A DNA stretch of 64,000 nt. It comes from an uncultured Ruminococcus sp. Its GTDB lineage: Bacteria; Bacillota; Clostridia; Oscillospirales; Acutalibacteraceae. Position numbers and translations under genes: made by a program. The notes beneath the pieces are model-generated. The model ran no database searches. It had not been told where the DNA came from and saw only the letters and a program-made list of their open reading frames with translations. Shown one piece after another: positions 1 to 64,000 of the stretch. The stretch's first letter is position 1. Every line of letters starts with the position of its first letter. The stretch lies in contig CACYTI010000011.1 in the NCBI GenBank assembly GCA_902777275.1, forward strand, positions 1-64,000, read 5' to 3'.

Positions 1-509
1 CTTGGAACGAATTTCGTGCCGACTACAACACAGACGAGTTCAAAGCGGAGTTCTATGCAGTGATCGACTATTTCCGCGAGAAGAACAGATTTCTCCACAG
101 GCGGAGCGATATGGAGAACTTCTGTTATGAGGTGGGCAATACTTTCGAGTATTCCAACGGCAGGGAGTACGGCGTGAGGATGGATACCGAGCATTACGCC
201 TTCTTGATGCGCCTGAATCCGTATAAAGGCGAGTATAACCTATATTGCTATTGCTACAAAAAAGATTGGTTAGACAGCCATCTGGAGCGCGCAAAGAAGG
301 GTATCCGCTTCATAGATTCCGGTTATAATGACCTGTTCATTCTTCCTGACGGTGGCACCATTCAGATTAGCTATCTGAATGATAAGCCGGAGCAGCGTGT
401 TTGCCGATATATTGACCCGTATCACGTCGAAATCGGCAACAATCTCTATCATATCTGCGAATTTGCGGAGAGAATGGAAAATATCGGGGCTACATACAAG
501 CCCGTATAA
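1..509 (+). CDS. C-terminal part of an integrative-element accessory protein (5' end outside window)
   Basis: The frame is open from base 3 to the stop at 507-509, so the gene starts upstream of the window. The first GTG in view (base 60) is internal: conserved-looking sequence (WNEFRADYNTDEF) precedes it. The visible part is about 168 residues, rich in Tyr, Cys and charged residues, with no signal peptide or membrane segment. From memory it resembles the C-terminal domain of large multi-domain accessory proteins (YodL/LPD-type) carried by clostridial conjugative elements, with the recognisable stretches GEYNLYCYCY, KGIRFI and LYHICEFAE. That match is recalled, not computed. The molecular function is unknown to me. 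Its neighbour is an unknown gene, and noncoding DNA ending in a tRNA fragment follows, which fits the edge of a mobile region. Confidence 0.6.
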   Translation, partial: WNEFRADYNTDEFKAEFYAVIDYFREKNRFLHRRSDMENFCYEVGNTFEYSNGREYGVRMDTEHYAFLMRLNPYKGEYNLYCYCYKKDWLDSHLERAKKGIRFIDSGYNDLFILPDGGTIQISYLNDKPEQRVCRYIDPYHVEIGNNLYHICEFAERMENIGATYKPV

Positions 510-538
510 GAAGTTTGAATCTTCTGTCGGGGAGTTAA

Positions 539-555
539 GTGGACAATTTGTCCAC
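539..555. repeat. Dispersed palindrome, copy 1
   Basis: GTGGACAA-T-TTGTCCAC is a perfect 8-bp inverted repeat around one base. It sits between the truncated gene and the next gene. Near-identical copies occur at 1281-1297 and 21062-21078. Confidence 0.7.
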
Positions 556-593
556 TTGCTCCCGCGACAGAGAAGATGAAAGGAGCATATATA

Positions 594-1265
594 ATGGACA
601 ATAATCATTTTCACCCGATTGCCGGACAGATCTATCAAAATCATAACGGCATAAAGTATTTGTGCTTGGAAAGCGAGGGTTTCAGCAACGACGGTCTGTT
701 CATCAGTGTGTCAAGCGGCTATGTGCTTTTGGCTCATGGCTGCAAGCAGAATGACGATGGCTCAATCGAATGGAATTGCTCGGAAGATAAAGGATTCCAT
801 GATGTGCATAAGTTCTCAGAGCTTTATGGATTTGATTCGACCGGCAAGAGTATCGTTTCGCAAGATGATGATGAACCGTCCACATGGGCAGAGGTCATTA
901 AGATTGAGTTTGAGGGAGTACACGCTGAGTTGGAGAGCTTGGTGTACTATGATACGAAACAAAGATGTTTCAATGAAAATATTAACCCAACAACTTACGA
1001 CCAACTTATGGAATCTGCGGAAATGAATGCGCTTGAGCAATACACTGAGGACGAAAGATTTCCTGAATGGAATGATGAAGCAGAGTATTTGTTTCGGACA
1101 GAGTACATCAACAAAATCAAGCCACTGGCAGAGGAGTGGGAAGCGGGTATAATGTACCACGCAAAACTCGTTGACGCACATGATAAAGGAAGTCACGCAT
1201 TTGGTGATGAAACCGCTACGGAATATTACACAGACTATTTCAACAGATTTTGGGGCAGAGAATAG
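594..1265 (+). CDS. Hypothetical acidic protein of the accessory region
   Basis: A 223-residue protein I do not recognise. An upstream in-frame ATG exists at 576, but AAAGGAG at 579-585 lies 8 nt before the ATG at 594, so 594 is the better start. The protein is soluble-looking and strongly acidic, with runs of Asp/Glu around DDDEPSTW and EDERFPEWNDEAEY, and has no membrane segment or known catalytic motif. It ends in FNRFWGRE. It is bracketed by two copies of the same 17-nt palindrome, one upstream and one just after the stop. Context suggests cargo of an integrative element. No function is assigned. Confidence 0.6.
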   Translation: MDNNHFHPIAGQIYQNHNGIKYLCLESEGFSNDGLFISVSSGYVLLAHGCKQNDDGSIEWNCSEDKGFHDVHKFSELYGFDSTGKSIVSQDDDEPSTWAEVIKIEFEGVHAELESLVYYDTKQRCFNENINPTTYDQLMESAEMNALEQYTEDERFPEWNDEAEYLFRTEYINKIKPLAEEWEAGIMYHAKLVDAHDKGSHAFGDETATEYYTDYFNRFWGRE

Positions 1266-1280
1266 TCGCAAAAAGGGACA

Positions 1281-1297
1281 GTGGACAATTTGTCCAC
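1281..1297. repeat. Dispersed palindrome, copy 2
   Basis: Same GTGGACAA-T-TTGTCCAC as at 539-555, extended outward by AGGGA/TCCCT arms (about 1274-1304). It lies 15 bp after the upstream stop codon and may act as a transcription end, although no T-run follows. Confidence 0.6.
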
Positions 1298-1330
1298 CAT
1301 CCCTGCGTAATTCTTTCTTCTGTTGGTTTT

Positions 1331-1826
1331 TGTAATCGGATTGTAATCTGATTCGACAAAATTCGATTGACAATTATCGGCAACTGCTATATAATCTAAT
1401 TTGGTATGGTTTATAAAAGAAAAGACAGCCGTCGTCTACCAAACAAAGCTGTCATTTCACGTTATTAAACTGTGCCATAAAACTGAATAGGATCACTGTA
1501 TCTGGTACTCAACCGTCAAATAAGAGTTACGCGATGACCTCTGACTTTTAAGCCAGTCCTGTTACCAGCAGGAAAGCGACCAACACACAGTTGTTGTACG
1601 GAGTAAGAGCCTGATCCACTCTGCAAGATGGGAAATCTGTGTGAATTTCCGTTCTTGTTTAGTAACTACATCGGCAACTCACTCTCATGTTGGGAAACAT
1701 CAAGAGGATAGTGCGTGTAACACCGTTTACATGACGTTGTTGAATGGGGTAAAGATACGACCAACCCATAATCCAATAAAAATTGGATAGGCTAAAGCAG
1801 TTATTGAGCCAATGAACTGCTTTAAC
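1331..1826. other. Hairpin-rich noncoding region, candidate structured RNA
   Basis: No plausible gene covers these 500 bases, but the DNA is dense in short perfect inverted repeats: a near-perfect AATC-rich stem at 1337-1356; GACAGC/GCTGTC overlapping TTTGGTA/TACCAAA near 1408-1455 (pseudoknot-like); GGAAAT/ATTTCC at 1631-1650; a nested stem at 1680-1713 with apical ATGTT-GGGA-AACAT (GNRA loop when read on the plus strand); ATCCAAT-AAAA-ATTGGAT at 1771-1788; and a 9-bp stem at 1794-1823. It runs into a tRNA fragment. Size and tRNA proximity recall large ornate RNAs such as GOLLD or ROOL, but I cannot match it to any family. Confidence 0.3.
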
Positions 1827-1834
1827 CTTTCCTT

Positions 1835-1879
1835 TGGCGCGCCGGAAGAGACTCGAACTCCCGACCTTCTGATTCGTAG
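1835..1879 (-). pseudogene. 3' half of a tRNA-Arg(ACG) gene, possible attachment-site scar
   Basis: Read on the minus strand this is the 3' portion of a tRNA: anticodon loop CTACGAA, 3' anticodon stem TCAGA, variable AGGTC, T-arm around GTTCGAGT, acceptor 3' strand CCGGCGC, then G and CCA. The 5' half (acceptor 5' strand, D-arm and 5' anticodon stem) is absent; the sequence diverges exactly at the anticodon loop. Such a 3' tRNA piece is the usual core of an att repeat left by tyrosine-recombinase elements. The geometry is odd and is discussed in the findings. Confidence 0.75.
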
Positions 1880-1986
1880 CATATGCGGCTGAAATCTAAC
1901 CGCAAGATATATATTACCATACTTTTTTAAAAAAATCAAGTCTTTTTCCAATATTTTTCTTATCAGCGCTCAAAAAGCTCAAAATG

Positions 1987-2018
1987 CAAAAACAAGGGCA
2001 GCCGCGCGGACTGCCCTT
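1987..2018 (-). terminator. Terminator of msmX
   Basis: AAGGGCAG (1994-2001) pairs with CTGCCCTT (2011-2018); on the minus strand it is followed by a T-rich tract. It lies about 20 bp past the msmX stop. Confidence 0.8.
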
Positions 2019-2037
2019 TAATGTAAGTATAACTATA

Positions 2038-3147
2038 TCAGTTTGTGATAACCTGCTCGGTGTCTTTATCAAAGATGTGGAGCTTTTCAAGACTGAAGCA
2101 AACCTTGATCTTGTCGCCGACCTTGGACTTGGAGGTAGGCTCAACTCTTGCGGTGATGGGCTGACCTGCGATGTTGACATACAGGTAAATCTCAGCACCC
2201 ATAAGCTCGGTAACGTCAACGTTGGCGTCGAACTGCATAATAGCCTTATCAAGCTCTTCCTTCTCATCGTGAACGTGCTCGGGACGGATACCGAAGATAA
2301 CTTCCTTGCCTACATACTGATCGAGCTTGCCGCCGGCGCACTTATCAGCGGGAATCGGAACCTCATACTTGTCAAAGTTGAGGGTGTAGTTGCCGCCCTT
2401 CTTGGCGATAATAGCGTCGATGAAGTTCATCTGAGGAGATCCGATGAAGCCCGCAACGAACATATTGCAGGGGCAGTCATACAGGTTCTGAGGAGTATCG
2501 ACCTGCTGAACAACGCCGTCCTTCATAACGACGATTCTGGTACCCAAAGTCATAGCCTCTGTCTGGTCATGGGTAACGTAAATGAAGGTTGTGCCGAGTC
2601 TCTGATAGAGCTTGGAAATCTCGGTACGCATCTGGGCGCGGAGCTTGGCGTCCAGGTTGGAGAGCGGCTCGTCCAAAAGGAATACCTTAGGATCACGAAC
2701 GATAGCACGACCCATGGCAACACGCTGTCTCTGACCACCGGAAAGAGCCTTCGGCTTTCTTTCGAGGAACTGTTCAATGCCGAGGATCCTTGCTGCCTCT
2801 TCAACTCTTCTCTTGATCTCTTCCTTGGGAGTCTTTCTCAGCTTAAGACCGAAAGCCATGTTATCGTAAACAGTCATGTGGGGATAAAGAGCATAGTTCT
2901 GGAATACCATCGCGATATCTCTGTCCTTGGGCGCAACGTCGTTAACGAGTGTGCCGCCGATGTAAAGCTCGCCCTTGGAAATGTCTTCAAGACCTGCGAT
3001 CATTCTCAGTGTGGTGGACTTACCGCAGCCGGAAGGACCTACAAAGATGATGAACTCTTTGTCCGCGATTTCAAGGTTGAAATCCTTAACGGCGGTTACA
3101 TTGCCGTCATAAATTTTGTAAATGTTTCTTAATGATAAGCTTGCCAT
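2038..3147 (-). CDS. msmX: Sugar ABC transporter ATP-binding protein, MsmX/UgpC family
   Basis: A 369-residue ATPase that energises carbohydrate ABC importers at the cytoplasmic face. Visible motifs are Walker A GPSGCGKST at 37-45, Q-loop near 83, signature LSGGQ at 135-139, Walker B FLLDEP at 156-161, H-loop THD, then a C-terminal MalK-like regulatory (TOBE) region with GIRPEHV. GGAGG lies 8-9 nt before the ATG. It stands alone with its own terminator and no adjacent permease or binding-protein genes. In Firmicutes this family typically serves several dispersed sugar importers, so a shared role is inferred here too. Alternative names are ugpC and malK; the exact substrate cannot be read from sequence. 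Confidence 0.92.
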   Translation of the reverse strand: MASLSLRNIYKIYDGNVTAVKDFNLEIADKEFIIFVGPSGCGKSTTLRMIAGLEDISKGELYIGGTLVNDVAPKDRDIAMVFQNYALYPHMTVYDNMAFGLKLRKTPKEEIKRRVEEAARILGIEQFLERKPKALSGGQRQRVAMGRAIVRDPKVFLLDEPLSNLDAKLRAQMRTEISKLYQRLGTTFIYVTHDQTEAMTLGTRIVVMKDGVVQQVDTPQNLYDCPCNMFVAGFIGSPQMNFIDAIIAKKGGNYTLNFDKYEVPIPADKCAGGKLDQYVGKEVIFGIRPEHVHDEKEELDKAIMQFDANVDVTELMGAEIYLYVNIAGQPITARVEPTSKSKVGDKIKVCFSLEKLHIFDKDTEQVITN

Positions 3148-3291
3148 TTAAATACCTCCGTTTTTTGTAATAGCTTTATTACATATTAATAATATAGCAC
3201 TTTTTGCCGACTATTACTATACCGATTTTCACTAAATATTTACCCTGTATTTTATTAAAAATTATTATAAGGTAAAATTTCGAGGCTCATT

Positions 3292-4011
3292 TTAGTGTAT
3301 ATTGCCCATAAAAACTTGCTGAATTTCCAAATTTGTCAAATATTTACAACTTCCTATGGGCATTTTGCCATCCAAATACAAATTTCCTATTGAAATTCGT
3401 TTAAGGTGCACAACTTTTCGTCCGCAAACGGCAAACATCTTCTTCACCTGGTGGAATTTTCCCTCGCATATGGTCACAATACCGACCGTTTTGCCCGTTT
3501 CGGGCACCGTTTCAAGCTTAGCGGGCATACATTTTACCCCGTCGGCAAAGACAATGCCCTCTTTAAAACTTCGGATCATGTCCTCTGTGATCTCTCCGTC
3601 AAGCTCCGCCTCATATCGTTTTTCAACGTGCTTTTTGGGTGAGAGCATTTTGTGGGCAAGGTCGCCGTCGTTTGTGATTATCAGCAAGCCCTCGGTATCC
3701 TTGTCCAGCCTGCCTGCGGGGAACAGCCCCTCGCGCCGCAGATCCGGCGGAAGAATGTCAATGACGGTCTTGTCACGCCTGTCCTCCGTTGCCGACACAA
3801 CGCCTTGAGGCTTGTTCATCATTATGTAAACATATTTTTCACCGACAGCCTGTCCGTTCACAAGCACAGTTGATTGCTCGGGATCGACCTTTGCGTCGGG
3901 CTTTTTGCAAACGGCGCCATCTACAGTGACAGCGCCGCTCTTAATAAGCTTTTGCGCCTCTTTGCGGCTTTCGGTTCCGCGCGAGGCGATATATTTGTCA
4001 AGTCGTTCCAT
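3292..4011 (-). CDS. RsuA/RluB-family pseudouridine synthase
   Basis: A 239-residue enzyme that isomerises a uridine in rRNA. An N-terminal S4 RNA-binding domain (1-60, MERLDKYIASRG) precedes the synthase domain, with the family motif GRLDKDTEGLL at 100-110 whose Asp103 is the expected catalytic residue, and the conserved KRYEAEL and EGKFHQVKKM segments. Length fits small RsuA-type proteins (target U516 of 16S rRNA) better than RluB, but the exact target site cannot be settled from sequence. The stop lies 16 bp from the next minus-strand gene's start side, and the DUF4830-like gene upstream probably shares its transcript. Confidence 0.88.
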   Translation of the reverse strand: MERLDKYIASRGTESRKEAQKLIKSGAVTVDGAVCKKPDAKVDPEQSTVLVNGQAVGEKYVYIMMNKPQGVVSATEDRRDKTVIDILPPDLRREGLFPAGRLDKDTEGLLIITNDGDLAHKMLSPKKHVEKRYEAELDGEITEDMIRSFKEGIVFADGVKCMPAKLETVPETGKTVGIVTICEGKFHQVKKMFAVCGRKVVHLKRISIGNLYLDGKMPIGSCKYLTNLEIQQVFMGNIH

Positions 4012-4026
4012 ACTTATTTCTAATCA

Positions 4027-4506
4027 TCAAATCAGCGGCAGCATCTCACCGCCGTATTCTCCGTTTGTTCTGTGTCCGCCGATAACGCGCCCGTCAGCTA
4101 CAAGAATTACGGCGTAGCCATCTCCGTCGGGCTTTAGCGTAAACGTTAGCTGGCTCGCACGCTTTCCCTTGTACGGGTCAAGATCCATGCCGGCGTGCTT
4201 TTGAAGCTCGTTGTATCTGCAGTAAAACTCATCGAATTCATATGGCACCGTGACCTCGGCTTTCCGAACAGGTTCAGGCTCGGCGTCAAGCCCTATCTGC
4301 GCGAAAAAACCGCTGCAGCCGCCGTCGTTTATCACCGGTGAATACTCTGTACCGTCTGCGCTTATCAGCATTTGAGACGGCTTGGAGCGGCTGCGGACAG
4401 CCGCTAACGCCGTAACGATAACCACTAAAATAATTGCGGCGGCAATTATCGGCCTTTTTGAAATTTTGGGCTTTTTAAGCGAAAAATGAACCGAGAACAT
4501 AAACAC
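4027..4506 (-). CDS. Membrane-anchored DUF4830-like protein
   Basis: A 159-residue protein with one N-terminal transmembrane helix (about 19-37, IIAAAIILVVIVTALAAV) after a basic cytoplasmic tail, then an extracellular domain. The segment EVTVPYEFDEFYCRYNELQKH followed by GMDLDPYKGKRASQLTF is, from memory, typical of DUF4830 in Clostridia. It ends with a short glycine-rich strand region (GRVIGGHRTNGEYGG). No catalytic motif is seen and the function is unknown. It sits between a pseudouridine synthase and the thioesterase-HAD fusion, all on the minus strand with short gaps, so cotranscription is likely. Confidence 0.7.
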   Translation of the reverse strand: MFMFSVHFSLKKPKISKRPIIAAAIILVVIVTALAAVRSRSKPSQMLISADGTEYSPVINDGGCSGFFAQIGLDAEPEPVRKAEVTVPYEFDEFYCRYNELQKHAGMDLDPYKGKRASQLTFTLKPDGDGYAVILVADGRVIGGHRTNGEYGGEMLPLI

Positions 4507-4541
4507 ATCACCGGTTCATTTATATTCCGTTTACCGCCCGT

Positions 4542-5570
4542 TTATGTCAAAAGCGATTCCACGTCGGCAGGCGTTTTTGCAAACACCGTTGCGCCCTCTT
4601 TGCGCATGGCTTCCACATCGCCGTAGCCGTATTCAACGCCGATAAAATCCACTCCGCATTCGGCGGCTCCGCGGGCGTCATAGTATGTGTCGCCTATCAT
4701 GGCAACACTCGCCTTGTCCCTGTCAAATTTTCCGCCGAGAGTTTCCACTGCATACGGGATCAGGTCGCGCTTGTCCTTGCGGGTGCCGTCGATAGTAGAA
4801 CCGCAGACCGCGTCAAAATAGTCATACAGTCCGAGAATTTCCGTTATTTCCTTAGCGAAGGGCTCATATTTTGAGGTGCAGACTGCTATCTTTATTCCCT
4901 TTTCGCGCAGAGCCCCCAACAGCTCTGCAATGCCGTCATAAGCGTAGTTCAGCTCTTTGCCGCGCTTGTTGTAGTAGCTGCGGTAAAGATGCGCGCCGAT
5001 CTCTGCCCGATCGTCGTCGAGTCCTACAAGATTTTTAAACGTATCAATGAGCGGTGGTCCGATGTAGCGTGTATAATCGTCCAAATCGGGCATAGGAGCG
5101 CCGAGCCGTTTTATGGCGTACTCAAGCGAGGCGCGGATTCCTTCGGCGCTTTTGCTGATGGTCCCGTCCAGATCGAACAGCACATACGTATATCGGTTAA
5201 ACTTTTTGTTAGCCTTCTCAAAGAACTTTTCCGCGTTTACGCACACGCGCGTGTGCGTGCCGTGCGCGATCTCTCCGCAGCGGTCGGAGGCGCTCACATC
5301 AAAGTAAAACATTCTTCCGTCGCGGCGGGTCAGACGCGCCGTGGCTGTTATCTCCGCGCCCTGCGGCGTGGGGCTTGTGTGCTCAATGGAAATTGCTGTT
5401 CCGACAGTTGTAAGCTCCGAACTGTCTAAAATGTCAGAGGCAAGCGACATCGCGGCATTTTCCATAAGCGCGGCAACGGCGGGCGTCGCCAGCACATCAA
5501 GGCTGCCGCTTCCCATCGAACTTGCGAGATTTTCTTCCTCAACCCTCAAAAAGACGGTTTTTTCTGTCAT
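4542..5570 (-). CDS. Hotdog thioesterase-like domain fused to HAD phosphatase
   Basis: A 342-residue two-domain protein. Residues 1-120 look like a fluoroacetyl-CoA-thioesterase-type hotdog fold (TPAVAALMENAAM helix, GTAISIEHTSPTPQG, then the HGTHTRVCVN strand). Residues 128-342 form a HAD hydrolase of the phosphoglycolate-phosphatase type: DLDGTISKS nucleophile motif, VCTSKYEP motif II, and MIGDTYYDARGA motif IV. An ATG 30 nt upstream (5600) is in frame, but AAAGGTGA sits just before the ATG at 5570, so I use 5570. The two halves are usually separate proteins, and the substrate is unknown. A frameshift-free fusion is clear because both domains read in one frame. Confidence 0.8.
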   Translation of the reverse strand: MTEKTVFLRVEEENLASSMGSGSLDVLATPAVAALMENAAMSLASDILDSSELTTVGTAISIEHTSPTPQGAEITATARLTRRDGRMFYFDVSASDRCGEIAHGTHTRVCVNAEKFFEKANKKFNRYTYVLFDLDGTISKSAEGIRASLEYAIKRLGAPMPDLDDYTRYIGPPLIDTFKNLVGLDDDRAEIGAHLYRSYYNKRGKELNYAYDGIAELLGALREKGIKIAVCTSKYEPFAKEITEILGLYDYFDAVCGSTIDGTRKDKRDLIPYAVETLGGKFDRDKASVAMIGDTYYDARGAAECGVDFIGVEYGYGDVEAMRKEGATVFAKTPADVESLLT

Positions 5571-5585
5571 AAAATCACCTTTTTC

Positions 5586-5614
5586 TTGTAATTCCATCAT
5601 TTTTATGATACTAT
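5586..5614 (+). promoter_or_regulatory. Promoter of ychF
   Basis: TTGTAA (5586-5591), 17-bp spacer, TACTAT (5609-5614). AAAGGAG follows about 40 bp later, before the ychF ATG. Confidence 0.6.
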
Positions 5615-5666
5615 ATTATAGTGAATTTCGCAAGCATTTTATATTGTTATAAAGGAGTAAATAATT

Positions 5667-6761
5667 ATGAAATTGGGTATTGTGGGACTTCCGAATGTCG
5701 GAAAAAGCACCCTGTTCAATGCTATAACCAACGCCGGTGCGCAGAGCGCCAACTATCCCTTCTGCACCATCGAGCCGAATGTCGGTGTGGTCGCGGTTCC
5801 CGACAAGCGTCTTGACGTTTTGGCGGAGATGTACGACCCCGACAAATACACGCCTGCCTCGATCGAATTTGTGGACATAGCGGGGCTTGTAAAGGGCGCT
5901 TCAAAGGGCGAGGGTCTGGGAAACAAATTCCTTTCAAATATCCGCGAATGCGACGCCGTTGTTCACGTGGTGCGCTGCTTTGAGAACGATGACATCATTC
6001 ACGTTGAGGGCAGCATAGACCCTGCCCGCGACATCGAAACAATAAATCTTGAGCTTATCCTCTCGGATATCGAAATGCTTGAACGCCGCATTGATAAAAC
6101 CAAAAAAATGCTTAAGGGCGACAAAAAATACAAGCGTGACATCGACTTTTATACCCGTGTGCTCCGAACGCTCGAACAGGGCAAGCCTGCAAGAAGCGTT
6201 GAGTGCGACGAGGAGGAGCAGGCGCTTTTAAGTGAAGTCGCACTGTTGACGAACAAGCCGGTTATTTACGCCGCTAACATGAGTGATTCTGATTTCTCGG
6301 ATGGGCTTGAAAACAACGAGGGCTACAAAAAAGTTTGCGAGATAGCCAAATCCGAGTGTTCGGGCGTGCTGCCCATCTGCGCTCAGATCGAGGAAGAGAT
6401 CGTCGAAATGGACGCTGAGGAAAAGGAAATGTTCCTCTCGGACATGGGGCTTGAGGAAAGCGGACTCGACCGTCTTATCAAGGAGTGCTATTCACTTTTA
6501 GGGCTTATCTCGTTCCTGACAGCTGGCAAGCAGGAGGTTCGCGCGTGGACTATCAAGAAGGGAACAAAAGCGCCTCAGGCTGCGGGCAAAATTCACTCCG
6601 ACTTTGAGCGCGGCTTCATTCGCGCCGAGGTCATCGCCTATGACGATCTTATCGAATGCGGAAGCATGGCGGCGGCAAAGGAAAAGGGTCTTGTGCGAAG
6701 CGAGGGCAAGGAATACGTTATGAAGGACGGCGACGTTGTGCTGTTCCGCTTTAATGTTTGA
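5667..6761 (+). CDS. ychF: Ribosome-associated OBG-type ATPase YchF
   Basis: A 364-residue P-loop protein of the TRAFAC class that binds ribosomes and prefers ATP. The G1 motif GLPNVGKST is at 7-15, G3 is DIAGLVKGASKGEGLGN, and the atypical base-recognition motif NMSD (in place of NKxD) marks YchF/OLA1 rather than true GTPases. A helical insertion follows, and a C-terminal TGS domain ends in GDVVLFRFNV, the usual terminus. Length is normal. The AAAGGAG ribosome site and ATG start are clear. It has its own promoter and terminator, so it is monocistronic. Confidence 0.95.
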   Translation: MKLGIVGLPNVGKSTLFNAITNAGAQSANYPFCTIEPNVGVVAVPDKRLDVLAEMYDPDKYTPASIEFVDIAGLVKGASKGEGLGNKFLSNIRECDAVVHVVRCFENDDIIHVEGSIDPARDIETINLELILSDIEMLERRIDKTKKMLKGDKKYKRDIDFYTRVLRTLEQGKPARSVECDEEEQALLSEVALLTNKPVIYAANMSDSDFSDGLENNEGYKKVCEIAKSECSGVLPICAQIEEEIVEMDAEEKEMFLSDMGLEESGLDRLIKECYSLLGLISFLTAGKQEVRAWTIKKGTKAPQAAGKIHSDFERGFIRAEVIAYDDLIECGSMAAAKEKGLVRSEGKEYVMKDGDVVLFRFNV

Positions 6762-6836
6762 TAACGGCAGAAAATTTGAGGTGTGCGGCTTCAATCTTAA
6801 ATTCATTACACTTTATGTTTTAATGATAATCAGTAT

Positions 6837-6869
6837 AAAACGGATGTCGATTCAGGCGTCCGTTTTTTC
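6837..6869 (+). terminator. Terminator of ychF
   Basis: AAAACGGA (6837-6844) pairs with TCCGTTTT (6859-6866), and the T-run continues from the stem. Confidence 0.75.
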
Positions 6870-6960
6870 TGTTGCATATTTTTTTGCTTTATGGGGGAAT
6901 TGCTCTATCCGCTCGGAAGAGAATAAATAAAAAAGGTTGATAAAACTGTTCAATTTTTCA

Positions 6961-6989
6961 TTGACATAAAACAATTTATATGATATAAA
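6961..6989 (+). promoter_or_regulatory. Promoter P1 of the zinc-ribbon/PH genes
   Basis: TTGACA (6961-6966), exactly 17 bp, TATAAA (6984-6989). It lies about 190 bp before the ATG at 7183, in the 420-bp gap after ychF, which otherwise holds only the ychF terminator and promoter P2. Confidence 0.75.
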
Positions 6990-7086
6990 TAGTTTTATAA
7001 ATAAAAGAAGAATAAAATATAAACATTATTAAGTTTATGTATAACTTCCCGGTATTGATTTGCGGTTAAAAGAGCAACAGTCAGGC

Positions 7087-7115
7087 TTGACCTTACGCTT
7101 TTCAAGGTTTATAAT
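7087..7115 (+). promoter_or_regulatory. Promoter P2 of the zinc-ribbon/PH genes
   Basis: TTGACC (7087-7092), 17 bp, TATAAT (7110-7115). A small hairpin CAAGCC/GGGCTTG lies between it and the ribosome site. Together with P1 it gives the pair a tandem promoter. Confidence 0.7.
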
Positions 7116-7182
7116 ATTTTTATCGGGATAAAAAAATATAACAATTGTCAAGCCGGTTCCGGGCTTGCAGAAGGGAGCAATT

Positions 7183-7767
7183 ATGAAAAGAGATCTTGTG
7201 TATTATTACGACCGTCCTCTAAACGCGGTTTTCAGCGCTTTTGTTCAGGCGGCTAACCAGCAGTTCGGCAAGAACTGTAAAATCGACCAGGGCAAGACGA
7301 TCAGCTTTGCCCTGAACTACTCATTTAAATACAACATGAACGGAGGCATGGTTACAGCGCATTTCATGCCGTACGCGGATGGTGTGGCGGTCAATTTGAG
7401 ATATACGATAGTTCAGGCTTTCGGCGCACGCTACAAGGCTCACGCGGCAGACCTAACGGGCTATGTCAACAATCTTCTACAGGCGGCAGGCAAGCTGATC
7501 GAGCTTGATATCAAGTTATTTTTGAAGTATGAGGCGGAAACCCCGTCTGTTGGTCCGATCCTTGTGCAGTCACAGCAAACGCCGTATGTGCCGCCCGAGG
7601 CTTCGGGTATATCCTGCCCCAGATGCAGCGCACTCAATGAAAAAGGAGCGAGGTTCTGCGTAGGCTGCGGATTCAGACTTTTGCAGGATCCCGTTTGCAA
7701 AAACTGCGGAGCCACGCTCAGTCCGACAGGCAACTTTTGTCCGGTTTGCGGCACGAAGAAAAGCTGA
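7183..7767 (+). CDS. Double zinc-ribbon protein of unknown function
   Basis: A 194-residue cytoplasmic protein. The first 130 residues form an alpha/beta domain without a family I know (RDLVYYYDRPLNAVFSAF, then a strand-rich middle). Two C-terminal zinc ribbons follow: CPRC...CVGC and CKNC...CPVC, each a pair of CxxC knuckles. AAGGGAG precedes the ATG at 7183; an in-frame TTG at 7165 overlaps the ribosome site and is rejected. It has two good promoters and is followed 14 bp later by the PH-domain gene, so the two are probably cotranscribed. Such ribbons often act as protein-protein or nucleic-acid adaptors; no enzymatic role is implied. Confidence 0.75.
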   Translation: MKRDLVYYYDRPLNAVFSAFVQAANQQFGKNCKIDQGKTISFALNYSFKYNMNGGMVTAHFMPYADGVAVNLRYTIVQAFGARYKAHAADLTGYVNNLLQAAGKLIELDIKLFLKYEAETPSVGPILVQSQQTPYVPPEASGISCPRCSALNEKGARFCVGCGFRLLQDPVCKNCGATLSPTGNFCPVCGTKKS

Positions 7768-7781
7768 ACGGAGGAAGACGC

Positions 7782-8159
7782 ATGATAGATTTTGACAGCG
7801 GAAGCGTTCTTAACCTTAAGCAAGCTAATATTACCGACGGAGAAAAGCTTGTCGGTCCCTTGCTCATCGAGGGCGAAAATGTCGTTTCCGCATACCACGA
7901 GGCGCGTGACTTTGTGGTGTTCACAAACAAGCGCCTTATAACGGTCAACGTTCAGAAGCTGACGGGCAAGAAGAAGGATTTTACCACGTTGCCTTACTCC
8001 AAAATTTCGGTTTTCTCGGTTGAGACTGCGGGAGTAATGGATCTTGACAGCGAGCTTGATTTGTGGTTCAGCGGTTTGGGTCACGTCCGTCTGGAGTTTA
8101 CGGGACGGAGCGATATCCTTGAAATCGGCAAAATAATTGCGAGCTACGCATTGAGATGA
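7782..8159 (+). CDS. Bacterial PH-domain protein
   Basis: A 124-residue protein made almost entirely of one bacterial pleckstrin-homology-like domain (bPH_1 type): FVVFTNKRLITVNVQ, the KKDFTTLPYSKISVFSVETAG strand pair, and a final helix ILEIGKIIASYAL. The longer reading from 7695 has no ribosome site, while GGAGGAAG sits just before the ATG at 7782. It follows the zinc-ribbon gene by 14 bp. There is no membrane segment. The family is widespread in Firmicutes; ligand and role are unknown. Confidence 0.82.
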   Translation: MIDFDSGSVLNLKQANITDGEKLVGPLLIEGENVVSAYHEARDFVVFTNKRLITVNVQKLTGKKKDFTTLPYSKISVFSVETAGVMDLDSELDLWFSGLGHVRLEFTGRSDILEIGKIIASYALR

Positions 8160-8167
8160 ATATTGGA

Positions 8168-8192
8168 GCCGCCGTTTTTTCGGCGGTTTCTT
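8168..8192 (+). terminator. Terminator after the PH-domain gene
   Basis: CCGCCG (8169-8174) and CGGCGG (8181-8186) around a T-loop, then TTTCTT. Short but GC-rich. Confidence 0.7.
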
Positions 8193-8200
8193 AATTTGTG

Positions 8201-8229
8201 TTGAAAATTAGGAATCTTTATGATACAAT
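8201..8229 (+). promoter_or_regulatory. Promoter of the two-helix membrane protein gene
   Basis: TTGAAA (8201-8206), 17 bp, TACAAT (8224-8229). It lies inside the longer open frame starting at 8198, which argues that the true start is the ATG at 8285. Confidence 0.7.
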
Positions 8230-8284
8230 GGTAATCGGCAAATATCGGGAGATTTCACTTCCCGAAAATGAAGGAGCTGTGAAA

Positions 8285-8827
8285 ATGGAAGGCTTTGGCT
8301 TTGTTGAACAGGTGGTCAAGCGCGACAAGACCGCAAAAAATATGGCGATCAAAATTTTGGCGGTGACGCTGCTTATCGTTATACCGCTTATTTTCGTTTT
8401 TCTCGGTAGGTTCGTGCCTTACCTTGTTATGGTGGGATTCTTTCTGTTTATCGGAGGAATCTATGTTGTATGGTGGATATTCACCTCTCAGAGGGTCGAG
8501 TATGAGTATTCGATAAACGGCGATTCCCTTGATGTTCACAGAATAGTATCGCTGCGAAAAAGAAAGAAAATTTGCAGCATTCCCATTAAGGATATCGAAA
8601 GCATGAAGTTAGGCGACAGCGAGGTCCGTGACCGCAATTTCCGCAAGGTTTATGTTGCGGCGAAGAATATGAACGACACCGAAAACAACCGTTACGCTGT
8701 TTTTGTCGAGCCTACTTACGGAAAATGTCTGTTGGTGTTTAATCCCAACGACGATATTCTCAACGCGATGAAGCCATATATGCAAAGGGAGCTTGTCGTC
8801 GAGCTTTTCTACAAGAATAAAAAGTGA
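8285..8827 (+). CDS. Two-helix membrane protein, DUF6106-like
   Basis: A 180-residue protein with two adjacent transmembrane helices (about 21-43 and 47-66, IKILAVTLLIVIPLIFVFLG and VMVGFFLFIGGIYVVWWIF) followed by a cytoplasmic PH-like strand domain (VEYEYSINGDSLDVHRIVSL, KKICSIPIKDIESM, ending RELVVELFYKNKK). From memory this layout matches DUF6106. The start at 8285 is chosen for AAGGAG and because a promoter occupies the upstream part of the frame. The next gene, nnrD, starts 4 bp after the stop, so they are coupled. Function unknown. Confidence 0.72.
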   Translation: MEGFGFVEQVVKRDKTAKNMAIKILAVTLLIVIPLIFVFLGRFVPYLVMVGFFLFIGGIYVVWWIFTSQRVEYEYSINGDSLDVHRIVSLRKRKKICSIPIKDIESMKLGDSEVRDRNFRKVYVAAKNMNDTENNRYAVFVEPTYGKCLLVFNPNDDILNAMKPYMQRELVVELFYKNKK

Positions 8828-8830
8828 GTC

Positions 8831-9697
8831 ATGGAGTATATTGACTGCGCGATCGTTAAAAGAGCGGTGGGGTACAGACCCGACGACGCCCACAAAGGCA
8901 CAATGGGCACGCTGCTGAGCGTGTGCGGAAGCTACGGAATGGCGGGTGCTTGCCTTCTGAGCGGAACGGCGGCGCTGCGCAGCGGCATTGGTTTGCTCAA
9001 ATGCGCCCTGCCCAAGAGCATCTATCCCATAGCCGCCTGCCGAATGCTTGAAAGCGTATATCTTCCTCTTGAGGAGAATGCCGACGGAAGGACCGCCGCC
9101 TCCAATCTGCCCGTGCTGCTTGAACAAAAAGCCGACGCGGTGCTGCTCGGCTGCGGACTAAGCGTGTGCGGAGACACACGCGAGCTTGTCAGGGGCTTTA
9201 TTGTGCGCTGCTGCAAGCCAATGATCCTCGATGCCGACGCGCTCAACTGTATATCGGATGATCCTGCGGTTCTGCGCAATGCTCACGCTCCCGTTATAAT
9301 AACCCCTCACCCTATGGAAATGGCAAGGCTAACCGGAGTCACAGCCGCCGAGGTAAATGCCGACCGCGAAAGAACAGCACGCGAATTTGCCGCGCGCTAT
9401 AACGTGACCGTCGTGCTGAAAGGAGCGGGAACGGTAATAGCCGCCCCCAACGGAAGGACTTTGATCAACCCGACGGGAAACAGCGGCATGGCGACCGGAG
9501 GAAGCGGCGACGTGTTGGCAGGTATCTGCGCTGCTCTCACGGCACAGGGCAGGGACCCCTTTGACTGTGCCTGCGCTGCGGTGTATCTGCACGGGCTTGC
9601 GGGAGACTTTGCGGCAAAACGCCTCGGCAAGATATCGATGCTCCCGAGCGATATCATAGACGAGCTTCCGAACGCGTTTATATCTTGTCTTGCGTGA
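8831..9697 (+). CDS. nnrD: ADP-dependent NAD(P)H-hydrate dehydratase
   Basis: A 288-residue ribokinase-like enzyme that repairs hydrated NADH/NADPH using ADP. Diagnostic features are KGTMGTLLSVCGSYGMAGA near the N terminus, DADALNCI in the middle, ITPHPMEMARL, and the nucleotide-binding signature GNSGMATGGSGDVLAG near 217-231 with its catalytic Asp. The usual N-terminal epimerase (NnrE) half is absent, so this is the stand-alone dehydratase and the epimerase must be elsewhere. It starts 4 bp after the preceding membrane-protein gene, and GC content looks higher than in that neighbour. Confidence 0.92.
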   Translation: MEYIDCAIVKRAVGYRPDDAHKGTMGTLLSVCGSYGMAGACLLSGTAALRSGIGLLKCALPKSIYPIAACRMLESVYLPLEENADGRTAASNLPVLLEQKADAVLLGCGLSVCGDTRELVRGFIVRCCKPMILDADALNCISDDPAVLRNAHAPVIITPHPMEMARLTGVTAAEVNADRERTAREFAARYNVTVVLKGAGTVIAAPNGRTLINPTGNSGMATGGSGDVLAGICAALTAQGRDPFDCACAAVYLHGLAGDFAAKRLGKISMLPSDIIDELPNAFISCLA

Positions 9698-9745
9698 GAC
9701 TTATGAGATTAGCACATACACAAATTCAAATGGCAATGTTTAAGG

Positions 9746-9798
9746 AAAGGCGCTGTGAAGATGGGAAGCTCAATGCTTTGTCTCTTTACAGCGCCTTT
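9746..9798. repeat. Inverted repeat downstream of nnrD
   Basis: AAAGGCGCTGT (9746-9756) and ACAGCGCCTTT (9788-9798), an 11-bp perfect pair with a 31-nt loop. It may terminate nnrD or mark an IS end; only a weak T-run follows. Confidence 0.5.
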
Positions 9799-10033
9799 GT
9801 CCCTGATAGCAAACAAGACTGTTTTTAGAGATTCCCTTTAGTATGTTGACCTGATTATATCCCAAACGACCTGTGGTTTTCGCAGTGCCTTTGAGATACT
9901 TTTCTGCTCCTATCGTCTCCATTGCGTGGTCAAACGCTATTACCGGATCAGAAATGTCCAACGATTCTGAAATAAATACCGGAAATCTTTCTTGCTTTGG
10001 TGTATGATTGTTCTCGGTATAGTTGTTATTCAC
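9770..10033 (-). pseudogene. N-terminal remnant of an IS transposase
   Basis: About 87 residues from a GTG at 10033 (an ATG at 10060 lies inside a hairpin). The segment FPVFISESLDISDPVIAFDH, then GRLGYNQVNILKGI, resembles the N-terminal domain of IS1182-like or similar DDE transposases, where a helical substrate-recognition region precedes the catalytic core. The core (DDE triad) is absent and the frame ends after a short unrelated tail, so this is a fragment. It lies between the inverted repeat at 9746-9798 and the perfect 13-bp hairpin at 10053-10088, which may be the edges of the decayed element. The family name is from memory of the domain. Confidence 0.55.
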
Positions 10034-10052
10034 AAATTCATTATAACACAAA

Positions 10053-10088
10053 AGGCACATAACCGTCTGTACTTTCGGTTATGTGCCT
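10053..10088. repeat. Perfect 13-bp hairpin at the 5' side of the IS remnant
   Basis: AGGCACATAACCG (10053-10065) pairs perfectly with 10076-10088. Read on the minus strand it is followed by TTTTG. It could be an element-protective terminator or an element end. Confidence 0.6.
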
Positions 10089-10202
10089 CACGTCAGTCTA
10101 ATTTGTTGATAGTTTTGATATTTTCCCGATTTGGGTTGTAGGGGTGATCGTGCCTTCTTGTTCCCGACGATCACTGCCGTTATAACATTTTTTCTTCCTT
10201 CA

Positions 10203-11732
10203 TTATTGCTTCTCTGTTCCGGCGTTATCGTAAGGTCCGTTGTATTTAAAGCCGACCATGGTCAGATCGTCAAACTGAGGAGCTTCTTTTACAAAGGCGT
10301 CAACAGCAGCGCGGACGCCCGACAGCACCTCCTTCTGCGAAGCGCCCTTGGGAACGGCGTTGAGGGCGTCAATCGTGCGGGCTGTGCCGAATAGCTTATT
10401 GTTAGCGTCTGTTGCCTCAGCTACGCCGTCGGTGTAGACAAATATGCTGTCGCCCTTTTTGAGCTGTATTTCGGTATTTTTATACCTGGCTATATCCATC
10501 GCGCCGATCGCAAGCCCGTGCTTGTCTTTCAGGAGCTCGTATTTGCCGTTGACGTTTATCATCGGATACTCATGGCCGGCGCTCGCGGTGGTGAGCTTTC
10601 CCGTGCTGATCTCAAGTATACCAAGCCATACAGTTACGAACATATGAGCGTCGTTACTGACGCAGACCTGCTTGTTGACCCTTCCGAGTATCTCTGCCGG
10701 GGTGCCTCCCATTAATGCGTGGTCGTTGATAAGGATCTTCGAGGACATCATAAACAGCGCTGCGGGAACTCCCTTTCCGGATACGTCCGCAATAACGACT
10801 GCAAGGTGATCGTCGTCTATCATGAAGAAGTCATAAAAATCTCCGCCGACCTCCTTTGCAGGATCCATGGAAGCAAAGATCTCAAATTCCGAGCGTTCGG
10901 GAAAGGGCGGGAAGATTGAAGGCAGCATACTCGCCTGAATATCGGTAGCCATATTCAGCTCTGTCTGCGTGGACGCAAGCTCTAAGCTCTTTTCGTTGAA
11001 AATGATGCAGTACATTACGATCAGCGACATCAGCATCATGCCGTACTGTCCCGAGTTTCCAAAGTTTCCGTTGAGAACATATTCCACGATCGGGAACAAT
11101 ACAAAGGTCATAGCGGCTGCTTTCTGGCGGCGCGGACTGTGGTTGCGGGTGATCAGCACGATCGTCATTACCATCACGAACAAAAGATATATATCCTCTA
11201 CCCCCACGATTTTGGTCATCTGATACGTACCGTCGGCGCTGACCGAAAACGTGACCGGATAGAAAATATTGGATAACAAGACAAAGAACTCGACCGCAAT
11301 CAGGATAATGATTATACGGTTGGTCACCCGGGCAAGCTTGCCCTCAAAATTGAGCAGCTCCCTGACATACCTGTAGAGAAGATAAATCAGTGGCAAATCG
11401 AGCAGCTTGCTGATCAGGCAGAAGATGAAGAAGACGTTTCTCTGCTCCGGTATATGTGTGGTGAAAAACAACGTCTCGTTTACGGCAAAGCTGGCGCTGA
11501 CCAGAACGATCAGGAAACGGAAGGTTTTCATTCCGTTTCCCTCCTGCTTCATTGAGCCGAAAAACAGTGCCGCGCAGATCAGCGAACCCATAGAGTCCAC
11601 TCCGGAATCAAACAGATACGGCTGCAGCCTTCCCTCAATGAAAAAATAATAGCTGAGTACACCGATATAAATTGTTGACGCAATGGTGAAAATCAATCCG
11701 TATGTTTTGATATCTTTTAATTTCTTGATCAT
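10203..11732 (-). CDS. Membrane-bound PP2C (SpoIIE/RsbU-type) serine phosphatase
   Basis: A 509-residue protein. Residues 1-245 hold about seven or eight transmembrane helices (for example YGLIFTIASTIYIGVLSYYF, MSLIVMYCIIF), a short linker helix follows (ELNMATDIQASMLPSIFPPFPE, typical of the RsbU signalling linker), and residues 275-495 form the SpoIIE-type PP2C domain with GGDFYDFF, VIADVSGKGVPAALFM, FVYTDGVAEA and QFDDLTM metal-binding motifs. It should dephosphorylate a serine-phosphorylated partner such as an anti-sigma antagonist, in response to a membrane signal. No STAS or anti-sigma gene is adjacent. It is divergent from the XRE-receiver gene across 283 bp that hold the shared dyad site. 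Confidence 0.88.
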   Translation of the reverse strand: MIKKLKDIKTYGLIFTIASTIYIGVLSYYFFIEGRLQPYLFDSGVDSMGSLICAALFFGSMKQEGNGMKTFRFLIVLVSASFAVNETLFFTTHIPEQRNVFFIFCLISKLLDLPLIYLLYRYVRELLNFEGKLARVTNRIIIILIAVEFFVLLSNIFYPVTFSVSADGTYQMTKIVGVEDIYLLFVMVMTIVLITRNHSPRRQKAAAMTFVLFPIVEYVLNGNFGNSGQYGMMLMSLIVMYCIIFNEKSLELASTQTELNMATDIQASMLPSIFPPFPERSEFEIFASMDPAKEVGGDFYDFFMIDDDHLAVVIADVSGKGVPAALFMMSSKILINDHALMGGTPAEILGRVNKQVCVSNDAHMFVTVWLGILEISTGKLTTASAGHEYPMINVNGKYELLKDKHGLAIGAMDIARYKNTEIQLKKGDSIFVYTDGVAEATDANNKLFGTARTIDALNAVPKGASQKEVLSGVRAAVDAFVKEAPQFDDLTMVGFKYNGPYDNAGTEKQ

Positions 11733-11881
11733 ATTTTCCCTCCGTAATGTGGATATTACTGATTTATTTATGTAAACTCTGCCGGCGCAGTACGCCGGAC
11801 AACAGTCTGCACAAGATGCACTTAGGAAAATGCATATATATCCTATTTTATTATACTATTTTTTATCGCATTATCCAAGGG

Positions 11882-11902
11882 GGTGTTCCAAAATGGAACA
11901 GG
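11882..11902. promoter_or_regulatory. Dyad operator shared with the ABC exporter promoter
   Basis: GGTGTTCCA-AAA-TGGAACA, with an imperfect outer right arm. Its centre (11892) lies 28 bp before the first base of the TTGATT box of the XRE-receiver promoter. The same dyad sits at 17682-17704 at 29 bp from the exporter -35. The position suits an activator. Confidence 0.65.
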
Positions 11903-11919
11903 TAATTTGCGAAAAAATA

Positions 11920-11948
11920 TTGATTTGTCCATTGTTTTTGTTTATTAT
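11920..11948 (+). promoter_or_regulatory. Promoter of the XRE-receiver/LytS operon
   Basis: TTGATT (11920-11925), 17 bp, TATTAT (11943-11948). The dyad operator lies just upstream. Confidence 0.55.
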
Positions 11949-12015
11949 AGTAGTATTATGGGAAATATGTACGCAAATAGCATAACAACTACTATAAACT
12001 ACGGAGCATGATACA

Positions 12016-12615
12016 ATGAATCAGTTTTTTTCGGAGACCTTAAGAAAAATACGGGATGAAAAAGGGCTTTCCCGGCAGGAATTGGCTGATAAGATGTACG
12101 TTACACGTTCCACTGTGACCCGGTGGGAGACCGGCATCCGTTTGCCGGACGCCGTGATGATCGCACGGCTCTCTGAGGTGTTAGGTACAGACATTAATTT
12201 ACTGCTCTCCGCAGCCGCGCAGAGCGATGAGTACCCTAACGTTATAATGGTGGACGACAGAAAGCTTATTCTCACCGGCGGTTTGCCGATATTGGAGGAG
12301 GTCTTTCCCAACGCGACTGTAACGGGCTTTACCGACGCGGCAGAGGCCGTTGAATACGCAAAGGTGAACCGTGTCGCACTCGCCTTTTTAGATATTGAGC
12401 TGAGGGATATTAGCGGACTGGAGGTTTGCCGCGAGCTGCTAAAAATCAATCCGCGCACCAATGTTGTGTATCTGACGGCATATATCGGTTATGCTTTTGA
12501 CGCTTGGAGCACGGGAGCGAGCGGCTTCATGCTAAAACCGATCACACCCGAAGGCGTCCGCGAACAGCTCCAAAACCTGAGATATCCTTTCCGGACGGGA
12601 GGAGAAGGCTCATGA
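12016..12615 (+). CDS. XRE helix-turn-helix / receiver fusion response regulator
   Basis: A 199-residue regulator with the domains in unusual order: an N-terminal XRE DNA-binding domain (5-62, LSRQELADKMYVTRSTVTRWETG) and a C-terminal CheY-like receiver (75-190). Receiver residues are intact: acidic pair Asp80-Asp81, phospho-acceptor Asp126 in AFLDIELRD, Thr154 and Lys174. The kinase gene starts in an ATGA overlap with this stop, so the two form a coupled two-component pair. An upstream dyad site matched at the ABC exporter suggests autoregulation and exporter control; that is inference. Typical response regulators carry the receiver first; LytTR or winged-helix outputs would be expected with a LytS-type kinase. 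Confidence 0.88.
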   Translation: MNQFFSETLRKIRDEKGLSRQELADKMYVTRSTVTRWETGIRLPDAVMIARLSEVLGTDINLLLSAAAQSDEYPNVIMVDDRKLILTGGLPILEEVFPNATVTGFTDAAEAVEYAKVNRVALAFLDIELRDISGLEVCRELLKINPRTNVVYLTAYIGYAFDAWSTGASGFMLKPITPEGVREQLQNLRYPFRTGGEGS

Positions 12616-13880
12616 CAAACTGGAGCTATATCGCGGGTTTCTCGATATCGGCCGCGCTGTTAGTGATGATGGCGTTCGGGATCGCGTTCTCCGCTTTTAT
12701 GCCTGCGCTCGATCGTTGGAGCAAGCGGTATTTCATCACATTGTTTTCCCTGTTTTTTCTCTGTATCGTCACGTGCTTTTTAGCTCTGATCTTTTGGGAA
12801 GATCCAACTATGGCTGTGGCGGCAAGGATCATATATATATTTGAAAGTCTGTTCCTCTTGACGCCGATATTTATGCCGACGATTTTTCTGCTGCATAGCT
12901 GCGGTGAAAGTCTCAAAAGCAGCCTGCTGTTCAGGATCGTGGCAGCAATGCTCTTCATATTCATCGTAATAATGCTTGTCGTTCAGTTTACTGAGGTCTT
13001 TTACTACGTTACACCGGACAATCAATTTATCCGCGGTCCGTTGTGGGCGCTGTGGTTGGCTCCGATGGTCGTGATAATGGGGCTTAACATCGAGGGAGTG
13101 ATCAAAAGGCGTAATAAGCTCTCGAAAAAGTATTATATCGCTCTGCTTATCTATCTGCTGCCGATGACAGCCGTGATAATCGTCCATATGTTCTTACCTG
13201 TTGAATTATATGTTGTTTTTGGTATGGCGCTTCTTGCGCTGATCATGTTCGGTCTGATCCTCTCGGATAACATGGAGCAATACACGCGCCAGCAGCAGGA
13301 GATCGCCCATCAGCGCGCCGGCATCATGGTGCTGCAAATGCGGCCTCACTTCATCTACAACACGATGATGAGCATTTACTACCTCTGCAAGCTTGATCCG
13401 GATAAGGCTCAGCAGGTCACGCTGGACTTCACCACCTACCTGCGCAAGAACTTCGCCGCCATTGCGAGCGAGGACACCGTACCCTTCCGCGATGAACTGG
13501 AGCATACCCGCGCTTACCTTGCCGTAGAGCAGGCGCAGTTTGAGGACAGTCTGTTTGTCAGCTTCGACACGCCGCACATAATGTTTCGTGTTCCGCCGCT
13601 GACGCTGCAGCCCATTGTGGAGAACGCCGTAAAGCACGGTATGAAATCGACCAAAGACCCAATACATATTTCTGTCATTACCCGAAAGTCGGAAAAAGGG
13701 AGCGAGATCATCGTTGAGGACAACGGCTCCGGCTTTGACCCGGTCGATGACAACGAGCCGCATATCGCGTTGAACAATATCCGTCAGAGGCTTGAAATGA
13801 TGTGCGGGGGCACTTTGGAAATTGAGGAGCGCGAGGGTGGGGGAACGTCGGTGAAGGTGACGATACCCGAAACACATTGA
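12612..13880 (+). CDS. LytS-type membrane sensor histidine kinase
   Basis: A 422-residue kinase. Residues 1-220 contain about seven transmembrane helices without a known sensor fold. The cytoplasmic part has the His_kinase-type H-box LQMRPHFIYNTM with His246, then an HATPase domain: N-box PIVENAVKHG (334-343) and G-box DNGSGFD (370-376). The longer open frame from 12504 overlaps the regulator too far; the ATG at 12612 overlaps the regulator stop in ATGA after GGAGGAG and is preferred. It should phosphorylate Asp126 of the upstream XRE-receiver protein. A strong terminator follows, so the operon is regulator plus kinase. Confidence 0.9.
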   Translation: MTNWSYIAGFSISAALLVMMAFGIAFSAFMPALDRWSKRYFITLFSLFFLCIVTCFLALIFWEDPTMAVAARIIYIFESLFLLTPIFMPTIFLLHSCGESLKSSLLFRIVAAMLFIFIVIMLVVQFTEVFYYVTPDNQFIRGPLWALWLAPMVVIMGLNIEGVIKRRNKLSKKYYIALLIYLLPMTAVIIVHMFLPVELYVVFGMALLALIMFGLILSDNMEQYTRQQQEIAHQRAGIMVLQMRPHFIYNTMMSIYYLCKLDPDKAQQVTLDFTTYLRKNFAAIASEDTVPFRDELEHTRAYLAVEQAQFEDSLFVSFDTPHIMFRVPPLTLQPIVENAVKHGMKSTKDPIHISVITRKSEKGSEIIVEDNGSGFDPVDDNEPHIALNNIRQRLEMMCGGTLEIEEREGGGTSVKVTIPETH

Positions 13881-13898
13881 AGCTCAACAAAATAAACA

Positions 13899-13943
13899 GG
13901 ACACCGCAAAACTGAGAAGATCAGTAATGCGGTGTCCTTGTCT
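13899..13943 (+). terminator. Terminator of the two-component operon
   Basis: GGACACCGCA (13899-13908) pairs perfectly with TGCGGTGTCC (13928-13937); TTGTCTGTTTT follows. Confidence 0.8.
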
Positions 13944-13971
13944 GTTTTCTTATTGACGCAGAGAAACGGTG

Positions 13972-13998
13972 CCGCCTGATCCGGATCGAATCAGGCGG
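13972..13998 (-). terminator. Hairpin at the 3' end of the ABC exporter operon
   Basis: CCGCCTGAT (13972-13980) and ATCAGGCGG (13990-13998), located 20 bp past the exporter stop. The minus-strand T-run is weak. Confidence 0.6.
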
Positions 13999-14017
13999 TG
14001 TGATGTTTGCAAATATA

Positions 14018-15805
14018 TCAGTTGAACTGAGAATTGTAGATTTCGCTGTAGAGTCCGCCAAGCTCCATAAGGGAGTCGTGGTTGCCGGTCTCTACGATGT
14101 TGCCGTCCTTCATTACAAAGATCAGGTCGGCGTTCTTGATGGTGGAAAGTCTGTGCGCGATAACAAAGCTTGTTCTGCCGCTTGTCAGAGAATCCATCGC
14201 CTTCTGGATCAGGATCTCGGTTCTGGTATCTACGTTACTGGTGGCCTCGTCGAGAATAAGCATAGGCGCGTTCTCGGTCATGGCTCTTGCAATCGTAACG
14301 AGCTGCTTCTGTCCTGCGGAGAGAGCGCTCTCCTTCTGGATCTCGGTATCAAGTCCCTGAGGCAGGGTTTCAACATAGTGGCTCAGGTTGGTCTCTTCAA
14401 GGATCTCACGAAGTCTGTTTTCGTCAACGTTCTTGAGATTGTACACGATGTTCTCTCTGAGCGTGCCGTTGATGACCCATGTCTCCTGAAGGATCATGCC
14501 GAAGATATCTCTCAGCTCCTCACGTGACATATCCTTGATGGACACGCCGTCAACCAGGATATCACCGCTGGTGATCTCATAGAAGCGCATCAGCAGATTT
14601 ACAAGCGTGGTCTTGCCGGCGCCGGTAGGTCCGATGATAGCGACCTTCATGCCGGGCTTGATTTTACCGGAGAAGTTTTTGATAGTCAGCTTCTTGGGAT
14701 CGTAACCGAAGCATACATCCTTGAATTCGACCTCGCCGCGGATATGGTTGTGGTCAAGAAGCTGTTTCTTTTCGCCCTCGTCGGGAAGCTCTTCCTGTTC
14801 GAGGAAGTTGAATACTCTGTTGCACGCAGCGGTACCGAGCTGAATGGTGGAGCTCGCCTGACCGATCTGCGCCAGAGGCTCCTGGAACAGCGATACATAA
14901 ATGATAAAGCCTGTGATAACACCGATATCGGAAATAGCGCCGTTTGCAAAAAGCAGACCCGCGACGATAAGAACTGCAGCATAGGTCAGGTAAGATACAA
15001 ACTGCATGGCAGGCTCGATCAAAGTACCGATAGCCTGTGATTTGAACAGGATAGTTCCAAACAAATCATTTTTCTGTCTGAATTCCTCAACTTTTTTATC
15101 TTCGGCGTTGAAAGCCTTGATTACGAGCTGACCGGAATAGTTTTCTTCAACGGTAGCGTTGACCTCACCAAGCAGCTTCTGGTTCTTGTCAAACAACGGA
15201 AGAGCGTACTTGAAGGTAAGACCGATGATGATAAGCATGATGGGGAGCGAGCATACGACTACGAGAGCCATCTGCCAGCAGGCAATGAACATCGCGATAA
15301 ATACGCCGATCAGCATAACGCCGGACTGCACCAGCATACTCACGGAGTTTTGCAGCGAGGTGCTGAGAATATCGACGTCGTTGGTGATAACCGAGAGGAT
15401 ATCACCGGTTTGTGTGGTATCAAAATAGTTAAGGGGCATTTTGTTGATCTTGCAGGAGATCTGCCTTCTTAAATCTTTTGAGAACTTCTGAATGATCGTG
15501 TTGAGGATAAAGCCGGAAATAAAACCGGAAATGAAGGCTATGCCTATGTATGCGACAAGGATCAAAGCGTAATTGAGCACATTGTCCATATTAATAACGA
15601 AATTGCCGCCCACAGCCTCTTTACCGACAGGCGAGATCTCGTTGGTCAGGTTGCGGATCATACCCGGTGTCAGGATCGTGAAAATGACGGAGATGATCAG
15701 CAGGACAACCGATATAATAAAGGGCGCGTAATAATGCTTGAAAGCTTTTACAAGACTGCCCAGCTTGTTCTTTTCCTTAGCAGGGGCTTTGGTGTTTGTA
15801 CTCAT
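14018..15805 (-). CDS. Heterodimeric ABC exporter subunit, canonical ATPase site
   Basis: A 595-residue half-transporter: cytoplasmic N tail, six transmembrane helices (about 30-330), then the nucleotide-binding domain with Walker A GPTGAGKTT, signature LSAGQ, Walker B MLILDEAT with the catalytic Glu, and H-loop AHRL. It overlaps the upstream half-transporter by 4 bp (ATGA), and the two should form one exporter of the BmrCD/TM287-288 type that moves drugs, lipids or peptides outward. The consensus Glu here pairs with a degenerate site in the partner. It is last in the operon, with a hairpin after the stop. The substrate cannot be read from sequence. Confidence 0.9.
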   Translation of the reverse strand: MSTNTKAPAKEKNKLGSLVKAFKHYYAPFIISVVLLIISVIFTILTPGMIRNLTNEISPVGKEAVGGNFVINMDNVLNYALILVAYIGIAFISGFISGFILNTIIQKFSKDLRRQISCKINKMPLNYFDTTQTGDILSVITNDVDILSTSLQNSVSMLVQSGVMLIGVFIAMFIACWQMALVVVCSLPIMLIIIGLTFKYALPLFDKNQKLLGEVNATVEENYSGQLVIKAFNAEDKKVEEFRQKNDLFGTILFKSQAIGTLIEPAMQFVSYLTYAAVLIVAGLLFANGAISDIGVITGFIIYVSLFQEPLAQIGQASSTIQLGTAACNRVFNFLEQEELPDEGEKKQLLDHNHIRGEVEFKDVCFGYDPKKLTIKNFSGKIKPGMKVAIIGPTGAGKTTLVNLLMRFYEITSGDILVDGVSIKDMSREELRDIFGMILQETWVINGTLRENIVYNLKNVDENRLREILEETNLSHYVETLPQGLDTEIQKESALSAGQKQLVTIARAMTENAPMLILDEATSNVDTRTEILIQKAMDSLTSGRTSFVIAHRLSTIKNADLIFVMKDGNIVETGNHDSLMELGGLYSEIYNSQFN

Positions 15806-17559
15806 AGTCCTAACTCCTCCTTACTAAGCTGAGATAAAGCGATCTCCTGATAAACAGGACAATTCCTGACAAGGTCATAGTGCTTACCTTTACCGACCAT
15901 CTTACCGTTATCCAGTACAACGATCTGGTCCGCGTCCATAATTGTACCGACGCGCTGTGCGATAATGACTCTTGTGGTATCCGGCAACTGCTCGGTGATA
16001 CGACCTCTGACCGTCTTATCGGTCTTATAGTCGAGAGCCGAGAACGAGTCGTCGAAAATCAGGATCTCGGGCTTGGTCGCAACCGCTCTCGCGATACAGA
16101 GTCTCTGCTTCTGACCGCCTGAGAAGTTCGAGCCGCCCTGAGCTACTTGGGATTCATACTCGTTTCTCTTCTTCATAACGAAGCCGTCGGCGTCGGCGAT
16201 CTGTGCCGCCCATCTGACGTCCTCAAGCGTCATTTCCGAATCCTTGAACGCGATATTATCCTTGATATTGCCCTTGAAGAGGAAGCCTCTCTGCGGAGCG
16301 TAACCGATGCGGTCTCTCAGATCCTTCTGGAGAACGTTTTTGACGTTGACGCCGTCGACGAGTACCTCACCGCGTGTGCAGTCAGCCATACGCGGGATCA
16401 TATTGATGATAGTCGTTTTACCGCTGCCGGTAGCGCCGATAAACGCGATGGTCTCGCCCTTCTTAACCTTAAACGAAATATCGGATACGGCCTCTTTATC
16501 CGTTCCCGGATAGGCAAAGCCGACGTTTTTGAATTCGATCGTGCCTTTTTCTTTGAACGAAACGGGCTTGTCGGTATCCAATACGGAAACCTCATGGACA
16601 ATGACCTCGTTGATACGCCTTGCGCTGACAGAAGCTCTCGGCCAGATAACGATCAGTGTGACCATCAGGACGAAGGACATAATGATCTGGCTGGCAAGCA
16701 TAACAAACGCGTTTGTCGCGCTGAAGGACTGAGAAGCAGCTTCCATATCCATGCCGTTAAGGGCATATGCGCTTGCCCACAGAATGGACAATGACAGACC
16801 CGACATGACCATCATTACAAACGGTGTAAAGAAGGACAAAACTCTGCCGGCAAAAATCTGCACCGTGGTAAAATTGGTGTTGACCTTTTCAAACTTGTTT
16901 TCCTGATAAGACTCGGCGTTGAACGCTCTGACGACTCTGACGCCGGTAAGGTTTTCTCTGGAAGCGACGTTGAGCATATCGGTCAGCTTCTGGACGATTT
17001 TGAACTTCGGCGTTAACATCATCAGCAGAACAGCAACCGCAACGACAAGGAGAACCAGCCATATGGCGGTGACGATCGTCAAAGAAGTACTGGCGTATTG
17101 CAGCAAAAGAATGACAGACCACACCATAACAACAGGAGCTAAAAACGCGGTTTTTAAAAATGTGAGCCACGCAAGATGGGTATTCTGCATATCGTTGGTT
17201 GTTCGGGTGATCAAAGACTCGGTAGAGAACGAAGCGAAGTCCGAGATAGCGAACTCGTTGACCCTCTCATACATTCTCTGCCTGATACCTGTGATACAGC
17301 TTGAAGCGGTCGCACTGGCTACGAATCGGATAATGACCTCGATCGCCGCCATAAGTATAGCGCATATGACCATATACAGACCATACCACCAGATTTCAGC
17401 TACACCGTTTTCTCTGCTTTTTTGAACAGCGCCGGTAAGCAGACTTATGTAGCTTACGATTTGCATCATGAAGAACACTTCACCGAGTGTCAGAAGAAAG
17501 ATCGCAATAACCGATACCCAGTTTTTAGCCTTCATGTTTTTGAAGAGTAATTTGAACAT
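15802..17559 (-). CDS. Heterodimeric ABC exporter subunit, degenerate ATPase site
   Basis: A 585-residue half-transporter with six transmembrane helices (1-310) and a nucleotide-binding domain: Walker A GATGSGKTT, signature FSGGQ, Walker B EILIFDDSFSALD. The residue after the Walker B Asp is Asp, not the catalytic Glu, and the H-loop reads AQRV instead of AHR, both typical of the non-hydrolysing site in heterodimeric exporters. The frame is open to 17622, but GAGGGG precedes the ATG at 17559. It has a promoter at 17636-17664 with a perfect dyad upstream, pointing to activation by the regulator that also binds at 11882. Confidence 0.9.
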   Translation of the reverse strand: MFKLLFKNMKAKNWVSVIAIFLLTLGEVFFMMQIVSYISLLTGAVQKSRENGVAEIWWYGLYMVICAILMAAIEVIIRFVASATASSCITGIRQRMYERVNEFAISDFASFSTESLITRTTNDMQNTHLAWLTFLKTAFLAPVVMVWSVILLLQYASTSLTIVTAIWLVLLVVAVAVLLMMLTPKFKIVQKLTDMLNVASRENLTGVRVVRAFNAESYQENKFEKVNTNFTTVQIFAGRVLSFFTPFVMMVMSGLSLSILWASAYALNGMDMEAASQSFSATNAFVMLASQIIMSFVLMVTLIVIWPRASVSARRINEVIVHEVSVLDTDKPVSFKEKGTIEFKNVGFAYPGTDKEAVSDISFKVKKGETIAFIGATGSGKTTIINMIPRMADCTRGEVLVDGVNVKNVLQKDLRDRIGYAPQRGFLFKGNIKDNIAFKDSEMTLEDVRWAAQIADADGFVMKKRNEYESQVAQGGSNFSGGQKQRLCIARAVATKPEILIFDDSFSALDYKTDKTVRGRITEQLPDTTRVIIAQRVGTIMDADQIVVLDNGKMVGKGKHYDLVRNCPVYQEIALSQLSKEELGL

Positions 17560-17635
17560 GACATCCCCTCTTTTAAAAAATTTTTTGCTTATATTATCGG
17601 TAAAGCTACCGACTAATACCACAACCTTATATTAA

Positions 17636-17664
17636 ATAATAAATAAAATAAATAGCTAAGTCAA
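17636..17664 (-). promoter_or_regulatory. Promoter of the ABC exporter operon
   Basis: On the minus strand: TTGACT (17664-17659), 17 bp, TATTAT (17641-17636). Confidence 0.65.
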
Positions 17665-17681
17665 TATTTTTTTATTAATTT

Positions 17682-17704
17682 AGGTGTTCCATTCTGGAAC
17701 ACCT
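17682..17704. promoter_or_regulatory. Dyad operator upstream of the ABC exporter promoter
   Basis: AGGTGTTCCA-TTC-TGGAACACCT, a perfect 10-bp inverted repeat. The centre (17693) lies 29 bp upstream of the -35 box. It shares GGTGTTCCA-N3-TGGAACA with 11882-11902. Confidence 0.7.
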
Positions 17705-17825
17705 CTTGATATTTTAAAAAAAATATTGTAATATAATAATGGAAATTTGTATAATTTAATCAAAATACGGAATTTCCGCGAAATATGCAGACACAAAAAA
17801 ACAAGTGGATTTACGGAGGCAGGAA

Positions 17826-19181
17826 ATGGCAAAGGAAAAAAGAAAACACAGAAAACCGATCGTCACATTCTTATCGGCGCTGGGTGTGGCAATACTGGGT
17901 ATCGTCCTTCTGTTTTTGGAGGATGAAACCGTAGAAAGTTTAATGGTATTGATCGTTTCGGTCAGCTTGCTGCTGGGCGGCATTTCGTTTATGATTGAGA
18001 AGTTTCGCATAAAAAAGTTTTTGACGGGAATTTTGGGACTTGCATTGTATTTGGCTGTAGCATTGGTTTTGCTTTTATTACAGTACTATATTAAACTCAT
18101 CACAATTACGCCGTGTCTTTTGATCGGCATAGTCGCGGTGATCGTCGGTATTGTAAGAGCCGCAATATGCGTGAACTGTTTCCTTAACGGCTACAGAGGC
18201 GGTATTATGAACGGTCTGTTTGCACTTATTTTAATTCTGACAGGCTTGTTTCTCGCAATAGCGCCTCTTGATAACTTTTCGGCACTCCGTTATTTTATTT
18301 CACTCTATCTGTTTATCTATGCGATAACGCTCTTTGGAGATTTTTATGCCGAGGTCACCCGTTCCGAGCTGGAAGAGGATCGTATCCGCCGCCGCACTCA
18401 CATCGCTATGCCCAATTTGATCACTGCGTTCAAGGTAAAAAACATGGTCAAGGAAATCTACCAAAAGATCGACGAAAAAAAATTTGACGGAAAAAGTGTT
18501 GTTGAGGACAAACCAAACTGTGACCTTGACACCGTTAACCTTGAAATCAATCTCCATTTGACCGATCCCAAGGGCAACCAGTTCGGTCATATGGATATCG
18601 CCATAGGCAATACCGTGTATTCTTACGGCACCTATGACAAGAGCAAAAACAAGATGGCGGGCTTTATTTCACAGGGCACCTACGCTGAAATACCAAAGCT
18701 TCCGTACTATAAGTACTGCATCGACAACTGCGGCGACTATATCATCAGCTACGGCGCTTGTTTTTCCGAAAAGCAGCTCAATTCGGTAAAGGACAGGATA
18801 ACTATGTTCAAGGAATATTGCGAGCCGCTGGAGCTTAAAATCGAGAATCCCGAAATCACTACCCCCGAACCGGGCAAGCGTTACGGCGATTCCGGAGAAA
18901 ATCTGGTGCGGTTTCTCAATGCAAAAATATTCACGGTTACCGACGGCTCCTTTAAGAGTTATTTCGGCGTAAACGTAAACTGCGTGCAATTTGCGGACTG
19001 GCTTCTCTCAGATACGGGAATTGACGCTGTTTCCGTGGGCGGACTTCGCACACCGGGCGCGTTTTATTATATGCTTGATAATATGTTCCATCGCCCGAAT
19101 AACCGAATCATCCGGAAGATATCTTATTTTTCAACAGAGAATATTGAAGAGATCATCAAGCTTGGAAGTAATGTCGATTAA
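17826..19181 (+). CDS. Multi-helix membrane protein with permuted papain-like tail
   Basis: A 451-residue protein. Residues 10-175 hold about six hydrophobic helices in hairpin pairs resembling HdeD/DUF308 proteins. After a charged linker, residues 225-450 form a soluble domain with FGHMDIAIG (His255) and, 130 residues later, VNCVQFADWLL (Cys386). A His-bearing strand followed downstream by an NCxxF motif is the hallmark of circularly permuted NlpC/P60 (LRAT-like) papain-fold enzymes, which act on amides or acyl chains. That assignment is inferred from motif order only. GGAGG precedes the ATG at 17826; the upstream ATG at 17805 lacks a site. A strong terminator follows. Confidence 0.7.
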   Translation: MAKEKRKHRKPIVTFLSALGVAILGIVLLFLEDETVESLMVLIVSVSLLLGGISFMIEKFRIKKFLTGILGLALYLAVALVLLLLQYYIKLITITPCLLIGIVAVIVGIVRAAICVNCFLNGYRGGIMNGLFALILILTGLFLAIAPLDNFSALRYFISLYLFIYAITLFGDFYAEVTRSELEEDRIRRRTHIAMPNLITAFKVKNMVKEIYQKIDEKKFDGKSVVEDKPNCDLDTVNLEINLHLTDPKGNQFGHMDIAIGNTVYSYGTYDKSKNKMAGFISQGTYAEIPKLPYYKYCIDNCGDYIISYGACFSEKQLNSVKDRITMFKEYCEPLELKIENPEITTPEPGKRYGDSGENLVRFLNAKIFTVTDGSFKSYFGVNVNCVQFADWLLSDTGIDAVSVGGLRTPGAFYYMLDNMFHRPNNRIIRKISYFSTENIEEIIKLGSNVD

Positions 19182-19202
19182 TACCTCCGGCGGCAGAAAA
19201 AA

Positions 19203-19232
19203 GAGCAAGGTTTTCACGCCTTGCTCTTTCTT
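19203..19232 (+). terminator. Terminator of the papain-like membrane protein gene
   Basis: GAGCAAGG (19203-19210) pairs with CCTTGCTC (19219-19226); TTTCTTTT follows. Confidence 0.8.
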
Positions 19233-19251
19233 TTACATTAACATAAGAAAT

Positions 19252-19287
19252 CACCTCCTGATTCCAGTCTGAGTGAATCAGGAGGTG
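19252..19287 (-). terminator. Terminator of the NYN-domain gene
   Basis: A perfect 13-bp stem, CACCTCCTGATTC with GAATCAGGAGGTG, followed on the minus strand by ATTTCTT, just past the NYN-protein stop. Confidence 0.75.
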
Positions 19288-19292
19288 TCATT

Positions 19293-20663
19293 TTATTCTT
19301 CTTGAACTTTAATTTTGAGTATGCCGTTATCGTCAATCTCAAGCCGCATTTTGCGAATGTATTTGTTATAGAAATTGCTCTTTTCGGAAGCGGACACGTC
19401 CATTCGTAGATTTCTTATTATTTCGTCAATCAAAGCGTGAGTATCAACAGCAAGTGCCTTCCCCATTTCGTCCTTGAGCGCCGAAACGAACATGGAGTTC
19501 TTGAAAGATTTGATATTGCCTGTGCAGAAATCGTCCATGAAGCAGTAATAGGTGCCGTCCTGCTCCAAAGCGTTTTGAATGTCGGGACCGCATTTTTCTT
19601 CCTCTACCATAACTAAGAAGTCTGCGTCCGGCAATGAGGAAATAACGCCCCAAAAATCCGAATCGCTTGACAGCAGTATAAAGGCTGTCACGTTATCTTT
19701 ATAAAATGCCTTTGAAATTCCCATGCCCATTTTTATATCGACAAGAGACTTATCATATTTGATTCTCTCAACTATGTTATGCTCGACCGGAATGCCTGTT
19801 ACCGCTTTCAGATAACGCCATGCATTTGTGGTATGAACATCATCGTATAGGACTATCTTTTGGATTTTATCTGTTTCGGTTTTATCTAACTGTTTGAGAA
19901 CCGAAGCAAGCTTGAACGGATCGCTGTTTTCGCAATCTACTACAAGCTCTACCGATTCGCTGTTGTCTATAAACTCATATATGTTTCTTTTTACTGTTTT
20001 GCTTGCGTCTTTGACTTTTGATAAGTCTTCAAATATATCGCCATACTGACTGTATAATACTTTCGCAAATTTTCTGTCATTGATAAGGATATTGCCTTCA
20101 TCAACAGGTCGCCAATTGATATACATTTGATATGGATAACAGTTTTTATTGGCGAGGTAGCTTTTTGATTCGGCGATGATCTCCTTTTCCTTTTGACCAC
20201 GCGGCATGATGAATAAGGGTCTGATATAATCCCAGCGTATCCAATCGGGAAATATATCTTTTACGTTGTTGATTCGCTGAGTTATCAGTTTATTTATGTC
20301 GGCAAGGTATAGATTAACAAAGTAATTGACCTTGATAATGTCGATTCCGCATTTATGCAGTGTTTTGACATCTTCCCGGTATCGCTCTTGTCGGTCAAGG
20401 TTTGTGAGGTTATAAACCATTTGATTTTGCGTTTCTGAGTAATTCAACATCAGATTTGTTCTGATTCTGCATAGACAGCGTATGATAACACATTCTTGAT
20501 TTTTCTGTAATTCTTCGTATAGCTGTTCTTCCTGTTCATAGTAAAAGCTGCATTTTTGCCAATCAACGCCTATAAGAAACGCCATGATGGTGCATACGCG
20601 CGTCTGATCTTGTCTGAAATCGTCTGCTGATAATGGTGCTAATTGAGTTTGTATATCGGTCAT
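19293..20663 (-). CDS. NYN-domain (PIN-like) putative ribonuclease
   Basis: A 456-residue protein. The central region 238-355 reads as an NYN domain of the PIN-like nuclease fold: VELVVDCENSD (Asp243, Glu245), KIVLYDD, VDIKMGMGISKAF (Asp309), and AFILLSSDSDFWGVI (Asp334, Asp336), a full acidic set for metal-dependent RNA cleavage. The N-terminal 230 residues are helical and unrecognised; the C-terminal 90 residues are charged. NYN proteins act in RNA processing or decay, sometimes in defence islands. Its neighbours are accessory genes (a Cys-pair mini-protein, a toxin-antitoxin pair), which makes a defence role possible but unproven. Confidence 0.75.
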   Translation of the reverse strand: MTDIQTQLAPLSADDFRQDQTRVCTIMAFLIGVDWQKCSFYYEQEEQLYEELQKNQECVIIRCLCRIRTNLMLNYSETQNQMVYNLTNLDRQERYREDVKTLHKCGIDIIKVNYFVNLYLADINKLITQRINNVKDIFPDWIRWDYIRPLFIMPRGQKEKEIIAESKSYLANKNCYPYQMYINWRPVDEGNILINDRKFAKVLYSQYGDIFEDLSKVKDASKTVKRNIYEFIDNSESVELVVDCENSDPFKLASVLKQLDKTETDKIQKIVLYDDVHTTNAWRYLKAVTGIPVEHNIVERIKYDKSLVDIKMGMGISKAFYKDNVTAFILLSSDSDFWGVISSLPDADFLVMVEEEKCGPDIQNALEQDGTYYCFMDDFCTGNIKSFKNSMFVSALKDEMGKALAVDTHALIDEIIRNLRMDVSASEKSNFYNKYIRKMRLEIDDNGILKIKVQEE

Positions 20664-20818
20664 TTATTGTTCCTCCCGTGAAGTTTTTATAGTTTTATTC
20701 TATCATTAAAAACCGCCCATTGCAATGGGATTTCGAGATTATCCGACTCCGCTCCACTCAGAAAATTATGTCGTTTTTTGAGTTAATTCTATAAAGCACT
20801 CAACGGTTTTATCTGTCG

Positions 20819-20827
20819 TGCTATAAT
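20819..20827 (+). promoter_or_regulatory. Extended -10 promoter of the 55-residue Cys-pair gene
   Basis: TG-C-TATAAT (20819-20827) with only a poor -35, about 50 bp before the ATG at 20877. Confidence 0.55.
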
Positions 20828-20876
20828 GATTCCTGTTCGTTTTGAAAAAAGTATTTTCGGATAGGAGTTTTGAATC

Positions 20877-21044
20877 ATGGATAATCAAAAGACGTGTGCG
20901 GATTGTGTTAATCTCGGTCGTGAAGTATACTGCATGAAGTGCAAAAGATTGAATAACGGCTACAAGGATTTGTTTGTTGAAGAATCCAAAAACGAGTACA
21001 TCAACATTAAACCCATACAAGCATATCAGGCGGCTCGCAGTTGA
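20877..21044 (+). CDS. 55-residue protein with two CxxC knuckles
   Basis: A small gene supported by all signals: extended -10 promoter, AGGAG about 9 nt before the ATG, and a strong terminator whose stem begins within the last codons. The product starts MDNQKTCADCVNLGREVYC, continues MKCKRLNNGYKDLF and ends YQAARS. CADC and CMKC give four cysteines spaced like a zinc ribbon or knuckle. A 139-codon open frame lies antisense to it at 20766-21185 but has no such signals. It is transcribed divergently from the NYN-domain gene. I do not recognise the family; an adaptor or nucleic-acid-binding role is a guess. Confidence 0.7.
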   Translation: MDNQKTCADCVNLGREVYCMKCKRLNNGYKDLFVEESKNEYINIKPIQAYQAARS

Positions 21045-21060
21045 GCCGCCTGTGCTTTTT
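21028..21060 (+). terminator. Terminator of the 55-residue gene
   Basis: AGGCGGCTC (21028-21036) pairs with GAGCCGCCT (21043-21051), overlapping the stop codon; GTGCTTTTT follows. Confidence 0.8.
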
Positions 21061-21061
21061 G

Positions 21062-21078
21062 GTGGACAAATTGTCCAT
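21062..21078. repeat. Dispersed palindrome, copy 3
   Basis: GTGGACAA-A-TTGTCCAT, the reverse-strand form of the palindrome at 539 and 1281 with one changed end base. It lies directly after the terminator of the 55-residue gene. Confidence 0.65.
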
Positions 21079-21287
21079 ACTTCCTTACTCTCTCCCCTCA
21101 ACAATCCCGATATATTTGAAGATCGTTGGATATGACATCGGACAGAGTTTTGTTTTATAGGTAATCTCTCATAATTCAATGTCATGCAGAATTGCGGAAG
21201 ATTATGCCGTGAAGATTCCGTGCTTATGCGCGGCAGAGAATCGTTAGTGGTTCCCTATATTCTTTTTTTAATATCTCAGAGTGTAAA

Positions 21288-22058
21288 TCAACCCATTCCG
21301 AAGAAGCTGAAAATACTGAAGCCTGTGGGAAGCGGTATCGTGACCATATAGATAGTCGCAAGAACCACTCCGGCAATAGCGATGCAAAGCACCACCTTGC
21401 GGTTCGGTAGATTTCTGAACACACCGACAATACCCAACAGGAAGAGTACAACGGAATAGATCACGTTGACAAGGTTATATGAGTCACCGTTCCTGTTATC
21501 GCGCTGTCCTTCCTCAAGAAGTCTCTGCGACTCAGCTTTAAGGCTGTTTGCTTTCTCAAAATACTTATCGGTCGTTCCCTCTACCTCGAAGGGTGAAACC
21601 ATGCCTTGTTCCATTTGCTGTATGGCTTCCGCCAAGATTTGGCTGCAATTCTGAGTCATGAATGCTTCCATCTTGTTTTCGTAGATCCTTGCTTCCTCTT
21701 TATTGCCGTTCATCTTGGCGACTTCCGCGTCAAGCTGGTAATCTATGGCGGTATTCCACGCCATCAAATCGGAAAGATACAATTGCATTGCGGAATTGTA
21801 CTCGGAGTTTCCCTCCGCCGCTATATTGTTGCTCTTTGTGTAATTTGTCGCCTGATTGCCGCCGTGCAGTGACCCTATCCATGTCGCCCATGCGGTAAGC
21901 AATGCTGTTACGCCCAAAAAAACCGCCGTGATTATCTCAATGCGCTTTGCGGTGAGCAGGGTTTTCTTTTTAGGCTCCGTTTCTTTTTCGACTTCCGCCT
22001 GTTCTTCGACTTCTGCCTGTGCAGAATTTGTTTCAAGTTCTTTTTTGTCTGTTGGCAT
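21288..22058 (-). CDS. Uncharacterised membrane protein with three helices
   Basis: A 256-residue protein. An acidic cytoplasmic tail (many Glu/Lys, about 1-35) precedes a transmembrane helix near 38-60 (IEIITAVFLGVTALLTAWATW). A long soluble helical region of about 130 residues follows, rich in Gln, Asn and Glu and probably coiled-coil, and two C-terminal helices (LVNVIYSVVLFLLGIVGVF, VVLCIAIAGVVLATIYMV) end the protein. The pattern reminds me of DUF4337-type proteins but I am not sure. GGAGG precedes the ATG at 22058; the longer frame from 22094 lacks a site. It lies just downstream of the toxin gene on the same strand. Function unknown. Confidence 0.65.
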   Translation of the reverse strand: MPTDKKELETNSAQAEVEEQAEVEKETEPKKKTLLTAKRIEIITAVFLGVTALLTAWATWIGSLHGGNQATNYTKSNNIAAEGNSEYNSAMQLYLSDLMAWNTAIDYQLDAEVAKMNGNKEEARIYENKMEAFMTQNCSQILAEAIQQMEQGMVSPFEVEGTTDKYFEKANSLKAESQRLLEEGQRDNRNGDSYNLVNVIYSVVLFLLGIVGVFRNLPNRKVVLCIAIAGVVLATIYMVTIPLPTGFSIFSFFGMG

Positions 22059-22123
22059 ATTTTTTCCTCCGTTCTTTATAATAAAAAATTGCAAAAAAGT
22101 GCAGTGTATTGCGGTGCCGATAC

Positions 22124-22429
22124 CTATGGCTTGGCAGCGGGCTTTCTGCTTTGTATTATTGTTTTTTCATAAGCCTCCCGCTTGATCCCGATTGTCAGAG
22201 CAAGAAAAATAAGCTTGCTGTCCTTTATCAGGCAAATCAAACGATAATCGCCGATCCTGTAACGCCACCGGTTTGCCGCGTTTGAGGTCAGCGCTTTGCC
22301 GTGCGCCCGGGGATCGTCGCAGCCGACAAGATTCCTGACGACCCAAGCTTTTATCATTTTTTGCGTATACTTTTCAAGCTCTTTAAACTCCTTATCGAAC
22401 CTCGGAGTTGTTTCAACGGAATAACTCAT
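22124..22429 (-). CDS. RelE/ParE-family toxin
   Basis: A 101-residue basic protein of the RelE superfamily: start MSYSVETTPRFDKEFKELEK, the helix-turn-strand core with RWRYRIGDYRLICLI and the final strand LIFLALTIGIKREAYEK. RelE toxins cleave mRNA in the ribosomal A site, and the Arg/Tyr-rich strands (RYRIGDYR) supply the likely catalytic residues. It overlaps the antitoxin stop by 4 bp (ATGA), the standard coupled arrangement. The C-terminal tail (SRKPAAKP) is extra. A ParE-type gyrase poison is less likely given the RYRIGDYR core. Confidence 0.85.
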   Translation of the reverse strand: MSYSVETTPRFDKEFKELEKYTQKMIKAWVVRNLVGCDDPRAHGKALTSNAANRWRYRIGDYRLICLIKDSKLIFLALTIGIKREAYEKTIIQSRKPAAKP

Positions 22430-22650
22430 ATATCAGGTTCCTTCCACAGCACGGCGATAGGAGTGCTTTTTTCACCGCTGTTTTTATATTCGGCAAGCGC
22501 AGCTCCGGCAACCGAGACATCGTATTCGTCCTCGATTTTTTCAAACAGGGCGCGCCTGAAGGCTTCCGAAAGCGACATTGAATGAAGCTTTGCGTAGCTG
22601 CTTGCCAAATTTTTTTCTTCTTCAGTCAACCTGATTGAAAAGCTCATCAT
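22426..22650 (-). CDS. RelB-type ribbon-helix-helix antitoxin
   Basis: A 74-residue antitoxin: N-terminal ribbon-helix-helix DNA-binding domain (FSIRLTEEEKNLASSYAKLH, SLSEAFRRALFEKIEDE), then a short acidic toxin-binding tail with Ala- and Gly-rich linker. The open frame extends to 22683, but AAAGGGG lies before the ATG at 22650, and the upstream part carries a perfect palindrome better read as operator. It should neutralise the RelE-like protein and repress the pair. The DUF6290 group has this same layout. Confidence 0.82.
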   Translation of the reverse strand: MMSFSIRLTEEEKNLASSYAKLHSMSLSEAFRRALFEKIEDEYDVSVAGAALAEYKNSGEKSTPIAVLWKEPDI

Positions 22651-22666
22651 CGTCAACCCCTTTCGT

Positions 22667-22679
22667 AGTACATTGTACT
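22667..22679. promoter_or_regulatory. Operator palindrome of the toxin-antitoxin pair
   Basis: AGTACA-T-TGTACT, 17 bp before the antitoxin ATG, within an AT-rich promoter region. It is the expected binding site for the antitoxin or its complex. Confidence 0.6.
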
Positions 22680-22901
22680 GCATTTATTACGCTTTGTCAA
22701 TGTATCGATCCCAAATTCTTAAAACACCAAGAAATAAATAAAAAAGTCAGCAAATCAGCTAATGCTCCGCTTGTAAATTGTCTGATTCCAATCATGCATT
22801 TGCAGAGATTTCTGCAACTTATTCATAAAACATCCGGATGTTTTTATCTATTTTGTCTGAGCTTTGCTAAATCTTTATTGCATTGAGTTTTTATTTATGG
22901 T

Positions 22902-23090
22902 ATGATAAAATTGAAAAACAAACGCGCATTGTTTCACCGCACGGTTATGTTATACGCGACGAAAGAACCGGTTTATATGGTAATGATACTTGAATCCGCT
23001 ATCACGTTTTGTTCGTGGATAGTGTTGATTTCCGGAGCGATTTTCTTCCTGATAAAAGAAAGCTCCTCTTATTATATGAAGATGATATGA
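22902..23090 (+). CDS. Small membrane protein A, overlaps its partner
   Basis: A 62-residue open frame with one clear transmembrane helix (about 27-50, MVMILESAITFCSWIVLISG). A plausible promoter, TTGCAT - 17 bp - TATGAT, places the first ATG inside the -10 box, so translation probably starts downstream, at the second or third Met. No strong ribosome site is visible. The stop overlaps the ATG of the next frame (ATGA at 23087-23090), so the two are either translationally coupled mini-proteins or one two-helix protein split by a frameshift. Not recognised. Confidence 0.4.
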   Translation: MIKLKNKRALFHRTVMLYATKEPVYMVMILESAITFCSWIVLISGAIFFLIKESSSYYMKMI

Positions 23091-23263
23091 TTTCCGCTGC
23101 TATAATCACCCACGCCTATTACAACTCGCTGATACAGTCTAATTTTATGATCATCGGCGTGATTTTCCCGGTGGTTATCTATCTGCCGTCTTTGATCAAT
23201 TTAAGACGAAAAATGATAAAAACGAAAAAGAACAGGCGTGAACAGCTTCTTCCCGATGAATAG
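23087..23263 (+). CDS. Small membrane protein B, coupled to A
   Basis: A 58-residue frame from the ATG in the ATGA overlap. It has one hydrophobic helix (about 20-38, FMIIGVIFPVVIYLPSLIN) and then a strongly basic tail (RRKMIKTKKNRREQ). It could be the second half of the protein begun in the previous frame. A bidirectional terminator follows at 23279-23340. Function unknown. Confidence 0.4.
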   Translation: MISAAIITHAYYNSLIQSNFMIIGVIFPVVIYLPSLINLRRKMIKTKKNRREQLLPDE

Positions 23264-23278
23264 TAAATAACACATACA

Positions 23279-23340
23279 AAAAGCCTTCCTTCAACGCGCG
23301 CGTCAAACTGAACGCGGCATTAAAGGAAGACTTTTATTAT
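23279..23340. terminator. Bidirectional terminator between mini-genes and dockerin pseudogene
   Basis: Outer arms CTTCCTT/AAGGAAG with an inner ACGCG/CGCG pairing; T-rich on the plus side (CTTTTATTATTTC) and GCTTTTTG on the minus side. Confidence 0.65.
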
Positions 23341-23461
23341 TTCTTTACTTTATAGAAAACTTCTTTTCCCGCCGTTGATGAAGCTTTCCAAAAGAATAAT
23401 TTTTACAAAGGCGGAACCGGGTGCAGCATCACGCTGCTTCACGACGATAATCTTCAGAAAG

Positions 23462-24313
23462 TCACCCGTTCCTGACAACCAACTCATCAAGCGAAATAAA
23501 ATCGACAAGATACGACTGTATCCTCGTAGCGTCGCTGATAGTGGCGCTGCCGTCTCCGGTAACGTCGGCAGAGGCAATAGCTGTTTCGTCAAGCTCGATG
23601 TACTGGGCAGCGTAGCGCCGGATCTCGGTTACGTCCTTGACATTTATGATTCCGTCCTTGTTGACGTCGCCGTGGGTTATCGTGTGGAGATTATATGTTT
23701 TGTAATAAACGTAGGTCTTGTCCGCGTTGAAGTCCCAGCGTGAGCTGTTGAGGTTTACGGCTGAGTTATCCCCGAAAAGATGGATGGCATTGTCGTAGCC
23801 CGATGGAACCTCGTCGTTGAATTTCACAACGAAGGTGCCCGCCTCGATGGGGTCGTGGTTGGGATTGGTCTCGGTGTATAGCGCCAACCAACCCTTGCCT
23901 ACGTCGCCATTGAGGTCACTGTAATCTCCGCAGCCCCATTCGGTATACTTATCGACATTCTTTTGCGCGCCGCTTGTCCACCAGTTGTGATTCGCGTCTC
24001 CGCTTGTACCCTTAGCCTTGCGGTTGCAGGTCACTATTTTATAGTAAGCGTAATCGTTGTGCAGAACAATGGTGAATCCGCTTTCGTCCTGTCTTGTAAT
24101 ATCCTTTTCGTCTACGATATAACGCGGGATCTGCTCAAATTCGGGGTCATAGTAGGTCGCCAGCTCGATTATCTTCATAATACCGTCTGCAACTGCCATA
24201 AGTCCGAAAGCTATTGAAACACCCGCGCCGATGTATTCCCACATCCTTGCTTTGTCCGCGTTGGATAAAGCCAAATCATAACCCTCTTCAAATTTGGCAT
24301 GAGCCTCAGGCAC
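23462..24313 (-). pseudogene. Dockerin-bearing C-terminal fragment of a broken surface protein
   Basis: About 283 codons. A hydrophobic segment near the start (IGAGVSIAFGLMAVADGIM) is followed by a strand-rich domain (residues 60-210), then a dockerin (about 215-275) with two calcium loops: GDVNKDGIINVKD and ADVTGDGSATISD. Dockerins bind cohesins to place proteins in cellulosome-like assemblies. There is no convincing start: the first in-frame start codon is a GTG inside coding sequence, and the frame upstream joins the middle fragment by a -1 shift at T_TTA_AAG (24349-24343), giving HLK|ADYEYVNKK. It is therefore the tail of one original gene, not a free-standing protein. Confidence 0.8.
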
Positions 24314-24453
24314 TATTTTTTTGTTAACATATTCGTAGTCGGCTTTAAATGAACGATATTAAAGCCTTTTTCCTCGACCTTTCTTTCATTTGAGCCCGCG
24401 TTTCTGCACGTCGCAAAATATGACACACCTGCTACGTATTTCGTTCCCCCGGT

Positions 24454-25797
24454 TTAGGTCACAGATGGCAGGAAATAAAGGAACTTGCCGTCCTTGGGCA
24501 TTGTGATCGACTTGTTCTCCCTCGGCGCTTCCTTGTTGATGCTTACAAAATATTCGGTGGACAAGTTGCACGCGCTTCCTCCCGCAAAGGTGTTTGCGGG
24601 TTCCCAGCCCTTGGGAGCGTCGCGCGAATTAAGAACGCGTATGGATTGGATAGGTGAACCCAGGCTCTCAAATCTTGTCGTCCAGACCGCTAACTTTGAT
24701 GAAGGGATAACGCCCGCGCATCCGTATGTTCCGCCGCCTATATGAATGTTTCCGCCGCCGTTGCTGCTGCGCCCTCCGACGATACCTCCGCCCTTAAATG
24801 CGACGCAGGAACTTCTGTCGGGGCAGGTGTCAACAATATCGAGTACGGCTCCGCCGTTGATCTTGATCACCTCGCCGTCGTCCTGAAAGCCATCTATATT
24901 TCTTCGGATAATATAACCGCCGAGGTCGATTTTGACCTTTTTGTTATCCTGTAAAATAAGCCTGCTGTCAAGCAGCCACGGACTTGTAAGCTGTATAAGA
25001 CCGATTTTGTTCGAGCTCTGAGCCGCGTTCCACGCGCTTCTTACGCTGTCGTAGTTTTTCCATTCGTAGTTTCCGTCGTTGTCGGCAACCGCCACGCGCG
25101 CATAGCCCGTCTCGCTGAAATAGTAATACATATTGTCTGAGCTGCTGAAAGGATAAGAGTTTGACTTCTTCTCCTGATTTAGAATGCTTTTCCCGTTCAT
25201 CGAAGCTTCTAACTTTACAGTGTAATCCCTAAAGGTAGATCCGCCGCCGAAGTCAGGCTTCAGAATAAACATTGTGGGAATATTTTGTCCGAGGTTATAG
25301 GTATAGGATACCGATTCATTTTCGTCGTCAACATTATATCTGCTTATCGACCATTCCCTATAGGTTTTTCCCAAGCTGTCGCGCAGCTCCGAGGAAATAG
25401 TTCCGCTGTTCCAGCCGCCCGCGTCGTCGGTACAGGTAAGCTTTATCGTCAGCCGGTTGGACGCGCCTTCATCCGCTAAATTCAGGGAATCAATGCCGCC
25501 GTCGGTCACGCCGGAGCCGCTGACCGTCAGTTTTCCGTTTGAGCTGCTTCTCTTTTCGTTGATGGTAAGATCAACGCCGTCTTTGACCAGAACCGTTATA
25601 TTGTCATTATTGAGAGCGCATTTGTTCGCGCAGACAATATTCACTATTACCGCGCTTTTTCCGCAGGCAACGATCGTCGGCGTTCCCTTGTTCGCTTTAA
25701 ACAGCGCGTCGGGCTCGGTTATATTCAGTGTGAACTCGACCGGCTCGGTATTGTTATTATAGAACACAAGAGGATTTTTCATTTCACCGCCGTTCAC
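24454..25797 (-). pseudogene. Middle fragment of the broken surface protein
   Basis: A 447-codon frame. Its apparent start MNGGEMKNPLVFY is internal: in-frame sequence continues upstream (for example DKAAENGSLIVEDGDIF) to the first fragment, joined by a -1 shift at A_AAA_AAA (26022-26016). The content is strand-rich, with repeated patterns of parallel beta-solenoid type (KVKIDLGGYIIRRNI, GGAVLDIVD, GGGIVGGRSSNGGGNIHIGGG). It ends at an in-frame TAA (24456-24454), after which the reading frame continues sensibly (TGGTKYVAGVSYFATCRNAG) for about 35 codons to the next frameshift. The stop looks like a nonsense mutation. Confidence 0.75.
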
Positions 25798-25922
25798 TGC
25801 CGAAATATTGTACGGCTCCTTTGCCGCATGGATAGCCGCGTCGTTATTTTTGTCTATATATGCCTTGCTCGTTGTTCCCGTGGTAAAGCCCTCCGGAGTA
25901 AAGATATCGCCGTCCTCGACGA

Positions 25923-28439
25923 TCAGGCTTCCGTTCTCCGCTGCCTTATCCTCGTTATATCTGACCTTGCCGGCAACGGTTTCAACGCAGGTGATCTTTG
26001 CGGATCTGTCATTGATTTTTTTGCGTCGAGTCCGTCATGCGGAAGCGCGGAATTAAATCCCGCGGCAGCCTGACCGCTGTTTTTGATTTGGGCTTTGTCA
26101 TCGGTTTTTATGAGATTGACCCTGACGTTTATTATATCATCCGTTCGGATATCGACCATAGGCACATCTTTTGAATAGGTCAAGGTGTTTTTGCCGCTGT
26201 AGAACAAATTGATAACGACATTGTTTTTACCCGTGACGATAACGGGCGAGGATTTTGTAGTCGAGGTAAAGCTCACTGCGCTGAGCAATACGCTGAACTC
26301 CGATTCTGCGGACTTTTTGTCGCCTGTATCTATCAGCAGCAGAGAGTCCTTTGTTAAGCTGCCCTTGAGCGTAAGCAGGGAGCTGTACTTTACAGCCGGC
26401 TCTGTTTTTGCCATATAAGCGGGGTCAAAGCTTCCTTGAACGGAAGCGCCTTCATAGTACCAGTAGAGATTGCGGTGTGTTTGAGTCACGCCCTCGGTAT
26501 TCATAAACACGCTGCCTCCGCTGAGGTTGAAGGTGCCGTCCTCCTTCTTTGTTATGCTTCCGCCGGTGTATGAGTAAAAATCCGCCGGCTCGGTCTTTAC
26601 CGAGCTTGTCACCTTTGACGAATAGGGACCGCAGCTTACCGCCTGCAAATGCGTCGCGCTGTTTTTCATAATCACGTTCGATTTTGAGTCGACCTTAAAA
26701 ACGCTCACGGTGATTTTTATATTGCTCGCCGCGTAAAAAAACCCCGTTCCGTTCGCCTCAAAATCAGAGGTGCCTGAGCCGATAATATTTATCGTTACGG
26801 GTCCGTTGCCCTTGACTATAAAGGGAGATATCCCTTCGGCTGTGGTAAGATTGACATTATCGGCTTCGACGTTGAAGGTATAAGGCTTGCCCGTGAAGTT
26901 TGAAAAAACCATAACGGGCTTGCCGCGATCAGCCGAGCCGGTCAGACGGTACGAGCCGGTATACTCGGTCATTTCAGACAGCTTATTTATATAAACGTTT
27001 CCGACTTCCCAGTGACCCCTATAAGCTTTTTCGGGAGCGGTTTTGTTATTTGTGGTGTCAATAAAAAATGTTTTTCCAAACAAGTTCTTTATTGGCACAG
27101 CCTCGGTCAGATACTTGCCCATAGGCTTGTCCGGAGCCTTGTTGATGGAGATTTTAACGTCGGTTCCCGTTCTGCCATTGCCGTCCGTATTTCTGAAACC
27201 GACCAGTGCGGCTGAATCAATCGCTTTGATCTGCTCGTCATTGAGTGTCACCGAATATATTTTTAGAGTGGTGGGCTTGAAGGATTCAATTTTAATCGGT
27301 TTTGCGATCGCGTTTTCGCCCGTGTATTCCATCGGGATAAAGACAGCGTTTTTGAGCGATGCGGTCGAATTGTAGTACAGCTCGGCTCCGCTCCAGCCGA
27401 CTTCGCCGCCCGAGGGCATGGCAAAATAGAGCGTCTTATCATTCTTGACCAACTGAACGCCTTTGGGAGTGGCGACAACCGTTTCGGACTGTTTGGAAAC
27501 GTCCATATAACCTGCCACGCCTTCATTCCAGTGAAGCATATCCTTTGTCACGTCGTCATAATTGTATTCAGCGACCGCGATAGCTCCTCCGTCCTGATAA
27601 ACCGTTTCCTCGCCGCTGTACTCGCTTCTGAGAGAAAGCGAAGAGTTGCAGTCATACTTTATAAAAGCAAATGAAACGTTTGTATTGCCGTTTATTTTGA
27701 AGGGAGCAAAATTGTACCCGGTCATTTTGCAGGCGCCCTTATAGATCACATTGAGGTTTATCTGTGCGTTGCCCTGTACGATAGCGCAGGTACACCACGT
27801 TGACGCTTCAATGTCGGCGTTATCAAGGAAAAGCGTGATAGTCTTTAAAGAATTGCTTGTGTTGTATATCCTGAGCGGAGTGTTATTCCTGACAGTTCCG
27901 GCTATTGTAAGAGTTCCGTTTGTTTTTTGATCGGGTGTTTTGCCGGAGATATCCCTAAAATCCATACCTGACGAGTAGTACGCGTCCTGAGTTACGGTTA
28001 TGTTTTTGTTTGAAATATCGACATAATCGAGATCGCCCTTTTTCGCTCCGTTATACGGAGTCAGTTTGAACTCGACGTCCTGCTGTGGGCTTATCCTATC
28101 CTGTTTCTCGTCGGGAGGAGCGATATCGGAATCGGCTGTCAATGAATTTGACAGCGCCGCCGTTAATAACGGGATCGCAAGAATTATCAAAAGATTTTTT
28201 ATTCCCTTGCCCGTCTTGCTTTTTCCGTCCTCTGCCTTACCGCTGTCAGAGGTTTCTGAGCCGTCCTTTTCAATTTTGCTGACTTTTTCGGATTTCATCG
28301 GCGCTTCACTTTTTTTGCCGCTATCGTCATCTTTTCCTGTTATGCTATCCGCAGGCTCTCCCGCTGCGGTCTTGGCGAGCTTAGTAAGGTATCAGCCTTT
28401 CCTCTATTTATTTGTATAACCTGATGAAAAATCTGACAT
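25923..28439 (-). pseudogene. N-terminal fragment of the broken surface protein
   Basis: The longest clean stretch runs from an ATG at 28298, but the frame continues upstream to ATG 28439 (MSDFSSGYTNK) interrupted by TAG and TGA. After a charged cytoplasmic tail come one membrane helix (NLLIILAIPLLTAALSNSL) and about 700 residues of extracellular strands in three similar blocks (GTLTIAGTVRNNTPLRIYN; SYRLTGSADRGKPVMVFSN; LTLKGSLTKDSLLLIDTG), each followed by ITLFLDNADIE- or INLFYSGKNTL-like strands, reminiscent of Cthe_2159-type beta-helix carbohydrate binders. The last 32 residues (about) are out of frame after an A7 run. Its promoter is intact. Confidence 0.75.
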
Positions 28440-28535
28440 TGCGATTTGCGCACCCGAATTAATCAGTGCTTCCTAAAGATTTTTTAATGATCATTTTTAT
28501 TGATTAACATTTTCCGCTTTTTGTACGTACTTATA

Positions 28536-28564
28536 TTTATAACTAATTTTCATCTTATTGTCAA
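28536..28564 (-). promoter_or_regulatory. Promoter of the dockerin pseudogene
   Basis: Minus strand TTGACA (28564-28559), 17 bp, TATAAA (28541-28536), about 97 bp before the putative original ATG at 28439. The rest of the 540-bp gap to 28840 shows only an inverted repeat GCGCAGCA/TGCTGCGC near 28733-28768, a likely transcription end. Confidence 0.7.
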
Positions 28565-28839
28565 TTTATATCTAATTGTTATGCACAAGTTGTTCTGCGT
28601 TTTAGATAGATTCAAACCGTTTCATGGACAATATTTAGAAGCAAGCACCGCTGTCGTCCGTCTTTAAAAGCGTTCTTCCTTCAATCTGTACGTCCGCTGT
28701 GGAACAGATAGGTTTCGCGTAAAATAGCAGAGCGCAGCAGTACAGACTCAAAGCCTATATTGCTGCGCTTATTTACCGGTAAAAGCTTTTTAGTTTTCCT
28801 AATTGCTGAATAAATTTGGTATTATTACGGACCAAAAAA

Positions 28840-30225
28840 TCATCCTCTGAGCTGCGCGTCGATTCTTTCCGCAACATATACACCGCTTGCAGACGCGTGC
28901 GACAGCGAGTGAGTGATACCGCTTCCGTCGCCGATGATATACAGACCCTTTAGCTTTGTTTCGAGATTACTGTCAACCTCCGCCTCCATATTATAGAACT
29001 TGACCTCAACGCCGTACAGGAGAGTGTCGTCGTTCGCAGTGCCGGGGGCGATTTTGTCAAGCGCGTAAATCATTTCGATTATGCCGTCGAGGATCCTCTT
29101 CGGTAGCACCAGGCTGAGGTCGCCGGGCGTCGCTGAAAGCGTGGGAACGGTGAAGCTCTCGGAAATTCTGTCGGGCGTGCTGCGTCTGCCGCGGATCAAG
29201 TCTCCGAAGCGCTGAACGATAACACCGCCTCCGAGCATATTGCTCAGCCGCGCTATGCTCTCGCCGTAGCCGTTGGAATCCTTGAACGGCTCCGAAAAGT
29301 GCTTTGCGACAAGCAGCGCGAAATTGGTGTTGCCCGTCTGCTTTTCGGGATCCTCATAGCTGTGACCGTTCACGGTGACGATTCCCTTTGTGTTTTCGGT
29401 GACGACAGCGCCTTTCGGGTTCATGCAGAAGGTGCGGACGCGGTCGCCGTATTCCTTGGTGCGGTAGACTATTTTGCTCTCGTAAAGCTCATCGGTAAGG
29501 TGAGAAAATATTTCGGCGGGAAGCTCAACGCGCACGCCGATATCTACGCGGTTTGACTTGGTTTTGACCCCGATCTCACGGCACACATACTCCATCCACT
29601 TGCTTCCGCTTCTGCCCACTGAAATAACGCACCTGCCGCAGGAGTAGGTTTTCCCCTTTGACTTAACCGTGTATTTTTCTTCGGAAGCCGTAACCTTGTC
29701 CACGGGAGAGTCAAAATAAAAATCGGCTTTATGCTTCAGGTGATCAAATATGTTTTCAAGAACGATGTAGTTTATATCGGTGCCCAAATGCCGTACCGAG
29801 GCGTCGAGCAAATGCAAATCGTTTTGCAGGCAGAGCTTTTTGATCCGCGTACCTGCCGTGGTATACAAATGCGAATCCTGCCCGCCGAACTTCATGTTTA
29901 TATCGTCCACGTAGTACATAAGCTTTAGAGCTTTTTCGCGCCCGATATACTCATAAAGCGTTCCGCCGAAGTCGTTGGTGATGTTGTATTTTCCGTCGGA
30001 AAACGCTCCCGCGCCGCCGAATCCGCTCATTATCGAGCAAATTTTGCAGCCGACGCACGATTTCACCTTTACGCCGTCAATAGGACAGTGACGCTTGCTC
30101 AGCTCATGTCCCTCCTCGAACACGGCGATTTTCAGCCCGGGCTGCCTTTTGCTAAGCTCATATGCGGTGAAAATTCCTCCGGGTCCCGCTCCTATAATAA
30201 TTACATCATAATCCGTGTTTTTCAT
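28840..30225 (-). CDS. FAD-dependent dehydrogenase, COG2509-like
   Basis: A 461-residue flavoprotein. The N terminus carries the dinucleotide-binding motif GAGPGGIFTAYELSKR (12-27) and an acidic end to strand 2 (VFEEG). A cysteine cluster CVGCKICSIMSGFGGAGAFSDGK follows, typical of the uncharacterised FAD dehydrogenases of COG2509, and the C-terminal GLYIIGDGSGITHSLSHASASG closes the FAD site. The cysteine set could bind metal or act in redox, but this is not established. It is a single gene on the minus strand, 400 bp from mgtE, with AGGAAAC before the ATG. The substrate is unknown. Confidence 0.8.
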   Translation of the reverse strand: MKNTDYDVIIIGAGPGGIFTAYELSKRQPGLKIAVFEEGHELSKRHCPIDGVKVKSCVGCKICSIMSGFGGAGAFSDGKYNITNDFGGTLYEYIGREKALKLMYYVDDINMKFGGQDSHLYTTAGTRIKKLCLQNDLHLLDASVRHLGTDINYIVLENIFDHLKHKADFYFDSPVDKVTASEEKYTVKSKGKTYSCGRCVISVGRSGSKWMEYVCREIGVKTKSNRVDIGVRVELPAEIFSHLTDELYESKIVYRTKEYGDRVRTFCMNPKGAVVTENTKGIVTVNGHSYEDPEKQTGNTNFALLVAKHFSEPFKDSNGYGESIARLSNMLGGGVIVQRFGDLIRGRRSTPDRISESFTVPTLSATPGDLSLVLPKRILDGIIEMIYALDKIAPGTANDDTLLYGVEVKFYNMEAEVDSNLETKLKGLYIIGDGSGITHSLSHASASGVYVAERIDAQLRG

Positions 30226-30307
30226 TTAAGTTTCCTCCGAACAGTTTCGGTTTCATTGTAACACGGCGTCACCTCAAAATCAAGCGAAAACCTGTATTTA
30301 TAAATAA

Positions 30308-30336
30308 TTGACAGACAAATGCAATTATGATATACT
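30308..30336 (+). promoter_or_regulatory. Promoter of mgtE
   Basis: TTGACA (30308-30313), 17 bp, TATACT (30331-30336), leaving a leader of about 280 nt before the mgtE ATG. Confidence 0.75.
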
Positions 30337-30367
30337 ATATTCGGAAAAAATCTGTGAGGTGAAAAAT

Positions 30368-30466
30368 GTGACAAACGGCGACAGTTACGGGGGGACCGTA
30401 GGGCGCAAACGGAATATCGGAGCGTGCGTAAGCGGGCAAACATTTGCCGTGCGTTGCGTTTTATAG
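30368..30466 (+). CDS. Possible 32-codon leader peptide of mgtE
   Basis: GTG start at 30368 with GAGGTG 6 nt upstream, a frame of 32 codons ending in TAG 20 bp before a terminator-like hairpin. The peptide begins VTNGDSYGGTVGRKRN and ends TFAVRCVL; it is basic. Position between promoter and terminator fits an attenuation leader, but the frame may be chance, since no family comparison is possible here. Confidence 0.3.
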   Translation: MTNGDSYGGTVGRKRNIGACVSGQTFAVRCVL

Positions 30467-30486
30467 TTCTGAGTCTTTTATTATTC

Positions 30487-30530
30487 CTGTATGCCCTTGT
30501 ATGACCCGTTCGTACAGGGTTATTTTTATT
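30487..30530 (+). terminator. Terminator-like hairpin inside the mgtE leader
   Basis: CCCTTGTA pairs with TACAGGG (one bulged T), followed by TTATTTTTATTTC. It lies 90 bp before the mgtE ATG, so readthrough must be controlled for mgtE expression. Confidence 0.55.
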
Positions 30531-30620
30531 TCGGGAAGCTTTTTCATTCTGGCGTCAAAGAGAAATGAAAAACGTTTCCAAATTTCGGCGCAGTCGGCGC
30601 CGTAACAGGAGGGACAGCAA

Positions 30621-32054
30621 ATGACTGAGGAAATTACAAAAAAAATCGAAAAAGAGTCTGCGGCGGTCAGACCCGATTATGAAAGTGAGATCATTCAGAT
30701 AATCCGCGGCAACGATTCCCCAAAGGCAGCCCAACGGCGATTGGAGAACTACCACGGAAACGACATCGCTCAGGCGATGGAAAACCTGACAGTAAACGAG
30801 CGGAAAAAGCTATACCGCATTTGCCCTGCGGCAATGCTTGGCGAGGTGCTTGAATACGCCGAGGAGGAGGACGCAGCTTCTTACTTTAAAGAGCTTGATG
30901 TAAAAAAAGCGTCAGAAGTTGTGAGCGAGCTTGACTCGGATACCGCTGCCGATATTCTGAGATATGTTGAAAAGGAGCGCAGAGCGCTGATCATAGAGGC
31001 TCTGCCGCCCGATGTTCGCAGAGACGTCCGTTTGCTCGCCTCATTTGACGAGGACGAAATAGGCAGCAAAATGACGACAGACTGCATTGTTATCAGAGAA
31101 ACGCTGACTGTTCCCGAGGCTATGGCGGAGCTTGTTCATCAGGCTGAGGAAAACGACAACATTGCAACCATTTTTGTAGTGGACGAGGATGATGAGTTCT
31201 ATGGAGCCATGGAGCTGCGCGATTTGATCACCGCAAAAAAGACCACATCGCTCGATGATTTGATCCTGACCTCATTCCCGTATGTGTACGCGCATGAGAG
31301 CATTGACGACTGTCTTGAGGAGTTGAAGGACTACTCCGAAGCGTTTATCCCCGTGCTCGACAACAGCAACCGCTTTTTGGGTATCATCACCGCCCAAAGC
31401 GTTATTGAAGTCGTCGATGAAGAAATGGGCGAGGATTACGCAAAGTTAGCGGGCTTGACCGCAGAGGAGGACTTAAAGGAGCCGCTGCTTCAAAGCATGA
31501 AAAAGCGTTTGCCTTGGCTTTTGGCGCTGTTAGGACTCGGCATACTTGTTTCGTCGGTCGTCGGAGTTTTTGAGAGCGTAGTTTCTCAGCTGACGATGAT
31601 CATGGCGTTCCAGTCGCTTATCCTTGACATGGCGGGTAATGTCGGCACGCAGTCTCTTGCTGTGACGATCCGAGTGCTTATGGACGAAAACCTCACCTTC
31701 GGGCAAAAAATGCATTTAGTTGTCAAAGAAAGCCGCGTCGGATTGTTCAACGGCTTGCTTTTAGGCGTGATTTCGGTTATTTTCGTCGGTCTGTATATCA
31801 CGATATTTAAGGGCAGAGAAGTATGGTTTGCCTTTGCGGTTTCCGGCTGTATCGGAGCTTCGCTTGTCATAGCGATGGTGGTTTCGAGCACGATCGGCAC
31901 GCTTATCCCGCTCTTCTTTAAAAAGATAAAGGTTGACCCGGCGGTCGCGTCAGGTCCGCTTATCACAACGGTAAACGACCTTGTCGCAGTTGTTACATAC
32001 TACGGTCTGAGTTGGCTTCTCCTGATAAACTTTTTGAATTTAAGCAACGGATAA
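30621..32054 (+). CDS. mgtE: Magnesium transporter MgtE
   Basis: A 477-residue Mg2+ channel. The N-terminal helical superhelix domain (30-150, with YFKELDVKKASEVVSELDSD) precedes a tandem CBS pair (about 150-270: MTTDCIVIRETLTVPEAM, YVYAHESIDDCLEEL), a plug helix and five transmembrane helices (about 290-470). The pore motif region reads GNVGTQSLAVT, the conserved Mg2+ selectivity signature. The cytoplasmic domains gate the channel by sensing Mg2+. AGGAGGGA precedes the ATG. The gene has its own promoter, a 280-nt leader with a terminator, and a perfect terminator downstream, so it is monocistronic and probably attenuated. Confidence 0.94.
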   Translation: MTEEITKKIEKESAAVRPDYESEIIQIIRGNDSPKAAQRRLENYHGNDIAQAMENLTVNERKKLYRICPAAMLGEVLEYAEEEDAASYFKELDVKKASEVVSELDSDTAADILRYVEKERRALIIEALPPDVRRDVRLLASFDEDEIGSKMTTDCIVIRETLTVPEAMAELVHQAEENDNIATIFVVDEDDEFYGAMELRDLITAKKTTSLDDLILTSFPYVYAHESIDDCLEELKDYSEAFIPVLDNSNRFLGIITAQSVIEVVDEEMGEDYAKLAGLTAEEDLKEPLLQSMKKRLPWLLALLGLGILVSSVVGVFESVVSQLTMIMAFQSLILDMAGNVGTQSLAVTIRVLMDENLTFGQKMHLVVKESRVGLFNGLLLGVISVIFVGLYITIFKGREVWFAFAVSGCIGASLVIAMVVSSTIGTLIPLFFKKIKVDPAVASGPLITTVNDLVAVVTYYGLSWLLLINFLNLSNG

Positions 32055-32124
32055 AGCTCTTTCAAAGAGTTCAGCAAGGGTTGAACTGCTTATCATAAAG
32101 CAAAAACAATTCTATTAAAATTTT

Positions 32125-32157
32125 ACGAGCGTCAAATTTCTGTTTGACGCTCGTTTT
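32125..32157 (+). terminator. Terminator of mgtE
   Basis: ACGAGCGTCAAA (32125-32136) pairs with TTTGACGCTCGT (32143-32154); TTTTT follows. Confidence 0.85.
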
Positions 32158-32185
32158 TACTGGCAATACCGCATTACGGTGTTGC

Positions 32186-32956
32186 CTATATTATTACCGT
32201 ATCACCCGCCGAGATGTAGTTCAGGCGTCGCATATGCGGCTTCATTCCCTCATATTGCTCCGTTCCCGTGCAGTGGCAGGTATAGTAAACAGTGTCGTAC
32301 CCGTCCAGCCTGCGGGCGTAATCCTTCAGCGCACTGTCAACCGGCAGCCTGAAAAAGTGGAAACCGCCTACCAATATATCCGGCTTGAACCACTCGGCAA
32401 TGTTCATGATCCCCTTGTGCGAGCAGCCGCTTATCAGCACGCGCTTTCCGTTTTCTTCTATCAAAAGATACTGCTCATGCCTGAAATCATCCTGAAGCCT
32501 TTCTCCGCTCCGCTCAACGGTTAGCCCCGCCGCGCCCGGAGCGTCGCCGCGTTCCTTTTCGTTGCAGGAGAAAAGCGTCAGCCCCTCCGCTATGAGTGTC
32601 TCGCCGTCGGTCAAAATGAACCGCGGATTCTCCTTTAGTGACACGTCAAGCCCGATATACTTTTCGCCGTTGAAATGAGGCTCAAAAGCATAGCGGCTTA
32701 TGTATACGGGCGCTTTTTTGTTGATTTCAAATAACTTCTTCAAACCGCCGCCGTGGTCGTAATGTCCGTGTGACAGCACGGCAAAATCGACGCGGCTCAA
32801 ATCTATTCCTATCCTTGCCGCGTTTTCGGCGAACAGATTGCTTTTTCCCGTATCGAAAAGAATGGCTCTGCCGGCAACTTCGATAAAAAGACTCAGCCCG
32901 TGCTCAACAGGCAGTCCGTTCCGCGAGGTATTTTCCGTTAAGGCTGTAATTTTCAT
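32186..32956 (-). CDS. Metallo-beta-lactamase-fold hydrolase (COG1237-like)
   Basis: A 256-residue single-domain MBL-fold protein. The metal motif SHGHYDHGG gives His63, His65, Asp67 and His68; FDTGKS at 34-39 is the strand before it; further ligands are His in SGCSHKG and in TCHCTG near the C terminus. The arrangement matches COG1237 (metal-dependent hydrolases of the beta-lactamase superfamily II, annotated near dihydropteroate synthase families); the substrate is unknown. It is convergent with mgtE and sits alone. Confidence 0.82.
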   Translation of the reverse strand: MKITALTENTSRNGLPVEHGLSLFIEVAGRAILFDTGKSNLFAENAARIGIDLSRVDFAVLSHGHYDHGGGLKKLFEINKKAPVYISRYAFEPHFNGEKYIGLDVSLKENPRFILTDGETLIAEGLTLFSCNEKERGDAPGAAGLTVERSGERLQDDFRHEQYLLIEENGKRVLISGCSHKGIMNIAEWFKPDILVGGFHFFRLPVDSALKDYARRLDGYDTVYYTCHCTGTEQYEGMKPHMRRLNYISAGDTVII

Positions 32957-33093
32957 TCTATCGTCCCCTATTTTTCAGGATTTAACAAAATTCCGACAAA
33001 AAATTATTTTTTTTGACAAAACAATAGCTTTTCTTATTGTTTTATGGTAATATAGTATTATGGAAATATGCTTTAACAAGAGAGGTGAGCGCT

Positions 33094-34290
33094 GTGTCAA
33101 AACGTTTGATATCCTGCGCCATCTCCGTTGTTTTATTAATTGTCTCTTTTACTACGGCAGCGGCTGACAATGCCGTCAAATTAAGGGAGCTTTCCGATTG
33201 CGTAAAGGTTTTCGCCTACAGCGGAAAAGATTCGGCGTATTTTTACGGCTTCAACAGTCAAACACTTTGTTCGGTCAGGGTGATTCCCGATGTTCTGACG
33301 CGAACTGTTAATGTTAACGGCACTATTCTCAGTGTGTGCCACGACGACAGTAACGCTTATGCGCTGTATAAAAACGGGCAGAACGCTTATTATATTATGC
33401 AAATGAGTATGAGCAGCGGCGACTGCAGTTGGTTCCAAATCGCGCAGGAAAAAACTGTGCAGCACAGTTCAATTGCTGCGTGCAACGGTGAGGTAATGGT
33501 GATCACATCTAAAGGAACCGACATCCTAACATCGGCTCAAAACGGCAATTCAAGCTATACATATTCATTTCCTTCCGGCGTCAAGGAGCTGTTCGTCAAC
33601 GATAATAACGCCTACGCCCTGATCAATGACGGCTCGCTTTACCGAATAGGAAGCCGTTCAAAAACGTACATCGCGAATTTATCCGTGCTTTCCGGCTTTT
33701 CAAACGCGGGCTGCGGCTGGATGTTTACGTCAGGCGGAGCATTGGTGTCGGTAAACGGTGAACGGGAATACATTCACGCCGATGCTGCGGTCAAGCTCAA
33801 CGGAAAAACCGTACAGCGAAACAGCGTTCGTCTGCTTGCCTGCGCTTTGGACAGAGCGGCTGCACTCAAAAATGATTATTCCCTTGAATATACCGGTTCG
33901 GACGGACGATCGCAGGAAGAAGGGGCGTCGGATAAAAGCAAATTGAAAAGCGGCGGAATCGCCGTGCTTGAAGAAGGAATAACCGTCAGCAAGCTCAAGA
34001 GCACCTATTCCAACGTGACCGGAGTGTACGCAGCGAACGGTGAAGTAATAAGCTCAGGCGCGCTCAGAACAGGCTATACGGCGATGCTCGAAAGCGGAAG
34101 CTGTCAGATAGCGGTTTTGGGAGACATAAACGGAAGCGGCACTGTCAACAGCGCCGACACAAAACTGCTGATGCGTTTCTTTACAGGCAGCGCAAGCCTG
34201 AATGATTGTGAAATCACAGCGGCGGACTGCAACAAGGACGGAATTGCGGATAACCGTGATTTGGTGCTGCTTTCGAGGATGAAAAAATAA
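33094..34290 (+). CDS. Secreted protein with C-terminal dockerin
   Basis: A 398-residue secreted protein. The GTG at 33094 follows GAGGTGAGC; the open frame extends upstream to 33037 without a site. Signal peptide: VSKRLISCAISVVLLIVSF then TTAAA. Residues 25-335 are repetitive short strands (ELFVNDNNAYALINDG, GGALVSVNGEREYIHAD) resembling a beta-propeller of RCC1 or similar type, unassigned. The C terminus (about 340-398) is a dockerin with loops GDINGSGTVNSAD and ADCNKDGIADNRD; the first loop has Ser at the fifth position. No catalytic domain is seen, so it may be a binding or structural component of a cohesin-dockerin assembly. The cluster of cohesin-like proteins lies directly downstream on the opposite strand. 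Confidence 0.75.
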   Translation: MSKRLISCAISVVLLIVSFTTAAADNAVKLRELSDCVKVFAYSGKDSAYFYGFNSQTLCSVRVIPDVLTRTVNVNGTILSVCHDDSNAYALYKNGQNAYYIMQMSMSSGDCSWFQIAQEKTVQHSSIAACNGEVMVITSKGTDILTSAQNGNSSYTYSFPSGVKELFVNDNNAYALINDGSLYRIGSRSKTYIANLSVLSGFSNAGCGWMFTSGGALVSVNGEREYIHADAAVKLNGKTVQRNSVRLLACALDRAAALKNDYSLEYTGSDGRSQEEGASDKSKLKSGGIAVLEEGITVSKLKSTYSNVTGVYAANGEVISSGALRTGYTAMLESGSCQIAVLGDINGSGTVNSADTKLLMRFFTGSASLNDCEITAADCNKDGIADNRDLVLLSRMKK

Positions 34291-34312
34291 CACACAAAAC
34301 CGATATTACTCC

Positions 34313-34348
34313 AAAAGCGGCGCACCTTTTTACGTGCACCGCTTTTTT
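34313..34348. terminator. Bidirectional terminator between the dockerin and cohesin-like genes
   Basis: AAAAGCGG and CCGCTTTT arms with GCAC/GTGC inside (34313-34346); TTTTTTAC on the plus side, TTTTGG on the minus side. Confidence 0.75.
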
Positions 34349-34358
34349 ACAATTCACA

Positions 34359-35360
34359 TCAATTATTATAAATATCCCTTTTTCTCATAATAAAGAGAAT
34401 GGTTGAGCAGATCAGAAGAATTACGAGAATCAGCAGCGCTACGTACCATGTTCCCGTGTACAGCAGGGTATCGCTATCGGTCTTTTTTTCTTTTTCCTGC
34501 TGCGGCTTGGTCGGCTGAGTCGCCGGGGACGGCTTAACCGTCGTGGGAGGGCTCGTTGTTAGTTTTTGCTCCGGCGTAGCGGGATTTGCGCTTGGCTCAA
34601 CAAATGTTGACGGCGTTATTGTTGTGTATTTGGAAACCTGAACATCGGTTTTTTTCGCCTTGCTGTTCGCTACAAGCGCGACCTCTTTTCCGTCAAAGGA
34701 TTCGCCCGTTTGAGGATTAGGCTCGGATACTATCAAATCACTCACCGACAAGTCAACCTTTGTAATCTCGGAATCCTTATGGGTAAGCTGCGCTGTGTCA
34801 AATACGATCTTTACAAAAACCGCCTCTGAGGTCGTGTAGTCAAACATTCTTAAATCGTTTGCCGAAAAACAAATCACGCCCTTTTTGCTGTCGATGCTCA
34901 TAATAGCGTCGTCCTTCATCATCGGGCAAATCGTTGCTGCGGTATTCTTCTTGGGGTCAACCGTTAAAAGCTCCGAATCATAGCTGAGCGTCCAATATAC
35001 CGAGAGCAGGCGCCTTGATGATTTAAGCAAGTAGGTGACAGTGATCTCGCGCGTGAACTCGTTGTACTCTGCGTCGATTCTTCCGAAGTAATTTGATATT
35101 GCCGAAACGGTCAGCACGGGATACTGCGCAAGCGATACGGTTGACGGCGCAGCAGTGACAGCTTCCAACGAGCTTTCGCTGCCGGATGGGTATTCTTCCC
35201 CGTCAACCCCGGTGAGAGCTTCCTCAGACGTGTAGGTATCGCCGAGAGAAGTCGCATCCCCGGAAAATTCCGATTCGCAAAAGGCGGTGAATATTGAGCT
35301 GTATAATAATGACGCTGTAACAAAAAAAGCAAGTAAAAAACCGAGCGCCCTTTTTGACAT
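34359..35360 (-). CDS. Surface protein with cohesin-like domain, membrane-anchored
   Basis: A 333-residue protein: signal peptide (MSKRALGFLLAFFVTASLLY), a low-complexity acidic segment, a cohesin-like beta domain (about 75-215: ITVTYLLKSSRRLLSVYWTL, YDSELLTVD, FVKIVFDTAQL, ending VDLSVSDL), a Thr/Pro-rich linker (about 245-290), and a C-terminal anchor LLYTG, hydrophobic helix, then RKRD. The start at 35360 follows GGAGGAAAG; the frame's earlier ATG at 35444 lacks a site. The domain is related to those in the two other cohesin-like proteins of this island; true cohesin function is not proven. Partner dockerins exist next door. Confidence 0.72.
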   Translation of the reverse strand: MSKRALGFLLAFFVTASLLYSSIFTAFCESEFSGDATSLGDTYTSEEALTGVDGEEYPSGSESSLEAVTAAPSTVSLAQYPVLTVSAISNYFGRIDAEYNEFTREITVTYLLKSSRRLLSVYWTLSYDSELLTVDPKKNTAATICPMMKDDAIMSIDSKKGVICFSANDLRMFDYTTSEAVFVKIVFDTAQLTHKDSEITKVDLSVSDLIVSEPNPQTGESFDGKEVALVANSKAKKTDVQVSKYTTITPSTFVEPSANPATPEQKLTTSPPTTVKPSPATQPTKPQQEKEKKTDSDTLLYTGTWYVALLILVILLICSTILFIMRKRDIYNN

Positions 35361-35440
35361 AACTCTTTCCTCCGCATTGTATATTCTATCAAGTATAGTA
35401 TAATACAAAACGCTGAAAAATGCAAGCCATATTAAAGACG

Positions 35441-35474
35441 GCAAAAAGGAGCCGACTGAAAAGCCGACTCCTTT
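35441..35474 (-). terminator. Terminator of the starch-binding-like surface gene
   Basis: AAAGGAG-type arms (35445-35457 with 35462-35474), perfect when G-U pairs are allowed, with TTTTTGC on the minus strand. Confidence 0.75.
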
Positions 35475-35490
35475 GCGGAAAACTATTTAT

Positions 35491-36864
35491 TTATTTTCTG
35501 GATTTTTTGCGGGTGAAGTATACAATACCTACGCCTGCGATAAGAACAGTCAGAACAATAACAACAAATGATACCTGACCGGTAGCAATTGCGCCGTTTG
35601 AGTTGTTCGCAGTGTTGCTGCCGCTGGCGGGAGCACTTGTAGAAGACTGAGCGTCAGTGGAAGCTGCGGGAACTGTTGAAGCTGCTTCAGTGGTAGGAAC
35701 GGTAGGCTCCTCTACTTCACCTTCCGTGTAACCCTTGCCTGCGAAGTTACCTGCAACCATAATCTTAGTGTCACCAACTTTTCTGAACACCATGCCATAC
35801 TTATCCATTTCATACTCGCCGCCGTCAGGAATTACGGGATTGCCTTTTTCATCAAAGGTAATGCCGGTCTGCTCAGCAAGGAGCTCCTTGGTCGGCCAGT
35901 TGCCGAATAAGCCGTTGCCATACTGGAAGAAGAAGTTTCCGTCGTATCCGATCATGCCGCTGGTGGGGCTGGGAACCATCTTGTCGGGATCAAAGTTGAG
36001 AACGAATACCATGTTGTCATAGGTAAAAGATAAGCTGTAGTACTGAGGATCCTCGGCAGGATAAGTCTCATCAACAGTGTCTTCGTTAAAGAAGTTAGCT
36101 GCATAAGCACCGAAGAAAGTCAAATCAAGTCCGTCTTCTTCTTCGATCTCGGTAATAACATCGTTAGCCTGCAAATCCTTATCATCGGCAGAGAGCTTAT
36201 CCCAATCATGGTGGAGATGTGCGGCTGAAATTTTATTTATGTCTTCCCAAAATGTTTCAGAGTTGAGATCGAGATCCTTTGCGCCCTCAATTTCCGCACT
36301 TTCAAAAATTGTCTTGTATGCATATCTGAAAACTTCGTCATAAGTCTTGCTTTTGTCAAATCTTGAAACAGGCGCAGCCTGGAAATCTCTGGTTTGTTTT
36401 GCTGCTGTATAGAAAGGATTTTTGGTAGTATCTGTCTCGGTACCGCCGTCGATATAGTTGTCCCAAATAATCGTAAAAGCATTACCATTGTCACCATTGC
36501 CATAAATAGGAACATCAATGGCGAACAGGTTGTCAATGCCCTCCTGATCGGTGACCTTAACAGACTTGTAGCCCGGCCAGCCGTGTCCGCCGGCTTTATC
36601 ATCGGGAGTATCAGCGCCTGTCCACCAGTAAATTCCTGCTGCGCCGCCGCATTTGGGATCCTTTGTTGTTTCGTTTTGCCAAGCGCCGGGCATAGCAAAC
36701 ATGATGTGCCATGTATTAGTGTTAGGGCTGGAAGGGGTATACTCACCCAAGGTACCATAACCACCAACAGCCTTCTCCTCCGCGCTTACAGCAACATTGC
36801 CTACAGCAACCATGGAAGCAGCCATGGCGCCCGCAAGAGCGATGCTTAAGATTTTCTTTTTCAT
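35491..36864 (-). CDS. Secreted, anchored protein with a starch-binding-like domain
   Basis: A 457-residue protein: signal peptide MKKKILSIALAGAMAASMV with AVSAEE cleavage, then a domain (about 40-155) with WHIMFAMPGAW, IYWWTGADTPD, GHGWPGYKSV and FTIIWDNYIDGG that has the aromatic pattern of family 26-like starch-binding modules, where Trp residues stack on glucose rings. A middle region (160-375) has no clear family. A Thr/Ser/Ala linker follows, and the C terminus is GAIATGQ plus a hydrophobic helix and RKKSRK. GGAGG precedes the ATG at 36864. It has a terminator after it. The assignment to starch binding is a pattern inference. Confidence 0.68.
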   Translation of the reverse strand: MKKKILSIALAGAMAASMVAVGNVAVSAEEKAVGGYGTLGEYTPSSPNTNTWHIMFAMPGAWQNETTKDPKCGGAAGIYWWTGADTPDDKAGGHGWPGYKSVKVTDQEGIDNLFAIDVPIYGNGDNGNAFTIIWDNYIDGGTETDTTKNPFYTAAKQTRDFQAAPVSRFDKSKTYDEVFRYAYKTIFESAEIEGAKDLDLNSETFWEDINKISAAHLHHDWDKLSADDKDLQANDVITEIEEEDGLDLTFFGAYAANFFNEDTVDETYPAEDPQYYSLSFTYDNMVFVLNFDPDKMVPSPTSGMIGYDGNFFFQYGNGLFGNWPTKELLAEQTGITFDEKGNPVIPDGGEYEMDKYGMVFRKVGDTKIMVAGNFAGKGYTEGEVEEPTVPTTEAASTVPAASTDAQSSTSAPASGSNTANNSNGAIATGQVSFVVIVLTVLIAGVGIVYFTRKKSRK

Positions 36865-37004
36865 ATTAAATTCCTCCAATTAATTTCCGAAAATCGGTTA
36901 ATATTATTATATAACAAAGATTGTCAAAAATCAAGACACTTAACAAATATTGTTTTTGGAAAAACTAATGAAAATAATTGCCTGTTTTTGTATAAAAATG
37001 TAAA

Positions 37005-37880
37005 TCAGCTCTCATTTTTACCGCGAATATTGACAATTATGATAGCTGCGACAACAGCGCCGATTATCAGCGGCGCGCCGATCAATAAAAACAGCCATTT
37101 TGAGGAAAATCCGCCCTTCTCGTCCTCTGTGCTTAAAATATTACGGGTAACCTCTACAACACTTTTATTGACAATGGAACCGACCATTTTATGGTCGCCC
37201 TTGTTAGGCGTGTTTTCGTCCCCCATACCGTCCTCGTAATTGATGAAATCGCCCTGATTATTCTCAATTGTGTTTTCATCTTCGTTTACGGGCGGCGTAG
37301 CATTATCAACAATCTTTTCGCCGTCCACAATCATGTCGTATGTGAATTTATATTTTTTAAGATACTCAAGATCTTCGCCGTAAAGCTCTGTAAAAAAATA
37401 TGTTATGCCTGCGCTGCCTTCCTTTTTGACCTTAAAGCTGGCGGATACAAACTGCGCTTTTTCTTTAAAGCTCGGGAGGCTTGAAAGCGAGGAAAAGTTC
37501 ATGGGGATCTTACCCTCGATATTCTCGTTATATATTACAAAATCAAATTTTTCAAAATTGAGACTCTTTTGCTGATACTCCAAATAATCGCTGTCATAAA
37601 ACAAGCGAAGCTCAAAGCCCATAATCTCATCATCAGCATCACTTAGATAAAGATTATACGTCACGGTTTGACCGACAGCTATCTCTGCGTCATCGTTTAT
37701 TTCAAGCGTCTTTGAGCTGTCTACGTCTGAGTTGTCGTCGCTTGTGCTGTCCTCCGCTTTGGTGTCGGCGCCTGTGGTGTCAACGCCTGAGCTATCCTCC
37801 GCATAAGCGGTTACAAAAGAACAAAGCAAAATAGCTAGTGCAAAACAAAATGACGAAAGTTTAATTCCTGTCTGTTTCAT
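37005..37880 (-). CDS. Secreted, anchored protein with a cohesin-like domain
   Basis: A 291-residue protein: signal peptide (SSFCFALAILLCSFVTAYA), an Asp/Ser/Thr-rich segment (about 28-55), one cohesin-like domain (about 60-200: AVGQTVTYNLYLSD, GFELRLFYDSDYLEY, FVSASFKVKKEGSAGITYFF), an acidic linker, and a C-terminal membrane helix (WLFLLIGAPLIIGAVVAAIIIV) with a short basic tail. The opening VGQTVTYNLYLS with the YDSDYLEY strand is closest of the three to a classical cohesin. The start ATG at 37880 follows a weak site. It sits between the starch-binding-like protein and the large multi-domain protein, all on the minus strand. Confidence 0.72.
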   Translation of the reverse strand: MKQTGIKLSSFCFALAILLCSFVTAYAEDSSGVDTTGADTKAEDSTSDDNSDVDSSKTLEINDDAEIAVGQTVTYNLYLSDADDEIMGFELRLFYDSDYLEYQQKSLNFEKFDFVIYNENIEGKIPMNFSSLSSLPSFKEKAQFVSASFKVKKEGSAGITYFFTELYGEDLEYLKKYKFTYDMIVDGEKIVDNATPPVNEDENTIENNQGDFINYEDGMGDENTPNKGDHKMVGSIVNKSVVEVTRNILSTEDEKGGFSSKWLFLLIGAPLIIGAVVAAIIIVNIRGKNES

Positions 37881-38021
37881 AATTTCAATCCTTCAAACTA
37901 ATTATAACGATATTATATAATAAAATTTCAAAGAAATCAATAATTTTTTAACCGTTGTTATCATCAAAGCGATATGTTAACCAAATTGTAATCTTTATAA
38001 TAATAAAATGCTGCTTAATTC

Positions 38022-38056
38022 AAAAAAACATCCTCCGGAGTTAAAACCGGAGGATG
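38022..38056 (-). terminator. Terminator of the large multi-domain surface gene
   Basis: CATCCTCCGG (38029-38038) pairs with CCGGAGGATG (38047-38056); seven T residues follow on the minus strand. Confidence 0.85.
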
Positions 38057-38089
38057 AAAATTATTTTTTTATAACAGCGTCAGCCGAAA

Positions 38090-41008
38090 TTATTTAACTC
38101 TTTTGCGAGCAAAGTAGATGCCGGCTGTTGCAGAGATGAGTACGAGCAGGATGATGATAGCCATGGAGGCATTACCTGTCTGTACGGCACCTGAGCTTGA
38201 ACCACCGGAGCTGCTTCCGCCGCCGGAATCCTTGGAGCTATCAGCTGTGGAAGGAGACTTAGTCGCAGAAGTTGCATCTGATGTGTCGGGAGCAACTGTA
38301 GAAGTTTCTGTTCCCGCAGATGTATCAGGCTGAGTAACCTCAGAGCTTGCAGGCTCCGAAGCGGGCTCTGATGTAGGCTCTGATGCAGGCTCTGAAGCGG
38401 GCTCTGATGCAGGTTCAGAAGCGGGCTCAGAAGCGGGCTCAGAAGCGGGCTCTGATGACGGTGTGGGCTCGTCGCCGCGCTTGTCAACAGTGTCAACATA
38501 GATGATTGCATCTTCGCCGTCTTCTTCTCTTACGGTCATGTCGATAACGATGAAGTCAACTACTGTCTCACCGTCAGCCTTAGCTGTGAATGTGAAGCAT
38601 ACGAAATCGTCGCCTTCGGTTACAGCGTAAGGATCGTTGATGTTGGAAACGCTGCCGAGTACGTTGTAAGAAGTAGCCTCAGTGTTAACGAGCATATCTG
38701 ATGTGAAAGCAGATACTTCTGTTAACTCCAGCTTCTCCTTATCGTAGTTCATACCCCACTGGAGGTCTACAACGTCTCTTGTTTCGGGAGCCTTGAAGGC
38801 AACCATGAAGGTATCGCCTACATTAACGATTCCCTGATAGGTTTCGCCAACCGCAGCGCTGTTGTTCGCAGGAATTATGCTGAACTCTGTGCAATAGTTA
38901 GATGTAGCATAAACAGTCAGTGTCTTTTCGGGCTCGGGCTCTGTGGCAGGCTGTGTGGGGATTGGAATATCCTCACCCTCGGGAGTAAGTACGGTATCAT
39001 ATGTACCGAGAGCATAAGCCTCTTCATCAATAATGCCTCTGTCGATGGGCACATACTGTGAATAGGGCTCTGCAACATCATCGTCACACAGTGAGAGTGT
39101 GTCGAGGTCGCACTTAACAACGGTAACGCCGGGGTCTCTGTTGAGAACCTTGAATACTGCTCTTACAACTGTGATGGGCGATCCGTCTTCTTCTGTTGCA
39201 TATGCAGCGGGCTGTACGGAAGTGTAGTTACCTACGATTCTGCCGCCGTTGTTGTCGCCGAAGGTGTTAACCATGCCGGCGCCGAGGCCCTGCTCCATAG
39301 CAAACGGGAAAATAGTGAACTTAGCAGCGCGACCGGTTCCGATCGTGTTGTAAGCTTCTTTAAACTCAAGAACAGTGGGATCCCAAGTGAGCTCGTCAAC
39401 GTCGAGGTTGATGAGGTACTTGCTGTCCGCAGCCATCTTGTAGTCTACGGTAACAAATACGTCGCCGTTTTCATCTTCATACTTGGAGAGGTCAACATAG
39501 CTTGCTGTTGTCTCCGGGAAGAAGTTCGAGGTTGCTTTAACGGTAAATACGTCAGCAACAGGCTCGGGGTCTGTGGAAGGTTCGGGCTCACCGCCGGATG
39601 TGATGGTGATTGTGAACTTTGCGCCTTCCTTGGTGGAGAAGTCAAAGTTTCTCAGGTCGAGCTGAGCCTTGACTGTCTGTGAATCATCTTCGGTGTCGAA
39701 GGTAATGTTGTCGCCGTTGTAAACAGCATCGCTCTCAACGCCGCTATCCTCGAACACGCCGCCAAAGTTGTGTGTCCATGCGCCGTCGATAGCGAATTTA
39801 ATCTGACGCTCAAATCCGTCGGGAACATTATTAAACTGGATTTCCCAAACGTCTTCAGCAACCTGAGTCATCTCATTAGCCGCATATGCGGGATCCCAAG
39901 CTGCGCCGTTGAGCCATGCGCCTTCGCCGTTACCTACGGCGAAAACAGTATTGTAATCGAAATCGGTTACAAACTCAACAATGTCGCCTGTTACGGTGAT
40001 CTCGTTAGTTTCGGGATCGATAGTAACGGTAAACTCACCGGCACCTGTCAGATTGAAGGTCACGTTGTTGCCTGTTGAATCGCCGATCCACTCAGCGCCG
40101 TTCTTAACAACCTTGAGCTGAACATCAGTGTAAGGACCGTCAACGGTATAAGTCTTTTCAAACTTGCCGTCGGCGTTCTCAGTCATCATGTTGTCTTCGT
40201 TGGCTGCATCCCAAGCTGTGCCGAAAACTTCAGCGGGTGCTCCTGCTACGACAAAGGTGTCGTCTGTAACAACAGGCTCTGAAGCAGGCTCAGAAGCGGG
40301 TTCTGAAGCGGGCTCTGAAGCGGGTTCTGAAGCAGGCTCGGAAGCGGGCTCAGGCTCATTTTCGCCTGTTGCAACGCTTGTGTCTACAGAGTACTGAACG
40401 TCTGTATCCTTTACAACGCCGTCTTCAACCATCTGAGTTTCGTTCTCAACTTCGGACATAGTCTGACCATCTTCAAGATGAGTAACTCTCATCTCTGAAA
40501 CGTTGAGGTTAACGGTTGTGTCGCCTGTGCCGATAACCTTGAAGGTTACCTGTACAAAAGCAATTTTGCCGCCGTCTTCACCGCTAAGATAGTAAGCGCC
40601 GAGATCTGTGCAGTTACCTTTGATACCATACTCTACGGAAGAGGGGTTGGTATTGATAACCGCATTGGGAGCGCAAGGCATAACATTGAGCTTCGCGCTT
40701 TTGCCTTCGCCTGTGGTGTTAGCTGCTTCATCAAACTGCAGAACGGTGCCGTCATAGGTCAGCAGCCAATCCGCGTTAAGCAGGCGCTCTTCAGACTGAA
40801 TGCTATAGGTAACGGTTACCAAATTGTCGTTGGCTGCAAGCTTAGCCTGTGTGAAAGACTGACTTGTAGTCGGGAACAGATTGGAATTCGCCGTAACGTT
40901 CAGCGAAGAAGCCTCATCATCCAACGCAGCAACGCTGAGCATTGCAACGGAGAGCGATGTAATGATAAGCATTAACGCAAGCAGAAGGCTTAGTGCTTTT
41001 TTGAACAT
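38090..41008 (-). CDS. Large multi-domain surface protein, cohesin-like and X25-like modules
   Basis: A 972-residue protein. Order: signal peptide (FKKALSLLLALMLIITSLSVAM); cohesin-like domain 1 (about 35-190); a Ser-Glu-Pro-Ala repeat linker; two modules (about 250-345 and 350-470) that look like X25-type starch-associated modules (FVVAGAPAEVFGTAWDAAN; VFAVGNGEGAWLNGAAWDP); cohesin-like domain 2 (about 485-665); cohesin-like domain 3 (about 695-845); a second Ser-Glu-Pro-Ala linker plus Ser/Thr/Gly stretch; C-terminal AVQTGN, hydrophobic helix, RKRVK. AAAGGAGG precedes the ATG at 41008. It could be a surface scaffold that holds dockerin proteins near starch; this is inference. Confidence 0.78.
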   Translation of the reverse strand: MFKKALSLLLALMLIITSLSVAMLSVAALDDEASSLNVTANSNLFPTTSQSFTQAKLAANDNLVTVTYSIQSEERLLNADWLLTYDGTVLQFDEAANTTGEGKSAKLNVMPCAPNAVINTNPSSVEYGIKGNCTDLGAYYLSGEDGGKIAFVQVTFKVIGTGDTTVNLNVSEMRVTHLEDGQTMSEVENETQMVEDGVVKDTDVQYSVDTSVATGENEPEPASEPASEPASEPASEPASEPASEPVVTDDTFVVAGAPAEVFGTAWDAANEDNMMTENADGKFEKTYTVDGPYTDVQLKVVKNGAEWIGDSTGNNVTFNLTGAGEFTVTIDPETNEITVTGDIVEFVTDFDYNTVFAVGNGEGAWLNGAAWDPAYAANEMTQVAEDVWEIQFNNVPDGFERQIKFAIDGAWTHNFGGVFEDSGVESDAVYNGDNITFDTEDDSQTVKAQLDLRNFDFSTKEGAKFTITITSGGEPEPSTDPEPVADVFTVKATSNFFPETTASYVDLSKYEDENGDVFVTVDYKMAADSKYLINLDVDELTWDPTVLEFKEAYNTIGTGRAAKFTIFPFAMEQGLGAGMVNTFGDNNGGRIVGNYTSVQPAAYATEEDGSPITVVRAVFKVLNRDPGVTVVKCDLDTLSLCDDDVAEPYSQYVPIDRGIIDEEAYALGTYDTVLTPEGEDIPIPTQPATEPEPEKTLTVYATSNYCTEFSIIPANNSAAVGETYQGIVNVGDTFMVAFKAPETRDVVDLQWGMNYDKEKLELTEVSAFTSDMLVNTEATSYNVLGSVSNINDPYAVTEGDDFVCFTFTAKADGETVVDFIVIDMTVREEDGEDAIIYVDTVDKRGDEPTPSSEPASEPASEPASEPASEPASEPASEPTSEPASEPASSEVTQPDTSAGTETSTVAPDTSDATSATKSPSTADSSKDSGGGSSSGGSSSGAVQTGNASMAIIILLVLISATAGIYFARKRVK
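38345..38460 (-). repeat. 12-bp tandem repeats coding Ser-Glu-Pro-Ala linker (C-terminal)
   Basis: Roughly nine imperfect copies of a 12-bp unit, such as GGCTCTGATGCA, drive a Ser-Glu-Pro-Ala linker. Copies differ at third positions, so the array is not freshly expanded. Confidence 0.8.
40268..40355 (-). repeat. 12-bp tandem repeats coding Ser-Glu-Pro-Ala linker (N-terminal)
   Basis: Six to seven copies of the same 12-bp unit as in the C-terminal linker, between the first cohesin-like domain and the X25-like modules. Confidence 0.8.
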
Positions 41009-41189
41009 TTCTTCTTTTCCTCCTTTAATGATAATGCTTCTATAAGCATATTTATTATAATACAAGTAGCGTCCAAAAGTCAATAAAAATTCTCAAATGG
41101 AAAACACTTTTTTACAGAAATTTATGATTTTGTTTATTTTAACAATGATTTGGTTCGCAATTTGTCACAATTCACAATAACTTTTTTAA

Positions 41190-42203
41190 TCATTTGTAAC
41201 CATTCACATTTTTCGACTGCCACTTCCACGCATCATAGCACATATCTTCCAAATTCTTTTCGGCTTTCCAACCCAAGACGCGCTCTGCTTTTCCCGCGTC
41301 GGCGTAACATTCTGCTACGTCTCCCGCCCGTCTGGGCTTGATTTCGTAAGAAATTGTTAAATTATTAACTTTCTCAAACGCCTTCACGATTTCGAGCACA
41401 CTGTAGCCCGTGCCCGTGCCTAAATTTACGATCTCGACTCCCTTGTGCGCTCCCGAGTAATCTATAGCCTTAACGTGACCCTTGGCAAGGTCTACAACGT
41501 GGATATAGTCGCGCACTCCTGTGCCGTCGCGTGTGGGATAATCGTCGCCGAACACTCCTAAGCAAGGCAGTCTGCCCGCCGCCACTTGTGTGATATAGGG
41601 CATGAGGTTGTTGGGTATTCCGTTGGGATCCTCGCCGATCCTTCCGCTTTTGTGGGCTCCTATCGGGTTGAAATAGCGGAGGATAACAATGGACATTTCG
41701 GGATTCGCGTGAGCCGTGTCGGTGAGTATCTGCTCCATCATCAGCTTCGTCCAGCCGTAGGGGTTCGTCGGGCTGCCCGTGGGCATAGTCTCAACGAGCG
41801 GAACCGTCTTCGGCACGCCGTAAACCGTCGCCGACGAGCTGAAAATAAAGTTGTTCACTCTGTATTTTTTCATGACTTCAAGCAGAGTAAGCGTGGAATC
41901 TATGTTGTTGCGATAATACATAAGCGGCTTTTCGACGCTCTCGCCCACCGCCTTAAGACCCGCAAAGTGAATAACGGCGTCGATTTTGTTTTCGGAGAAT
42001 ATCTTATCAACCGCCGCGCTGTCACACACATCGGCTTCATATAGAGGTATTTTTTTGCCTGTGATCTCCTCAACCCTTCTTACCGCCTCGGGGCAGGAAT
42101 TTGCGAAGTTGTCGGCTATAATCACACTGTGACCCGCTTCGATAAGCTCAACGCAGGTGTGGCTGCCTATGTAACCGGCGCCGCCCGCAAGTAATACATT
42201 CAT
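41190..42203 (-). CDS. galE: UDP-glucose 4-epimerase
   Basis: A 337-residue extended short-chain dehydrogenase that interconverts UDP-glucose and UDP-galactose with bound NAD+. The NAD-binding motif GGAGYIGSHT (7-16), the Ser-rich FSSSATVYG (121-129) and catalytic pair Tyr149-x3-Lys153 (YGWTK) are present; RYFNPIGAHKSG and VRDYIHVVDLAKGH are family landmarks. Length is normal. AGGAGTTCC lies just before the ATG at 42203. It is a single gene between the surface-protein island and the cyclophilin operon and may supply sugar nucleotides for cell-surface polymers. Confidence 0.93.
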   Translation of the reverse strand: MNVLLAGGAGYIGSHTCVELIEAGHSVIIADNFANSCPEAVRRVEEITGKKIPLYEADVCDSAAVDKIFSENKIDAVIHFAGLKAVGESVEKPLMYYRNNIDSTLTLLEVMKKYRVNNFIFSSSATVYGVPKTVPLVETMPTGSPTNPYGWTKLMMEQILTDTAHANPEMSIVILRYFNPIGAHKSGRIGEDPNGIPNNLMPYITQVAAGRLPCLGVFGDDYPTRDGTGVRDYIHVVDLAKGHVKAIDYSGAHKGVEIVNLGTGTGYSVLEIVKAFEKVNNLTISYEIKPRRAGDVAECYADAGKAERVLGWKAEKNLEDMCYDAWKWQSKNVNGYK

Positions 42204-42315
42204 TTATGGAACTCCTTTCCGTCACTGTGCAGAACAGTGCGCTAAAACTGTATAATATTATATGTATACTTAATTATAACTGTAGTCGGTGTTATCCGCA
42301 CCGAATAATTATTTA

Positions 42316-42834
42316 TCAAGCCTTTTCGGGAGTGGGATAATCCACTCCGAAGGTTTCAACGGTCATTTTCGCTATGACCTGCGGGTCAAGCGGTCTGTCC
42401 GAGAAGTCGGTATCGCACTCGGCAATTTCATTTACCGCATCCATGCCCTCGATAACCTTGCCGAAAGCGGCATACTGTCCGTCAAGGTGAGGTGAAGTCC
42501 TGTGCATGATAAAGAACTGTGAGCCTGCGGAGTCCGGCATCATCGAGCGCGCCATGGACAAAACGCCCTCGGTGTGCTTTAAGTCATTCTTAAAGCCGTT
42601 CATCGCGAACTCGCCCTTGATCTGATAACCGGGACCGCCCATTCCCGTGCCCTGAGGACAGCCGCCCTGGATCATAAAGCCGTAAATAACACGGTGAAAG
42701 GTCAATCCGTCATAAAAGCCGCTCTTTGCCAAGCTGATAAAGTTTGCGACCGTGTTCGGAGCGATCTCAGGGTAAAGCTCCGCCTTGATCACCCTTCCGT
42801 TTTCCATTTCGATTGTAACAACCGGATTTTTCAT
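42316..42834 (-). CDS. Cyclophilin-type peptidyl-prolyl isomerase
   Basis: A 172-residue cyclophilin: MENGRVIKAELYPEIAPNTVANF, the FHRVIYGFMIQGGCPQGTG block with the catalytic Arg, GSQFFIMHR, YAAFGKVIEGM and C-terminal PLDPQVIAKM strand. It isomerises Xaa-Pro bonds in the cytoplasm, as it has no signal peptide. The ATG at 42834 is preceded by AAAAAAGGA; the longer frame from 42876 starts in AT-rich sequence without a site. It is the last gene of a minus-strand operon with three small membrane proteins upstream; the gap to the nearest is 38 bp. Confidence 0.93.
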   Translation of the reverse strand: MKNPVVTIEMENGRVIKAELYPEIAPNTVANFISLAKSGFYDGLTFHRVIYGFMIQGGCPQGTGMGGPGYQIKGEFAMNGFKNDLKHTEGVLSMARSMMPDSAGSQFFIMHRTSPHLDGQYAAFGKVIEGMDAVNEIAECDTDFSDRPLDPQVIAKMTVETFGVDYPTPEKA

Positions 42835-42872
42835 TGGTATCATTCCTTTTTTATTATTATTTGTTATATTTC

Positions 42873-43361
42873 TCACATAAACAGCCCGAAAATCGCGGAA
42901 ATGCCCGAGCTTACCGCCACAACAACCGTGCAGATAAGCTGTACGACCAGGTCAAATATGCACACGGCGATTCCCGCGACGGCAAGCAGCCTGCCTGCGT
43001 TGTCCTTTTTCATAAGCGCCGCCGCGCCGAAGCCGATTCCCGCGAGGCAAAGCAGTATATTCAGCGCCATAAAAAAGTGAAAAAACATACCTATAAAGAT
43101 AAGTATAAACGAAACGACGCCGATAACTGCGGAAATCAATCCGAGTACATTTCCCGAAACAGCGGTTTTTCGGTTTATCGGCCGTCCGTCGCTGTCGAGC
43201 ACCTCGGGCGTTACGCTTTCACGTTTTTTCTCCTTTTTTGCATACTGCTGACAGTAAAGCGAGTCAAAAGTCTGCCCGCTTTCGGATCGCCCGTTTGAAT
43301 AAGGGGTAATCTGCGACCTGCGGAACATTTTGTCATAATCGGGTTTTGGGTTATTATCCAT
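42873..43361 (-). CDS. DUF4190-like small membrane protein 3
   Basis: A 162-residue protein with a polar, Gln/Lys/Arg-rich N-terminal half (DNNPKPDYDKMFRRSQITPY...) and three or four hydrophobic helices in the C-terminal half (NVLGLISAVIGVVSFILIFIGM, FFMALNILLCLAGIGFGAAAL, LLAVAGIAVCIFDLVVQLI). The GNVLGLISAVIG start of the first helix matches the two paralogues upstream in function and length. The start at 43361 uses GGGTGA; a GTG 9 nt upstream is possible. It is cotranscribed with the cyclophilin gene and the two paralogues. Function unknown. Confidence 0.7.
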   Translation of the reverse strand: MDNNPKPDYDKMFRRSQITPYSNGRSESGQTFDSLYCQQYAKKEKKRESVTPEVLDSDGRPINRKTAVSGNVLGLISAVIGVVSFILIFIGMFFHFFMALNILLCLAGIGFGAAALMKKDNAGRLLAVAGIAVCIFDLVVQLICTVVVAVSSGISAIFGLFM

Positions 43362-43378
43362 CGCTGTCACCCGTTATC

Positions 43379-43909
43379 CTATCCGAACAAATAGTAAAAG
43401 AAATACAGCGTTAAAACAGTCACGATCACCGTTCCGTTGAAAATAGCGCCGAGCATAGCCATTGGGATCATCTTTGTCCTATTGATCAAGGCGATAATTC
43501 CGAAAACCAAACCCGGAACGGCGACGCTCATTATGCTGAACACGTCCGATATCGACAAATCGATCCTTCTGAGCATGAATCCGCTCATTGCCAGCTCGAA
43601 GAACACAAGCAAAGAAGCTCTTAACATCGAAAAACAACCTGCGGCAAAGCTTATTATCGAAAAAATCCTTGCCGCCTTGCCTTCGTTTGGCTGATTGTAT
43701 GTCTGATTTTGGTAAGGATAATAGCCGTATTGATCCTGCTGATCGAAATAATCCGGCTGACGGTAATAATCCTGTTGCCTGTAATCCTGCTGCGCCGTAT
43801 ACCGGATCTGCGACTGATGATTCTCCCACTCGGACTGCGGCTGATAATAGCTGTCGTAAGGCTGTTCCTCTGTCTGCCGCTTTTCATATGGGTTAAATTC
43901 TTCGTTCAT
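43379..43909 (-). CDS. DUF4190-like small membrane protein 2
   Basis: A 176-residue protein: starts MNEEFNPYEKRQ, then a Tyr/Gln/Asp-rich tail (QDYRQQDYYRQPDYFDQQD) of about 70 residues, then three hydrophobic segments (IFSIISFAAGCFSMLRASLLV, VFSIMSVAVPGLVFGIIALI, MLGAIFNGTVIVTVLTLYFF). The GIIALINR segment between helices is shared with protein 1. GGGAG precedes the ATG. It ends 18 bp before protein 3 and starts 13 bp after protein 1. The low-complexity tail suggests interaction or disorder in the cytoplasm. Confidence 0.72.
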   Translation of the reverse strand: MNEEFNPYEKRQTEEQPYDSYYQPQSEWENHQSQIRYTAQQDYRQQDYYRQPDYFDQQDQYGYYPYQNQTYNQPNEGKAARIFSIISFAAGCFSMLRASLLVFFELAMSGFMLRRIDLSISDVFSIMSVAVPGLVFGIIALINRTKMIPMAMLGAIFNGTVIVTVLTLYFFYYLFG

Positions 43910-43921
43910 ACAATTCTCCCT

Positions 43922-44392
43922 TTAACCGACAACCGGCGCTGAGTTCACCATAAAGAAATAGGTGATAAAAGCGCACAGCATCAGAATCGACGAAAACACA
44001 ATTCCCAAAAAGGCGAAGATCTTTTTATCTGCCTTTTTCATAATCGACACGATTCCGAAAATAATCCCGGGAAGCGAGACAAACAAGCTTGCGGTAACAG
44101 CCTGTATGTATTTTGTGGTTACGGAACTGCGGAAATTGAAAAATATCATCGACGCGATCATAAGTGAAAAGCAGCCGATGACAAGCGACACAACGCCGAA
44201 CACCTTTGCGGAGTTACCTGTGCGCGGCATTTGACGGAGCCTGTCGGCGTTTGAGTACTGCGGCGGGTACGGATAATCCTGCTGCGGTACCGGATAACGC
44301 GGCGGCATATTATGTCTTGCCGCTTCCTCCGGATTGGGTTCAAGCGGTTCTGAGTAGGCTTGACCGTTATACGGGTTAAATTCTTCGTTCAT
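43922..44392 (-). CDS. DUF4190-like small membrane protein 1
   Basis: A 156-residue protein: starts MNEEFNPYNGQAY, the same eight residues as protein 2, then a Pro/Tyr-rich cytoplasmic tail and three helices (VFGVVSLVIGCFSLMIASMIFF, YIQAVTASLFVSLPGIIFGIV, FAFLGIVFSSILMLCAFITYFF). The duplication with protein 2 is clear from the shared start and from GxxSxxxGCFSM and LPGIIFGIVSIM/VPGLVFGIIALI. AGGAGG precedes the ATG; the longer frame from 44440 is rejected. It is first in its operon. Confidence 0.75.
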   Translation of the reverse strand: MNEEFNPYNGQAYSEPLEPNPEEAARHNMPPRYPVPQQDYPYPPQYSNADRLRQMPRTGNSAKVFGVVSLVIGCFSLMIASMIFFNFRSSVTTKYIQAVTASLFVSLPGIIFGIVSIMKKADKKIFAFLGIVFSSILMLCAFITYFFMVNSAPVVG

Positions 44393-44411
44393 AATGAACC
44401 TCCTTTTAATT

Positions 44412-44470
44412 CGGAGCAATTGACAGTTGACAATTGGCAATGGACAATTTCGGTTGTCGCTTCGCTCCTT
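44412..44470. repeat. Intergenic imperfect inverted repeat rich in GACAATT
   Basis: GGAGC and GCTCC arms enclose tandem-like units of TTGACA/GGACAATT. Similar units occur at many intergenic sites in Ruminococcus genomes as I recall. It lies between tsaD and the first DUF4190-like gene. Confidence 0.45.
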
Positions 44471-44485
44471 ATATATAGAAATATT

Positions 44486-45496
44486 TTATCCTTTTTCAAT
44501 GCTCATTGTCGCGTAGGCGTTCAAATCCGTGCCGGCTGTGTTGCCGCTGAGATATTCATAATACGCCTGCGCACCCACCATGGCGGCATTGTCGCCGCAA
44601 AGGGACTTTCCGGGCATATACAGCTTCCATCCGCGTTTGCCGCACTCGTCGGAGAGCGTCCTTCTCAACAGAGAATTAGCCGACACGCCGCCCGCGATCA
44701 CAAGCTTGTCAACGCCTAAATCCTGCGCTGCCTTTATAAAATTCGTGCAGAGGCAGTCTACGACCGCGTAGCGGAAGGAAGCGCAGACGTCGGCTTTGTT
44801 CACTTCGATCCCCTTTTGAGCCGAATTGTGAAGCAAATTTATAACGGCGGTTTTCAGCCCGGAAAAGCTGAAATCATACGGCGCGTCATGCACCGTCGGG
44901 CGCGGAAGCTTAAAAGCGAGCGGGTCTCCGCCCTCGGCGACCCTGTCAAGCTCGATCCCGCCCGGATATGGCATTCCCATTGTTCGAGCCGCCTTGTCAA
45001 ACGCCTCGCCCGCCGCGTCGTCGCGCGTTCTTCCGATGATTTTCATTTTTGTGTAGTCCTCGACCATCACAATATGGCTGTGACCACCGGACACCACCAA
45101 GCAGAGAAACGGCGGTTTTAATTCCTGATTAGAAATATAATTGGACGCTATGTGCGAGCGCAGATGATGCACCGGCACCAAAGGCAGCCCTGTTGACAAA
45201 GCAAGTCCCTTTGCGAAGTTTACGCCGACAAGCAGTGCGCCGATAAGCCCCGGAGCGTATGTGACCGCTATCGCGTCAATGCCGTCGAGCGTGAGCGAAG
45301 CCTGTTCGAGCGCCTGCGTCACCACGGGCACGATCGCCTCAGCGTGACGGCGTGAGGCTATTTCCGGCACTACTCCGCCGTATAATCTATGCTCTTCCAC
45401 CTGAGAGGCTATGATCGACGAGTGAACGGTTCTGCCGTCCTCTACGACTGCCGCTGCGGTTTCGTCACATGATGATTCAATTGCGAGTATTTTCAT
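44486..45496 (-). CDS. tsaD: tRNA threonylcarbamoyladenosine synthase subunit TsaD
   Basis: A 336-residue ASKHA protein that transfers threonylcarbamoyl to A37 of ANN-decoding tRNAs. Conserved segments: AIESSCDETAAAVV, YAPGLIGALLVG, the metal-binding pair His111-His115 in HHLRSH (usual sequence HMEGH), LVVSGGHSH, GRTRDDAAGEAFDK, and the ATP loop GGVSANSLLR. Length is normal. AAGGAA precedes the ATG. It is last of the alr-polA-phosphatase-rimI-tsaD operon, a common clostridial order of tsaD with rimI; tsaB and tsaE are not in this window. Confidence 0.94.
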   Translation of the reverse strand: MKILAIESSCDETAAAVVEDGRTVHSSIIASQVEEHRLYGGVVPEIASRRHAEAIVPVVTQALEQASLTLDGIDAIAVTYAPGLIGALLVGVNFAKGLALSTGLPLVPVHHLRSHIASNYISNQELKPPFLCLVVSGGHSHIVMVEDYTKMKIIGRTRDDAAGEAFDKAARTMGMPYPGGIELDRVAEGGDPLAFKLPRPTVHDAPYDFSFSGLKTAVINLLHNSAQKGIEVNKADVCASFRYAVVDCLCTNFIKAAQDLGVDKLVIAGGVSANSLLRRTLSDECGKRGWKLYMPGKSLCGDNAAMVGAQAYYEYLSGNTAGTDLNAYATMSIEKG

Positions 45497-45513
45497 TTTG
45501 TTTTATTCCTTTT

Positions 45514-45948
45514 TTAGAAATATAGCGTCATAAGAACGGCATTCTCAACCGGGTCGGAATAATAATTCTTCCTCTCCCCCACCTTTATAAAGCCGAAGCT
45601 TGAATACAGCGACCGCGCCGCAGTATTGCTCTCCCTGACCTCAAGCGTAATAAAAGCGAAGCCGTTCTTCTTGCCGTAGTTTACCAAGGTTTGTATCAGC
45701 GCGCTGCCTGCTCCTTTTTTGCGGCTACTCTTTTCGACCGCGACATTATATATATAGCCCTCGTCGAGCACAAAGCTCATGCCGATGTAGCCTATCACCA
45801 TTCCGTCAACCTCCGCGACATAAAACAGCGAGTCTCCGCTGCGCAGAGTTTCTTTAAGGCTCTCTCTTGACCACGGGTGCGCGAAGCACTCGCGCTCAAG
45901 CTCAGCAACTGCGTCAAGGTGTGCGCCTGTCATTTTCTCAATTTTCAT
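45514..45948 (-). CDS. rimI: Ribosomal protein S18 N-acetyltransferase RimI
   Basis: A 144-residue GNAT-fold acetyltransferase. Landmarks are FAHPWSRESLKE, the acetyl-CoA-binding QRKGAG-like loop KKGAGSALIQ near residue 85, and LEVRESNTAARSLYSSFGF, the RimI hallmark. It acetylates the N-terminal Ala of S18. The start overlaps the upstream phosphatase gene by 11 bp, and it sits 17 bp before tsaD, a conserved pairing. Some GNATs near tsaD are annotated as TsaD-associated; the RimI fit is good. Confidence 0.9.
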   Translation of the reverse strand: MKIEKMTGAHLDAVAELERECFAHPWSRESLKETLRSGDSLFYVAEVDGMVIGYIGMSFVLDEGYIYNVAVEKSSRKKGAGSALIQTLVNYGKKNGFAFITLEVRESNTAARSLYSSFGFIKVGERKNYYSDPVENAVLMTLYF

Positions 45949-46372
45949 AGGCTCTGATTATCTCTTCAACGCATACGACAATAATATCGCGGCACATACG
46001 GTAAATTTCAACGCTTCCGCCGTAGGGGTCGGCGACGTCCAACACCTCGATTTTTTCCGGCGGATAACCGATGCTCTGAGTGAGTATCATCGCGTGCTCC
46101 TGCGACATACAATAAATCTTATCAAATTCACCGATTTGATAATCATATATAAAAGCCGAGCGGTGTTCACTGATATCCACACCGATCTCGCGGCAGACCT
46201 CCACAGCGTTGGGAGAGGGTGCCATACCCTTGACCGCCGCCATTCCGCAGCTCACCGCGCGGACGTTTAATCCGCGCTCCTGCGCCGATTTGTTAAAAAC
46301 CCCTTCCGCCATGGGGCTGCGACAGGTGTTGCCCGTGCAGACAAAGGCGATAACTTTATCCTTTTGCATCAT
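45938..46372 (-). CDS. Low-molecular-weight protein phosphatase
   Basis: A 144-residue phosphatase of the LMW-PTP fold. The active-site loop CTGNTCRS (residues about 12-19) holds the nucleophile Cys and Arg, and VADPYGGS near residue 115 supplies the general-acid Asp. Thr in the P-loop (CTGNTCRS) is typical of the protein-arginine phosphatase subgroup (YwlE), which acts on McsB-type phospho-Arg; a tyrosine-specific role is also possible. The start overlaps the polA stop by 17 bp. It belongs to the alr-to-tsaD operon. Confidence 0.82.
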   Translation of the reverse strand: MMQKDKVIAFVCTGNTCRSPMAEGVFNKSAQERGLNVRAVSCGMAAVKGMAPSPNAVEVCREIGVDISEHRSAFIYDYQIGEFDKIYCMSQEHAMILTQSIGYPPEKIEVLDVADPYGGSVEIYRMCRDIIVVCVEEIIRAYEN

Positions 46373-48908
46373 ACCACGTCCTTCCGATTGCCGCGTCAGC
46401 CGTCAGCGGCACGTCAAGCCTTACGGCGTTTTCCATTTCCTCTTGAAGCAGCTTTGCCGCACGTTCGCTTTCTTCAACAGGCGCCTCGACTATAAGTTCA
46501 TCGTGAACCTGCAAAATCAATCTTGAACGCATTCCCTCGCGCTTCAGCCGCTCGTCAACGCGAACCATCGCTATTTTGATTATATCGGCAGCGGTTCCCT
46601 GGATCGGCATATTCCGCGCCACGCGCTCCCCGAACGCCCTCATCATATGCTTGCCTGAGCTTAGCTCGGGAAGATAACGCCGTCTGCCGAACATCGTTTC
46701 AACATAGCCTTCTGTCTTTGCCCTTTCGACGATCTCCTGCATATATTTATCGACTCCGCTGTAGTGAGTCAGATAATTCTTTATATAAAGAGACGCCTCT
46801 TTGGTGGTAACTCCGATATCCTTGCCCAGCGAAAACGCGCCGATGCCGTAAACTATTCCGAAGTTTACCGCCTTCGCCCTTACGCGCATGAGCGGAGTTA
46901 TCATTTCGGGCGGCAGGTTGAACACCTGCGAGGCAGTGATAGTGTGTATATCGTCGCCGTTTTTAAACGCTTGGATCATATTTTCGTCGCCCGAAATATG
47001 CGCCAAAACTCTAAGCTCGATCTGCGAGTAGTCGGCGTCAACCAACACCCAGCCCTCTTTAGCACAGAAAAATTTTCTCATTTCACGCCCGAGCTCGGTG
47101 CGGACGGGGATATTCTGCAAATTCGGCTCGGTGGAGCTTATTCTGCCCGTCCTCGTTTCGGTCTGGTTAAAGCTCGAATGGATCCTGCCGTCGTCGGCTA
47201 TGACCTTTAACAGACCCTCGCAGTAGGTCGAGTTCAGCTTTGCAAGCGTGCGGTACTGCAAAACCATTTCAACGATCGGATGCTCATAGCGCAGGCTTTC
47301 AAGCACCTCGGCGTTTGTGCTGTAGCCGCTTTTTGTTTTCTTTTTGACGGGAAGCCCCAAATCCTCAAACAGCACCTTGCCTAACTGCTTCGGGGAATTG
47401 ATATTGAATTTTCCTCCGGCGCTTTGATATATCTCATCCTCAAGCTGTGAGATCTGCTGTGAGAGCATTACGCCGTAATCGGCTATGCCCTGACGGTCAA
47501 CGCCGAAGCCGATGTTCTCCATTTTTGCTAAAACGCCCGCAAGCGGTATCTCGATATCGTTGAGCAGGCTTTCCTGACCGTTTGCTTTTATCTCGCCGAT
47601 AAGCTTTTCGCAGAGCTTATCATATTTAGCGAGTGCGCGGTAGGCTTTGTGCTCCTCGGCACAGGCGGGAAGCTCTATCTGATTTGCGGCGCAAAGATTG
47701 TCGTCGGTGTAATCCTTTGAGGACGGCTCCAACAGATAAGCGGCAAGCTCAACATCAAATTTACCGCAGCACGGCTCTATTCCGCTGCTGTCGGCATATG
47801 CAAAGAGAGCTTTAAGGCTGCGCGTATATACGGTCATGCCGCTGTCGGTTATTATTTTTTCAAATATTTCCGGGTCTTTCGAGGTGTAAATCACTCCGTC
47901 GCACATGACCGCAAAGGATTTCAATTCATTTTCGGAAATGTCAAATTTCAGATACGCCTTTTTCTGTTCCTTTATTTTTTCAAGCGGGATATCATTCTCA
48001 ACGACCGAAAGGACCTCTGTATCCGTTTTGCTTTCTTCAACGGGAGGCTCCCCGTCTAAGCCGAATTTATCAATAAGCGAGAACAGCTCAAGCCTTGCCA
48101 TATAACGCGAGCAGGCGACTCTGTCTTTGATTTCAACCTTATAATACTCAACGTCGGTGTTTATCGGGGCGTCCTTTACGATTTCGCCGAGCATACGGCT
48201 GAGGATCGCGTTGTCCTTTGAAGCCGCTAACTTCTTTCTTACGCCTTCCTTTATATCAAGCTCATCCAAATGCTCGTAAATATAATCAACAGTGTGATAG
48301 CGCTTTATCAAATCGCCCGCGCCCTTGGGACCTATGCCCGCCACACCGGGGATATTATCGGAGCTGTCGCCCTGGATAGCTTTGACTTCAATAAGCTCGG
48401 CGGGCGTTACGCCGTAATCCTCCATTATTTTTTCAGGGGTGTACAGAATATCGTCCCTGTTGGTGCAGAGGTGAACATGGGTTTTGTCGCTCACAAGCTG
48501 TAAGCTGTCGCGGTCTCCCGTGGCAATAACACATTCGTCGCCGCTTTTTTCGCAGGCGGCGGCAAACGTGCCTAAAATATCGTCCGCCTCATAGCCCTCG
48601 CAGGTCACGATCTTATAGCCGAGCAGTCCTAAAAGCTCTTTCAGCGGAGGCATTTGAGAGGCAAGCTCGGGCGGCATACCCTTGCGCGTCGCCTTGTAGC
48701 CGCTGTAAGCCTTGTGTCTGAAGGTTGGCGCTCTTAAATCAAAGGCAATAGCTGCCGCGTCTGGATTTTCTTCCTTTTCTATTTTTTTAAGCATGGTCAG
48801 AAAGCCGTAAATCGCCTGGGTATACTGCCCCTCTTTGTTCGTCAGCGGGCGAATACCGTAAAACGCGCGGTTGACAATGCTGTTGCCGTCAACAACCAAA
48901 AGTCTCAT
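46356..48908 (-). CDS. polA: DNA polymerase I
   Basis: An 850-residue family A polymerase for gap filling and Okazaki-fragment processing. The 5'-3' exonuclease domain fills 1-280 (LLVVDGNSIVNRAFYG, GDRDSLQLV, GDSSDNIPG). The middle 3'-5' exonuclease region (about 310-455) is degenerate: where Klenow has DTET, this has FDISEN. The polymerase domain has motif A DADYSQIELRVLAH, motif B KAVNFGIVYG and motif C QVHDELIVEAP. GAGGTGATG precedes the ATG, which overlaps the alr stop by 4 bp. Loss of proofreading residues is common among Gram-positive PolA proteins. Confidence 0.96.
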   Translation of the reverse strand: MRLLVVDGNSIVNRAFYGIRPLTNKEGQYTQAIYGFLTMLKKIEKEENPDAAAIAFDLRAPTFRHKAYSGYKATRKGMPPELASQMPPLKELLGLLGYKIVTCEGYEADDILGTFAAACEKSGDECVIATGDRDSLQLVSDKTHVHLCTNRDDILYTPEKIMEDYGVTPAELIEVKAIQGDSSDNIPGVAGIGPKGAGDLIKRYHTVDYIYEHLDELDIKEGVRKKLAASKDNAILSRMLGEIVKDAPINTDVEYYKVEIKDRVACSRYMARLELFSLIDKFGLDGEPPVEESKTDTEVLSVVENDIPLEKIKEQKKAYLKFDISENELKSFAVMCDGVIYTSKDPEIFEKIITDSGMTVYTRSLKALFAYADSSGIEPCCGKFDVELAAYLLEPSSKDYTDDNLCAANQIELPACAEEHKAYRALAKYDKLCEKLIGEIKANGQESLLNDIEIPLAGVLAKMENIGFGVDRQGIADYGVMLSQQISQLEDEIYQSAGGKFNINSPKQLGKVLFEDLGLPVKKKTKSGYSTNAEVLESLRYEHPIVEMVLQYRTLAKLNSTYCEGLLKVIADDGRIHSSFNQTETRTGRISSTEPNLQNIPVRTELGREMRKFFCAKEGWVLVDADYSQIELRVLAHISGDENMIQAFKNGDDIHTITASQVFNLPPEMITPLMRVRAKAVNFGIVYGIGAFSLGKDIGVTTKEASLYIKNYLTHYSGVDKYMQEIVERAKTEGYVETMFGRRRYLPELSSGKHMMRAFGERVARNMPIQGTAADIIKIAMVRVDERLKREGMRSRLILQVHDELIVEAPVEESERAAKLLQEEMENAVRLDVPLTADAAIGRTWYDAKG

Positions 48909-50086
48909 AGCTTATACATCACCTCTTTGATAACGCCGTTTTTATAATAGATACGCGGCACGCGCTTTCCTACAAGGCACACGACCTCGTAATTTATCGT
49001 GCCCGTGTTTTTCGCGAGAATATCCGCTGTCGGCTCACTCTTGTCCCCGGGACCGAACACAAGAACCTCGTCGCCGATTTTCACATCGTCTATATCGGTA
49101 ACGTCAAGCATCGTCTGATCCATGCAGATCCTTCCGACGATTTTAGCCCGCTTGCCGTTCACCAGCATATAGCCGTCCTGAGCGTTCATTCGCACAAAGC
49201 CGTCGGCGTAGCCTATCGGCACGGTCGCGATTTTCATGTCGTGTTCGGCGGTGAAGGTTCTGCCGTAGGAGATATCTGCGCCCTTCTTTAGATTTTTAAC
49301 ATAGGCTACGGTGGTTTTTAGCGTCATGGCAGGCTGCAAATCAAGCTTGCCCGCAAGCTTAGGTGACGGAGCCAAGCCGTAAAGGATTATTCCCGCGCGC
49401 ACCATGTCGCAATAGGTTTTTTCGTAGTCCTCAATAGCGCCGCTGTTTGAACAGTGGGCTATCGGAATATTCAGTCCCGCCGATTCAAGCGCGCTGCGCA
49501 CATAAGAAAAGTTTTTGTACTGCTTTTCTGTAAATTCTCTGCCCTCATCGCTTTCGTCGGAGACGCAGAAATGCGTGAACAGACCCTCAGGCTGCAAATT
49601 CGTGAGCGCGCAGGCTTCAAGGATCTCCCCGATCGAATCATCGTCGCGCGGAAACTCCTGACACATAAAACCGATGCGGCTCATTCCCGTGTCACACTTG
49701 ATGTGTATCTTGCACACGCAGCCGTATTCGGCACACTGAGCCGAAAGCGCCTTGGCGTAGTCGAGCGAAAAGACCGCCTGAGAAATATTGTACTGCGCAA
49801 GCCGCTGAGCGTCGCGCACAGGCGTATAACCCAAAATCAGGATCGGCAGCTTCACCGCTCCCGACGCGCGTATCTCGATGCCCTCGTCTATATTTGAAAC
49901 AGCGAAAAAGTCGGCTCCGAGCCGCTCGTATATGTGCGCCAGCTCAACTGCACCGTGTCCGTAGCCGTCGGCTTTTATGACACAGCAAATCTTCGCCCTG
50001 TCTCCAATCTTGTTTTTTATCTCATTAAAGTTGTGCGTTATCGCGTCAAGCGATATCTCCGCCCATGTTCTTCTTACAAAATCCAT
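48905..50086 (-). CDS. alr: Alanine racemase
   Basis: A 393-residue PLP enzyme that makes D-alanine for peptidoglycan. The N-terminal barrel carries CCVIKADGYGHG with the PLP-linking Lys38, HIKCDTGMSRIGF, and HCSNSGA. The C-terminal domain contains SYGRTFTAEHDMKIATVPIGYADG with the catalytic Tyr from the second subunit. AAAGGAG precedes the ATG at 50086; the longer frame from 50113 is rejected. It is first in the operon, followed by polA with ATGA overlap. There is a 200-bp gap to putP on the other strand, so the two are divergent. Confidence 0.94.
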   Translation of the reverse strand: MDFVRRTWAEISLDAITHNFNEIKNKIGDRAKICCVIKADGYGHGAVELAHIYERLGADFFAVSNIDEGIEIRASGAVKLPILILGYTPVRDAQRLAQYNISQAVFSLDYAKALSAQCAEYGCVCKIHIKCDTGMSRIGFMCQEFPRDDDSIGEILEACALTNLQPEGLFTHFCVSDESDEGREFTEKQYKNFSYVRSALESAGLNIPIAHCSNSGAIEDYEKTYCDMVRAGIILYGLAPSPKLAGKLDLQPAMTLKTTVAYVKNLKKGADISYGRTFTAEHDMKIATVPIGYADGFVRMNAQDGYMLVNGKRAKIVGRICMDQTMLDVTDIDDVKIGDEVLVFGPGDKSEPTADILAKNTGTINYEVVCLVGKRVPRIYYKNGVIKEVMYKL

Positions 50087-50212
50087 ACGCCGCTCCTTTG
50101 GTAAGGTACTCATAGATTATTATATTATACTCTTATTTCTTCAGCAAATCAACAATTTGTAAAAGATTGGAAAAATTTTTTCGGATTTGTCCTGTTTAAT
50201 TGTTTAAATCAC

Positions 50213-50241
50213 TTGATTTTCTTGTCTTCTTTTGCTATTAT
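50213..50241 (+). promoter_or_regulatory. Promoter of putP
   Basis: TTGATT (50213-50218), 17 bp, TATTAT (50236-50241), about 49 bp before the putP ATG. Confidence 0.6.
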
Positions 50242-50289
50242 ATATGGGTGTGCTTTAACGCATTAAATAATTAATACAGGAGGAACATT

Positions 50290-51900
50290 ATGAGTACAGA
50301 CAAAATTATTACTTTGGTCGCGTTTGCGTTTTACATGGTTCTGATGATCCTCATCGGCGTGTTCTACTCAAGGAAGACCAAAAATAATGAAGACTATTTT
50401 CTGGGCGGCAGAAATTTAGGCGGCTGGACAGCGGCTCTTTCGGCACAGGCTTCCGACATGAGCGGATGGCTCCTTATGGGCTTGCCGGGCTCGATTTACT
50501 TAGCGGGCTCGGGCAAGATGTGGATCGCCATCGGTTTGCTTATCGGTACTATCCTCAACTGGTACCTCGTTTCATCGCGACTCAGAAAATACACTATCGT
50601 AGCGGACAACTCGCTCACCATTCCCAGCTTTTTCCAAAACCGTTACCGCGACAAAACGGGAGTTATCAAAATCGTCGCGGCAATCATCATCGCGATATTC
50701 TTCGCGGTTTACACTGCTTCGGCATTCAGCGCGGGCGCAAACCTCTTCGCTGTGCTTTTCGGCGACAGCATTGACAACGCCTACACCGTCGGTCTTATCA
50801 TCGCGGCAGTGGTAATTCTTGTTTACACCCTGCTCGGCGGCTTTAAGGCTGTTTGCACCACCGACTTCATCCAGGGCATGCTCATGCTCGTGGCTATTTT
50901 AGCGGTGCCGATCGTTGCGTATATGATGCTGACATGGAACCAGGGCTTTGCGGAAGCGTTGCTCGGACATAAAATTCCCAACTTTGACGGCGCAGTAAAC
51001 AACATCTCAGATCCCTTAAGCTATATCAGCCTGTTCCGCGACGGCGAAGGCAACCCTGTCGGCGCTACCGACATCATCTCCGGTCTTGCTTGGGGTCTGG
51101 GCTACTTTGGTATGCCGCATATCATTATCCGCTTTATGGCTATCAAGAGCGAGGCAGAAGTTAAAAAATCCAGAAAAATCGCAATCGTCTGGGTTATCCT
51201 TTCCCTTACCGCTGCCTGCTTCGTTGGTCTTGTTGCCAGAGGCGCGCTTGACAAGGTGCTCTTCAGCGTAGCTCCCGGAGCAGACGGTCAGCTTGTGGCA
51301 GACAATAAGAGTCAAACCGTGTTTATTGAATTGATCCGTCAGATATTCTCCGGCAACGGCATTCTGATCTTTATCGGCGGCATTTTCCTCTGCGGCATTT
51401 TAGCGGCTATCATGTCCACCGCCGACAGCCAGCTTCTCGTCACATCCTCCGCGATTTCCGAGGATATGTACAAGGGCGTTATCAAGAAGGACGCCTCCGA
51501 GAAAAAAGCTCTTATGGTCGGCAGGATCGCGGTTATCATTGTAGCGGTCATCGCTTTCTTCATCGCGCTTGACCCCAACTCGAGCGTTATGGATCTTGTT
51601 TCCGACGCCTGGGGCGGCTTTGGCTCTGCGTTCGGTCCCGTTGTTCTGCTTGCGCTGTTCTGGAAGCGTTCTACCCTTGCAGGCGCTATTTCGGGTATGA
51701 TCACCGGTACCGTATTCACCTTGGTTTGGTCATACATTCCAATCAACGGTGCAGTGCTGGGTGATTCCACCGGAATTTACTCGCTGGCAATAGGCTTCCC
51801 GCTCGCGCTCTTTGTCAACTTTGTAGTTTCGCTCATCAGCAAAAAGCCCTCCAAGGAAATGATCAAAGAGTTTGAATCGATCAAGAAGGTTGAAATTTAA
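50290..51900 (+). CDS. putP: Sodium/proline symporter PutP
   Basis: A 536-residue sodium:solute symporter with about 13 transmembrane helices. The SSF signatures are present: DYFLGGRNLGGWTAALSAQASDMSGWLLMGLPG at the first pair of helices, and GILAAIMSTADSQLLVTSSAISEDMY in helix 8-9, which carries the sodium site (Ser/Thr). Such proteins import proline with Na+ as osmolyte or nutrient; a closely related amino acid is possible. AGGAGGAAC precedes the ATG. A terminator follows the stop. Confidence 0.92.
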   Translation: MSTDKIITLVAFAFYMVLMILIGVFYSRKTKNNEDYFLGGRNLGGWTAALSAQASDMSGWLLMGLPGSIYLAGSGKMWIAIGLLIGTILNWYLVSSRLRKYTIVADNSLTIPSFFQNRYRDKTGVIKIVAAIIIAIFFAVYTASAFSAGANLFAVLFGDSIDNAYTVGLIIAAVVILVYTLLGGFKAVCTTDFIQGMLMLVAILAVPIVAYMMLTWNQGFAEALLGHKIPNFDGAVNNISDPLSYISLFRDGEGNPVGATDIISGLAWGLGYFGMPHIIIRFMAIKSEAEVKKSRKIAIVWVILSLTAACFVGLVARGALDKVLFSVAPGADGQLVADNKSQTVFIELIRQIFSGNGILIFIGGIFLCGILAAIMSTADSQLLVTSSAISEDMYKGVIKKDASEKKALMVGRIAVIIVAVIAFFIALDPNSSVMDLVSDAWGGFGSAFGPVVLLALFWKRSTLAGAISGMITGTVFTLVWSYIPINGAVLGDSTGIYSLAIGFPLALFVNFVVSLISKKPSKEMIKEFESIKKVEI

Positions 51901-51929
51901 GTACGTTTTTTACATGATATAACTTCCGC

Positions 51930-51970
51930 TCCCCTGACTATCCCGCAAAGGAAAGGCAGGGGATTTTTTA
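51930..51970 (+). terminator. Terminator of putP
   Basis: TCCCCTG (51930-51936) pairs with CAGGGGA (51957-51963); ATTTTTTA follows. The inner sequence is part of a 24-nt direct repeat. Confidence 0.7.
51940..51963 (+). repeat. 24-nt direct repeat, copy 1
   Basis: Matches 52648-52671 at 23 of 24 positions (A at 51953 where the other copy has C). The two copies flank the truncated transposase-family gene. Confidence 0.75.
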
Positions 51971-51971
51971 T

Positions 51972-52622
51972 GTGCAGTCGGGCAATTTTTCACTTATCCT
52001 TGAATTTTTTACGAATTCATGTTATAATATAAAAAGCTATAATATCGAGGTTCAGCGCGCCGATTCGGGAGCTATTGCTCAGAGGGCAAGGTATCATTCA
52101 GCTGCTCTCGATGTCAATTCTCTTCCCGGCGGAACACCGTTTGTAAAGCTTCCCGATTCATATGTGATTTTCATCACGGAAAATGATGTGCTGAAAGGCG
52201 GCAAACCGTTATATCATGTTGAGAGAAGCATTATAGAGATATCCGAGCTGTTCAGCGACGGATCGCATATTATTTATGTGAACGGCGCTTATCAAAATAT
52301 AGAAACCGCGATCGGAAAGCTGATACATGACTTCAAGTGCAAAAGCGCCGGAGAAATGCTTTGCGAGCCGATGGCGGAAGTGACCTATAAATTCAAAAAC
52401 ACCGATAAAGGAGTTTATTATATGTGCAAGGCAGTAGAAGAGTACGGATTAAAGCAACTGAACAAAGGCAGAATGGAAGGTAGGATGGAAGGCAAAATGG
52501 AAGGTATATTGGAATCGGTGATAAAGTTTATCAAAAAGGGTAAGCTTTCCTATGAGGAAATTGCCGATAATTTTGATATGCCCGTGGAAGAGGTTCGCAA
52601 GTTGGCGGCACAGACAAACTAA
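51972..52622 (+). pseudogene. Truncated PD-(D/E)XK nuclease-family transposase (Rpn/TIGR01784 type)
   Basis: The recognisable part begins at YNIEVQRADSGAIAQRARYHSA and continues through FVKLPDSYVIFITENDVL and HIIYVNG to a C-terminal Met/Gly/Glu repeat (GRMEGRMEGKMEG) and a DNA-binding-like helix pair (YEEIADNFDMPVEEVRKLA). In this family the first 80-100 residues hold the first catalytic acidic residues; they are missing here, and the frame upstream of YNIEVQ is AT-rich non-coding sequence. It lacks a ribosome site, so it is likely a fragment. The two 24-nt repeats flank it within 10-40 bp, suggesting a duplication or deletion event. Confidence 0.7.
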
Positions 52623-52647
52623 ATTTTTTAACTCGATCCCCCCGCTC

Positions 52648-52671
52648 ATCCCGCAAAGGACAGGCAGGGGA
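52648..52671 (+). repeat. 24-nt direct repeat, copy 2
   Basis: Second copy of the repeat at 51940-51963, here without the T-run, so it no longer acts as a clear terminator. Confidence 0.75.
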
Positions 52672-52695
52672 GGTTTTGGCGATCCGACATATAAT

Positions 52696-52735
52696 AACGA
52701 GCTGTCGCAAAGCAAGCGGCAGCTCGTTGTTTTTT
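52696..52735. terminator. Terminator between the truncated transposase gene and the kinase gene
   Basis: AACGAGCTG (52696-52704) pairs with CAGCTCGTT (52720-52728); GTTTTTTC on the plus side. It touches the kinase stop codon. Confidence 0.7.
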
Positions 52736-54909
52736 CAGCTAAAACTGATTTGTCTTAATTTTGTGCTCTTTGTGCTGTACACATAATCGAAATAGAAGCT
52801 CAGCGCGGTTCCGTCCGAATAGGAATAGTCGAAAATCATTTCGTTATAATCCTCGTGGGAGTACATAAATATCCGATTCGGTTTTCTGAGAACAGAGAGG
52901 ATATCGTCCATATTTGAGCTGTTGTTCAAGCCTTGATAGGAAAAGCCTACTCCGTCAGACGGATCGATATAAACAGAGGTAATTACACAGCTGTTAAGAG
53001 AATGCTTTGAACTTTTTTTGTTTTCAACCCAAGCTCCTGCTGACTTATAATTATAAAACAAATGTATTGATTCACTTTTGCCCGCGTCCAAGCTTATCGG
53101 CGATTCATTCGCGAGCGTATAACCATTTAATATCATTTGGGCGACGGTCGTTTCATCGGGGATCACAGTTGCTCCGCCTTCAAGTTGAATGGAATTCGAC
53201 GGAGCAGAAAAATCATCCTTGCTCTTAATGTTCCATGAGGCACTGCATTCTTCGTAATTGCCGTCTTTATCATAGCTAATATAACCTTGATTTTCCATTT
53301 CATTGGAAGTGTAATCCGACAAATCTAATTTCTGTTCCAGATAATCAACCATAGCTATGAAGACTGCGTTGTCGTGCGCGGCGTCGGGAGATAATGTCCC
53401 TGTCGGCGCGGTCGATGAATTTGAGGAGGCTTCGGTACTTTTTGAGTAGATATTTTTTGCTATATTTACACCTACCGGCACAGCCTCTATCGCATAAATG
53501 CCGGCTAAAATATATACTCCTATCCTGACCCAGAGCGCAAGCGGCTTTAAATAATTGATATTGATACGGTAATTGGCGTAGAGCAGAAAAATAAGTACGG
53601 CGAACATAATTATCAGCGTAGCTGCCAAGTCATTCTCAGCAACAGGCTTGATTGCGGTATTATAAACGATCAATGCAATATGCAGCGCAAGAACAACTCC
53701 CGCGATAACGCGCATCAACGTTCCGGGATAATACTCCTTCTTTTTCGGCTTTGTTTTTTCCTGCTTGATCTGTTCGGGCGGCGTGCTCCAATCGGGCTTT
53801 TTATAATCCTTTGGTGCAGAACCCTGCTTGCGGTCGGCGGGCGACCGTTTTTCCGCGTCCTCCGTTGGTGTGCCGTCCCATATTTTTGAGACCGACTGCT
53901 TGTCAGCATCAAGTGTTTTGTAAGGATCCTTCGTTGAAGCCCCCTGTCCGCCCGTATATGGATTATTCCGCGCAGAGTCAATAAGGTTCAGCAGCTCGGT
54001 CACGCTTTGACAGCGGTCGGCTGAGCGCACTGCAAGACCGTACATGAGCGCTTTTTCCATAGCGGGGGAAATATTGACTCCAAGCTTTGACGGTGGCTTT
54101 AGCCTGTCGTCAGACAGTCTGTCAAGCGATTCATCGGGAACCTTTCCCGTAATGCAGCAGTAAATCGTCGCGCAAAGCCCGTAAACATCCGTCCACGGTC
54201 CCTGCTTGCCGTTGCGCCTGTACTGTTCTTCCGGAGCGAAGCCCGGCTTTAGCATTACCGACATTGAGCGCACGTCGCCGTTAAAGACCTTTGCCGAGCC
54301 GAAGTCCATCAGCTTTATCCCGCCCGACTTCAGCCGCATTATGTTGTCAGGGCTGATGTCGCGGTGGATCATGCCCGCCTTGTGAACCTTTACAAGCGCA
54401 TTCATCACAGGCATTAGCATATCTATCGCCTTGTTAACGCTCATTTTGCCGTTTTTGATCAGATAATCTCTCAGGTCGGTGCCGTTGAGATATTCCATTA
54501 TGATATAAGCCGTGTTGTTTTCGTCGATATAGTCGGTCACGTTAACAATGCCCGGCTCGTCGTTAAACTTCACGAGCGTTTTTGCCTCGGTCAAAAAACG
54601 TGCCTTACCGTGCTCGTATTCATCACGGTCGCTTTCGGTCACGGACACCTTGTTGCCCGCGGCGGAAACGCGGTAGGTGAAGCCGTGAGGGTAATACTCC
54701 TTTATGGCAACATTTACGCCGAGCTTATTGCTTCCCAGATAGGTTATGCCGAAGCCTCCCTCGCCCAATACTCCTATAATTGTGTATCTGCCCCCCAAAA
54801 CCGTGCCCTTCGGCAGGTGGTGCGGCTTTGCTTCCTGAATATTTCCGACATGACAATACGGGCAGATCACAACGTCGCCCTTGTCGCGCTTGCAATTGTT
54901 ACAAATCAT
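52735..54909 (-). CDS. Zinc-ribbon serine/threonine protein kinase with extracellular domain
   Basis: A 724-residue Hanks-type kinase. N-terminal zinc ribbon with Cys3, Cys6, Cys16, Cys19; kinase domain about 38-310: Gly loop LGEGGFGITYLG, Lys70 in VAIKEY, Glu108, catalytic HRDISPDN (Asp184), DFGSAK (Asp202), PGFAPEEQY activation segment, and DVYGLCATIYC. A charged juxtamembrane stretch leads to three membrane helices (about 405-500), and a C-terminal extracellular domain of about 210 residues (strand-rich, no known fold) that may sense a ligand. GAGGGG precedes the ATG at 54909; the longer frame is rejected. It is the last gene of the FHA-ABC operon, behind an internal terminator. Confidence 0.88.
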   Translation of the reverse strand: MICNNCKRDKGDVVICPYCHVGNIQEAKPHHLPKGTVLGGRYTIIGVLGEGGFGITYLGSNKLGVNVAIKEYYPHGFTYRVSAAGNKVSVTESDRDEYEHGKARFLTEAKTLVKFNDEPGIVNVTDYIDENNTAYIIMEYLNGTDLRDYLIKNGKMSVNKAIDMLMPVMNALVKVHKAGMIHRDISPDNIMRLKSGGIKLMDFGSAKVFNGDVRSMSVMLKPGFAPEEQYRRNGKQGPWTDVYGLCATIYCCITGKVPDESLDRLSDDRLKPPSKLGVNISPAMEKALMYGLAVRSADRCQSVTELLNLIDSARNNPYTGGQGASTKDPYKTLDADKQSVSKIWDGTPTEDAEKRSPADRKQGSAPKDYKKPDWSTPPEQIKQEKTKPKKKEYYPGTLMRVIAGVVLALHIALIVYNTAIKPVAENDLAATLIIMFAVLIFLLYANYRININYLKPLALWVRIGVYILAGIYAIEAVPVGVNIAKNIYSKSTEASSNSSTAPTGTLSPDAAHDNAVFIAMVDYLEQKLDLSDYTSNEMENQGYISYDKDGNYEECSASWNIKSKDDFSAPSNSIQLEGGATVIPDETTVAQMILNGYTLANESPISLDAGKSESIHLFYNYKSAGAWVENKKSSKHSLNSCVITSVYIDPSDGVGFSYQGLNNSSNMDDILSVLRKPNRIFMYSHEDYNEMIFDYSYSDGTALSFYFDYVYSTKSTKLRQISFS

Positions 54910-54928
54910 CAAACCCCTCAAATCAAGC

Positions 54929-54957
54929 AAAAAAGCTGCCTGAGATAATACGGCAGC
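54929..54957 (-). terminator. Internal terminator between the 68-residue gene and the kinase gene
   Basis: GCTGCC (54935-54940) pairs with GGCAGC (54952-54957), followed on the minus strand by six T residues. It lies only 20 bp before the kinase ATG, so the kinase is reached by partial readthrough. Confidence 0.75.
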
Positions 54958-54979
54958 CCTTTTGAATTTTCTGTGTATT

Positions 54980-55186
54980 TTATTTCTTCGCAAACGGGTT
55001 GGGGATATTGCCCAAGAAGCCCTTTGACTGCTTGATGATATCCTTTGCCTGAGACTTGTCCATGCCGAACTTTGCGTTGAGCTCGTCGGCGATCTTATTC
55101 TCGTCGCCGCCGCTCATAACGATTTCAGCGATTTTACCGATATCATCCATACTAAAGCCCATTTTGCTCAAAAACGAAAAATCCAT
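54980..55186 (-). CDS. 68-residue protein of the phospho-signalling operon
   Basis: A small protein with two predicted helices (SMDDIGKIAEIVMSGG; ENKIADELNAKFGMDKSQAKDIIKQSKGFLG) and a Pro/Phe-rich end (NIPNPFAKK). AAGGAGG before the ATG is strong. It lies 18 bp after the PP2C gene and just before the internal terminator. I do not recognise the family. It could be a kinase or phosphatase adaptor, but nothing in the sequence proves this. A good ribosome site and placement make it a real gene. Confidence 0.72.
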   Translation of the reverse strand: MDFSFLSKMGFSMDDIGKIAEIVMSGGDENKIADELNAKFGMDKSQAKDIIKQSKGFLGNIPNPFAKK

Positions 55187-55203
55187 TTCTGTTCCTCCTT
55201 GTA

Positions 55204-56022
55204 TTATTTAGCCCGTTCAACCAACACGCAGGTCACGTTGTCGTTGCCACCGTGGTTAAGCGCGGCTCTGACAAGCTCCATTGTGGGGCTATCGGGATTG
55301 TTTACTATTATTTCCTGAATCTCATCCTTTGTAAGCTCGTCATAAAGACCGTCACTGCACAGCAGAAGCTTGTCGTGCTTCTTGAGCAACACAGGCTCAT
55401 AAAACAGCGGGGACACACCCTGACGGTAGTAATCCACGCCGAGAAAAGCAGTCAGCTTGTGGCTGTCGTTGCTTTGCTCCGCCTCCTCAAGCGTGTAGAT
55501 GTTCGCCTCGTACTTCTTCATTGCAAGCGTCTGGTCTTTGGATATCTGTGACAGGGAACCGTCGCGCAGCAGATATATCCTGCTGTCGCCGAGCGAGAAC
55601 GGGTAAATAACTCCGTTTCTTATTACAGCAGCAGCTACGGTGCTGCCGCCTGTGCGGCACTTGTTCTCCTCCAGAAAATTGCGGATCTCGTCGTTGGCGC
55701 TCTGAATAAACACGCTGACCAGCTCGTCCATCGGCTTGTCGGGAGAATCCTTGAGCATACTGTACAGCCCCTTTGCTATCTGAGACGAAATGAACGAGGC
55801 GTACTCACCCTTTGACTCGCCCCCCATTCCGTCAAAAACGGCGGCAAGCAAGGGCGCCTGATGCTCGGACTCAAAGCTGACATTCTTGTATTCAAGCTTC
55901 TTAGACACACTGTTGATTGTGAAATTGTCTTCATTATTGCTGCGAACCAACCCCTTGTGGGTAGTCAGAAAAACCTTGTACCGCTCAGCCGACGCAGCAG
56001 CTTTTTTCTCATTTTGCTCCAT
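55204..56022 (-). CDS. PP2C-type serine/threonine phosphatase (PrpC/Stp family)
   Basis: A 272-residue Mg2+/Mn2+-dependent phosphatase. Motifs are RSNNEDNF (Glu31, Asp32), AVFDGMGGESKG (Asp64, Gly65), TGGSTVAAA, SLGDSRIYLLRDG, LCSDGLYDEL and GGNDNVTCVLVE, which together bind the binuclear metal centre. It should reverse the phosphorylation by the kinase encoded two genes downstream. It is a soluble protein. It is cotranscribed with the FHA-ABC pair upstream. There is no strong ribosome site at the ATG, so coupling to the preceding gene is plausible. Confidence 0.92.
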   Translation of the reverse strand: MEQNEKKAAASAERYKVFLTTHKGLVRSNNEDNFTINSVSKKLEYKNVSFESEHQAPLLAAVFDGMGGESKGEYASFISSQIAKGLYSMLKDSPDKPMDELVSVFIQSANDEIRNFLEENKCRTGGSTVAAAVIRNGVIYPFSLGDSRIYLLRDGSLSQISKDQTLAMKKYEANIYTLEEAEQSNDSHKLTAFLGVDYYRQGVSPLFYEPVLLKKHDKLLLCSDGLYDELTKDEIQEIIVNNPDSPTMELVRAALNHGGNDNVTCVLVERAK

Positions 56023-56034
56023 ATCATTTACCGA

Positions 56035-56889
56035 TCAAGAATCTTTGTTTCTCAGTTTTAATGCAACTATACTTGCCGCTATGTTGAAAGCGGTGATCAA
56101 TATACACGCGCCCCACGCCGCTAACAGCCTGATAACCTCCGGCTTGTAGAAATCGCTTGCCATCGCGTTTGAAATAGTTATCATCTGTGTTTCGGGTGAT
56201 TTCGCAAGCGCCTGCTGAACGCCCGTTGGGATCGAGTTCAGGTCACACTCACAGCCGAACGCCGACATTCCCCACTTGCTGAGAGTAATATACGAAAATG
56301 CTTCGGAAGCGCCCGAAAGACTGAACAGCACGCCGCTCATTACAAGCTGAACGATGAGCACAAACGGCATAATAGTCATGGCGGTAGTCGGTGTGCTCGA
56401 AATCGAAGAGATCATAAGACCCAGCACCGCCGCACCGAAGGTGAGCAGATAAATCGTGATAAAGTTTTCGACATACACCGAGATCAAAAGATGTGCGGGT
56501 GACTTGTCAAACTTCATAAAGATACAGCAGATAATAAATATTACTATCGTCTGAGCCAAACAGAGCAGCGCCTGCCACAGCACATGGGCGGCAACATAAG
56601 ATGACATCTTCATCCCCTGGCGGTACTCCGCGCGGATTATCTCATGCTCCTTGCATATACTCTGGATCGAGTTGAATATGCCTATCCAGATACAAGCCGA
56701 AGCGAGTGTGAAAAAGCCTGAATTTGTACAATCAAAGTTTGCGAACATATCGGGTCCCGTGATCAGCGCGACGATTGATGAAATTATCGCGGCAAACACC
56801 AGATACTTCCATGAGTTTTCACGAAGCGCGATCCTGAACAATTTTTTAAAATATACATGCGTCTGAACGGCGAAAGAGGTATCATTCAT
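56035..56889 (-). CDS. ABC-2-type permease partner of the FHA ATPase
   Basis: A 284-residue membrane protein with about six helices (for example YLVFAAIISSIVALITG, IVIFIICCIFMKF, IYLLTFGAAVLGLMISSI, TAMTIMPFVLIVQLVMSGVLF, LAAWGACILITAFNIAASIVAL). The layout matches ABC-2/ABCG-type permeases. AAGGAG precedes the ATG at 56889; the frame from 56958 overlaps the upstream gene too far. It overlaps the FHA-ABC stop by 8 bp, so the two subunits are coupled. The substrate is not evident. Confidence 0.85.
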   Translation of the reverse strand: MNDTSFAVQTHVYFKKLFRIALRENSWKYLVFAAIISSIVALITGPDMFANFDCTNSGFFTLASACIWIGIFNSIQSICKEHEIIRAEYRQGMKMSSYVAAHVLWQALLCLAQTIVIFIICCIFMKFDKSPAHLLISVYVENFITIYLLTFGAAVLGLMISSISSTPTTAMTIMPFVLIVQLVMSGVLFSLSGASEAFSYITLSKWGMSAFGCECDLNSIPTGVQQALAKSPETQMITISNAMASDFYKPEVIRLLAAWGACILITAFNIAASIVALKLRNKDS

Positions 56890-58429
56890 ATACAGGTCTC
56901 CTTTGTGCTGAGTAGTACTTCTCAATATAATAGTCGGCTCTGCCCTTGCCGCCCTCATAAGGCGGATTGATTTCTATCATAATATCCTGAAGCTTATTAA
57001 CGCCGAAATGCTCCTTTGCCTCGTCAACACCGCCGAAGAATGCCAGGTGTCCCGCGTTGTCCTTTGAGCTTTTGGCGAGAACGACAACCTTATTGAACAG
57101 CGAACGACCCGTATCAACATCTATGGCGTCATCGGGCTCGTGCGAAATAACCATTACTATTTTGTCGTTTGTTGCTATTTCTTTAAGGATCTCCATTTGC
57201 TGAGTACGCGAGGCGGCGTCAAGTCCCGAATCGGGCTCGTCGCAGATAAATACCTTCTGGAAGCCCACAAGCTGGTAGGCAACCGCGACCTTCTTTTTCT
57301 GTCCGCCGCTGAGCTGTCTTATAAGGTGGTTTTCAAGGTTCTTGATTCCGACCTTTTGCATAATATCGTCGATTCGTCTCAGCTTCTCTTCCTTTGAGTA
57401 GTTCTTGCGGTCAAGCTTGATGTCTGCGATGTCCATTAATGTGTTTTTGACCGTGTCGTTGACCCTGAGAGTCAAAAACTGCGGGACAAGACCGATCTGC
57501 GACTTCATGCTCTTGAAGTTCTCGTAAAGGTTCTGACCGTTCAGGATTATGCGTCCGTCCGCTTTGCCGTCGCCCAGAATGGCTTTTACAAGCGTTGTTT
57601 TGCCCGCGCCCGAGCCGCCGAGGATCAGCACGAAATCTCCGCTGTCTACCTGGAAACGAATGTCGCGAAGCAGGGTTTTTCTGCCGAAATCGACCGTCTT
57701 TTTTTCTATGCGCACAACAAGATTGCCCGTGCTCTCTCTCGGATTGTTAAAAATCAGCGTATTGCCGATTATAATAATAGTTGTGTTTGCAAGCTTGATA
57801 ACGTCATGGTCGCATACATGGCTGCTGCCCTCAACCCCCTTGCCGTTAACGCTTACACCGTTCTGGCTGTTGTTGTCAAACAAAGTCCACCCGTTGTTGC
57901 TTCGGCTGAGAATAGCGTGCTCGCGTGAGGCTGCGAGGTCGGTCAGGCGGATCACATTGTTTTCGCCTCTTCCGATCGTTATGTTGACAAGTCTGCTCGT
58001 GTTAAACAGCCTCCAAGACTCATCGTAGCGCAAACTGGTACAAAAAATCATAAGAACCGCTTCGGGATGAGGCTGATTAAGTGTTTTGCGGTCAACACGG
58101 ATAATATCTCCGTCGGTAAGGCGGCAGGCGCGTGAGCCGCGCTCGTTGTACCGCTGTAACTTTTTGCCGTTTATATAGGTACCGTTCAGGCTGTTGTTGT
58201 CTATATAATAATACACACCCTCGCTGTCGTCGTACACAAACTCGCCGTGACGCCTGCCCACGATTGCGGATTGTACGGTGATATCACACATGGGACCCTG
58301 GTAAATCCGACCGAAGGTCATATCTCCCCTGAGCGGAACCACCCTTGGCTGACATCTGTAATCCACAATAAGCAGTGTCGCGGGGAGCACCGGAGCCGGA
58401 TGGTAATACATTGTTCTTTGCAGTTCCAT
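56882..58429 (-). CDS. ABC ATPase with two N-terminal FHA domains
   Basis: A 515-residue protein. FHA1 (about 36-112) has GRIYQ (Arg41), RRHGEF (Arg60, His61) and LNGTYING (Asn82). FHA2 (about 146-222) has GRGENN (Arg154), SREHA (Ser168, His171) and SQNGVSVNG (Asn190), the full phosphothreonine-binding set. An ABC ATPase follows (about 238-480): Walker A GGSGAGKTT at 271-279, signature LSGGQKKKVAVA, Walker B VFICDEPDSGLD. The ATPase-plus-ABC-2 pairing is of the ABCG/NatA type. It resembles mycobacterial Rv1747, where two FHA domains precede an ABC exporter and are bound after phosphorylation by PknF. It starts the operon. Confidence 0.9.
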   Translation of the reverse strand: MELQRTMYYHPAPVLPATLLIVDYRCQPRVVPLRGDMTFGRIYQGPMCDITVQSAIVGRRHGEFVYDDSEGVYYYIDNNSLNGTYINGKKLQRYNERGSRACRLTDGDIIRVDRKTLNQPHPEAVLMIFCTSLRYDESWRLFNTSRLVNITIGRGENNVIRLTDLAASREHAILSRSNNGWTLFDNNSQNGVSVNGKGVEGSSHVCDHDVIKLANTTIIIIGNTLIFNNPRESTGNLVVRIEKKTVDFGRKTLLRDIRFQVDSGDFVLILGGSGAGKTTLVKAILGDGKADGRIILNGQNLYENFKSMKSQIGLVPQFLTLRVNDTVKNTLMDIADIKLDRKNYSKEEKLRRIDDIMQKVGIKNLENHLIRQLSGGQKKKVAVAYQLVGFQKVFICDEPDSGLDAASRTQQMEILKEIATNDKIVMVISHEPDDAIDVDTGRSLFNKVVVLAKSSKDNAGHLAFFGGVDEAKEHFGVNKLQDIMIEINPPYEGGKGRADYYIEKYYSAQRRPVYE

Positions 58430-58626
58430 TTTTTAACCCCTATTGTTTTTAGTCATTTCTTCTTTTATTTTACACTGTGCAAATACACATGTCAAGTTTT
58501 TTGGTGCAAACATTTTGTGTTTGTTTTCAACAAATACTTTTCATTCAAACGCTGTTGCTGTTATTGACACTTTGTTATTTATGTATTATTATAAAGCTAT
58601 ATCAAAGAAAGGAGTTTTTTGGAAAT

Positions 58627-59517
58627 ATGGATTGTATTATAGAAACCAAAAATCTTGTAAAGCGTTACGGGCACAATAACGCCGTTGACAATGTTTCGAT
58701 CCATGTCAAAAAGGGCGCGATTTACGGCTTGATCGGCAAAAACGGCGCGGGCAAAACTACGCTGATGAAGCTGATTTTGGGGCTTTCACGCTCCAACTCG
58801 GGTGAAATATCGCTCTTCGGCAGCAACTCTGACCTCGACGAAAAGCGGAGAAACATCGGCTCGCTGATAGAGGAGCCCGCACTATACAAAAGCGAAACCG
58901 CGCTTGAAAACCTGCGCCGCTTTGCAATTTTGGTTCCGACTTCCGAGGAGGATCTTCACAAGCTGCTTGAGCTTGTCGGCTTGCAGGATGCGGGAAACAA
59001 AAAGGCGGGCAAATTCTCTTTGGGAATGCGCCAAAGGCTCGGCATAGCGATAGCGCTGCTTGGCAAGCCCCAGCTCTTGGTTCTCGACGAGCCTATCAAC
59101 GGACTCGATCCTGCGGGAATAAAAGAAATCCGCGATATTATTCTTGAGCTGAACTCAAGGGGCATCACCTTTTTGATTTCAAGCCATTTGCTGGACGAGC
59201 TCGGCAAAATCGCAACGGTATACGGAATTATGTCGGACGGAAAGCTCACGGAAGAAATAACCGCTGAGGAATTAAACGAAAGGTGCCGCACTTTTCTCAG
59301 TGTTAAAACCGACGATTCCGAAAAAGCGGCGCAGGCTCTTCTTGACTGGCAGCCCGGACTTAGGGTGGAAACGGACGGCAGCTCGGTGCATATCACCTCT
59401 GAGGTAGAGGACACCTCCGAGATAATAATTACGCTGGTAAACGCCGGGGTGCGCGTATATGAAATGAGAAACGAGAGCATCGGGCTTGAGGACTTCTTTA
59501 TTGAAAGGCTGGGATAA
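58627..59517 (+). CDS. ABC transporter ATP-binding protein (NatA/BcrA-like)
   Basis: A 296-residue ATPase: Walker A GKNGAGKTT, signature FSLGMRQRLGIA, Walker B LLVLDEPINGLDPAG, H-loop SSH. Its C-terminal 80 residues form a regulatory extension typical of BcrA-type ATPases (export of bacitracin-like peptides) and of general efflux pairs. The true ATG is at 58627 (AAAGGAG 12 nt upstream); the open frame to 58477 is in AT-rich promoter DNA. It is divergent from the FHA-ABC operon and is followed by the permease one base after its stop. Confidence 0.9.
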   Translation: MDCIIETKNLVKRYGHNNAVDNVSIHVKKGAIYGLIGKNGAGKTTLMKLILGLSRSNSGEISLFGSNSDLDEKRRNIGSLIEEPALYKSETALENLRRFAILVPTSEEDLHKLLELVGLQDAGNKKAGKFSLGMRQRLGIAIALLGKPQLLVLDEPINGLDPAGIKEIRDIILELNSRGITFLISSHLLDELGKIATVYGIMSDGKLTEEITAEELNERCRTFLSVKTDDSEKAAQALLDWQPGLRVETDGSSVHITSEVEDTSEIIITLVNAGVRVYEMRNESIGLEDFFIERLG

Positions 59518-59518
59518 A

Positions 59519-60307
59519 ATGAGAAATCTGCTTATTTTTAACTTTCGCAAGCTGCGCCGTCAAAAAAGCTTTTACATATGCGTCGGAATAATGCTTGTTA
59601 TGATTCTTATTACGGCGTCTATGTACAAGGCGCTTGAAGCTATGCTCAGCGACACGGGTTTAAACCAAAACGCAAGCTCGACCACACAGCTTTTAAACGC
59701 TATGATGACCGGCACGGGCTTTGCGCTGTCGGGCTTGACAAACAGCAGCTTCATAATGATTTTCGGCATTATCACAGCGCTGGCTGTATGCGACGATTTT
59801 GAGCAGCACACCGTCAAAACTATTTTCGGCAGAGGCTACTCACGTGTGAAATACTACTTTTCAAAGTTAGTCGCGACCTTAACCTCTGCGACCGCCGCGT
59901 TTGTGCTCATCACAGCCTGTTCCTTTGGTCTGGGAGCCGCGTTTTTCGGGCTGAACAATGTTCAATTCGGAAAAATCGCCTCGCTGATCGGAGTTCAGTA
60001 CATCGCCGCGCTTGCCGCCGCATCGCTGGTGTTTATGCTCAGCTTCCTTTTGAAGAAAACCGGTCTTTCGATCGCCGCCGTTATCATAATACCCTCGGTG
60101 CTCGATTTGATCATGACCCTCTTAGACTATATGCTGAACCTGAAGGATATGCACATCACCGATTTATGGCTGACAACCATTTTCACCGATTTGGCAAATA
60201 TTTCAATTCAGCCGGGCAGAATCCTATCTTGTCTGTTTATCGCTCTCGGATATATCGCAGTGTTCGTTTCATTAGGCGCAATATTCGCAAGGAAAACAGA
60301 GGCGTAA
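59519..60307 (+). CDS. ABC-2 permease
   Basis: A 262-residue membrane protein with six helices (FYICVGIMLVMILITASMY, FIMIFGIITALAVCDDF, ATAAFVLITACSFGLGAAFFG, YIAALAAASLVFMLSFLL, SIAAVIIIPSVLDLIMTLLD, LFIALGYIAVFVSLGAIFA). The HTVKTIFGRGYSR loop between helices 2 and 3 is typical of BcrB-like permeases in which an ABC ATPase is the partner. It starts one base after the ATPase stop. A terminator follows. With the ATPase it forms a simple exporter. Confidence 0.88.
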   Translation: MRNLLIFNFRKLRRQKSFYICVGIMLVMILITASMYKALEAMLSDTGLNQNASSTTQLLNAMMTGTGFALSGLTNSSFIMIFGIITALAVCDDFEQHTVKTIFGRGYSRVKYYFSKLVATLTSATAAFVLITACSFGLGAAFFGLNNVQFGKIASLIGVQYIAALAAASLVFMLSFLLKKTGLSIAAVIIIPSVLDLIMTLLDYMLNLKDMHITDLWLTTIFTDLANISIQPGRILSCLFIALGYIAVFVSLGAIFARKTEA

Positions 60308-60339
60308 ACTAACATTATAAAAAGCTATATAATAAATCG

Positions 60340-60375
60340 GGCGGGCTGTCTGCACAGTCCGCCTTGATTTATTTT
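60340..60375 (+). terminator. Terminator of the ABC exporter pair
   Basis: GGCGGGCTGT (60340-60349) pairs with ACAGTCCGCC (60354-60363), one G-U pair; TTGATTTATTTT follows. Confidence 0.75.
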
Positions 60376-60411
60376 CGGTGATCCCCGATATTTTACAAAT
60401 TAAGTATTGAA

Positions 60412-61404
60412 TCAGTATCCGGTAGATTTTATATTTATTGCCACAATAATGTCATACTCGCCGTCGCGTGCGCTGCATACGCAGTTGAACTCATAATCCG
60501 ACCAATCCTGACCGGTTATTGAGGTCGCCTCGTTTTCCGCAAGGCTGATAAAATCGGACTCCGCCTCATTATAGGACTTGTTGTTTACTCCTTCGGTTCC
60601 CATGCTGTAGCTGTCCCCTTGGAGAGAGGTGTTCCTTGTCATTCCAAGTGACTCAAGGTGACTTATTACCGCCGCTGTCCAGCGCTCGGCGTTAGCCGCA
60701 GTCACAAGCTCCTTGTGCGTGAGCACCGTGTCGTCCGTGATGTCCTGTTCGACACGCTTAACGATGATGTCGCAGGTCGCCTTATGACCGTTATGAGATG
60801 TAACGGTAATTGTGCTTGTGCCCGCCGTTACTCCCGTGATTGAAACGGTCTTGCCCGAAACCGAAGCGCGCACATTGCCGTTGCTTGCTGTTACCGTGCA
60901 GGTCTTGTTAGCTGCGTCAGCCGGAGTAAAGCTGATATCAAGCGTCTTTGTTTCGCCCGTATTCAAATCGATCGAGACCTCGCTGAGCGAGATCGAAGTA
61001 ACCGCAAGAGCAAGGATCTGCTCCTGCATTTCGCTTTGAATAGAGCCTATCCGCGGATTAATGTTATCGGCGGTAATACCGTCATCCGGCACGTGCACAT
61101 TAAGCGTTGTCGGCTGCGTTGCGGAGCTTAACGCGGGAACCGTGGCAGTAATCTTCGATTTGGGAGCGGTTGTAGCCTGAGTTGCCTTTGTCGATGGATT
61201 GGTAGAAGCGGTACTTGACGCCGCGGAAGTATCCGCCGAAACTTTCGCCTCGGAGGACGGGTCGTAATACCTTCCTTCGCCCGCGGGATAAACCCGGTTG
61301 ACTGCCTCGCCCGCCGCGATTTTATCGGGTGACGAGGAGCACGCGGTCATTGCCGCCGCGCCGAGTATTGCCGCAAGCAAAAAAGGTAATATTTTATGTC
61401 TCAT
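60412..61404 (-). CDS. Lipoprotein with bacterial Ig-like (Big_2) domain
   Basis: A 330-residue lipoprotein. Signal peptide with lipobox MTAC (Cys22), then a Ser/Thr/Ala-rich linker (about 55-105), then a Big_2-like domain (about 137-215: ISLSEVSIDLNTGETKTLDISF, ASVSGKTVSITGVTAGTSTITVTS), and a C-terminal alpha/beta region (about 225-330) without a recognised family. The lipid-anchored position suggests surface binding. GAGGATAA precedes the ATG. It starts 5 bp after the Na/Pi cotransporter stop, so the two are one operon. Confidence 0.82.
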   Translation of the reverse strand: MRHKILPFLLAAILGAAAMTACSSSPDKIAAGEAVNRVYPAGEGRYYDPSSEAKVSADTSAASSTASTNPSTKATQATTAPKSKITATVPALSSATQPTTLNVHVPDDGITADNINPRIGSIQSEMQEQILALAVTSISLSEVSIDLNTGETKTLDISFTPADAANKTCTVTASNGNVRASVSGKTVSITGVTAGTSTITVTSHNGHKATCDIIVKRVEQDITDDTVLTHKELVTAANAERWTAAVISHLESLGMTRNTSLQGDSYSMGTEGVNNKSYNEAESDFISLAENEATSITGQDWSDYEFNCVCSARDGEYDIIVAINIKSTGY

Positions 61405-61409
61405 GTAAA

Positions 61410-63077
61410 TTATCCTCTTTTCACAATTGCGCCGAGCTTATTCCTCGGAATAGAGAAAGCTATGTTGTTGGCGTGATCGCCTACTCTTTCAAGAATAGTC
61501 AGCATATCCAAATATACAGTGCCGTTTTCAGCGCTGCAAACACCGCTGTTCATTCGGCTGATGTGATTGAATTTATAAATTTTAACGTGGCTGTCAAGCG
61601 AGCTTTCCGTCTCGATAACAGCTTTTGCGATTTCAAAGTCTACACTTTGGGCGTTAAACAGCGAAAAACCGTCCTCAAGCAGCTTTGAAACCATTTCGTC
61701 AAGGTGATGCAGCTCACCAATGGCGGCGTCGGTAAACTTAACCTTGTTCGACATCATCTCCTTGGCGTGCTCAACGATATTCTCGGCATGGTCGCCGATT
61801 CGCTCCATATCCTGAATAGCCGAATACATAACGCCCATCGTTTTGCGGTCGCTGTCCAGAATATCAAGACCGTTGATTTTTACGATATATCTTGTTATTT
61901 CATGTGTCAGGAAGTCAATTAACTTCTCATTCTTCTGAACCTTCTCGACAAGGGTGGCATCACCGTCAAAGAAAGCAGTCATGGCATAGTGGTAATTTTT
62001 GCACACTAACTCGCCCAAACGCTTGCACTCGTTTTCAACCGAGAGAACCGCCATGGGAGGCGTGGTGAGAATACGTGTATCGAGGTAAACGGTTTCCATT
62101 TTCTCCTTTTCCTCGTCTGTATCGGGGAGGATAAACCTTGTCAGCTTTTCGATCCAGCCCGAGAACGGCAGGAGAACAACGGTGATCGTTATATTAAAGA
62201 TTATGTGAGTAGCTGAGATCTGTGAAGCGAGCCCGAATTTGGACGCAGGCAGAATCATCTCGATCCATGACGTGAACGGCAGGAATATTGTGATCAGCGT
62301 CATTATCAGCGCTCCGATAGCACTTATAAGGAAGTTCGCCAGAGCGATCTGTTTTGCGGTGCGGTTCGCTCCCATAGATGATAACAGTGCCGCAGAGCAG
62401 GCGCCCACGTTAAAGCCGAAAATAACGAACACAACCTGATCAAGACTTGTGACAACGCCCGCCATCGCGAGAGCCATCATAATACCGACAGATGCCGAGG
62501 AGCTTTGAATGATACCTGTGAAGACAACGCCCACAAGAATTCCGATAAGCGGGAATGAAAGCTTATCTACAATGCTTGTGAAAGCCGCGCTCTCGCCCAT
62601 CCACTTCAAGTTCTCACTCATAAGCGACAAGCCGAGGAAGAGCATACCGAAGCCAGCTGAAATCTGACCGTAGTATTTAATGTTGTTCTTGCGCGAGAAT
62701 GTGATAATTACGGCGCCGATGAAAATAAATATCGGCACATACGCCTTGATGTCTATCGCCATCAGCAGCGAGGTGACGGTCGTACCTATCTTGGCACCGA
62801 ACAAAATTCCTATCGCCTGTCCTAACTCCATCAAGCCCGCGTTCGCAAAACCGACCACCATAGCGTCGGTAGCTGATGAACTTTGGATGACGCCCGTGAC
62901 AAGCACACCTACAAGCATAGCGATGAACTTGTTACTTGTGATTTTTTGTAGCAGCACCCTCAGTTTGTTACCTGCGGCGAGTTCAAGTCCCTCACCCATG
63001 TTTTTCATGCCTATCAAAAACAGGCCGAGTCCGCCCAGCGCCAGAATAATCTTCAGAATAATAGCTTGAGTAGTCAT
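61410..63077 (-). CDS. Na/Pi cotransporter with PhoU-like C-terminal domain
   Basis: A 555-residue protein. The N-terminal 330 residues form the Na/Pi cotransporter II fold with inverted repeats: VIQSSSATDAMVVGFANAG and IIQSSSASVGIMMALAMAG, plus GTTVTSLLMA. The C-terminal 200 residues hold a PhoU-like helical domain (about 345-545, with YSAIQDMERIGDHAENIVEHA and TILERVGDHANNIAF). It imports phosphate with Na+ or acts as a regulated efflux; the PhoU domain may gate it. The ATG at 63077 is chosen after GGGATGGA; the frame continues to 63143. It is first of the operon with the Big_2 lipoprotein. Confidence 0.9.
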   Translation of the reverse strand: MTTQAIILKIILALGGLGLFLIGMKNMGEGLELAAGNKLRVLLQKITSNKFIAMLVGVLVTGVIQSSSATDAMVVGFANAGLMELGQAIGILFGAKIGTTVTSLLMAIDIKAYVPIFIFIGAVIITFSRKNNIKYYGQISAGFGMLFLGLSLMSENLKWMGESAAFTSIVDKLSFPLIGILVGVVFTGIIQSSSASVGIMMALAMAGVVTSLDQVVFVIFGFNVGACSAALLSSMGANRTAKQIALANFLISAIGALIMTLITIFLPFTSWIEMILPASKFGLASQISATHIIFNITITVVLLPFSGWIEKLTRFILPDTDEEKEKMETVYLDTRILTTPPMAVLSVENECKRLGELVCKNYHYAMTAFFDGDATLVEKVQKNEKLIDFLTHEITRYIVKINGLDILDSDRKTMGVMYSAIQDMERIGDHAENIVEHAKEMMSNKVKFTDAAIGELHHLDEMVSKLLEDGFSLFNAQSVDFEIAKAVIETESSLDSHVKIYKFNHISRMNSGVCSAENGTVYLDMLTILERVGDHANNIAFSIPRNKLGAIVKRG

Positions 63078-63262
63078 AATTTCCATCCCATTCGCGAAAC
63101 TATATAATTGTTCTCTCTTCTCACACAAGCCTGCACATAACAAGACTTTGAAATATTATAACATATTTCTCAGCAATTTTCTACAATTTTTTTGCACAAA
63201 TTGAATTTTCGGAACAATATTTTAGTTAAGCGGGTATTTTGTGTCACTGAGTCCCGAATGTC

Positions 63263-63291
63263 TTGACAAACCATATGCAGACGGCTATAAT
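63263..63291 (+). promoter_or_regulatory. Consensus promoter of the small lipoprotein gene
   Basis: TTGACA (63263-63268), 17 bp, TATAAT (63286-63291): perfect matches to the sigma-A consensus. The start of transcription near 63298 makes the ATG at 63306 almost leaderless; the ATG at 63327 fits better. Confidence 0.8.
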
Positions 63292-63326
63292 AGCCCAAAA
63301 AGAAGATGAACGGGGCAATGCATCAC

Positions 63327-63515
63327 ATGAAAAAAATCCTTGCCGCAGCCTTGGCGGTCTGTTTGATTATAATATTATTTTGCTTTTGCGGCTGTCAAAG
63401 CTCCGACAAACCCGGGGCTATGCCCGCCATTAAAATGCCTGTTGAAATCATTCACCGCGAGGATTCCGCACCTCAGCCAAATGACGCGACCTGCTCCGAG
63501 GCTTCTCTGAAATAA
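63327..63515 (+). CDS. Small lipoprotein
   Basis: A 62-residue protein: signal peptide MKKILAAALAVCLIIILF, lipobox CFCGC with Cys26 the likely lipid site, then about 36 residues of polar mature sequence (SSDKPGAMPAIKMPVEII...). There is a consensus promoter and a terminator after it, so it is a free-standing gene. An alternative start at 63306 adds seven residues. No family is recognised; many short lipoproteins of Firmicutes have no known role. Confidence 0.7.
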   Translation: MKKILAAALAVCLIIILFCFCGCQSSDKPGAMPAIKMPVEIIHREDSAPQPNDATCSEASLK

Positions 63516-63563
63516 AAATGCAGAATGGACAAAATGGGCAAATTATGAAGTTGCTTTCTGTGC

Positions 63564-63605
63564 AAAACCGGCTCAACGCCCGCGAAAGCCCTGAGCCGGT
63601 TTTGA
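63564..63605. terminator. Bidirectional terminator between the lipoprotein and tspO
   Basis: AAAACCGGCTC (63564-63574) pairs with GAGCCGGTTTT (63593-63603). Confidence 0.8.
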
Positions 63606-64000
63606 TCATCCGTTTAAAATATACGCCGCCAGGTTAAGATACGAGGCGAACAGCACCCAAACCGTGTAAGGGATCTGCAAAAGGCCGGCAGTTTCGTCGC
63701 GGCGGTAAAACCTAACCGTCATCACAATAACCAAAACCGCTAAAGCAGCGATCCAGAAAAACGAGAACAGCCGCCACTTCAACACGAAGAAGAACACAGG
63801 CCACAGCAAATTCACCGCAAGCTGAGCGCAATACACCCTTCGCGCTCCCTGATCATCCAAGCCCTTATCGCGCAGGATCCCGTAAGACACACCCATCAGC
63901 GCATACAGCAAGGTCCAGACGATCGGGAACAGCACGGCGGGCGGGGCGAGCGGAGGTTGCCTGAGCGAGTCGTAATCCATAAAGCCCGATATCAGCAGAC
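63606..64000 (-). CDS. tspO: TspO/MBR-family membrane protein (N terminus beyond the window)
   Basis: The frame is open through the window end. The visible part has LLISGFMDYDSLRQPPLAPP, the loop-1 motif of TspO with the PPLxPP signature, then four of the five membrane helices: AVLFPIVWTLLYALMGVSYG, RVYCAQLAVNLLWPVFFFV, FFWIAALAVLVIVMTVRFY, IPYTVWVLFASYLNLAAYIL. TspO proteins bind porphyrins and sterols in membranes and affect stress responses. About 25-30 N-terminal residues are missing at the edge. An ATG at 63980 is internal, judging by the sequence before it. Confidence 0.85.
   Translation of the reverse strand, partial: LLISGFMDYDSLRQPPLAPPAVLFPIVWTLLYALMGVSYGILRDKGLDDQGARRVYCAQLAVNLLWPVFFFVLKWRLFSFFWIAALAVLVIVMTVRFYRRDETAGLLQIPYTVWVLFASYLNLAAYILNG

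Follow-up and report, generated by a model that had tools for sequence, protein, structure and literature searches.

Does a Ser/Thr kinase and phosphatase pair switch the ABC exporter beside which it lies? The question is raised by five genes on the minus strand (58429 to 52735) of a 64,000-nt stretch of DNA from an uncultured Ruminococcus sp., hereafter the window. They encode, in order, an ATPase with two FHA domains ahead of its ABC domain, an ABC-2 permease, a PP2C phosphatase, a 68-aa helical protein and a zinc-ribbon Ser/Thr kinase (Table 1). The first-pass annotation had described these genes, and their place, strand and order were verified, as were the domains of four of the products by Pfam (FHA twice with ABC_tran; ABC2_membrane; PP2C/PP2C_2; Pkinase). 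It had further proposed that transport is switched by phosphorylation. Because kinase and phosphatase adjoin an exporter that bears pThr-reading domains and a conserved threonine at its tip, such switching is suggested here too, with the tail threonine as a concrete candidate site. Judged from sequence, the locus is probably a phospho-switched exporter cassette, in which the tail threonine would be phosphorylated by a kinase and then captured by an FHA domain, and the PP2C would undo the modification.

Table 1. Features of the cassette and its flanking signals (window coordinates).
Feature	Position	Strand	Basis
Promoter-like TTGACA-17-TAAAAT, 5′ of FHA-ABC gene	58467..58495	-	Motif scan; similar site in relatives
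FHA-FHA-ABC ATPase, 515 aa	56882..58429	-	ORF, Pfam, alignment, structure model
Thr6 codon in tail RTMYYHP; proposed phospho-acceptor	58412..58414	-	Alignment, codon comparison
FHA domain 1	58094..58318	-	VGRRH; Gly at usual pThr-contacting Ser place
FHA domain 2, canonical R/S/H/N	57791..57982	-	Alignment; PDB match 6cah
ABC ATPase domain (Pfam ABC_tran)	57230..57670	-	Pfam, alignment, Foldseek
ABC-2 type permease, 284 aa	56035..56889	-	Pfam ABC2_membrane
PP2C-type phosphatase, 272 aa	55204..56022	-	Pfam PP2C/PP2C_2
68-aa all-helical protein, no threonine or cysteine	54980..55186	-	Homologs, structure model, composition
Terminator-like hairpin between 68-aa gene and kinase	54928..54964	-	Folding and shuffles
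Zinc-ribbon Ser/Thr kinase, 724 aa, 3 predicted TM, C-terminal domain without Pfam match	52735..54909	-	ORF, Pfam, tree

Exporter, signals and the end of the operon

The Walker A/B, signature and H-loop motifs of the ATPase, HRD/DFG/APE of the kinase and the PP2C motifs of the phosphatase are present by eye, under motif definitions that we take to be the usual ones. Among 60 aligned FHA-ABC proteins, the pThr residues of FHA2 are nearly invariant (R in 60; S, H and N in 59 each). In FHA1, by contrast, the position that we assume to be that of the pThr-contacting Ser is Gly in 30 of the 60 and Ser in only 28. The linker between the two domains is short and contains strands in the structure model, where the block at residues 111-150 has a pLDDT of 74-93. 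For the ATPase part only, Foldseek ranks 1-6 are ABCG16, ABCG25 and ABCG5/8 (~23% identity); the best PDB match by sequence is ABCA3, and in NCBIfam both ATPase and permease match TIGR00955 best, though far short of its cut-off. ATPase and separate permease may form an ABCG-like exporter. The permease start was set to ATG 56889, giving an 8-nt overlap with the FHA-ABC gene, and that of the kinase to ATG 54909 (MICNNC...ICPYC) instead of the longer mechanical ORF.

All 16 relatives examined (L111-L126) share an upstream promoter-like site, TTGACA-17-TANAAT or TAATAT, with 10 or 11 of 12 matches. At the other end, the hairpin preceding the kinase has an 11-nt loop and a U-run and folds at -20.6 kcal/mol (z -2.25; matched by 8 of 200 shuffles); the automatic terminator scan, restricted to loops of 3-8 nt, left it out. 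Because of this hairpin, equal co-expression of the kinase with the other genes is doubtful. The window kinase could accordingly be an unrelated gene that is expressed independently, with the transporter under the control only of kinases encoded elsewhere in the genome and the PP2C as their common phosphatase. A second promoter-like site (10 of 12) within the 68-aa gene, at 55062-55035, agrees with this reading. However, only 18 nt separate hairpin and kinase ATG, and the kinase mRNA must therefore start upstream of the hairpin.

Recurrence of the cassette and its kinases

The cassette recurs in gut and rumen bacteria related to Ruminococcus. Of 63 named loci with an FHA-ABC gene, 59 have the permease, 49 a PP2C and 31 a kinase, counted as HMM hits on the same strand within 6 kb. 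Where at least 3.5 kb was available on both sides (n = 42), the numbers are 40, 36 and 23, with neither PP2C nor kinase in five. These counts rest on HMM/tblastn mapping, as the ORF caller favours long antisense ORFs in GC-rich loci; the kinase HMM was built up from the zinc-ribbon type, so that other kinases are possibly undercounted. Gene order varies: PP2C-FHAABC-PERM-KIN is found in Gemmiger/Christensenellaceae (L165, L167, L168, L169), and in Ruminococcus the kinase stands before or after FHAABC-PERM-PP2C. The association of kinase and phosphatase with FHA-ABC and permease was thus upheld, in several gene orders, with kinases of several lineages and in one kinase-FHA-ABC ORF; the exact five-gene order, which the first-pass annotation had suggested looking for in other Clostridia, was seen only in the window. 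One copy (L162/L078) is decaying, its ABC and permease gone and FHA2 degenerate. Across 100 same-genus genomes, including the window's own, all 22 that have an FHA-ABC match (E<=1e-30; these include the decayed G162 copy and a distant G202 match) also have a kinase relative (E<=1e-40), vs 16 of the 78 that lack such a match (Fisher p 3e-12, computed without correction for kinship). A PP2C-kinase pair is likewise present in G232 and G170, neither of which has an FHA-ABC match.

The linked kinases are diverse. Several carry PASTA, SH3, lectin or F5/8 ectodomains (PASTA in 3 of 10 tested; a chosen subset of the neighbouring proteins present was run through Pfam). These ectodomains, and certain secreted proteins linked to the kinases, point to a signal from the cell wall. 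The zinc ribbon, by which the first-pass annotation had set the kinase apart from its mycobacterial analogue, is not a defining feature: the linked kinases of R. flavefaciens and others form a group that lacks it. In the window kinase both zinc ribbon and kinase domain were confirmed, and its extracellular C-terminus is a prediction from three TM helices only. In a tree of 89 rows (84 different), the well-supported branches require the 'linked' label to have changed at least 10 times, with loci from the genome search scored as unlinked, though L095 and L107 are identical to linked ones. Viral contigs gave four pattern matches, none related to the kinase.

Because its nearest relatives in this tree are unlinked to FHA-ABC, the window kinase looks recruited from another lineage and placed behind the operon's usual end. 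This too favours the view of the kinase as an unrelated neighbour, as does the lack of any same-strand kinase up to 6 kb away at the 14 loci with the 68-aa gene (11 of which have 3.5 kb or more on each side). The window's genome also has 12 kinase matches over the cut-off vs only two PP2C and two FHA proteins. Against it, kinases recur next to the cassette in several lineages, and we consider it somewhat unlikely. Under the phospho-switch model, the kinase in the window's clade would act from elsewhere in the genome, where there are several paralogs.

A conserved threonine ahead of the FHA domains

FHA1 is preceded by a conserved N-terminal tail, [K/R]-T-x-Y-Y-x-P (T6 in the window), which is disordered in the structure model (pLDDT ~52). 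Its threonine is present in 54 of the 60 aligned proteins, the rest being five gaps and one Glu, and the +3 position is Y in 48 and F in five. All four Thr codons are used across loci in the 53 of 64 sequences compared; in the 11 omitted from the codon comparison (L153, L156, L157, L158, L161, L162, L163, L164, L171, L172, L173) the N-terminus is truncated, masked or poorly defined, or the tail deviates, and the residue alignment used 60. A common genome motif was rejected as an explanation, with 14 DNA-pattern matches in the window's own genome vs 30 for the reversed control; of these matches, only that of FHA-ABC lies no more than a few residues from where a long ORF begins.

The motif extends beyond this set in part. 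A [KR]-T-x-x-[FY] tail was found in six of nine examined fused FHA-ABC-permease proteins, a count that leaves out G385 and G316, and is absent in L010, L012 and L207. Among five split proteins outside the set, L200 (the same protein as L009), L201, L202 and L203 lack it, and L199 has K-T with the aromatic residue missing. Tail and kinase/PP2C linkage do not strictly track each other: full-flank loci without PP2C or kinase include three with the motif (L135, L141, L166) and two without (L158, L173), and L139 has both PP2C and kinase, yet Asn replaces the tail Thr. In L140, kinase, tail and FHA-FHA-ABC form one continuous ORF (kinase-SETIYYKP-FHA-FHA-ABC), whose ABC part is degenerate, with Walker A, signature and H-loop residues lost; this ORF reaches the contig end.

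Gene content, conservation, the tail motif, this one fusion, and the catalytic and pThr residues are the observed parts of the proposed switch. From them we infer that the Ser/Thr kinase would phosphorylate the tail threonine, and that the phospho-tail would be bound by an FHA domain, FHA2 being the canonical one, of the same or the partner subunit. Capture of the tail may alter the cooperation of the ATPase dimer with the permease, resetting the ABC dimer, and the cassette's PP2C would remove the phosphate; the direction of the effect and the cargo are likewise conjectural. Such self-binding has precedents, as the FHA domains of GarA, OdhI and DgcB are reported to bind their own N-terminal tails (PMC6733907). 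The same source describes the importance of the +3 residue in Bdellovibrio DgcB and cites a kinase-tail-FHA-GGDEF fusion (PMC6733907). As in those proteins, a disordered tail with a conserved Thr precedes the FHA region and the FHA2 pThr residues are present, whereas here the output is a membrane transporter, there are two FHA domains and self-binding is putative.

Instead, the FHA domains might read pThr on other proteins (the kinase juxtamembrane region, stress proteins, envelope enzymes) and recruit them to the transporter, the tail Thr serving something else. Rv1747 FHA I is reported to bind another protein, Rv2623, via phospho-T237 (PMC5549992), and the juxtamembrane stretch of the window kinase has nine Thr in 106 residues. 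However, the single motif sought in these stretches, T-[VIMAL]-[YF]-[YFHL], is not common to the linked kinases and was rejected as a shared acceptor site, and the tail Thr is nearly invariant. This reading is in our judgement unlikely.

The small protein, known systems and significance

The 68-aa protein, listed in the first-pass annotation as one of the five operon products, proved to be the marker of one clade (14 of 63 loci). It is 79-96% identical in nine relatives and 34-37% in four; weak homologs (35-37%) occupy the same chromosomal place in two genomes, with no PP2C or FHA-ABC adjoining. G173 (genome 81% complete) keeps PP2C and the 68-aa gene at a locus without FHA-ABC or permease and has no kinase match. 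No Pfam match exceeded the cut-off and no structural match reached E<=0.001; profile comparison with the PDB gave 13 matches at E<=1, headed by three designed repeat proteins (E 3e-7 to 1e-4). We propose that it is an accessory in the window's clade. Small, helical and adjoining an exporter, it could be a bacteriocin-like peptide cargo, and a weak structural match is NKR-5-3B (rank 24, E 4.1), which we take to be a circular bacteriocin. However, the protein is conserved instead of diversifying, has 10 basic and 10 acidic residues with no cysteine, and is missing from most exporter loci; its conservation and the lack of a fold match led us to reject a role as cargo, which is very improbable.

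An anti-phage or conflict system is likewise very improbable. Among PADLOC models, PD-T4-6 and mad6 match the kinase (best E 5e-46), whereas mad3 (2e-24) and mad8 (3e-11) match the FHA-ABC protein; systems of zinc-ribbon kinase, PP2C and vWA have been described (PMC7159879). However, these matches cover kinase and ATPase domains common to many families, and MADS/PD-T4-6 membership was rejected with the full partner set missing and permease, PP2C and 68-aa protein without a PADLOC match. In one clade, moreover, the locus is mostly found at a constant site next to alr-polA, in contrast to a mobile defence island.

The comparison with mycobacterial Rv1747 drawn in the first-pass annotation is well chosen: by sequence, the FHA region finds its best PDB match in an Rv1747 FHA domain (6cah, aligned to FHA2). 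Rv1747 and PknF form a two-gene operon in M. tuberculosis (PMC3908365), and condensates of the Rv1747 FHA region are promoted by PknF phosphorylation and reversed by PstP (PMC9312465). Both systems place two FHA domains N-terminal to an exporter ABC ATPase with a kinase gene adjoining (here in the window and at 31 of the 63 loci). The cassette differs in that its permease is a separate 284-aa protein, not fused, in having no long disordered linker between its FHA domains, whether judged by sequence or by model, and in its conserved N-terminal Thr tail and often zinc-ribbon kinase. It also has its own phosphatase, whereas PstP, whose genomic place is our assumption, lies outside the Rv1747 operon, as that operon has two genes. 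Within the same order, fused FHA-ABC-permease proteins (open frames of 772-817 aa) have the same domains in a single polypeptide, with kinase and PP2C nearby in G131 and a kinase in G036. The kinase-PP2C pairing and the PASTA domains of some linked kinases recall PrkC/Stp1; a separate pair on C19 of the window's genome, which we take to be PrkC/Stp-like from its neighbourhood, has no FHA-ABC gene in that stretch.

No description of the cassette was found in literature searched by titles and abstract openings, a coverage mostly outside subscription journals. New here are the conserved T6 tail, the natural kinase-FHA-ABC fusion and the diverse ectodomains of the linked kinases. Tentatively, a transporter-borne FHA self-switch, with envelope-sensing kinases, tail capture within one ATPase subunit or between the two of the dimer, and a PP2C devoted to the reset, may be a module for maintaining the cell wall in Oscillospirales-type bacteria, with kinases of different lineages swapped in and out. 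To our knowledge, Ser/Thr phosphorylation control of ABC exporters has been studied mainly on one mycobacterial protein. The cassette offers a compact, testable system for such control in commensal gut and rumen bacteria, and it names a likely site (T6), reader (FHA2), eraser (PP2C) and type of sensor (kinases with cell-wall-binding ectodomains).

Layout and recurrence of the cassette

The five-gene cluster on the minus strand proposed in the first-pass annotation was borne out, in the order proposed, by ORFs and Pfam/NCBIfam matches. Its first four genes overlap or lie no more than 20 nt apart, downstream of a promoter-like site whose counterpart precedes the FHA-ABC gene in 16/16 relatives examined. 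A conserved GCACAGTGTA (or TTCACAGTGTA) lies between -35 and -10 in the window (58460-58500) and upstream of FHA-ABC at loci L111-L122; at L123-L126 just AAGTGTA or so is left. This element is nearly palindromic with the -10 and, judged by its sequence, resembles an operator for a repressor.

Cassette genes in the window
Gene	Position	Strand	Length
FHA-FHA-ABC ATPase	first gene of cluster 58429-52735	minus	515 aa
ABC-2 permease	start 56889	minus	284 aa
PP2C phosphatase	within cluster 58429-52735	minus	272 aa
68-aa protein	between PP2C and kinase	minus	68 aa
Zinc-ribbon Ser/Thr kinase	start 54909	minus	724 aa

The cassette is real and recurrent. FHA-ABC matches were found in 5/150 family genomes (E<=1e-40) and 22/100 genus genomes (E<=1e-30), the window's counted in both, and scanning named genomes turned up 63 loci in assemblies of uncultured Ruminococcus, R. 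flavefaciens, Gemmiger, Christensenellaceae, Lachnospiraceae and other Clostridia, several carrying rumen, colon or rectum sample names. FHA-ABC was accompanied by the permease at 59 of these loci, PP2C at 49, a kinase at 31 and the 68-aa gene at 14; among the 42 whose flanks reach 3.5 kb or more on each side (full-flank loci), the counts were 40, 36, 23 and 11. Gene order varies and the gene set is retained. A double-FHA profile (E<=1e-29) matched in 14 of 394 genomes sampled across the order, six with open frames of split length (permease separate; 487-548 aa) and eight of fused length (772-817 aa). Open frames of ~1500 aa with a single FHA match also occurred in this sample (genomes G583, G149, G396, G459, G599 and G470); we presume that they may be EssC-like proteins. 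L162/L078 is a decaying copy, in which an FHA-FHA fragment with a degenerate FHA2 immediately precedes PP2C, and the ABC domain and permease are gone.

The N-terminal tail and the FHA domains

Most FHA-ABC proteins carry a short tail at the N-terminus, M-x(1-4)-[K/R]-T-[V/M/I]-Y-Y-x-P. Among 60 aligned sequences the Thr is kept in 54 (five gaps, one Glu), position +3 is Tyr in 48 and Phe in five, and +5 is Pro in 45, with variation at most remaining positions. All four Thr codons are used (ACA 23, ACC 12, ACG 10, ACT 6; 51/53 sequences), so it is the amino acid that is kept, not the DNA. In the model of the window's protein, the first ten residues have a mean pLDDT of 52, and the FHA domains mostly 80-92. 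In a further set, [K/R]-T-x-x-[F/Y] stands at the N-terminus of 6/9 fused proteins, and the motif is absent from 4/5 split proteins and partial in the fifth (L199). FHA2 retains its pThr-binding residues almost without exception; in FHA1 a Ser is replaced by Gly in half of the sequences. A single ORF at L140 (8510-11353), running to the contig end, joins kinase, tail motif, both FHA domains and a degenerate ABC part devoid of Walker A, signature and H-loop residues. Published work on Bdellovibrio DgcB describes the same logic as proposed here: an FHA domain reads the protein's own phosphorylated tail, the +3 residue is important, and another organism has a kinase-tail-FHA-GGDEF fusion (PMC6733907).

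Kinases and the 68-aa protein

The linked kinases, those encoded at FHA-ABC loci, stem from several lineages in a tree of 89 kinase-domain rows; one group has the zinc ribbon and another lacks it. The window kinase falls in a ten-row set (support 100/97), whose nine other rows represent seven distinct kinases from other genomes, two present twice. Five of these seven genomes have an FHA-ABC match on a different contig, and none was found at E<=1e-30 in the other two (G172, G192). Since its nearest relatives are unlinked to FHA-ABC, the window kinase appears recruited. At full-flank loci a kinase was found in 0/11 with the 68-aa gene and 23/31 without it, and we read the sequence data as recruitment into a clade that had lost the kinase from its loci. 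An Rpn/PD-(D/E)XK transposase-like ORF (51972-52622; Pfam/NCBIfam match below cut-off) converges on the kinase end and had no match among ORFs of L059-L080; it could mark an insertion that brought the kinase. A terminator-like hairpin follows the window's 68-aa gene, and among 14 relatives (one contig ending at once) it is strong in several and weak in some, which places the kinase, its ATG 18 nt past the hairpin, behind an apparent ordinary operon end. The window kinase is probably made by read-through.

Twelve kinase matches pass the cut-off in the window's genome (2.59 Mb in 57 contigs); eight kinases, counting the window kinase itself, match the latter at E<=1e-40. The genome has just two FHA proteins and two PP2Cs, one PP2C in the cassette and one next to a PrkC-like kinase on contig C19. 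Two or three zinc-ribbon kinases stand in tandem at G000:C28:51160-55873 (L030) and on C1 (L033), the latter with adjacent single-TM proteins, a kinase expansion set against two PP2C matches.

Nine relatives encode versions of the window's 68-aa protein that share 79-96% identity with it, and in four the identity is 34-37%. The 68-aa protein is predicted to be all-helical with moderate confidence (pLDDT 74.9), and its model had no structural match at E<=0.001. Containing no threonine, it is unlikely to be an FHA ligand. Its gene is retained together with PP2C in G173, and weak homologs occur at the same SLC5-alr-polA place in G232 and G216 and at a different location in G210. In our view the protein is probably an accessory confined to one clade.

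Possible peptidoglycan link and relation to Rv1747/PknF

PASTA, SH3_3, C-type lectin or F5/8 type C ectodomains were found in 7/10 linked kinases tested (L128, L138, L143, L145, L149, L155, L160) and TPRs in that of L157; nothing matched outside the kinase domain in those of the window and L169 or, in a separate domain search, L168. Twelve distinct, hand-picked neighbour proteins comprised four Peptidase_M15 D-Ala-D-Ala dipeptidases (L137, L138, L154 and L193, the last adjoining a kinase-PP2C pair), C39-like peptidases at L127 and L143, a beta-lactamase-like protein at L134, an SH3_3 protein at L145 and a DUF4097 protein at L144. The remaining three, from L128, L165 and L169, had no match over cut-off, that of L128 showing a weak YkuD. 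Together, ectodomains and neighbours point to a putative peptidoglycan link, though not at every locus.

In outline the cassette would work like Rv1747/PknF, but the fused permease and disordered inter-FHA linker of Rv1747 are absent from it, and for this reason we do not count it among the members of that system. We place it as a new form of FHA-controlled ABC export, for which we infer phosphorylation, the direction of control and the cargo.
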